DNA from: a virus
IMG/VR virus record: IMGVR_UViG_3300029787_000270
Coordinates: 1-26,898 of that record
Length of the DNA: 26,898 nucleotides
Direction: 5' to 3' (one strand)
Notes under the pieces: model-generated
Seen by the model: only the letters and a program-made list of their open reading frames with translations
What the model was told of the DNA's origin: nothing
Databases searched by the model: none
Position numbers and translations under genes: made by a program
Shown here: positions 1 through 26,898 of the stretch, in pieces
How the letters are laid out: every line of letters starts with the position of its first letter
How positions within the stretch are numbered: the stretch's first letter is position 1

Positions 1-1113
1 GCTAGGGAGATACCGAAGTCTATCATTGATGCCTGTACTATGCGTGTTGGTCGTTATCCTTCTATGAAAGATGGTGGATGCACATGGACAGGTGTGATTG
101 CAGACACTAACGCGCCAGAGGAAGATCATTGGTGGCCTATTATGTCAGGTGAAGTGCCTGTGCCAGATCATATTCCAAAAGAAGAAGCTAAAATGTTGGT
201 AAAGCCAGACAACTGGCTTTTCTTTACACAACCACCAGCAATGTATGAGGACAAAGATCAGGATGGTAATGTTACTGCATATCATTCAAATGATAATGCA
301 GAGAACAAAACAAACATGAGATCTGATTACTATACAAATATTGTGCAGGGGAAAACTAAAAGCTGGATAGATGTATATGTAATGAATCGTTTAGGTGCAA
401 TACAGGATGGCAAGCCTGTATATCAAATGTTTGCGCCTGATGTGCATATAGCAAAAGAAGAAATACCAGTTGCTTCTGGTGTGCCTGTTTATATTGGTGT
501 TGACTTTGGACTTACACCAGCTGCTGTGTTTGGACAAAAGGTTCGAGGTCGATGGCTTATACTGCAAGAAGTTGTTGCGTTCGATATGGGTATAGTAAAG
601 TTTAGTGAGGTGCTTCGTATTGAAATAGCATCACGCTATTCTGACTGTGAAGTAAATATAATTGGAGATCCAGCTGGTGACTTCCGCGCACAAACTGATG
701 AATCTACACCTTTCCAGATTCTTCGAGGCTGCGGTTTGAAGGCAAGGCCAGCACAATCAAATGATGTGTCATTACGCCTCGAAGCTGTAAATGCAACACT
801 CAATAGAATGGTTGAAGGACAATCAGGTTTTTTGCTTGACCCTCGATGCCGTACACTTATCAAGGGTTTTGAAGGTGGTTATCAGTACAAACGTATGCAA
901 GTGTCTGGTGAAAGGTTTGATGATAAGCCAGAGAAAAATCACTTCTCACATATACATGATGCATTGCAGTATCTTATGATGGGTGCTGGTGAAGGTAGAA
1001 ATATCTTGTCAAACATACCAAATATTTCTAAACCTTTTCAGGCAAAGATGGAATTTGACGTATTTACCAGAAAGCCAAAACAAAAGCGTCAAAGCCTTTG
1101 GGCAAGAATGTAA
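1..1113 (+). CDS. terL: Terminase large subunit, C-terminal part (5' truncated)
   Basis: DNA-packaging motor that drives the genome into the procapsid and cuts concatemers. The frame is open from the first base of the window, so the first ATG (position 40) is internal and the N-terminal ATPase with Walker A lies outside. Residues are numbered from base 1. The fragment begins at the end of the ATPase domain, with a probable coupling motif around I-A-D-T-N. It continues into an RNase H-fold nuclease with the expected acidic residues: GVDFG (Asp168), GDPAG (Asp223) and H-D-A-L-Q-Y (Asp320). The order terminase, portal, scaffold, capsid fits a podovirus head module. The next gene starts 10 bases downstream behind a good AAGGAG. 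The family is secure; the exact subgroup is not. Confidence 0.95.
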   Translation, partial: AREIPKSIIDACTMRVGRYPSMKDGGCTWTGVIADTNAPEEDHWWPIMSGEVPVPDHIPKEEAKMLVKPDNWLFFTQPPAMYEDKDQDGNVTAYHSNDNAENKTNMRSDYYTNIVQGKTKSWIDVYVMNRLGAIQDGKPVYQMFAPDVHIAKEEIPVASGVPVYIGVDFGLTPAAVFGQKVRGRWLILQEVVAFDMGIVKFSEVLRIEIASRYSDCEVNIIGDPAGDFRAQTDESTPFQILRGCGLKARPAQSNDVSLRLEAVNATLNRMVEGQSGFLLDPRCRTLIKGFEGGYQYKRMQVSGERFDDKPEKNHFSHIHDALQYLMMGAGEGRNILSNIPNISKPFQAKMEFDVFTRKPKQKRQSLWARM

Positions 1114-1123
1114 GGAGTAAGAT

Positions 1124-1396
1124 ATGTGTACGTCATCTGTGTTGAAACCTATTGTAAAGATTGGTCGTGGATTGCTTGGTATTGAAAAACCTAAAGCACC
1201 ACCTGAATCAGAAGAGGCTAAAGAAGCTCGCCGTTTGAAAAAAGAAATGATTGCAGAGCAAGAAGAAAAGCAAAAGCAAGAACGTCAAAAAAGATTGCAA
1301 GATCAAGTTCGCAGACAAAGGCGAGGTGGTGCTGGCAAACGCTCACTTATAACAGGGCAAGGTGGTGGTATTGGCTACTTTGATGAGACAACATGA
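1124..1396 (+). CDS. Small charged coiled-coil phage protein between terminase and portal
   Basis: A 90-residue protein of unknown function. The N-terminus is mildly hydrophobic. A Lys/Glu/Gln/Arg-rich helix follows (about residues 25-66) and probably forms a coiled coil. The tail is Gly-rich, with R-S-L-I-T-G and G-G-I-G-Y-F-D-E-T. Small proteins with this layout are common next to portal genes in podoviruses, so a minor virion or assembly role is plausible but unproven. The start is supported by TAAGGAG a few bases upstream. Its TGA overlaps the portal ATG in an ATGA junction, which implies translational coupling. Confidence 0.75.
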   Translation: MCTSSVLKPIVKIGRGLLGIEKPKAPPESEEAKEARRLKKEMIAEQEEKQKQERQKRLQDQVRRQRRGGAGKRSLITGQGGGIGYFDETT

Positions 1397-2940
1397 TGGA
1401 AAAATCAGCACTCAGAATGTTAGAAAAGTTTCAGAAAGCAAAAACTAACAGAGTGCTTTTTGAATCTTTGTTTGAAGAATGTTATGAATATGCAATGCCA
1501 ATGCGTCAAAGTTTCTACTATGAATCTCCGGGGCAGCGCAGAGATGATAAGATCTTTGATGAAACTGCCGTTGTTGGTGTGCAGGAGTTTGCATCACGTT
1601 TGCAATCTGGCCTTGTTCCTAACTTTGCACGATGGGCAGACCTTCTAGCTGGCAGTGAAGTGCCGGACCAAAATCAAGATGACATTAATAACAGTTTAGA
1701 TCAGGTGACAGATTATGTCTTTGAAATCATCCAAAACTCAAACTTCGGGCAAGAAGTCCACGAATCGTTTATGGACTTGGCTGTTGGCACAGGAATCCTT
1801 CTTGTTGAAGAAGGTGACGCAGTTAATCCAGTTCGTTTTAATGCTATTCCGTTACCGAGTGTTTACCTTGATACAGGTCCAGATGATAAAATTGACCATG
1901 TATATAGACAGCGTTCGCTCAAATATGAAGAGATACCTATCGCGTATCAAAAAGCGGAGTTTGGAGAAAAAACAGCGAAATCTATAGCATCTAATCCAGA
2001 TGCTAAAGTTGATGTTGTAGAGATAGTTTGTCGAAATTATTCTAAACCAAATCAAGATCTATTTGATTTTTTTGTTATTAATATACCTGACAAAGAGCTT
2101 ATATTCCAAGATCAGTTCTCTGGTACAGGCTCAAACCCATTTGTATGTTTTCGCTGGTCTAAGGCTAGTGGTGAAATATATGGACGTGGCCCTTTGATAA
2201 ATGCACTCAGTGCAATCAAAACAACTAACCTTACAATCGAGTTGGTTCTTGAAAATGCACAGATGGCTATCTCTGGCATCTATCAGATGGACGATGATGG
2301 CATTATCAATACAGATACAATCAATCTTGTTCCCGGCACAATCATTCCAAAAGCTATGGGTTCTCAAGGTTTGCAGCCGATACGCAATGCTGGCAACTTC
2401 GATGTAGCCAATCTTGTTCTTGGTGATATGCGTAATAACATTAAACGTGCTTTGTATAATGATATGCTTGGTGATCCTAACAGAACACCAGCATCAGCTA
2501 CAGAAGTTGCAGAACGCATGGCAGATTTGTCCAGACGTATTGGATCTGCTTTTGGTCGTTTGCAAGCAGAGATGGTGCAACCAATACTTCAACGTGTTGT
2601 ATATATTCTTAAAAAGCAGGGACGTATTGAGTTACCCACCATTAATGGCAGAGAGATCAAGGTTCGATCTACATCTCCATTAGCACAAGCGCAAGCCAAT
2701 CAGGATATATCTTCAATCTCAAGATACTTGCAGCTTGTTGGTGGCACGTTTGGTCCTGAAATATTGAATCTTCTAGTAAGCTCTGAAGATGTAGCTGTTC
2801 ATTTAGCTAAGAAGTTTGGTGTTCCTGATACACTTGTAAGAGACAAGGTGGATAGGGAACAGCTTATTCAAGCCGCGCAACAGATGGCGCAGCAACAGCA
2901 ACAACAACAGATGATGGCTAGTGAGAATGTCCAACAATAA
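1393..2940 (+). CDS. Portal (head-to-tail connector) protein
   Basis: A 515-residue protein matching the T7 gp8-like head-tail connector family in length, position and sequence character. In this family twelve copies form the ring at the capsid vertex through which DNA is packaged and ejected, and which the tail adaptor docks on. Typical features include an N-terminal helix with Y-E-Y-A-M-P (about residues 27-33), the F-D-E-T-A segment near residue 50, the core G-R-G-P around residue 257, and the P-A-S-A-T-E-V-A-E-R-M segment near residue 365. The C-terminus is a Gln-rich low-complexity tail of CAA/CAG codons (about 2881-2912). Translation is probably coupled to the preceding gene by the ATGA overlap. 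The 3' end overlaps the next gene. Confidence 0.93.
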   Translation: MMEKSALRMLEKFQKAKTNRVLFESLFEECYEYAMPMRQSFYYESPGQRRDDKIFDETAVVGVQEFASRLQSGLVPNFARWADLLAGSEVPDQNQDDINNSLDQVTDYVFEIIQNSNFGQEVHESFMDLAVGTGILLVEEGDAVNPVRFNAIPLPSVYLDTGPDDKIDHVYRQRSLKYEEIPIAYQKAEFGEKTAKSIASNPDAKVDVVEIVCRNYSKPNQDLFDFFVINIPDKELIFQDQFSGTGSNPFVCFRWSKASGEIYGRGPLINALSAIKTTNLTIELVLENAQMAISGIYQMDDDGIINTDTINLVPGTIIPKAMGSQGLQPIRNAGNFDVANLVLGDMRNNIKRALYNDMLGDPNRTPASATEVAERMADLSRRIGSAFGRLQAEMVQPILQRVVYILKKQGRIELPTINGREIKVRSTSPLAQAQANQDISSISRYLQLVGGTFGPEILNLLVSSEDVAVHLAKKFGVPDTLVRDKVDREQLIQAAQQMAQQQQQQQMMASENVQQ

Positions 2941-3190
2941 TAGAATTGGTATAGATAACTTTCCTCGCAAAATATCTGATGATAATAATATATCTCTTAA
3001 TGTCCGTACTTGTTTTAGAACGCCAACTGGACAAGAGGTAATTAAGTATCTGCGTTCTATAACAATAGAAGCAGTAACAGGGCCAGCTGCCAGTGATGCT
3101 GAATTGCGTCATTTAGAAGGGCAGCGGTACATCGTAGGTCTTATTGAAAGACGAATGAAACATGCAGAAAAGGTAGATAAAAATGGATGA
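2927..3190 (+). CDS. Bbp19-like phage protein
   Basis: A small protein (87 residues from ATG 2927, 89 from GTG 2921) that resembles the Bbp19-like phage domain. It has an F-R-T-P-T-G-Q-E-V-I-K-Y-L segment near the start of the domain and a conserved E-G-Q-R-x-x-V-x-x-I-x-R segment at the end. The family lies in head modules of podoviruses between portal and scaffold, as here, and its molecular role is unknown. Both candidate starts lie inside the portal 3' end and neither has a strong Shine-Dalgarno, so coupling to portal translation is likely. The 3' end overlaps the scaffold start by 8 bases. Confidence 0.7.
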   Translation: MSNNNRIGIDNFPRKISDDNNISLNVRTCFRTPTGQEVIKYLRSITIEAVTGPAASDAELRHLEGQRYIVGLIERRMKHAEKVDKNG

Positions 3191-3884
3191 AGCAGACAAT
3201 GTGGAGGTAGCAGTAGCTACAGAAGCACCTGTATCCTCACGACCCGAATGGTTGCCTGAGAAGTTTGAATCACCAGAAGCTATGGCAAAATCTTATGGGG
3301 AACTTGAATCTTGGAAAGGTAAGCGTGAAGAAGATCTTCGTACTGAATTAATATCAGAAATGGAGAAGGAGGCGTATTCAAATAGGCCAGCTACAGCTGG
3401 TGATTATGCTATTCCAGAAACTGTTGATGAAGAACTTGCAACTGATAATGCTTTGTTTCAATGGTGGGCAGGACATGCCTATGAAAACGGCTATAGTCAG
3501 GAAGAGTTTGAGGATGGCATCAAGCAATTTAATGAAGCATTAGAAATGATGCAGCCTGATATTGATGCTGAACAGCAAGCTCTTGGTGATAATTCTGAAG
3601 CTAGGATTGAAGCTGTAAGTCTTTGGAGCCAAAAGTTTTTTCCAGCAGAATATGAAGATGTTATTTTGGGGATTGGACAGTCAGCTAAAGGCATAGAGAT
3701 GATGGAGTTTCTTATGCAGAATGTAAAAGACTCTTCTGTATCTCCAACATCTATACCATCACCACAACAAAGCGAGGATGAGCTTCGTACAAAGATGCAA
3801 GATCCTCGTTATTGGAATCCTGTAAAGAGAGATCAAGGCTTTGTCAGAGAAGTGTCTGAAGGTTTCGCACAACTTTATAAGTGA
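3183..3884 (+). CDS. Scaffolding (capsid assembly) protein
   Basis: A 233-residue acidic, mostly helical protein between portal and major capsid genes, the standard place for a T7 gp9-like scaffold. Scaffolds direct procapsid assembly and leave before or during packaging. The N-terminal third holds W-L-P-E-K-F-x-S-P-E-A-M-A-K-S-Y, the usual opening of phage capsid-assembly proteins. A Trp-containing segment (F-Q-W-W-A, about residue 92) precedes an acidic region and a C-terminal basic patch near P-V-K-R-D-Q-G. The start ATG overlaps the Bbp19-like gene and has AAAGGTAG upstream. The assignment rests on position, composition and the opening motif. Confidence 0.85.
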   Translation: MDEADNVEVAVATEAPVSSRPEWLPEKFESPEAMAKSYGELESWKGKREEDLRTELISEMEKEAYSNRPATAGDYAIPETVDEELATDNALFQWWAGHAYENGYSQEEFEDGIKQFNEALEMMQPDIDAEQQALGDNSEARIEAVSLWSQKFFPAEYEDVILGIGQSAKGIEMMEFLMQNVKDSSVSPTSIPSPQQSEDELRTKMQDPRYWNPVKRDQGFVREVSEGFAQLYK

Positions 3885-3900
3885 TTGCCCAATAAAAGGT

Positions 3901-4380
3901 GTGCAGATAGTCGATGCAACAATAGAACATGCTGCCTATCTGCAACATCGTTTAAGGCCATCTGATGCTAGAGAATGTCTTATAGCTGGTGTTTCTGTAT
4001 GGAAAGCACTACATGAGCCGTTACGTGATAAGCATGGCAAAACATGGGCTATAATTATAGATGGTGAACCATGTGCCATGTTTGGCACATCTGATATGAC
4101 AAGCAGAGAGGATCTCCTTTGCGGCTGCGTTTGGCTTCTTGGTAGTCATTTATGTGAAGAAAAGCCTGTAACTTTTTGTAAAGCAACGCAATTTATTATG
4201 GATGCCTTACTTCTTGATTATGATATTTTAGAAAATGTAGTTCCAATAGACCATGACAGAACAATTAAATGGCTTACATGGCTTGGATTTACATTTGCAA
4301 AAAAGCCTACAATAGTAAATGGATTCCAATGTGTGCGTTTTATGCGTTGCAATAGTCGCTTAGATGTGGCATGGAATTAA
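3901..4380 (+). CDS. T7 gp13-like (DUF2833) GNAT-fold protein
   Basis: A 159-residue protein resembling the T7 gp13/DUF2833 family, which has a GNAT-acetyltransferase-like fold. In T7, gp13 is needed for normal virion morphogenesis. Supporting features are L-R-P-S-D-A-R-E (about residues 18-25), W-A-I-I-I-D-G-E-P-C-A-M-F-G in the middle, and W-L-L-G-S-H. GTG at 3901 is preferred because it places the N-terminus (V-Q-I-V-D-A-T-I-E-H-A) exactly where family members begin. The frame is open upstream to a TTG at 3841, but that stretch overlaps the scaffold gene and looks unlike the family. A purine-rich AAAAGG sits very close to the GTG. Enzymatic activity cannot be judged. Confidence 0.8.
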   Translation: MQIVDATIEHAAYLQHRLRPSDARECLIAGVSVWKALHEPLRDKHGKTWAIIIDGEPCAMFGTSDMTSREDLLCGCVWLLGSHLCEEKPVTFCKATQFIMDALLLDYDILENVVPIDHDRTIKWLTWLGFTFAKKPTIVNGFQCVRFMRCNSRLDVAWN

Positions 4381-4469
4381 TATTACGGCCTGTTTTATCT
4401 GACAGCCTCTGTATTGAGATAACTGGACGAGGACAAAAACGGACAACCGTTGGTGTAGTGAAACTTTAA
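4371..4469 (+). CDS. Possible 32-residue peptide before the capsid gene
   Basis: A short ORF that starts inside the last codons of the gp13-like gene and fills nearly all of the otherwise empty gap before the capsid gene. It is basic, ends in G-V-V-K-L, and contains I-E-I-T-G-R-G-Q-K-R. The start overlaps the upstream stop codon, consistent with coupled reinitiation, but no independent Shine-Dalgarno is visible. Tight packing elsewhere makes a 100-base non-coding gap unusual, which favours it being real. It could still be an untranslated spacer. A small inverted repeat (AACGG/CCGTT, about 4438-4451) lies inside. Confidence 0.4.
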   Translation: MELILRPVLSDSLCIEITGRGQKRTTVGVVKL

Positions 4470-4483
4470 TAAGGAACTGAGAA

Positions 4484-5296
4484 ATGGCTAATACAATAGA
4501 TCAAGCCTTTATCAAGCAGTTCGAGACTGAAGTTCACATGGCTTATCAGCGTATGGGTTCTAAACTTCGCAATACTGTTCGCACCGCTGGTAATGTTCGT
4601 GGTAATGTTGTTCGCTTCCAGAAGATTGGTGCTGGATCTGCAAACACTAAGTCTCGTAACGGTAACGTAACCCCAATGGAACTTGCCCACACAAATGTCG
4701 AGGCAACGATGCAAGACTTTTTTGCACCAGAGTTTATCGACAAGTTGGATGAGTTAAAAACCAATATTGATGAGCGTCAAGCCGTAGCACAATCTGCTGC
4801 TGCTGCTCTGGGTCGTAAGACTGATGATATTTTGTACACAGCAATGGATGCTGGTGCAAACGCAACTCAGATTCACGATACAGGTTCTGCGCTTGCAAAA
4901 GCTGATCTTCTTTCATTGTTTGAAACCTTTGGTACTGCAAACATTCCGGAAGATGGTCAACGCTATCTTGCTATGCATCCAAAAGGATATGCAGATTTGT
5001 TTAACATTACAGAGTTTGCTTCAAGTGACTTTGTTGGTGAACAAAATCTTCCTTTTGCTGGTGGCATTACAATGAAAGAGTTCTTAGGATTTAAGATCTT
5101 TTCTACTGCTGCTATTACAGCTGGTAAGAATATGGCATACCATTCAACCGCAGTTGGACTTGGCATTAACTCTGATGTTTCAACAGAGATTAACTATGTG
5201 CCAGAAAAAGCTGCTCACCTTGCAACATCAATGATGTCAATGGGTGCTGTTGTTATTGATGACAATGGTATCTATGAAGTCCTTGATAATAACTAA
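4484..5296 (+). CDS. Major capsid protein
   Basis: A 270-residue protein immediately after the scaffold block, likely the HK97-fold shell subunit. Sequence features typical of podovirus coat proteins are the opening F-E-x-E-V-H-M-A-Y-Q-R-M-G-S-K-L-R (about residues 13-29), G-N-V-V-R-F-Q-K-I-G-A-G, and D-K-L-D-E-L-K-T-N-I-D-E-R-Q-A (about 86-100). The C-terminal part is a beta-rich P-domain-like segment. A strong AAGGA lies about 9 bases upstream of ATG, as expected for the most abundant virion protein. Codon use appears enriched in C-ending codons near the start compared with neighbours, consistent with high expression. I see no frameshifted longer form like T7 gp10B. Confidence 0.9.
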   Translation: MANTIDQAFIKQFETEVHMAYQRMGSKLRNTVRTAGNVRGNVVRFQKIGAGSANTKSRNGNVTPMELAHTNVEATMQDFFAPEFIDKLDELKTNIDERQAVAQSAAAALGRKTDDILYTAMDAGANATQIHDTGSALAKADLLSLFETFGTANIPEDGQRYLAMHPKGYADLFNITEFASSDFVGEQNLPFAGGITMKEFLGFKIFSTAAITAGKNMAYHSTAVGLGINSDVSTEINYVPEKAAHLATSMMSMGAVVIDDNGIYEVLDNN

Positions 5297-5311
5297 TAGG
5301 GAGAAATAGAT

Positions 5312-5617
5312 ATGGCTCTCGATTTGAGTAACTTAATACGCATTGGTGGTGGAAGTGGTGTCAACATGTGGTATTACGCATCCAATGATGCTTTGTCTGT
5401 TGTAAGAGCAGCAAACTATTTTTCAACTGCCGATGCTACAGGTGGGGAAATGAATGGTCAGTCTGCTCTTGGCATGATGAACGCAGGGGATATTGTTGTA
5501 CTTGTTGATTCAAATTCAACTCACAAAGATGCATCTATTACAGTAGTAAAAGAAGTTTCTGCTACAGCAATAGATTTAGGCGATGGCACAACAATCAGTA
5601 GTGCTGATAGCGACTAA
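5312..5617 (+). CDS. Probable capsid decoration/head protein
   Basis: A 101-residue protein directly downstream of the major capsid gene. It has a Gly-rich N-terminus (I-R-I-G-G-G-S-G), then M-W-Y-Y-A-S-N-D-A, A-N-Y-F-S, and G-D-I-V-V-L-V-D. I recognise this pattern from small proteins beside capsid genes in many phages; their role is usually guessed as decoration or head stabilisation. It is probably beta-rich and secreted nowhere (no signal peptide). An AGGGAG Shine-Dalgarno lies upstream. Its stop codon is fused to the remote Shine-Dalgarno of the next gene. The functional call rests mainly on position. Confidence 0.65.
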   Translation: MALDLSNLIRIGGGSGVNMWYYASNDALSVVRAANYFSTADATGGEMNGQSALGMMNAGDIVVLVDSNSTHKDASITVVKEVSATAIDLGDGTTISSADSD

Positions 5618-5667
5618 AGGAGTTTGGGAGAGGTCAATCCGAAACACCTCTCCCATACCATCATATG
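5618..5667 (+). promoter_or_regulatory. Hairpin-split ribosome binding site of the adaptor gene
   Basis: AGGAG at 5618-5622 lies 42 bases from the ATG at 5665, too far for normal initiation. Between them is a perfect 10-bp inverted repeat (arms 5625-5634 and 5646-5655, loop of 11). Folding removes 31 bases and leaves about 11 between Shine-Dalgarno and ATG. Split ribosome binding sites of this type are known for phage T4 genes. No U-run follows, so an ordinary intrinsic terminator is unlikely. The position after the capsid module matches that of the T7 late terminator, so a weak termination or RNA-processing role is an alternative. Confidence 0.65.
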
Positions 5668-6249
5668 CCAACAGTAGCTAACTCAGATATTGATATTGCA
5701 TCAAGAGCTTTGGTTCTAATTGGCGCAGAACCTATAACGTCTTTTACTGCTCAAAGCACTGAGGCGATTGTTGCAAATGCAATATATGAGGATATGATTA
5801 GAACAACTCTTTGTTCGAGCCGTTGGCGTTTTGCTACTAATCAGGCAGAATTAAATCTTCTTACTGCTGTTCCAACAGGGCGATATGATCGCGCACATCA
5901 GTTGCCAGCTGATTTACTTATGTTACATGCTGTAACAGTAAGTGATTTAGTTATTGAGTATAATGTTTATGGTGACAAAGTATTTAGCGATTCAGCATCA
6001 AGTGATACGTTAGTTGCTGATTATACTTTTAGAGCATTAGAGCAAGACTTTCCTTCATATTTTACTGTTGCTTTGCAATTCTCTTTAGCAGCTGCATTTG
6101 CTTTAGGCATAGCAAGAGATGAACAGCTATCAAGTGTTCTTGAGGGCAAAGGCGCGCAGTTGTTGCAACAGGCTAAAACACTAGACAGTCAGCAACAAAC
6201 AACACGAAAGCTACTGACATCGAGGTTTATTACTGAAAGGCGAAGTTAA
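5665..6249 (+). CDS. Tail tubular protein A (gp11-like adaptor)
   Basis: A 194-residue protein matching the T7 gp11-type adaptor that sits under the portal and joins it to the nozzle. Typical family features are the opening I-A-S-R-A-L-V-L-I-G-A-E-P-I (about residues 11-24), W-R-F-A-T-N-Q-A near residue 53, and R-Y-D-R-A-H-Q-L-P-A-D-L-L. A helical, Gln-rich C-terminal region holds A-L-G-I-A-R-D-E. The start is read through the hairpin-split Shine-Dalgarno described separately. Its stop overlaps the nozzle ATG in a TAATG junction, so the two tail tube components are probably made together. Confidence 0.9.
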   Translation: MPTVANSDIDIASRALVLIGAEPITSFTAQSTEAIVANAIYEDMIRTTLCSSRWRFATNQAELNLLTAVPTGRYDRAHQLPADLLMLHAVTVSDLVIEYNVYGDKVFSDSASSDTLVADYTFRALEQDFPSYFTVALQFSLAAAFALGIARDEQLSSVLEGKGAQLLQQAKTLDSQQQTTRKLLTSRFITERRS

Positions 6250-8819
6250 TGGCGAGAGTTCGTATACCGCTAAACAACTTTGTTTTTGGTGAAATTAGTC
6301 CCTCATTGACTTCGAGGGTAGATTCAGCAATCTACAATCAATCAGGTCAATCTGTAAAGAATGTGTTTATTCGTGCAGAAGGTGGCGTAATTAATCGTCC
6401 TGGCTCTAAAAGAGTTCACAGTTTTTCACAAAGCTATTCACAACCAAGTGCAACAATAACTGTTTCTGATTATGCAAATATAGCTGTTGGTACACAGCTT
6501 ACCTTTGTTTTAAGTGATGGAACAAAAATTACACTCGAATTTGAAACTGCTGGTAGTGCTTCACCAAGCGCAGCTGTTGGTAACAAACATTTTGTTCGAG
6601 CAAATACATCAAATGATGTAACGGCTGATAACATATTTACTGCTCTAAATGCTGTCACTGGATTGACATCAACAAACCCGGGAGCAGCTGTTGTAACAGT
6701 TACAAGAGATGGTTTTGGTACAGGTGATCGTAAGGTAACCACTACAGATTCAACAAGACTTGCTGTTACAGATTTTACTATTGTTGACCAAAAGATTCGT
6801 CTTGAGCCTTTTATATTCTCAAGTGATGAGAAATATGTTGCAGCATTTAGTTCAGGCAAGATTGAGATATTTCGTGTAAATGCTGATGGATCTTTTAATT
6901 CATTGGTATCGACTATAACACAAGATACTTCAAGTGCATCCCTCCCATTTACAGATAGCAATTTACAAGAGTTTACCTATGCACAATCAGGTGACTTTAT
7001 GTTTATTGCTCATAATGATTTTATGATTCGTGAGTTGGTAAGAACAAGCCTAACAGCATTTGAGGTAAGAACATTTACATTTGATACAGATGCTGATGGC
7101 AATAAAAAACTACAACCATATTATAATTTTCATGCAAGCGGTGTAACGATTACACCATCTGCAACATCAGGTAATGGAATTACTCTTACATCTAGTGCAT
7201 CATACTTTGTATCAGGACATGTTGGTGTAAGTCTTTTGATTAACGATACACAAGTTGATATTACAGCTGTTGCAAGTGGAACAAGTGCAACTGCCAATGT
7301 TCAGGGCACTATTGAAAGAAAATTAGATTTTGATTCTCTTAACACAACTGAAGGATCAGATAAGGTTCGTGTAATACATTTGAATCATGGTCTTGCATCT
7401 GGTGTTACAATTACTATTGCTGGCGCTGGTTCTCTTGGCGGTATAAGTAATAGTAATATAAATGGCAGTAGAACTGTTAGTTCTGTTATAGATAAAAATA
7501 CTTTTGAATATACAGCTGGTGGCTCTGCTACTTCTACAGCAACTGGTGGTGGAACGCCAACTATTTCAAGTGTTGCTGCGACAACTGAATGGTTTGAGCA
7601 ATCTTATAGTGATCTTCGAGGTTTCCCGGCTGCTGTTACATTCCATGAAAATAGACTTTGGTTTGGTGGTACACCTTCACAACCCAGCGGTATATGGTCA
7701 TCTGTAAGCGATGAATATTTTAACTTTGATGTTGGTGATGGCGGTACAGCTGATGCGATTGATATTGAAGTTGCAGTTGGTGTAACTAACTTTATCAGGC
7801 ATCTTGTATCCAATCGTGATTTGCAAGTTTTTTGTAACCAAGGCGAGTTCTTTTTGCCAGCTTTCCAAGATCAACCTATTACAGCATCTATCGCAAAAGT
7901 ATCTGAGCAAACGCCGTTTGGGTGTAGTTTTGTGCGTCCTGCATCTCTTGATGGTGGCACATTGTTTGTGCAAGCAACTGGTACAGCTATAAGGGAGTTT
8001 ATTTTTAATGATGCTGAAGGTGCGTATACAACAAATATGGTATCAATACTTTCATCTCACTTAATATCTAATCCTTTACAACTAACAAATGTAAAGGGTT
8101 CTTTAGATAGGCCCGGTGCTTATGCTTTCTTTCTAATGGATAATGGAGAGATTGCTGCATTTTATAGTATCAGATCTGAGAAACGCGCTGGTTGGATGCG
8201 TTGGGCAACTACAGGCAGATACCATTCAGTGTGTGCTGTGGATGAAAGTTTGTTTGCTGTTACCGTTAGGGATGATGGATCAGGTACAAATAAGTTTTTT
8301 CTTGAGCAATTTGACAAAGATTTGAATATGGACTTTGCAGATGAGTTTAATGGGTCAGCTGGTGTGTTTGCTGTATCAAGTCATTTTTCAAATGGTGCTG
8401 TTGTAGATGTTGTTGATGATACAGAGTATCTAGGTTCATTTACAGTATCAGGCGGTAACGTAGATGTAAGTGCTGTAAAGGCGTCAGTAAAAGCAGAGAT
8501 AGGTTATAAGTTTGTTCCTGAATTAAAAACCAATGCTATTGATCTTGCAAATGCACCCGGTGGTCCAATAACAGGAAGGCCAAGAAAGATTACAAATGTA
8601 ATTTTGGATTTGGAAGAAACACTTAGCATATCTGTAAACAATACAAATATGATTATACGGAATGTTACATTTGATCCATCAACACCACGCGAAGCATTTA
8701 CAGGTAAAAAAGAGTTTCGTGTGCTTGGATATAGTAGAGATCCGGCAGTGACTATCTCACAGATAGCACCGCTTAATATGCAACTTAATGGTATGGTAGT
8801 AGAGGTAGCGTTCTCATGA
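6249..8819 (+). CDS. Tail tubular protein B (gp12-like nozzle)
   Basis: An 856-residue protein matching the T7 gp12-type nozzle that closes the tail tube and anchors the fibres. The N-terminus has N-F-V-F-G-E-I-S-P-S-L-T-S-R-V-D and G-V-I-N-R-P-G-S, both hallmarks of the family. The central part holds F-H-E-N-R-L-W-F-G-G-T-P-S-Q-P (about residues 465-479) and the G-E-F-F-L-P segment. Two Ser/Thr/Val-rich beta insertions interrupt the core. One follows the N-terminal motif (about residues 65-165) and another contains H-G-L-A-S-G-V-T-I-T-I-A-G-A-G (about 377-391). They look like appended beta-sandwich domains. Start and stop both overlap neighbours. Confidence 0.9.
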   Translation: MARVRIPLNNFVFGEISPSLTSRVDSAIYNQSGQSVKNVFIRAEGGVINRPGSKRVHSFSQSYSQPSATITVSDYANIAVGTQLTFVLSDGTKITLEFETAGSASPSAAVGNKHFVRANTSNDVTADNIFTALNAVTGLTSTNPGAAVVTVTRDGFGTGDRKVTTTDSTRLAVTDFTIVDQKIRLEPFIFSSDEKYVAAFSSGKIEIFRVNADGSFNSLVSTITQDTSSASLPFTDSNLQEFTYAQSGDFMFIAHNDFMIRELVRTSLTAFEVRTFTFDTDADGNKKLQPYYNFHASGVTITPSATSGNGITLTSSASYFVSGHVGVSLLINDTQVDITAVASGTSATANVQGTIERKLDFDSLNTTEGSDKVRVIHLNHGLASGVTITIAGAGSLGGISNSNINGSRTVSSVIDKNTFEYTAGGSATSTATGGGTPTISSVAATTEWFEQSYSDLRGFPAAVTFHENRLWFGGTPSQPSGIWSSVSDEYFNFDVGDGGTADAIDIEVAVGVTNFIRHLVSNRDLQVFCNQGEFFLPAFQDQPITASIAKVSEQTPFGCSFVRPASLDGGTLFVQATGTAIREFIFNDAEGAYTTNMVSILSSHLISNPLQLTNVKGSLDRPGAYAFFLMDNGEIAAFYSIRSEKRAGWMRWATTGRYHSVCAVDESLFAVTVRDDGSGTNKFFLEQFDKDLNMDFADEFNGSAGVFAVSSHFSNGAVVDVVDDTEYLGSFTVSGGNVDVSAVKASVKAEIGYKFVPELKTNAIDLANAPGGPITGRPRKITNVILDLEETLSISVNNTNMIIRNVTFDPSTPREAFTGKKEFRVLGYSRDPAVTISQIAPLNMQLNGMVVEVAFS

Positions 8820-9271
8820 GTGGTATGGAAGCATTAGCATTTGCTGCTATTGGTGGTGGTACATTCTTAGAAGTTGTTGGTTATGACCAAGCCGCAAGAG
8901 CCGAACAAATAAAACAGCAAGAGATTGCAAGACAAGCAAGAGATAATGCGCTTGCAATTAAAGCGCAAGCAGAGCGTGATTCTACTATAAGATCACAGAG
9001 GTATTCTGAATTTTTAAGAGATTCATCTGCAATACGTGGCTATAACAGACGCGGTGCTGATAGATCATTTAAGGCAATACAAGAAAAAGCAAGAGAACAA
9101 ACAGCTGAAGAGTTAAGACAGGTTTCTATTCAAAGTTTGTTTGCACGTGGCAGACAAGAACAACGTGCTAGGTTTGCTATTATGGAAGGTGAACTTGCAA
9201 GAGATCTTGCAGTTTTACAATCATTCTCTGCAATAGCTGACGCTGGCTACAAAGCATATCAGGTTTCATAA
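8816..9271 (+). CDS. Internal virion protein B-like (gp14-like)
   Basis: A 151-residue, almost wholly helical protein rich in Ala, Gln, Arg and Glu, with a short Gly-rich hydrophobic N-terminus (A-A-I-G-G-G-T). Size, composition and place between nozzle and gp15-like genes fit the small ejection protein (T7 gp14), which enters the outer membrane during DNA ejection. It resembles the recurring pattern of phage proteins with E-x-x-x-A-R-x-A-x-D-N-A repeats. Sequence alone would not prove the role; the gene order does most of the work. The ATG overlaps the nozzle stop (ATGA) and its TAA overlaps the next ATG (TAATG). Confidence 0.75.
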   Translation: MSGMEALAFAAIGGGTFLEVVGYDQAARAEQIKQQEIARQARDNALAIKAQAERDSTIRSQRYSEFLRDSSAIRGYNRRGADRSFKAIQEKAREQTAEELRQVSIQSLFARGRQEQRARFAIMEGELARDLAVLQSFSAIADAGYKAYQVS

Positions 9272-11415
9272 TGGCGGAAATAAAAGTATTAAGACCAGCT
9301 GAAACACGTATAGGAGCAATAGGGATTGTTCCTATGGGTGATAATGCTGCTCGTATAGGGCAACAACTTGCTACATCTGGTCGCCGTTTAAGGGAAGCGG
9401 CATTTCAGGTTGCCTATGATAATGAAAAGAAAAAAGGACAGGAAGCTGCCTCTCTTGCTGCAATAAGTGTCAAAAATGATAAGACTGGAAAAATTGAATT
9501 TCCGGAGATGCCAAAAGATTTATCTCCAACAGCAGAAAAATATTACGAACCTATTGCACGTAAAAGATTTTTAGAAGCTGTATCTCTTGAGATTGATGCA
9601 GAGGCTCTTAAAATTGCTGCGGACCATGAAAGAGATCCAACAGGTTTTGAGGATACTTTTAATGAATATTTGCAAAAGACTATTGATACGTCTGGTCAAT
9701 TTAGTGATCTTGTTTCAAACATTGGGGCTGTTACAAGCAAACAATATGCAGGAAAACTTTATGCACAAAAAGTTGACCATAATCGAAAAATAGCTGCGAC
9801 AAACGCAGTAGCTGCTATTGAATCTGAGCAATCAGTTATTGAACAACTTGCGAAACAAGAAGGTGGGCAGGGGCCAGCTGAACAAAAACGTAAAGATATA
9901 ATAGGAAGAGCTAGAGATGCTGTTGCAGAGTTTTCAGAATTAAGTACAACATATTTAACCAACGTCACAGCTGAAGCAAATTTTCTTTTTGCATCAGGGT
10001 TGATAACAAATATAAGTAATCGTGCAGCTTCTCAATTTGCAGATGAAGATCCATCTCGTAAAACATCATTTTTATCTGATGTTTTAAATAATATGGCTAT
10101 TGTGTTAAGTCCGGGTGGAGGTTTTGAAAAAATTGATCCAAAGATGAGATCGATATTAGCACGTGCTGGTTTTAATGAAGCAACTTTAAAATTACCGGGA
10201 TTCAAAGAGCAAGGTGAGAAACTTGCTGGTGATTTAACAAAGCTACAAGGTACTATTAGTGAAGAATATAACAATCATAAAAATGAGCGTGCCGCTGAAA
10301 TAGCTTTACGTAATTTGAGTAGTGGCAGATCTGTTTCGAAAACTGATAGTGACAACATTATGTCAGGATACAGCATTACATCTGGTACTGACTTTGGCAA
10401 CACCGCAGCTGCCGCGCTTCAGCCACCAACAAATGAGATACAACGTCGCGCACATGAGAAACATTATGGAGCATTTAAGGCTGTAATGTTTAATCAAAGT
10501 GGTCCATTACCTGAAGTTGCAACAGATTATCTTGAAACTGTATCATCAATGCCATCTACAGAGATTGTTGGTGCATTGAATATCTATGAACAAGCTACAC
10601 GTTTTATGCGTGGTGGTGAGGGTGGTGTTGTATTTGCAGATATTTTGCCTCGTGGAATAGATGAAGATACGATTGTTTTATATGAGACGCTTCTTAATGT
10701 TCGAGATACTTTAGGAAATGATGCGCTTCCTGAGTTTTTTGTAAATTATAAACAAAACGCTACTGCACCGGGTGGGGCTGAAGCACGTAATCAACGTATA
10801 AAGACAGCATTGGGATCTGATAAGTCTGCACCAGATGCTGTGCGTGACTTTATATCAGGTATTAATGATGATGCATCTCCACAAGAATTAGCTTTTTATG
10901 CATCATTTACAGATGATCTTTTGCTTACAATGGATAAAAAGCAAGTTAAAAAGATTCTTAAAACAGCTGCTGATTCTGTATTTAAGGAAAGCAACTTTTT
11001 GCATGATACTATTGGCAGATCGCAATACGCACCAGAAGCTGCATATCCAGATACAACTACTATGCAGATCTTTGAAGAAGGTGTAGCTAAAAAGCTAGAG
11101 CTTCTTCCTAATATGCCTGATGGCAAACGCCCTACACTTGGTAAGGATGTCTTTCTTGTGCCTGATATAAGAGAGGGTACAGCAATGCCTGTATACTATC
11201 TTGTGGATGATGATAAGAGATTGCTTCGTGTTAATGGCAAACCTTTATCTGTTGGCAATCAATATGTGGCTCAAAAGATAAATGAGTTACGTCAGCAACA
11301 AACGGCACAGTTGCGTGTTGAGGCCGCGGCTGCACAGAAGAGAACCAGAGAACTTCAAGAGCAATGGGATAATGGTGAGTATCTTCAAGCATCACCATTT
11401 GGAACAATGAGATGA
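9271..11415 (+). CDS. Internal virion protein C-like (gp15-like ejection protein)
   Basis: A 714-residue protein in the position of T7 gp15, the core/ejection protein that with gp16 builds a channel across the cell envelope. The N-terminus (residues about 1-55) has I-G-I-V-P-M-G-D-N-A-A-R-I-G-Q-Q-L, resembling the openings of large internal virion proteins in podoviruses. The rest is predominantly helical with long charged stretches, and the C-terminus is Gln/Arg/Ala-rich coiled coil. I see no enzymatic motif. It is joined to the preceding gene by TAATG and to the next by ATGA. The role is inferred from order, size and helical composition. Confidence 0.78.
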   Translation: MAEIKVLRPAETRIGAIGIVPMGDNAARIGQQLATSGRRLREAAFQVAYDNEKKKGQEAASLAAISVKNDKTGKIEFPEMPKDLSPTAEKYYEPIARKRFLEAVSLEIDAEALKIAADHERDPTGFEDTFNEYLQKTIDTSGQFSDLVSNIGAVTSKQYAGKLYAQKVDHNRKIAATNAVAAIESEQSVIEQLAKQEGGQGPAEQKRKDIIGRARDAVAEFSELSTTYLTNVTAEANFLFASGLITNISNRAASQFADEDPSRKTSFLSDVLNNMAIVLSPGGGFEKIDPKMRSILARAGFNEATLKLPGFKEQGEKLAGDLTKLQGTISEEYNNHKNERAAEIALRNLSSGRSVSKTDSDNIMSGYSITSGTDFGNTAAAALQPPTNEIQRRAHEKHYGAFKAVMFNQSGPLPEVATDYLETVSSMPSTEIVGALNIYEQATRFMRGGEGGVVFADILPRGIDEDTIVLYETLLNVRDTLGNDALPEFFVNYKQNATAPGGAEARNQRIKTALGSDKSAPDAVRDFISGINDDASPQELAFYASFTDDLLLTMDKKQVKKILKTAADSVFKESNFLHDTIGRSQYAPEAAYPDTTTMQIFEEGVAKKLELLPNMPDGKRPTLGKDVFLVPDIREGTAMPVYYLVDDDKRLLRVNGKPLSVGNQYVAQKINELRQQQTAQLRVEAAAAQKRTRELQEQWDNGEYLQASPFGTMR

Positions 11416-14400
11416 CTACAGATCTAGGTCGTAGAGATTTTTTTATTGCCATACCAAATGAGATTACAGAAGAAACACCTGTTTCTTGGTATGAGGGCTG
11501 GAAAGCCAATGTTGCTTATAACAATATGCCTCTTATTGAACGTGTAGAAGAAGAGCAAATCTTTGGCGGTATTCCTGTCGATACTACATATGATGTAGCA
11601 GCTAACATATCTGAAGAACTCCTTCCATATTATGATGATTTAATTCGTGCAAAAAACGAGAAGCATCTTAGATTTTTAGAGGGTCGTGCTAGAACCGCCA
11701 TAGAACGCCGCAGGAGGGCCGCTGAAGCCCCTTTTACAGCGCAGCTGGTTGGTGGGCTAACAGATCCCTTAGCACTGACAGCATTTATTCCTGGCCTTAA
11801 TTACGTAAGATTGGGAAAAACCTTTACACAAGCCATAACTAGGGCTGGTGGTGTAGGTGCTGGTTATGGCATTGCATCTGAGTTACGCCGCGCACCATTT
11901 GCTGTAGCTGATGAGCCGGGTGAAACCTATGCCAATGTAGCGGCTGCGACTGTGTTTTCTGCGGCATTTGGTGGTGTTATGAAAGGTGCGCCATATGCAA
12001 AACCATTTTTTCAAAGTGGTGCTGCTAAAGTAAATAAGTTGTTCAAAGGTGAAAAGTTTGACCATATGACACCAACAGACAATGTTGGTTCTTTATCTTT
12101 GGATGATGGTTACACCCCAGCTAAAGGTGGTGACTATGATCCTGTAGTTAGTAATCCACTGGGCAGCCCATCACAACGTGCAATGCAAAGAACAGATATA
12201 CCTGATGATGTAAAAGAATTATTCATGCTTCTTAGCTACAATGGTTCTGTATCTACACAAGGCGCAAGGCGTGGTATTGGCATACAATCTGTTGCTCAAG
12301 AATCTGTTACTTATCAAGGGCAGTTTCAAAACCTTGTAAGACGTATGCGTGATCTTCATTCGCAAGAGGTTCGAGGTGTAAAAAGAGCAGCACAATTTAT
12401 GCAAGTATATAATCCTCGAAGTGGTTTTGATGATTGGGCAAATGACACAATAAGACGTTATATATTTAGCAAGTCACGTGATCCACAGCTTCGTAGGCTT
12501 GCAGCTGATGGTATATCAGATCAGCAAAAAGAAGTTGGTGTATTAATATCAGATGCTTTTAAGGCATTTTCTGATGACATGAGGTATTATGGTGTTGTTA
12601 AGGATGATGAAAAGATACGTGCATTAATTACAAAGAATCAGGTAGATCTTGATTCTGTGACTGCAAAATTAACAAAGTTAGAATCTGACATAGCTAAGAT
12701 GCCAAACAAAGCTGGCACTAAAAAACAATTTGCTTTGCAAGATGCATTAGATAAACGACAAGCAACATTAAAAGCACGTATAGACTTTTATGAAGGTCAG
12801 ATTGGCAAAGTTCTTCGTGAGGACTTCACATTCCCCATTTTTTATAACAAAGATTTATTGTCCAAAGATCAAGGCGCAAGACAGGCTTTAGCAAAAATAT
12901 TTGATGAAGAGTTTGCTGCACAAAGATTAGCAAAAGGTGATACTGAAATACGTGGTAGTAAAAAATTTGGGACTTTTGATTTACGGACAGATGGAATGAA
13001 AACTCTTTCTCGCATCTTAGAAGAAGATGGTGAAGAGATGACTAATATCCTCAGAAGCAAAACAACAGAGGGTCGTGCAAAGCATTTAAAAAGTCGCAAA
13101 ACAAATGTAGATGTAGCAAAAGTTTATGATTACATTCTTACAGACCCAGAGGTTATGTACACATATTTTGATCGTATGGGCCGTCGTGTTTCATTCGCAA
13201 ATAAGTTTGGTGGTAGAAATATTGATGAAGTGCTTGAGGACATGGAAGATTCTCTTCGCAAAGCTGGTAAATCAAACGAAGAAATATCTAGCTTGAAAGC
13301 AGATTTTTATGGTGACTATGAACGTGTGATGGGTACATTGCAGCGTAGTCCAGATCGTTTTGATAACGCAGCTGTAAAGGCTGCTAAATCTTGGACAGGT
13401 TGGACATATCTTCCACTTGCTGGGATTTCTGCATTAACAGATCCCGGTTCGATTGTTATGGCCCATGGATTTAGAGATGTGTTCGAAGCTGGCATTGCAG
13501 CAGCTGATGGAGCATTTCGTACACAAGTTATTAAAGAAGCGCAAGCAGCTGGTGAATTGCTCGATATTACCAAGAATGTTTATGCAAGAGAATTGCTGAG
13601 TGATACGGTAAGGCGTGTAAAACCTAATATGATGGAGCGTTTTATACAACGTGGTAATCAAGTTTTTTACACACTTAATGGTTTGGCCCCTATTACATTT
13701 GCTGGGAAAACATTAGATCAAATAATTGTTCAAGATAAATTTATTAAATTATCTCGTCAATGGTCTGAAGGAAAAATATCTAGGTTCGATAGAGAGTATC
13801 TTGCTAGATATGGCATTGATGAGGATATGGCAAAATTTATATCTACCGCACCAACTGAAAAAAGCGATATAAAATTATCTAAACGTGGTGGTGCATTTGA
13901 AGTTTCCAATACAGATGATTGGGATATTTCTACACCGCAAGCAAGAGAAACCCTTCGCAAATATCAAGCAGCAATACAATCACATGCAAATAATACTATT
14001 GTTATGGGGCAAACTTTTGATAAGCCATTGATTATTGATGGTATTGTTTACATGAAAGACAATCCATTTTTTCAAGCAATTCGTAAAAAGTTTCCAACAC
14101 AATTTAAGGTAGAAGAACAGTTACGCACTGGTGCTGTAAACATGGTGCGTGTTGAATCTGGTTTGCTTACTACGCCATTTACATTTATGAATTTTGCTTT
14201 TGGCGCTAATAATAAAATACTTGGTGCAATAAGAGATCCGAATAGGCAACATAGATTGCAAGGTATTGTTGCTTTGCTTGGTCTTAGTTATTTGTCTTTA
14301 TCCTATAAGAAACCTGATTATTGGTTTGAAAAGCGCACATTACCTGATGTTATTGCACGTGTAGTGGATCATTCTGGTGTGTTTGGTATTTACTCTGATC

Positions 14401-14693
14401 TTGCTTACACTGCTTTGAATATTGCTGGTAATGCTGGTGTTGTAAGTAAAGATGCATTTATACCGCCAAAATACATAAATCCTAATCAAGATGAGGCATT
14501 GTTTGATGCCTTTCTTGAACCTTTAGGTGCGCCAGCTGGGTTGACTACAGAATATGTTCGAGCAGTGGATGATTATTTTTCTGGTCGTGAATCTGATGCA
14601 TCAGAGAGAATGAAATATTCTTTGCCATTTATAGGATTGCCTGTATTTGGTAATGATGTGAAGGATTTTGTTGGTGAACTTGGAAGAAACTAG
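11412..14693 (+). CDS. Internal virion protein D-like (gp16-like ejection protein)
   Basis: A 1093-residue protein, the longest in the window, in the T7 gp16 position. These proteins are ejected first and span the envelope as a DNA conduit. It contains amphipathic or hydrophobic stretches near residues 115-145 and 150-200 (Gly/Ala-rich), another around 660-690 (W-T-Y-L-P-L-A-G-I-S), and a helical coiled-coil region around 400-455. T7 gp16 is longer and carries an N-terminal lytic transglycosylase. I see no transglycosylase signature here, so wall opening may be supplied by another protein. The ATG overlaps the previous stop. About 40 bases separate it from the tail fibre gene. Confidence 0.8.
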   Translation: MTTDLGRRDFFIAIPNEITEETPVSWYEGWKANVAYNNMPLIERVEEEQIFGGIPVDTTYDVAANISEELLPYYDDLIRAKNEKHLRFLEGRARTAIERRRRAAEAPFTAQLVGGLTDPLALTAFIPGLNYVRLGKTFTQAITRAGGVGAGYGIASELRRAPFAVADEPGETYANVAAATVFSAAFGGVMKGAPYAKPFFQSGAAKVNKLFKGEKFDHMTPTDNVGSLSLDDGYTPAKGGDYDPVVSNPLGSPSQRAMQRTDIPDDVKELFMLLSYNGSVSTQGARRGIGIQSVAQESVTYQGQFQNLVRRMRDLHSQEVRGVKRAAQFMQVYNPRSGFDDWANDTIRRYIFSKSRDPQLRRLAADGISDQQKEVGVLISDAFKAFSDDMRYYGVVKDDEKIRALITKNQVDLDSVTAKLTKLESDIAKMPNKAGTKKQFALQDALDKRQATLKARIDFYEGQIGKVLREDFTFPIFYNKDLLSKDQGARQALAKIFDEEFAAQRLAKGDTEIRGSKKFGTFDLRTDGMKTLSRILEEDGEEMTNILRSKTTEGRAKHLKSRKTNVDVAKVYDYILTDPEVMYTYFDRMGRRVSFANKFGGRNIDEVLEDMEDSLRKAGKSNEEISSLKADFYGDYERVMGTLQRSPDRFDNAAVKAAKSWTGWTYLPLAGISALTDPGSIVMAHGFRDVFEAGIAAADGAFRTQVIKEAQAAGELLDITKNVYARELLSDTVRRVKPNMMERFIQRGNQVFYTLNGLAPITFAGKTLDQIIVQDKFIKLSRQWSEGKISRFDREYLARYGIDEDMAKFISTAPTEKSDIKLSKRGGAFEVSNTDDWDISTPQARETLRKYQAAIQSHANNTIVMGQTFDKPLIIDGIVYMKDNPFFQAIRKKFPTQFKVEEQLRTGAVNMVRVESGLLTTPFTFMNFAFGANNKILGAIRDPNRQHRLQGIVALLGLSYLSLSYKKPDYWFEKRTLPDVIARVVDHSGVFGIYSDLAYTALNIAGNAGVVSKDAFIPPKYINPNQDEALFDAFLEPLGAPAGLTTEYVRAVDDYFSGRESDASERMKYSLPFIGLPVFGNDVKDFVGELGRN

Positions 14694-14735
14694 TTGTGCG
14701 TTGTAATTAAAAAGAGAGCATGGTAGGGGATTATT

Positions 14736-16160
14736 ATGACTATTAGTTTAAGCGATAACTCACCTAGAGTGAATTACACTGTGAATGAGGGTGCTACACA
14801 ATCCACCTTTACAGTGCCGTTTGAGTTTTTTGATGATGATGATCTAAATGTATATGTTGATGGCACAAAAAAAACATTAACTACTCACTATACAACATCA
14901 GATGATTCTGGTGATAGTCAAGCCCATACTTCTGGGACAACTGGTTTTGTGCAGATGACAACTGGCAATGCTGTGACAGGCGCATCTGGTGGATCGAGTG
15001 TAGTTATTACACGTGATATTGATCTTGATCGAACTACTGACTTTCCAACATCTGGCCCCTTTGATGTTGCAACTCTTAATACAGAACTTGATCGCATGAT
15101 TGCTATAGCGGCTGATATTGATGATGCCTCTAATCGTGCTTTGATTTTGTCTGACTTTGATACTACAGCATCACTTACATTGCCTGATGTATCTACAAGG
15201 GCAAGTAAACAACTTGGTTTTGATGGTAGTGGCAATCTTGTAGCAGAAGAGGGAAAAGTAAGTAGTGTATCTATATCAGCATCTGGCTTATCAGCTGGTG
15301 CAACACCTACAGCATCGGCAACATTTACAGGTAGTAGTGGTGCATTAGCATTAGCTTTAGGCATACCAGCTGGTGCAACTGGTGCTACTGGTGCAACTGG
15401 TGGCGGCGGAACATTAGATAATATTGTTGAAGATACAACTCCGCAGCTAGGTGGTGATTTGGATGTAAATGGTAAAGATATTGTGACCACATCTAATGCT
15501 GATATTGAATTGAACCCAAATGGTACTGGTAAAACAGTTTTAAAAGGCAACACTAATCCCGGCACTATTGTATTTAACTGTGAATCAAACAGCCACGGTC
15601 AAACAGTAAAGTCTCAACCACATTCTGCTAGCGTGACAAATACTCTTACACTGCCACCGGGCGGTGATGCTGAGATTGTTAGCACCGTTGCTACACAGCA
15701 GCTTACAAACAAAACAATACCTGATGATGAGAAGCTCTTTTTTGGTACAGGCAATGATGGCTTTATTGAATATGATGAAAATGGTGATGATCGTCTCAAG
15801 ATAGGTGGCACAAATGTTGAGTTTGAAAAATCTGTTATTGGCAAAACTGACACAGATACATCAAACACTGGCAGTGTTACTCTTGATTTTGCCACAAACC
15901 AAAATTTTGTTTTGACGCTGACAGGGGCAGTTACACTTGCAAATCCTACTACCGAGTTAGTTGGTCAAACTGGCTTTATTGTATTTATACAAGATGGCAC
16001 AGGTGGCAGGGCTGTATCACTTGACACGCAATACAAAACGGTTGGTGGTGTAAATACACTCACTTTGTCATCAGCGGCAAGTGCGATTGATATAGTTCCT
16101 TATGTTGTGTCAGCGGCTGATACTATTTTATTGGGTGCGTCACAGTTGGCGTTTAGTTAG
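14736..16160 (+). CDS. Tail fibre protein with T7 gp17-like N-terminal domain
   Basis: A 474-residue fibre. Residues about 1-150 match the T7 gp17 N-terminal attachment domain: the opening N-Y-T-V-N-E-G-A-T-Q-S-T-F-x-V-P-F-E-F, then L-N-V-Y-V-D-G, V-V-I-T-R-D-I, and L-N-T-E-L-D-R-M. This part docks the fibre to the adaptor/nozzle. A short collagen-like G-A-T-G-A-T-G-A-T-G stretch (about 211-222) is followed by fibre shaft repeats with P-Q-L-G-G-D-L-D-V-N-G and a beta-rich C-terminus. The fibre is short, and the next gene probably carries the receptor-binding tip. AGGGGA precedes the ATG. Confidence 0.88.
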   Translation: MTISLSDNSPRVNYTVNEGATQSTFTVPFEFFDDDDLNVYVDGTKKTLTTHYTTSDDSGDSQAHTSGTTGFVQMTTGNAVTGASGGSSVVITRDIDLDRTTDFPTSGPFDVATLNTELDRMIAIAADIDDASNRALILSDFDTTASLTLPDVSTRASKQLGFDGSGNLVAEEGKVSSVSISASGLSAGATPTASATFTGSSGALALALGIPAGATGATGATGGGGTLDNIVEDTTPQLGGDLDVNGKDIVTTSNADIELNPNGTGKTVLKGNTNPGTIVFNCESNSHGQTVKSQPHSASVTNTLTLPPGGDAEIVSTVATQQLTNKTIPDDEKLFFGTGNDGFIEYDENGDDRLKIGGTNVEFEKSVIGKTDTDTSNTGSVTLDFATNQNFVLTLTGAVTLANPTTELVGQTGFIVFIQDGTGGRAVSLDTQYKTVGGVNTLTLSSAASAIDIVPYVVSAADTILLGASQLAFS

Positions 16161-16169
16161 GGGGCTGCT

Positions 16170-18767
16170 ATGTCAGGGCCAATAGGTTCAAGCCAATGGA
16201 TGTACAGTTCAAGCACTAGTTTTTTTAGCCACACCATTGATCAGTCTTTGCGGTTTAATGATGATGACAGCGCATATTTAAGCCGCCTACCATCGTCTGC
16301 GAGTAATCAAAGAACTTGGACTTGGAGTGCGTGGGTAAAAAGAGGAAATGTCGGTCTAGGTGCTAGAGCCACATTGTTTTCTGGTAGAACTACTGGCACA
16401 TCAAATTTGTTTGGGTTTTTGAATCCTACAAGTAACGGTGCGGCAGATACTTTTGGCGCATATATGAGTGCGGATGGAGATGATAGGTTTCAAACCACAA
16501 GAGTATTTCGTGACCCAAACGCTTGGTATCATTTTGTTGTCGTTCTTGACACAACTCAAGGTTCAAATGACGATAGATTTAAGCTGTATGTAAATGGCAT
16601 ACAAGAAACCACTTGGACACGGTTTGATACAATAACGCAAAACTCACAAAAAGGGTTTAATGAAGCTATATCTCATAGCATTGGTGCAGAGGGAACAGGT
16701 CAACTTTTTGACGGCTATATGGCAGAGGTCAACTTCATTGATGGCACTGCTCTATCCCCAACCAGCTTTGGCGAGACGAAAGACGGCATCTGGATACCAA
16801 AAGCCTACTCTGGTTCATACGGCACTAATGGATTTCATTTGTCTTATAAAAGCTCTGACCTAAACACAACAGGCTCATCCAGAACTGACCCTTACGGCTC
16901 AGGTACAGACCAACCTGACGATACATTTGCAGATAACTCTGGAAGCGGAAACCACTGGACGATAAGCGGTTTAGTCGCAAGCGATGTCGTGCCAGATAGC
17001 CCGACTAATAATTTTGCTACTTTTAATCCTTTGTTGCCTAACGCTAATGTTTACTCCGAAGGTAATTTAAAGAACGCCTCTGCTGGTAACGATTGGGAAA
17101 TTCAAGTTGCAACAATGTTCCCTGCTGGTATTTCCGGTAAATGGTATGCAGAATTTTATGTTCACACTTGCAATGCTAGTAGCACAAGAGTTGGCGTTGG
17201 GGTGACAGGCACAAATGTAGACCCCGAAGAGTATCTTGGTAATGAATCTCCTGATGTTGCTTATTACGACATTAATGATATTTATACGGGAGGTAGTAAA
17301 ACCGCTGACACAGACGCAACTTTTGCTGCCGGAGATATTATTAGTGTTTCATTAAACCTAGATGATGGTGAGGTAACATTTAGAAAAAACAATTCTACAA
17401 TGAGCAATGGTACTCAAAGTTTAGTTGCATCTACTTTGTACACTTTTGCAACAACTAATTATGGCTCTGGTGCTGGTGTAGTTGCTAATTTTGGACAAGA
17501 CGATACTTTTGCTGGTAATAAAACAAGCGGCTCTGCCGCCTCTGCCGATGGTAATGGTATTGGAGATTTTTATTATGCACCGCCATCTGGTTTTGTAGCC
17601 CTTTGCACATCCAACCTACAAGACATAACAATCGGCCCCGGTCAAACCAGCCAAGCTGATGATTATTTTGACACTATTCTATACACAGCAGCATCAAGTA
17701 ATGGCACTCATACACATGGAAGCATATCTTTCACTCCTGATTGGAGTTGGATAAAAAATAGAGATAATTCAGAGCGTCACTTTTTAACTGATGTTGTGCG
17801 TGGTAACGTGTCAGTAACTGATAAGTTTCTTGTGTCTAGTGATGCTTCTGCGGAAGGCGCAAACGGAGTATCAGGTACGACATTCAGCGTTACTAGCAGC
17901 GGTTATCAATTTGTAGAGAGTAGTATTGATAGTGGCGAATTATATTACAATAGTCGAACATATGTAGGTTGGAACTGGAAAGCTGGCGGCGCACCAACAA
18001 GTGATAATAGTAATGCAGCCGGAGCAGAACCAACTGCCGGTTCCGTAAAAATTGATGGTGTAAATAAAAGCGGTGCGTTTAGTGGTTCTCCAGACATTCC
18101 GGTTACTCGCTTATCAGCAAGTACAGAAGCAGGATTTTCGATTGTAAAATATGCTGGTGTTACTGCAAATCCTATAAAAGTTCCCCACGGCTTAACCTCT
18201 GCGCCAGAGCTTTTAATCATCAAACGGTTAGATGGTGGAGATAGCTGGATGGTTGGAGAACCCACTCTAGGATTTACTAGTTCAAATATTTTGCGTCTTG
18301 AGGAAAGTTCTGTTGTCCCTTTGGGTAATGTTGTCTTTACAGCTAGTCCAGATACAAATGTTTTTACTGTTGGTAGCGCAACCAATGTTAATGCAAATAC
18401 AAGTCCTTACATAGCGTATTGTTTTCACAGTGTTGAAGGCTACTCAAAAGTCGGCGGCAGCTATATTGGTGGAGGCTCAAATCTTCCATTTGTCTACATA
18501 GGGTTTAGGCCAGCGTTTGTGCTGTTGAAAGTGTCATCAACGACAAACAGCTGGTTCATCTATGATAATAAACGTGAGGGCTACAACCAAGAGAATGATA
18601 CTCTTTCGCCAGATCTCACCGCAGTAGAAGATAATTCTTATAAATTAGATTTGCTTTCAAATGGTTTCAAAATTAGAGGTACGAATAATGCACACAATCA
18701 GAGTGGTCAGACGTTTATCTACCTCGCCTTTGCCGAACAGCCATTAAAATTTGCTAATGCACGATAG
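16170..18767 (+). CDS. Large tail protein with LamG and SPRY-like domains, probable receptor-binding protein
   Basis: An 865-residue beta-rich protein, probably the host-range determinant. Residues about 45-190 look like a concanavalin/LamG jelly roll (W-T-W-S-A-W-V-K-R-G, then W-Y-H-F-V-V-V-L-D and K-L-Y-V-N-G). Residues about 290-440 resemble a SPRY/B30.2-like sandwich (G-K-W-Y-A-E-F-Y-V, V-G-V-G-V-T-G). The C-terminal half is a further beta region with W-S-W-I-K-N-R-D and N-W-K-A-G-G, a pattern I associate with tail proteins of marine phages. Glycan binding is inferred from the folds. It sits directly after the fibre and shares its operon. Confidence 0.75.
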   Translation: MSGPIGSSQWMYSSSTSFFSHTIDQSLRFNDDDSAYLSRLPSSASNQRTWTWSAWVKRGNVGLGARATLFSGRTTGTSNLFGFLNPTSNGAADTFGAYMSADGDDRFQTTRVFRDPNAWYHFVVVLDTTQGSNDDRFKLYVNGIQETTWTRFDTITQNSQKGFNEAISHSIGAEGTGQLFDGYMAEVNFIDGTALSPTSFGETKDGIWIPKAYSGSYGTNGFHLSYKSSDLNTTGSSRTDPYGSGTDQPDDTFADNSGSGNHWTISGLVASDVVPDSPTNNFATFNPLLPNANVYSEGNLKNASAGNDWEIQVATMFPAGISGKWYAEFYVHTCNASSTRVGVGVTGTNVDPEEYLGNESPDVAYYDINDIYTGGSKTADTDATFAAGDIISVSLNLDDGEVTFRKNNSTMSNGTQSLVASTLYTFATTNYGSGAGVVANFGQDDTFAGNKTSGSAASADGNGIGDFYYAPPSGFVALCTSNLQDITIGPGQTSQADDYFDTILYTAASSNGTHTHGSISFTPDWSWIKNRDNSERHFLTDVVRGNVSVTDKFLVSSDASAEGANGVSGTTFSVTSSGYQFVESSIDSGELYYNSRTYVGWNWKAGGAPTSDNSNAAGAEPTAGSVKIDGVNKSGAFSGSPDIPVTRLSASTEAGFSIVKYAGVTANPIKVPHGLTSAPELLIIKRLDGGDSWMVGEPTLGFTSSNILRLEESSVVPLGNVVFTASPDTNVFTVGSATNVNANTSPYIAYCFHSVEGYSKVGGSYIGGGSNLPFVYIGFRPAFVLLKVSSTTNSWFIYDNKREGYNQENDTLSPDLTAVEDNSYKLDLLSNGFKIRGTNNAHNQSGQTFIYLAFAEQPLKFANAR

Positions 18768-18776
18768 GAGATAGAA

Positions 18777-19349
18777 ATGCCTTGGAAGTATAAAGATCGT
18801 ATTATCCGTGCTGGCAAAGCATGGGTTGATGATAACGGTATTAAACATCCTAACGTGTGGATGCGTTGGACAGATGCTGAAAAGAAAGCATTTGGGTTGA
18901 CGTGGGAAGATCCACCAGCCAGCGAAGCGCCATTTGATAATCGCTTTTATCATGGCAGACAAACTGACGGTACATTGATTCCAAAGAGCCTAACAGATGT
19001 AAATGTCGTTGATGAACTTGGCAAAGCTGTTAATGACCCTATCACTGGCAAACAGATGGTAACGCTTGGCCTCAAGTCTGTGGCTATTGCACAAGCCAAG
19101 ACAGACGCGGCTGGGTTGCTTGCGCCGTATGATTGGTACGTCACCCGCAAAGCAGAGACTGACAAAGCGATACCGTCAGATGTCAGCACCTATCGAGCAG
19201 CAGTGAGAACATCATGTGCAAACATAGAAACAGCAATAAATGCTGTCGATACTCACGCCAAGTTTATGGCTTTGTATGACGATGAGTTAAACTCAGATGG
19301 CACAGTCAAAACTGTAGCGGCAATCCGCAACTGGCCTGATGCTATTTAA
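18777..19349 (+). CDS. Tail-associated protein of unknown function
   Basis: A 190-residue soluble protein. The N-terminal part is rich in Trp and Lys (M-P-W-K-Y-K-D-R-I-I, W-M-R-W-T-D-A-E-K-K-A-F-G). The C-terminal half is helical and resembles small proteins after phage tail fibre genes that are sometimes called fibre assembly factors. AGGAG sits upstream of the ATG. The stop overlaps the next ATG (TAATG). The position between the receptor-binding candidate and the lysis cassette supports a tail accessory role, but I do not recognise a defined domain with confidence. Confidence 0.6.
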   Translation: MPWKYKDRIIRAGKAWVDDNGIKHPNVWMRWTDAEKKAFGLTWEDPPASEAPFDNRFYHGRQTDGTLIPKSLTDVNVVDELGKAVNDPITGKQMVTLGLKSVAIAQAKTDAAGLLAPYDWYVTRKAETDKAIPSDVSTYRAAVRTSCANIETAINAVDTHAKFMALYDDELNSDGTVKTVAAIRNWPDAI

Positions 19350-19849
19350 TGGAACCAGTAACAACAGCAATAGCTGCGGTTACTGCGGCATCACAGGCTA
19401 TATCGTTTATCAAGGCGAGGATTAACGATGTTCAATCTGTTGCTGATATTTCACAACAAATCGGAACGCTCTTTGACTGTCAAAAGAAACTTAATGAAGA
19501 GCGTAATAAACAGGCTAGTGTTGGTGATATTAAGTTTCAAAGCAGTATGGATGCAGTTCTTGAAGCCAAAAAATTACAGGAGCAAATGCAAGAAATCAAA
19601 ACTATGATTAACTTGCGGTTTGGCCCAGACACATGGAATGAAATCGTCAACCATCATAATCAGAAACTTAGGGAACAAAAGGAAGCGGAGAAAGCGGCGC
19701 GTAGAGAGGCTGCAAGAAGGGCCAAGGAGATTGAAGAGACGATTAAAACAACGCTACTCGTCACCGCTATTATTGCAGTCACAATAGCTTTATTTGCTTT
19801 TTTGTTTGTTACTATGGCGCAAGGTAACATAGAGGAAATCGTTCTATGA
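19349..19849 (+). CDS. Coiled-coil protein with C-terminal membrane segment
   Basis: A 166-residue protein. It has a mildly hydrophobic, Ala-rich N-terminus, a long charged helical region with strong coiled-coil character (about residues 55-132, E-A-K-K-L-Q-E-Q-M and K-E-A-E-K-A-A-R-R-E), and one clear transmembrane helix near the C-terminus (about 135-158). This is the reverse of a classical inner spanin, which has an N-terminal membrane anchor. It opens the lysis-like block and is followed by three more short, partly membrane-embedded proteins. A lysis or membrane-associated role is inferred from context only. Confidence 0.6.
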   Translation: MEPVTTAIAAVTAASQAISFIKARINDVQSVADISQQIGTLFDCQKKLNEERNKQASVGDIKFQSSMDAVLEAKKLQEQMQEIKTMINLRFGPDTWNEIVNHHNQKLREQKEAEKAARREAARRAKEIEETIKTTLLVTAIIAVTIALFAFLFVTMAQGNIEEIVL

Positions 19850-20061
19850 CTGATTGGTGGAAAAGATATTTACAATTTAATGTTACAGCCAAGCTGACAA
19901 TGATTGCTTCTGTTGCAATGTCATGGCGTTGTGCTGAATGGTTTATGGATTTAGAAGCACCAACAACACAGCAGTCTGCATTTGTATCTGTAATTATGGG
20001 TGTGATGACAGGCGTCTATGGTATTTATCTTGGGAAAGAAGCAAGGACACCAAAAGAATGA
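19846..20061 (+). CDS. Small two-helix membrane protein, possible holin
   Basis: A 71-residue protein with two predicted membrane helices (about residues 15-34 and 44-63), a short Trp-rich N-terminus and a charged C-terminal tail. Size and topology fit a class II-type holin or holin partner, and the location between a membrane coiled-coil protein and the holin/endolysin pair supports this. No family-specific motif is recognised. Start and stop both overlap neighbours by a few bases (ATGA), implying coupled synthesis across the cassette. Confidence 0.55.
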   Translation: MTDWWKRYLQFNVTAKLTMIASVAMSWRCAEWFMDLEAPTTQQSAFVSVIMGVMTGVYGIYLGKEARTPKE

Positions 20062-20276
20062 TGTATCAAGCTGTAATTATTGCTTGTTTGATTGGCACAT
20101 CAGCTGTGCAGCGTGAGCAGTGTACGTTTCTTGAAGCACAAAAGTGGCATGATACAGAAAAGGCTTGTATGAATCATGCTTTTGTATTGGCTGAACGTGT
20201 TCATGTGCATATGAGAGGATACAAAGCTGTGGGTTGGAGTTGTAAACCAATGCCAAGAGGAGTGTTGTCGAGATGA
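20058..20276 (+). CDS. Small Cys-containing protein of the lysis block
   Basis: A 72-residue protein starting at ATG 20058. The upstream extension of the same frame to 19938 overlaps the preceding gene and is rejected. The N-terminus is hydrophobic (Q-A-V-I-I-A-C-L-I-G), which could be a short signal or lipobox (I-I-A-C), although the usual positively charged n-region is missing. Four cysteines in total are well spread, suggesting an exported disulfide-bonded protein. An outer spanin-like lipoprotein is one guess. I do not recognise the family. Confidence 0.5.
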   Translation: MMYQAVIIACLIGTSAVQREQCTFLEAQKWHDTEKACMNHAFVLAERVHVHMRGYKAVGWSCKPMPRGVLSR

Positions 20277-20638
20277 TACAGGCATTAATCGGCCCTATAG
20301 CCTCGCTGGCAGGGTCTTGGATGGAAAGTAAGGTAGAAGCCACCAAGGCAAAGGGTAAGGTGGCTCAGGCGAAGGCTGAGGCCGAAGCAGAGTTGATGAA
20401 GCATGAAGCTGGTTGGGAAAAGGTGATGGCCCAAGCCAGTGACAATAGTTGGAAAGACGAAGCGTGGACGATTTTATTTATAATTATAATCGGCATGTGT
20501 TTTGTGCCGCCGCTTCAGCCTTATGTCAGGGAAGGCTTCGCGGCTCTTGATGATACACCGGAGTGGTTTCAGTATGCCGTTTATGCCAGCATAGCTGCGT
20601 CTTTTGGTTTAAGATCGTTGAAGGGTATTAAGAAATGA
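20273..20638 (+). CDS. Holin, GTA-type three-helix family
   Basis: A 121-residue protein that resembles the three-TM holin family first described for gene-transfer agents. It has a hydrophobic N-terminal segment (residues 1-15), an Ala/Lys/Glu helix (20-50), S-W-K-D-E-A-W preceding a long hydrophobic helix (64-82, with I-I-I-I-G), and a third hydrophobic helix (97-115). It would form holes that release the endolysin from the cytoplasm. The ATG overlaps the upstream stop and the endolysin ATG overlaps its own stop, the usual holin/endolysin pair arrangement. Confidence 0.75.
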   Translation: MIQALIGPIASLAGSWMESKVEATKAKGKVAQAKAEAEAELMKHEAGWEKVMAQASDNSWKDEAWTILFIIIIGMCFVPPLQPYVREGFAALDDTPEWFQYAVYASIAASFGLRSLKGIKK

Positions 20639-21084
20639 AATTGTCACAGAACTTTTCATTAGTTGAGATGTTGAAAAGCCAGACAGCTGAACGTAAAGGT
20701 ATACCTAACGAGCCTACTGATGAGCATATCAAATGCATGAAGATATTGGCTAAGAATATATTGCAGCCAATTCGTAATGAGTTTGGTTCTTTTATTGTAT
20801 CATCAGGCTATCGCAGTCCTGAGTTATGCATTGCTATTGGATCGAATATCCACAGCCAGCATGCGAAGGGTGAGGCCGCCGACTTCGAGGTTGCTGGTGT
20901 GGATAACTATGATCTTGCATTATGGATACAAGAGAATCTAGATTTCGATCAGTTGATATTAGAATGTTATACAGGTGGCAACAGTGGTTGGATACATTGT
21001 AGCCACACTTGGGAAGATAATCGCGGCCAAACCCTTACGTACGATAGAACTAACGGCTATAGAGACGGTCTTTTACGCGCTTGA
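20635..21084 (+). CDS. Endolysin, M15 family zinc peptidase
   Basis: A 149-residue M15-type metallopeptidase that probably cleaves the peptide crosslinks of peptidoglycan at lysis. The zinc-binding pattern S-x-H-x-x-G-x-A-x-D is complete (His76, Asp83) and the third ligand is in G-W-I-H (His121). The S-S-G-Y-R-S motif (about 56-61) that precedes the active site is present. There is no signal peptide, consistent with release through the adjacent holin. It is the last plus-strand gene, and its 3' end overlaps the convergent minus-strand gene by 35 bases. No terminator is visible after it. Confidence 0.9.
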   Translation: MKLSQNFSLVEMLKSQTAERKGIPNEPTDEHIKCMKILAKNILQPIRNEFGSFIVSSGYRSPELCIAIGSNIHSQHAKGEAADFEVAGVDNYDLALWIQENLDFDQLILECYTGGNSGWIHCSHTWEDNRGQTLTYDRTNGYRDGLLRA

Positions 21085-21238
21085 CATCTGCACTAGATAC
21101 TTGCTTGTAATAAATCATTGATCCTTTTCCATAGTTTACATTTTTCTTTTGGATCTTTCGTCCAAGCCTATCTAGTTTTGTTTCTACTTCTAATATACGT
21201 AGATCTTCTTTGAGTTGTTCCCATGTTGGTACTGTCAT
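21050..21238 (-). CDS. Small helical protein of unknown function
   Basis: A 62-residue, Lys-rich, helical protein with the opening T-V-P-T-W-E-Q-L-K-E-D-L. A convincing AGGAGAGAGG lies just upstream of ATG, which makes it more credible than a random ORF. It is the most distal gene of the recombination cluster and converges on the endolysin gene with a 35-base overlap. I do not recognise a family. Coiled-coil dimerisation is plausible from heptad-like spacing. Confidence 0.6.
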   Translation of the reverse strand: MTVPTWEQLKEDLRILEVETKLDRLGRKIQKKNVNYGKGSMIYYKQVSSADVKRVKDRLYSR

Positions 21239-21247
21239 GCCTCTCTC

Positions 21248-21643
21248 CTAAAATGGTATGTCATCAATAACTGGTGTGAGATTTGTATCTACTGTTTCAC
21301 GTGAAACATTATCTACAGCCTGTGGCGTGTATTTTTCTGATCGTCTCAACGACAAATACTTTTTACCATTCTTATCAGTCTCACGCCATCCAGCAATGCG
21401 ATGATTATTATCAATAGGGCCGGAATAGTGTGGCTGCTTTTTGGCATCATCAGCATCTTTGTTGCCATACATAACACCGACACGTTCGTATATGACAAGC
21501 ACATCACGTCCTTCTTTGTCAGTATCCTGTATGATAGCGATCTGTTTGTTGTCGCCATCTTTGTCTAGCTTGCCAGTAAGCAACAGGTTTTGTGATTCAA
21601 AGGGTGCGTGAGCCGCACCCCTGTTTGTATTATCATAGTCCAT
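21248..21643 (-). CDS. Possible ssDNA-binding/replication accessory protein with SSB-like tail
   Basis: A 131-residue acidic protein. The last residues are V-I-D-D-I-P-F, almost identical to the C-terminal tip of bacterial SSB, which recruits replication and repair partners. The middle contains G-W-R-E-T-D-K-N-G-K-K-Y-L-S-L, resembling the W-x-x-x-x-x-x-G-x-x-Y-L-S-V core of DUF736-type small phage/plasmid proteins. The start at 21643 is chosen because it has AAGGG at proper spacing and makes a TAATG junction with the Erf gene; an ATG at 21649 would be too close to the same site. Directly following exonuclease and annealing genes, a ssDNA-binding role is likely but unproven. Confidence 0.6.
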   Translation of the reverse strand: MDYDNTNRGAAHAPFESQNLLLTGKLDKDGDNKQIAIIQDTDKEGRDVLVIYERVGVMYGNKDADDAKKQPHYSGPIDNNHRIAGWRETDKNGKKYLSLRRSEKYTPQAVDNVSRETVDTNLTPVIDDIPF

Positions 21644-22110
21644 TACCATGTCCCTTCATTGTCTGGGTTGATGTGTTGTACTTTGCCTTTTGATGTTTTG
21701 CTTGCTTCATTGCCATCATCATCTTCTGATGGTAAGCCAAGTAGTGATTGCAAGCCGTAACGCTTGGCATATGTAATGCCACTGCCCATCTTCTGTGGGT
21801 CAGTTGGGTCTTTGGATCTGATGGGTGTGCGTGATGTACGTTTGTCACCAGATGGTGCATGTATCAGTACAGTACGCACAAACGTCATGCCAGTATCACC
21901 ATTGAACTCAAAGTCAATCTCTTGTGTAAAACAAAGACCAAACTGTGTAGCTTCATTAGCCGCACTAATAACAGCTTCGAGCGAAGCATAGGTGCTTTTG
22001 AAGTGTGGATTCTTTGAATCCTTGCTGGCTGATACTGCCAGCTTTTGAAACTCAAGCAATGCTTCATTTATATTTTTGGTTTGTGGTTCAGTTTCTTTCT
22101 TCGTTGCCAT
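21643..22110 (-). CDS. erf: Erf-type single-strand annealing recombination protein
   Basis: A 155-residue member of the ERF family (P22 Erf), which anneals complementary single strands during phage recombination and genome circularisation or concatemer repair. Diagnostic features are N-P-H-F-K-S-T-Y-A-S-L-E-A-V (about residues 34-47), the H-A-P-S-G segment, and G-S-G-I-T-Y-A-K-R-Y-G-L-Q-S-L-L-G-L (about 109-126) followed by D-D-D-G-N. P22 Erf is somewhat longer; this one holds the core domain and a short C-terminal tail. AAGGAGGC lies just upstream of ATG, inside the end of the exonuclease gene, one base away from it. The exonuclease neighbour is the expected partner. Confidence 0.9.
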   Translation of the reverse strand: MATKKETEPQTKNINEALLEFQKLAVSASKDSKNPHFKSTYASLEAVISAANEATQFGLCFTQEIDFEFNGDTGMTFVRTVLIHAPSGDKRTSRTPIRSKDPTDPQKMGSGITYAKRYGLQSLLGLPSEDDDGNEASKTSKGKVQHINPDNEGTW

Positions 22111-22111
22111 G

Positions 22112-22900
22112 TTATGCCTCCTTGTTTACAACGATGCGGCATGCGCCGCGCTTGTCACGCCGCACTGCCAACAGATCACAGAACACTTCGCGTTCGTCAT
22201 CCCTGATTAGTGAGCGTAATTCTTTCTTTGCAGATTCGTTAGCCTTGGCTGAATCTACAGTGTTCATATATTCATGTGCCATTGCGACAAAGTGATTGTC
22301 ACTACTGGCATCACGTGCTTTCAGATTATTGATAGCAACAGATGACCAATCAATCTTCCATGCATCAATGTCATAGCTTGGCTCTGTATCTGTAGTTACA
22401 CACTTCCAAAACTTCTGACAGCGTTTGATGACTGGCTTAAACCACTTCTCGCTGTAGTCTACAGAACAATAGCCAATGTCATTGCCAAAGATTACTGATA
22501 GGTATGCTTTGTCAATGTGAGATAGTGTCATATACAACTGTATCTGCGGCATGTAAGAATCAAGCATATCAGTCAATGACTTCATACTGCCTGTATGTTT
22601 GCACTCAAGTATGGTTTGCTTGCCATCATCTCCATGAGCAATGGCATCAACAGTACCTTTGAATGGTATGCCACTGATGACGCGCTGCAACTCAACTTGT
22701 GTCTGTTCGATGGTGTGTCCTGTATCTTTACAGAACCAATCAATGTTAAACTGTTCGGTGAATGATCCCAACTGTACACGAAAGATGTGGCTCAGATCTT
22801 CTGGCTCTTTGCGTCCAGTTTTGACCAGCCACAGATCGTGCCAGTTGCCTTGCATTATATTGTATAGATCAGATCCACCAATGAATCCTTGTCTGTTCAT
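22112..22900 (-). CDS. YqaJ/lambda-exonuclease-type recombination nuclease
   Basis: A 262-residue PD-(D/E)xK nuclease of the YqaJ viral recombinase type, expected to resect double-strand ends and load the adjacent Erf protein. Visible motifs are I-G-G-S-D (residues 7-11), Glu49 in G-S-F-T-E-Q, the catalytic G-T-V-D (Asp85), L-E-C-K (Glu99, Lys101), and M-P-Q-I-Q-L-Y-M (117-124). All core residues are present. AGGAGGC lies upstream at good spacing. The gene heads the exonuclease/Erf/SSB-like cassette and is preceded by a structured leader with its own promoter-like element. Confidence 0.88.
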   Translation of the reverse strand: MNRQGFIGGSDLYNIMQGNWHDLWLVKTGRKEPEDLSHIFRVQLGSFTEQFNIDWFCKDTGHTIEQTQVELQRVISGIPFKGTVDAIAHGDDGKQTILECKHTGSMKSLTDMLDSYMPQIQLYMTLSHIDKAYLSVIFGNDIGYCSVDYSEKWFKPVIKRCQKFWKCVTTDTEPSYDIDAWKIDWSSVAINNLKARDASSDNHFVAMAHEYMNTVDSAKANESAKKELRSLIRDDEREVFCDLLAVRRDKRGACRIVVNKEA

Positions 22901-22912
22901 ATTTGCCTCCTG

Positions 22913-22954
22913 TTATGAACTAGGGTGAGGTAGAATCTGTCTCCTATGAAACAT
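22913..22954 (-). CDS. Possible 13-residue leader peptide
   Basis: A minus-strand ORF starting at an ATG in the loop of the leader hairpin and encoding M-F-H-R-R-Q-I-L-P-H-P-S-S. Its Shine-Dalgarno GGAGGT lies 6 bases upstream within the stem. The stop is 12 bases before the exonuclease ATG. Ribosomes on this ORF would open the hairpin, a layout like translational attenuators. It could equally be a chance ORF in an untranslated leader. Confidence 0.3.
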   Translation of the reverse strand: MFHRRQILPHPSS

Positions 22955-23022
22955 GATTCTACCTCCCTACGCACTCTTGCTGTTATCACCGCTTCCCAGC
23001 GATCGGTCCACAAGAGTCAAAC

Positions 23023-23054
23023 TGCATTATTGCACACGATTGTAAGAAATACAA
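23023..23054 (-). promoter_or_regulatory. Promoter-like element with TGCA-N4-TGCA palindrome (exonuclease operon)
   Basis: On the minus strand, TTGTAT (23054-23049), a 17-base spacer, and AATAAT (23031-23026) preceded by TGC form an extended -10 promoter candidate. The -10 is inside the palindrome TGCATTATTGCA (23023-23034), which recurs at 26589-26600. Transcription would start near 23019, giving a 119-base leader before the exonuclease gene. The -35 match is weak. Confidence 0.45.
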
Positions 23055-23058
23055 ATAG

Positions 23059-23241
23059 TTATTGTTTGTTTTTTGCACTAAAAATTGTGTTGAGCATTTT
23101 TAGTCTTTCTAAGTCAGTGGGGAAACAATCTACTTTGACTTCAATTTCTAGCACTTGTTTGCTATTGACATTCTTCTTGATGGTTTTGATTTGCAATTTA
23201 ATTTTATCAATTTCTTCTTTTAGTTCAGCGATGGTAGTCAT
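23059..23241 (-). CDS. Small coiled-coil protein of unknown function
   Basis: A 60-residue protein with an N-terminal heptad-like Leu/Ile/Lys/Glu helix (residues 4-24) and a C-terminal half with I-E-V-K-V-D-C-F-P. Its ATG overlaps the TGA of the upstream gene as ATGA, supporting real, coupled translation. It is the last gene before the structured leader. No family is recognised. Confidence 0.55.
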   Translation of the reverse strand: MTTIAELKEEIDKIKLQIKTIKKNVNSKQVLEIEVKVDCFPTDLERLKMLNTIFSAKNKQ

Positions 23242-23561
23242 AATCTTCTCATCCTTAATGATGCAATGGTTTTGTTGACTATGCCTTGCACATCCATGGG
23301 CTGACCCATCTTTTCTTTTCTAGTTACAAAATACTTCAAGGAAAAGATTGGGTCTTTGTTTTGTGACAGTCGATAGTCGAGTAGTTGATTGGCATCTTGC
23401 TTGAATGATTCGAGCGTGTAGCCAAGATCAAGTAGCTGCTGTGCCAATGTCTCCTGCCGCATGTCCCATCTAAATGAGGATTGGACTTTGCGGCCTTGCC
23501 ATTTGTCATCAACTAACTGTCTGTAGATATAACAAAGCTGCCTAGCTTCCGGTGTTGTCAA
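23238..23561 (-). CDS. Unknown protein of the replication/recombination cluster
   Basis: A 107-residue basic, helical protein. Notable segments are C-Y-I-Y-R-Q-L-V-D-D-K-W-Q-G and W-D-M-R-Q-E-T-L-A-Q-Q-L-L, and the C-terminus is Arg-rich (S-L-R-M-R-R-L). It is coupled at both ends by ATGA overlaps, with the winged-helix gene upstream and the small coiled-coil gene downstream. Composition fits a nucleic-acid-binding protein, but I do not recognise a domain. Conserved company with a winged-helix gene suggests a shared replication or regulatory task. Confidence 0.6.
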   Translation of the reverse strand: MTTPEARQLCYIYRQLVDDKWQGRKVQSSFRWDMRQETLAQQLLDLGYTLESFKQDANQLLDYRLSQNKDPIFSLKYFVTRKEKMGQPMDVQGIVNKTIASLRMRRL

Positions 23562-23875
23562 AGAAGTCTGCCTTGTTTTTCAGCTGTTATCATAACACGT
23601 TGGCTTCGACCGCTATCACCTTTGCGCTTTTCACCTGTGTAATCGATTAATCCTTTGCGATAGAGGGCAGCGTATCTAGCTGTGACTGTAGAGTAGCGAT
23701 CAATACCATGAACCTGTGCCATGTATTCTATTACCTGATCTGATATGCATCCATTGCGAAATGTTGTGATTGCATTTAGTACAAGTAATTCTAGTTTGTT
23801 AGGCTCAATGCTTTCAGCAGCTTCAACACTTGTGCTTGGGGAATCTTTTCTGTATAGTTCGTATGATTCAGTCAT
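23558..23875 (-). CDS. Winged-helix DNA-binding protein
   Basis: A 105-residue protein. The N-terminal 25 residues are polar and probably disordered. Residues about 27-100 resemble a winged helix: L-L-V-L-N-A-I helix, I-S-D-Q-V-I-E-Y-M helix, the recognition helix around S-T-V-T-A-R-Y-A-A-L-Y-R-K-G-L-I (62-77), then a basic wing G-E-K-R-K-G-D-S-G-R-S-Q-R-V (81-94). Such proteins are common in phage early regions as transcription or replication regulators. AGGAGGC precedes ATG. It is the first gene after the bidirectional terminator, so it should have its own promoter or rely on read-through; I see no clear promoter in the short gap. Confidence 0.7.
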   Translation of the reverse strand: MTESYELYRKDSPSTSVEAAESIEPNKLELLVLNAITTFRNGCISDQVIEYMAQVHGIDRYSTVTARYAALYRKGLIDYTGEKRKGDSGRSQRVMITAEKQGRLL

Positions 23876-23905
23876 AATGCCTCCTATGACTTGGTTGTAA
23901 GAAGA

Positions 23906-23957
23906 AAAACTGTCGGCTGGATTTTACCTCCCAGTAATCCAGCCGACTATTTTTTCT
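23906..23957. terminator. Bidirectional intrinsic terminator
   Basis: A perfect 12-bp GC-rich stem (23912-23923 and 23936-23947) with a 12-base loop is followed on the plus strand by TATTTTTTC. On the minus strand it is followed by AGTTTTTCTTC, so either direction has a hairpin plus U-run. It overlaps the 3' end of the resolvase gene, whose last codons are inside the stem and loop. On the minus strand it would end the right-hand early transcript. On the plus strand it would stop late transcripts that run antisense beyond the endolysin. Confidence 0.85.
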
Positions 23958-24259
23958 GCCAAAGGATTACTCACTTCGATGCATATGAAATGCGGCCCGG
24001 TCTTTTGTTTCAGTAGATACAAATCCGATGGCTGATTCTTATGTGTTGTTGTGAGTAATCCGAATCCTCTGCCTGTTGCCTGATACTTTGATTCAGCAAT
24101 CAGAAATCCTGATTCAGTTTCGATCTTGATGTCACCTTGAAAGTCTCCACCCAGCTGTCCTGAGAGAGGTTGGCGATTCGCTTTGGCACCGTTCTTTTTG
24201 AACCAGTCGACCCACCACCTTTCATGGTAGCTTCCTTTATTGCGCTGAGATGTTCCCAT
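23924..24259 (-). CDS. Holliday junction resolvase-like nuclease (Hjc/PD-(D/E)xK type)
   Basis: A 111-residue protein resembling archaeal/phage Hjc-type resolvases, which cut four-way junctions. From ATG 24259 the pattern R-N-K-G-S-Y-H-E-R-W (Glu13), G-A-K-A-N-R-Q-P-L-S-G (24-34), G-D-I (Asp43), and A-E-S-K (Glu56, Lys58) gives a complete PD-(D/E)xK site in the family's order. A longer start at 24286 adds nine residues before the conserved core and is less likely. The 5' half overlaps the zinc-ribbon ORF in another frame by about 160 bases. The 3' end is part of the terminator hairpin. Confidence 0.8.
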   Translation of the reverse strand: MGTSQRNKGSYHERWWVDWFKKNGAKANRQPLSGQLGGDFQGDIKIETESGFLIAESKYQATGRGFGLLTTTHKNQPSDLYLLKQKTGPHFICIEVSNPLAEKIVGWITGR

Positions 24260-24402
24260 CCATGATACTCCATGCAATCCAGACACCAGACATTATCGTT
24301 GCCTGTGATAATATAATAATCAGTAACAGTTTTGCAGTGGTCACACTTAGCCGCAAACCCAGTCTTATTTTGTTTTGATTTCGATTTTCGCTTCGAGGGC
24401 AT
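24100..24402 (-). CDS. Small zinc-ribbon protein overlapping the resolvase gene
   Basis: A 100-residue ORF with a basic N-terminus (S-K-R-K-S-K-S-K-Q) and two Cys pairs, C-D-H-C (20, 23) and C-L-D-C (40, 43), typical of a zinc ribbon. After about residue 60 the sequence is the resolvase gene read in another frame, so only the first 55-60 residues look like a conserved protein. The start overlaps the XRE gene by 38 bases and has no strong Shine-Dalgarno. The overlap is either a genuine long out-of-frame overlap or reflects a -1 frameshift or sequencing error joining zinc ribbon and resolvase. Confidence 0.55.
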   Translation of the reverse strand: MPSKRKSKSKQNKTGFAAKCDHCKTVTDYYIITGNDNVWCLDCMEYHGWEHLSAIKEATMKGGGSTGSKRTVPKRIANLSQDSWVETFKVTSRSKLNQDF

Positions 24403-24595
24403 GAATCCATGTTACCAATAAGTGATGTGAAGGATATCGTTTTTCTCTTTCTAGTTTGTGGATAAAGGATGGCTCACATCCCATACGAAACGCAAGTTCT
24501 GCCTGTGATATTTTCTGCGCCTTGCGCAATGTCACAAGATCTTTAACAGCGTCAGTCCATATATCATTTACGGTTTTCACTGGATGTAATTGCAT
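24365..24595 (-). CDS. XRE/Cro-CI family transcriptional regulator
   Basis: A 76-residue protein with a classical HTH of the lambda Cro/CI type: V-T-L-R-K-A-Q-K-I-S-Q-A-E-L-A-F-R (about 21-37) and the recognition helix E-P-S-F-I-H-K-L-E-R-E (41-51). Length is that of a minimal DNA-binding repressor. AAGGAAAG lies upstream at about 9 bases. A 16-bp near-palindrome covers its start codon and could be an operator. It overlaps both neighbouring genes, the HTH gene upstream and the zinc-ribbon ORF downstream. Confidence 0.78.
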   Translation of the reverse strand: MQLHPVKTVNDIWTDAVKDLVTLRKAQKISQAELAFRMGCEPSFIHKLEREKRYPSHHLLVTWIHALEAKIEIKTK

Positions 24596-24749
24596 CCATC
24601 ACTTTCCTTGCTGTTGATAATCGTAAATCTTTACCAGCACGTGTTCTATAGTACGTGCTGGTAGGTACATTTGCTTTGCGGAAAGCGGCAAGGATAGATA
24701 GCTTTTTATCTGTTGCCGCTTGTATTAGTTGGTCTAGGTATGTAATCAT
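24564..24749 (-). CDS. Small HTH DNA-binding protein, probably autoregulated
   Basis: A 61-residue protein resembling short phage HTH proteins: L-S-I-L-A-A-F-R-K-A-N-V-P-T-S-T-Y-Y-R-T-R-A-G (18-39) forms helix-turn-helix, followed by L-S-T-A-R-K-V-M-D-A-I. ATG 24749 is preferred over 24767, because the extra six codons are exactly the palindrome and promoter. Promoter spacing then places the transcript start on the A of ATG, so the message is probably leaderless, in line with the absence of a Shine-Dalgarno. A 32-bp palindrome lies inside the coding sequence. A role as early-gene repressor is inferred. Confidence 0.6.
   Translation of the reverse strand: MITYLDQLIQAATDKKLSILAAFRKANVPTSTYYRTRAGKDLRLSTARKVMDAITSSENRK
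24582..24597. promoter_or_regulatory. Near-palindrome at the XRE start codon
   Basis: GGATGTAATTGCATCC is a 16-bp palindrome with a single mismatched pair. It spans the XRE start codon (24595-24593) and the end of the upstream HTH gene. It could be the XRE operator. No separate promoter is seen next to it, so function is uncertain. Confidence 0.35.
24632..24663. repeat. 32-bp palindrome inside the HTH gene
   Basis: Perfect 11-bp arms (24632-24642, TACCAGCACGT, and 24653-24663) flank a 10-base spacer. In protein terms it encodes the HTH turn and recognition region. As DNA it would suit a dimeric regulator site or recombination site; as RNA it is a stable hairpin in the HTH message. No U-run follows on either strand. 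Confidence 0.6.
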
Positions 24750-24785
24750 GCAGTAAGTATACTGCATTTATGCAATCAATGGCAA
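24748..24785 (-). promoter_or_regulatory. Promoter and operator of the small HTH gene
   Basis: On the minus strand TTGCCA (24785-24780), an 18-base spacer and TATACT (24761-24756) give five of six matches at each hexamer. The expected start lies at the A of ATG 24749. The spacer contains TGCA-TTTA-TGCA (24763-24774). A separate perfect inverted repeat (arms 24748-24755 and 24760-24767) covers the -10 and the start codon. Binding of a dimeric HTH protein here would block transcription. Confidence 0.6.
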
Positions 24786-25073
24786 CCCCAATTCGGTGCA
24801 TACTTGCCGCAGCTGGGTGAGCCAGTTGACATCACCAAGTTTTGTCTTGGCTTTTTGTTTGCCAGCCATAACTGTGGTGTGGTCTTTGTAGATAGCATCA
24901 CCTATCTGTACAAAACTCTTTGGCGTACATTCAGCGGCCATCAGATAGTACATGTAACGTGCGTTGTAGATTCGGGCATGCTTACGGTTCGATATGAGTT
25001 CGTGCATACCAACGCCAGTTACCTTGCTGACTGCCAGTTGTATCTCTCGTAGTTTAGGATAATCATTTATCAT
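24768..25073 (-). CDS. Stand-alone DnaA domain IV-like DNA-binding protein
   Basis: A 101-residue protein that matches only the C-terminal, DnaA-box-binding domain of the bacterial initiator DnaA. Signature segments are N-R-K-H-A-R-I-Y-N-A-R-Y-M-Y-Y-L-M-A-A-E (29-48) and I-G-D-A-I-Y-K-D-H-T-T-V-M-A-G (57-71), with the diagnostic D-H-T-T-V intact. ATPase domains are absent and no frame continues them. The start at 25073 has GGAGGC at good spacing; longer starts run into the upstream gene. It may bind phage or host DnaA boxes to direct or block replication, or act as a transcription factor. Confidence 0.8.
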   Translation of the reverse strand: MINDYPKLREIQLAVSKVTGVGMHELISNRKHARIYNARYMYYLMAAECTPKSFVQIGDAIYKDHTTVMAGKQKAKTKLGDVNWLTQLRQVCTELGLPLIA

Positions 25074-25233
25074 CAATGCCTCCAAGCGGTTCTGTGTTAT
25101 CCGCATATTCAAAATGATCTGTGACCATTTGTAAATTGTGATTACAAAGTTGCAGTATTTTATCATAGGTTACTTCGGGATCGCCGGGCCATGCATTTGC
25201 ATATTGTGCATTATACTCGGCAATCAACTCCAT
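25063..25233 (-). CDS. Small acidic protein of unknown function
   Basis: From ATG 25233 this is 56 residues; an ATG at 25269 would add 12. The shorter form is preferred because it makes a TAATG junction with the upstream gene, used repeatedly in this genome, though neither start has a good Shine-Dalgarno. Sequence features are W-P-G-D-P-E-V-T-Y-D and an acidic end (G-G-I-D-D-K). The 3' end overlaps the DnaA-like start and includes its Shine-Dalgarno. No family is recognised. Confidence 0.5.
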   Translation of the reverse strand: MELIAEYNAQYANAWPGDPEVTYDKILQLCNHNLQMVTDHFEYADNTEPLGGIDDK

Positions 25234-25427
25234 TACTTTTCTATTGATTTGCACAATTTTTTCTCCCATATATCTAATTCAAACAAGTCAAAGTTTTTGT
25301 CTGGTTGTGCGTTCCATAGTCTTTTGAATTCTTCAAAAGCAAACTGTTCAGCTTGCTCCTCATCATCTGCGATGATTTCAATAGTGCGACTACAACTTCC
25401 TGTTATATCTATTTCCCATAGAGCCAT
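25233..25427 (-). CDS. Small DpnD/PcfM-like protein
   Basis: A 64-residue acidic protein. The pattern of a short beta strand (W-E-I-D-I-T-G), another (T-I-E-I-I-A-D-D-E-E-Q-A-E-Q-F-A) and a helix resembles the small DpnD/PcfM-like domain common on phages and plasmids, whose role is unknown. The start overlaps the end of the preceding gene by 19 bases and has GAGG about 10 bases upstream. Its TAA overlaps the next ATG. The family suggestion is tentative. Confidence 0.5.
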   Translation of the reverse strand: MALWEIDITGSCSRTIEIIADDEEQAEQFAFEEFKRLWNAQPDKNFDLFELDIWEKKLCKSIEK

Positions 25428-25690
25428 TTGATTTCATCCTCGAAGTAAGTGGTTGTTAGTTTGCTCTCGGTCATAGATTCATTGTCCTGCATTTCAGCAT
25501 GCTGCTCGTCAAGATGACGAGCCTCCCATGCCTGAGTTGCACGATCCATGAACAGATCTTTCTTGAAGTTTGAATTTGTCTTGGCAAGGTGTTCAGCCGC
25601 TTCAGCAATATCACTTGGATGATGCATGAGTGGGCCGAAGAAGTCGGCGACAAACTCAAACTGTTGTTTAGTAAATTTAGGTGCAGTCAT
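25409..25690 (-). CDS. Unknown early protein
   Basis: A 93-residue acidic helical protein starting M-T-A-P-K-F-T-K-Q-Q-F-E-F-V-A-D-F-F. ATG 25690 forms TAATG with the DUF932 stop; the frame extends upstream to 25711, but that extension lies inside the DUF932 gene. H-L-D-E-Q-H near the middle is encoded by an 8-bp perfect hairpin (25504-25511 with 25515-25522, loop of 3). The protein is probably co-translated with DUF932. No domain is recognised. Confidence 0.6.
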   Translation of the reverse strand: MTAPKFTKQQFEFVADFFGPLMHHPSDIAEAAEHLAKTNSNFKKDLFMDRATQAWEARHLDEQHAEMQDNESMTESKLTTTYFEDEIKWLYGK

Positions 25691-26559
25691 TACGCAATCT
25701 CCCAGTCCCATTTGTTGATAGCTTTGGCAACAATACCTTCACGCAAACGCTGTGTGTTTGCTGGGGATTTGTTGTCCTCTGTGTGTGACGACCAGTAGGT
25801 CAAGGCATTGTACAACGCCCACTTGTTGTGCCCCAACGCCTGACTGTCATTACGCCAGCAGACCATCAGATCATCAAGTCGCTTTTCATTCCATTTGAAT
25901 GTGCTTGTGTTGTTGTTGATGCGGCACACTTTGTGCTTGAAGAAATCCTCTGCCATCTGATCACTGACATGGATACGTTGCCATGCCCAGTATTGCTCTT
26001 TGGTTTTGAAGAACCCATCAAGCGCAGCCTGTAGTTTGCTGGCGCTTGCTTTCACATTGATGTTGGCTGTGTGTTTTTGCCATGTCTTTGCGACAGAGTA
26101 TTGACTGACCATACCATTTAGGCAGATCAGCCGCAGCCCTTCAGCTGACTGCTGAAATGCCCATGATCCATCGTATGAGTTGAAGAATGTAAGTTGGAAC
26201 ATAACAGTATCGCCAACAGCTGGCTCGAACGTCAGATCATTGAATCTAATGACGCCGCGCATCTTCGCGCCGTTGTCAAAGACACTGACCTTGTGGTCAT
26301 AGTCATTCGATATACCTGATGCAGTTACAGCCTCGAATACTGAGTTGACTACATCATCGTGCTTGATTGCTTTGTATTTAGAACCATGCACACCAAGCAC
26401 TTGATTAGTGTCGGTGCGAACAATCGCACGTGCCATACTTTCTGGCACTGGTGTATCATCTGTATGTATTGATGACGCATACAGATTGCATGTGTCGATT
26501 GGGAATGACCATTCGTTTTCAGTTTGAATGGCGAAGTTTGTTGTAGATAAATCATTCAT
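25690..26559 (-). CDS. DUF932 family phage/plasmid protein
   Basis: A 289-residue member of the DUF932 phage/plasmid family, of unknown biochemical role. Characteristic segments are A-I-V-R-T-D-T-N-Q-V-L-G-V-H-G-S-K-Y-K-A-I-K-H (about 45-67), G-D-T-V-M-F-Q-L-T-F-F-N-S-Y-D-G-S (about 116-132), and R-L-I-C-L-N-G-M-V (about 143-151). Family members are often in early or recombination regions of phages, as here. AAAGGAGGC precedes ATG, and a promoter/operator-like element lies about 25 bases further upstream. It is the largest gene of the right-hand early cluster. Confidence 0.85.
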   Translation of the reverse strand: MNDLSTTNFAIQTENEWSFPIDTCNLYASSIHTDDTPVPESMARAIVRTDTNQVLGVHGSKYKAIKHDDVVNSVFEAVTASGISNDYDHKVSVFDNGAKMRGVIRFNDLTFEPAVGDTVMFQLTFFNSYDGSWAFQQSAEGLRLICLNGMVSQYSVAKTWQKHTANINVKASASKLQAALDGFFKTKEQYWAWQRIHVSDQMAEDFFKHKVCRINNNTSTFKWNEKRLDDLMVCWRNDSQALGHNKWALYNALTYWSSHTEDNKSPANTQRLREGIVAKAINKWDWEIA

Positions 26560-26581
26560 GATTGCCTCCTTTGTATCTACA

Positions 26582-26610
26582 ATAGTAGTGCATTATTGCA
26601 CCAAGGTAAA
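26582..26610 (-). promoter_or_regulatory. Promoter/operator-like element upstream of the DUF932 gene
   Basis: On the minus strand TTTACC (26610-26605), 17 bases and TACTAT (26587-26582) form a weak sigma70-like promoter (four of six each). The spacer is filled by the 14-bp inverted repeat GTGCATTATTGCAC (26588-26601), whose core TGCATTATTGCA is identical to that at 23023-23034. Alternatively TGC-AATAAT within it is an extended -10. Confidence 0.45.
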
Positions 26611-26611
26611 G

Positions 26612-26722
26612 TTATTTATTTATGTCATTTTTAATAGCCACGAACAATTCATAGATAAAAAAGCCATAGCCAACTGTGCCGCAGCTGACTGCAAGAATAA
26701 ATATAATCCAGAATAGATCCAT
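26612..26722 (-). CDS. 36-residue single-helix membrane peptide
   Basis: A short ORF of 36 residues. Residues 3-27 are almost wholly hydrophobic (L-F-W-I-I-F-I-L-A-V and Y-G-F-F-I-Y), then a basic tail A-I-K-N-D-I-N-K. A near-perfect GGAGGC lies about 4 bases before ATG, and the same AGGAGGC-type site is used by most genes of this cluster, which makes it credible. It would be the first translated gene of the right-hand transcript. A host-interfering or superinfection-related membrane role is a guess. Confidence 0.6.
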   Translation of the reverse strand: MDLFWIIFILAVSCGTVGYGFFIYELFVAIKNDINK

Positions 26723-26880
26723 ATTTGCCTCCAAAGTAGTGGGGCTGGCATTGCTTGCAGAGCATGTGGTATAGCCAGCCCCGGTGTTGTTAACTCCAAA
26801 TCAAGAAAGTCGTTCCTGATTGTTTGTATGTCAGTCTGTTTCGTCACAGTCCTTTCTTTGCTAGTTGAACTTACTCACAT
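26723..26880 (-). promoter_or_regulatory. Leader region with a strong hairpin
   Basis: No convincing gene is present. The main structure is a perfect 9-bp GC-rich inverted repeat (26741-26749, GGGGCTGGC, and 26774-26782) with an inner TGCT/AGCA pairing. It ends nine bases before the Shine-Dalgarno of the membrane peptide gene. No U-run follows on either strand, so it is more likely a leader structure than a terminator. A GTG-initiated frame (26847 leftward) crosses the region and is judged unlikely. Confidence 0.45.
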
Positions 26881-26889
26881 ATTATATCA
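26881..26889 (-). promoter_or_regulatory. Extended -10 promoter element at the right edge
   Basis: On the minus strand TGATATAAT is a consensus -10 (TATAAT, 26886-26881) preceded by TG one base away, the extended -10 arrangement. Any -35 would lie beyond the window. Transcription would start near 26874 and run through the leader into the early cluster. Confidence 0.5.
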
Positions 26890-26898
26890 CTCGAAATG

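Follow-up and report, generated by a model that had tools for sequence, protein, structure and literature searches.

Three leftward genes in a fragment of an uncultured, probably marine phage start at promoter-like sites that share a short palindrome, TGCA-N4-TGCA. Do these copies represent one operator common to separate early promoters, and which protein would read it? The fragment (hereafter the window, i.e., the whole record of 26,898 bp) has a rightward head-tail block that adjoins a leftward early block. The portal of the head-tail block is 61% identical to the portal of Pelagibacter phage Hodr, and blastn against isolates returned no DNA relative of the window. The early block encodes a DUF932 protein, small proteins, a protein with a DnaA-like C-terminal domain (101 aa), a 61-aa helix-turn-helix protein (HTH61) and a 76-aa XRE protein (XRE76), and continues with a resolvase-like protein, a winged-helix protein (105 aa), a YqaJ exonuclease and Erf. 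About 8% of the window is noncoding under the ORF rule of this analysis, and no Rfam family was matched in the early region.

Palindromes at the early promoters

A preliminary description had placed TGCATTATTGCA at 23023-23034 and 26589-26600, and TGCATTTATGCA at 24763-24774. We confirmed all of these occurrences (Table 1), and all three elements are found where leftward genes begin, at promoter-like sites. The arrangement given there also agrees with our consensus fits, on which all promoter calls are based: at 24.76 and 26.59 kb the element lies in the spacer, one base before the -10, and at 23.02 kb, which is the weakest of the three promoter fits, the best-fitting -10 lies inside the element. 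Because the ATG of the HTH gene is at 24749, the element at 24763-24774 is upstream of that gene; it overlaps the stop codon of the DnaA-like ORF that precedes the gene. These are the only perfect TGCA-N4-TGCA matches in the record, and their number is not above chance (3 vs. 2.24 expected, with 33 of 100 shuffled sequences reaching 3), so the evidence was taken from position and conservation.

Table 1 Features of the early leftward region of the window
Feature	Position	Strand	Remarks
DUF932 protein	25690..26559	-	PF06067, E = 8e-20; first gene of early leftward unit
-35 TTTACC of DUF932 promoter	26605..26610	-	consensus fit, 17-nt spacer
Putative operator at DUF932 promoter (TGCAATAATGCA)	26589..26600	-	in -35/-10 spacer
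-10 TACTAT of DUF932 promoter	26582..26587	-	consensus fit; one-base gap from operator
-35 TTGCCA of HTH61 promoter	24780..24785	-	10/12 consensus matches, 18-nt spacer
Putative operator at HTH61 promoter (TGCATAAATGCA on coding strand)	24763..24774	-	in -35/-10 spacer
-10 TATACT of HTH61 promoter	24756..24761	-	ends 6 nt before ATG
HTH61, 61-aa Cro/XRE-type helix-turn-helix protein	24564..24749	-	proposed operator reader and autorepressor
XRE76, second small HTH protein (HTH_3)	24365..24595	-	overlaps end of HTH61
Likely -35 TTGTAT of yqaJ promoter	23049..23054	-	same arrangement in relatives G001 and G004
Putative operator upstream of yqaJ-erf recombination cassette (TGCAATAATGCA on coding strand)	23023..23034	-	overlaps -10
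Likely -10 AATAAT of yqaJ promoter	23026..23031	-	inside operator; 17-nt spacer; sequence shared with close relatives
YqaJ/RecE-like exonuclease	22112..22900	-	PF09588, E = 4e-9; phrog_434, E = 1e-30; first gene 3′ of operator
Erf-like ssDNA-annealing protein	21643..22110	-	PF04404, E = 2e-26; same operon as yqaJ

Enrichment and conservation among relatives

Relatives were collected by a DUF932 search (56 loci) and an HTH61 search (23 loci), and an HTH61 profile matched 386 viral contig stretches, of which 80 were kept; many of the compared contigs are related to one another. The concern, raised in the preliminary description, that the motif might be equally common in coding DNA was not borne out. 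In 10 divergent HTH61-bearing genomes, 35 of the 50 perfect sites are noncoding and 15 coding, although noncoding DNA makes up 15% of the total. The noncoding stretches hold 34 sites, against 3.06 ± 1.90 in Markov sequences (maximum 9 among 200). TGCA at every other spacing from 0 to 15 had at most 6 noncoding matches in these genomes, and TGCA ranked first of the 256 tetramers in an N4 palindrome, the second-ranking tetramer having 6 noncoding matches. Spacings of 5 and 11 gave genome-wide peaks (76 and 65 matches, respectively) that we rejected as mostly coding (36 vs. 6 noncoding and 29 vs. 4 noncoding). A control pattern, ACGTNNNNACGT, is nearly absent from viral records, and the sites are absent from 28.2 kb of isolate Hodr.

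Nor did a lack of conservation, the second objection named in that description, hold: relatives keep the motif at the same promoters while its central four bases, 90% of which are A/T, vary. The flanks extend the palindrome towards ACTGCA-N4-TGCAGT. At 25 sites the -10 begins 1–2 bp after the operator, with a -35/-10 spacing of 17–18 nt. The operator begins on the last base (T) of the -10 at another 16 sites; the direction of transcription was taken as the best fit throughout, and some of these 16 were fitted in the less likely direction.

The HTH61 and yqaJ promoters in divergent lineages

A perfect site occurs within 60 bp upstream of HTH61 in 68 of 110 unique upstream regions, compared with 0 of 110 in a control stretch from -150 to -90 and a mean of 0.05 after shuffling. 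It is present in 18 of 22 HTH61 clusters, mostly ending 13 bp before the ATG, and a site positioned as in the window is kept within one mismatch in 17 of the 22; some HTH61 promoters have only a variant with one or two mismatches. The site at the HTH61 start is constant in lineages that have diverged to about 35–45% identity. The best -10 ends 6 nt before the HTH61 ATG in 18 of 20 divergent clusters, and an SD-like tetramer precedes HTH61 in none of the 20 clusters (vs. 70 of 191 other genes). With the -10 so close to the ATG and no SD, transcription of HTH61 should start at the AUG, and we predict from these sequence features that its promoter is leaderless.

The position of the site is not fixed everywhere. 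At some promoters there is an additional site farther upstream (by 35 bp in one group). In L119, L281 and L295, three divergent lineages, the site is shifted towards the ATG by 11 bp, roughly a helical turn, and overlies the -10/start. A near-site in the window, TGCATGATTACA at 24741-24752, overlaps the start codon of HTH61, and other lineages do not retain it; we therefore rejected it as an operator. L119 (CAKZOI010000098.1) is an Opitutae MAG contig in which 2 bp separate a perfect operator from the HTH61 ATG and the early gene order is DUF932, HTH61, resolvase, YqaJ, DnaA-like. It was the sole bacterial-genome match, and since it shares the phage gene order, a prophage or mis-binning of a phage contig is the likely explanation.

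For yqaJ, we compared contigs with XRE76 and yqaJ on one piece, XRE76 thus being present in all. Of the 125 such contigs with HTH61, 97 have a perfect operator within 150 bp of yqaJ; of the 17 that lack HTH61, one does, and its site is in the coding end of the upstream gene. On the YqaJ tree one change accounts for the absence of HTH61, so that the association of gene and site reflects one independent event. Twenty-five of the 125 HTH61-bearing contigs have no yqaJ site within one mismatch.

HTH61 as a putative Cro-like repressor

The AlphaFold2 model of HTH61 has four helices (pLDDT 83.6), and its fold matches in the PDB are mostly XRE, Cro, HipB and C proteins (best Z 6.8). The scores are modest (Foldseek E > 0.1, Z < 7), and nearly all top rows have the XRE/Cro fold; we accordingly predict that HTH61 consists of a Cro/XRE domain alone. 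At E 0.1 it was assigned to no Pfam or PHROG family, and a 17-member HTH61 profile had HTH_26 (E = 0.067) and Xre-like-HTH (E = 0.12) as its best relevant matches. A search of PDB sequences with the profile gave nothing useful, tblastn of HTH61 against 50,697 phage records gave no credible match (best E 5), and our literature search found no description of a TGCA-N4-TGCA operator or of the HTH61 protein. Its segment TST(Y/F)YR is nearly invariant, as is the TGCA half-site.

We consider it likely, on the basis of sequence comparison, that TGCA-N4-TGCA is the operator of HTH61 and that this protein acts in the manner of Cro, repressing the early operons and its own gene. The noncoding enrichment and the conservation support one operator common to the DUF932 unit, the HTH gene and the recombination cassette, as suggested earlier. 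The accompanying suggestion that a small HTH protein reads it also gained support, in that only the 61-residue HTH, of the candidates, tracks the sites. A dimer of HTH61 would read one TGCA half-site per subunit through TST(Y/F)YR. By occupying the spacer or the -10/start, it would keep RNA polymerase off three promoters of early leftward genes, namely its own putatively leaderless one, that of DUF932, and that of yqaJ-erf. Upon infection the free promoters would fire and HTH61 would accumulate, whereupon its own gene and the early operons would be switched off in a Cro-like negative feedback. We infer repression rather than activation from operator position and fold.

Several known systems resemble this one. 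The Cro repressors of lambdoid and related phages (434, P22 and N15/PY54) are likewise single helical HTH domains of about 60–70 aa (434 Cro vs. the HTH61 model: TM 0.67 over 55 columns, Z 5.2) with short palindromic operators in promoters, and they would share early-gene shutoff with HTH61. As with repressors of the Cro/CI type, the palindromes overlap phage promoters, including HTH61's own. In PY54, the cI and cro promoters give rise to mRNAs without a leader, and the target of its Cro is a 16-bp palindrome (PMC4488713). Unlike in lambdoid Cro systems, no divergent cI/cro switch region was recognized in the window, where HTH61 and XRE76 are co-directional and overlapping rather than a divergent repressor pair, and one operator type is spread over separate, co-directional early promoters instead of shared divergent operators. 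Anti-CRISPR-associated (Aca) proteins are tiny HTH autorepressors of the promoter of their own operon, and Aca10 (7xi5) is in the fold list of HTH61 (Z 5.1); unlike in Aca systems, the putative operator of HTH61 recurs at separate promoters, those of the recombination genes and DUF932, and no acr gene was identified. C proteins and HipB-type antitoxins, small XRE-fold dimers that are also among the fold matches, have palindromic operators at their own promoter. HTH61 differs from them in that no partner restriction enzyme or toxin was recognized next to it and in that its regulon would consist of phage recombination and early genes.

For a large group of marine podovirus-like phages, uncultured and with unannotated control genes, the analysis predicts a regulator, its operator, and the regulon. 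Conservation of the recognition segment and the half-site is high enough for a single binding assay to be informative about all of the HTH61 family.

Alternative readers and modes of action

The sites might be read by XRE76, the winged-helix protein or the DnaA-like protein, HTH61 merely sharing their operon: the genes of all four candidates lie in one leftward region of the window, and XRE76, an HTH_3 protein, even overlaps HTH61. This is unlikely. XRE76 persists where HTH61 and the sites are both missing (the 17 contigs above have no operator at the yqaJ promoter, their single perfect match being coding) and is therefore not the reader on its own; with XRE76 in all contigs compared and a winged-helix homologue retained in the two HTH61-lacking phages examined, neither protein suffices. 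Moreover, many site-bearing lineages, L043-L045 and L050 among them, gave no tblastn match for the winged-helix or DnaA-like protein, and the most constant site is the one at HTH61's own promoter, which argues against other phage readers. A host regulator, by which phage early genes would respond to host state, fits promoters that look sigma-70-like, but it fits poorly with the absence of sites in HTH61-lacking relatives and in the 28.2 kb of Hodr, and with a constant HTH61-start site across lineages at about 35–45% identity; we regard it as very improbable.

With HTH61 as the reader, activation or dual regulation in the manner of restriction-modification C proteins is conceivable, given that the fold list includes C.Esp1396I and C.AhdI and that some promoters have a second, upstream site. 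Such upstream activator positions are, however, a minority, and most single sites are in the -35/-10 spacer or over the -10/start, where a Cro-type dimer would block polymerase, so we give this mode of action little credence. The raw count in the window would also accord with chance matches or a promoter-composition effect in AT-rich spacers, but an enrichment specific to spacing and sequence across divergent genomes, and a site that is conserved while its central four bases change, contradict this explanation and make it barely tenable.

Integrase-bearing relatives and late promoters

An integrase (PF00589) is present in relatives G018, G024, G025, G026, G028, G029, G039 and G043. The records of the window and its closest relatives are all incomplete, and no integrase was found in them. 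Site numbers are 7–9 in near-complete integrase-bearing records, with 15 in the 58.6-kb G043, and 1–5 in HTH61-bearing records without integrase. Some of the extra sites occupy spacers of late promoters in which another conserved box, TGTGCGTT, is present as well. Because operators occur in further promoters of integrase-bearing relatives, late ones included, HTH61 may act as, or support, the prophage repressor there; we hypothesize a wider silencing in which it would also cover late genes. A more general proposal, which we put forward as possible but doubtful, is that HTH61 represents an undescribed, widespread family of single-domain repressors with a fixed TGCA-N4-TGCA code, serving early shutoff in phages without integrase and, through added late operators, prophage repression in phages with one. 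If this were true, the regulon would have changed lifestyle by gaining operators and not by a new repressor. Since the operator code is constant while lifestyle genes differ, integrase-free and integrase-bearing phages provide a testable case of repressor regulon expansion.

The TGTGCGTT box occurs in the window at 14695-14702 (+), before a tail-fibre-like gene at 14736, and in relatives (e.g., G018 at 26859 and 31521, G026 at 30470, and G028 at 28480). Across 11 genomes it is noncoding in 31 cases and coding in 19, at about -35 to -40 of late-gene promoters; it is also present in G014, which lacks HTH61, and may therefore be a late-activator site. TGCA-N4-TGCA adjoins or just follows the integrase gene in G018 (468), G024 (19860), and G028 (778), where it is a candidate promoter operator or part of the attachment region. 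In several relatives, TGTGCGTTGACA-like promoters precede a pair of G runs, each about seven long (GGGGGGGAACACAAGGGGGGG), at G024 10927 (-), G026 19491 (-), G018 8686 (+), G028 9142 (+), and G010 30755 (+).

An insertion upstream of yqaJ

An insertion of ~100 nt (within window 22900-23022, minus strand), absent in close relatives, parts the 23.02-kb operator from the yqaJ ATG. It matched no Rfam family, and a scan for its exact pattern found no other viral contig. The insert folds far better than shuffled sequences (z = -5.8) and is possibly a structured 5′-UTR element. Other inserts occupy the same place in lineages L015/L024, L016, L032, and L038, and that of L015/L024 has compensating changes in a helix of 10–13 bp and a possible pseudoknot. 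The hairpin of the window would cover an alternative GGGAGG...ATG with a 13-codon ORF.
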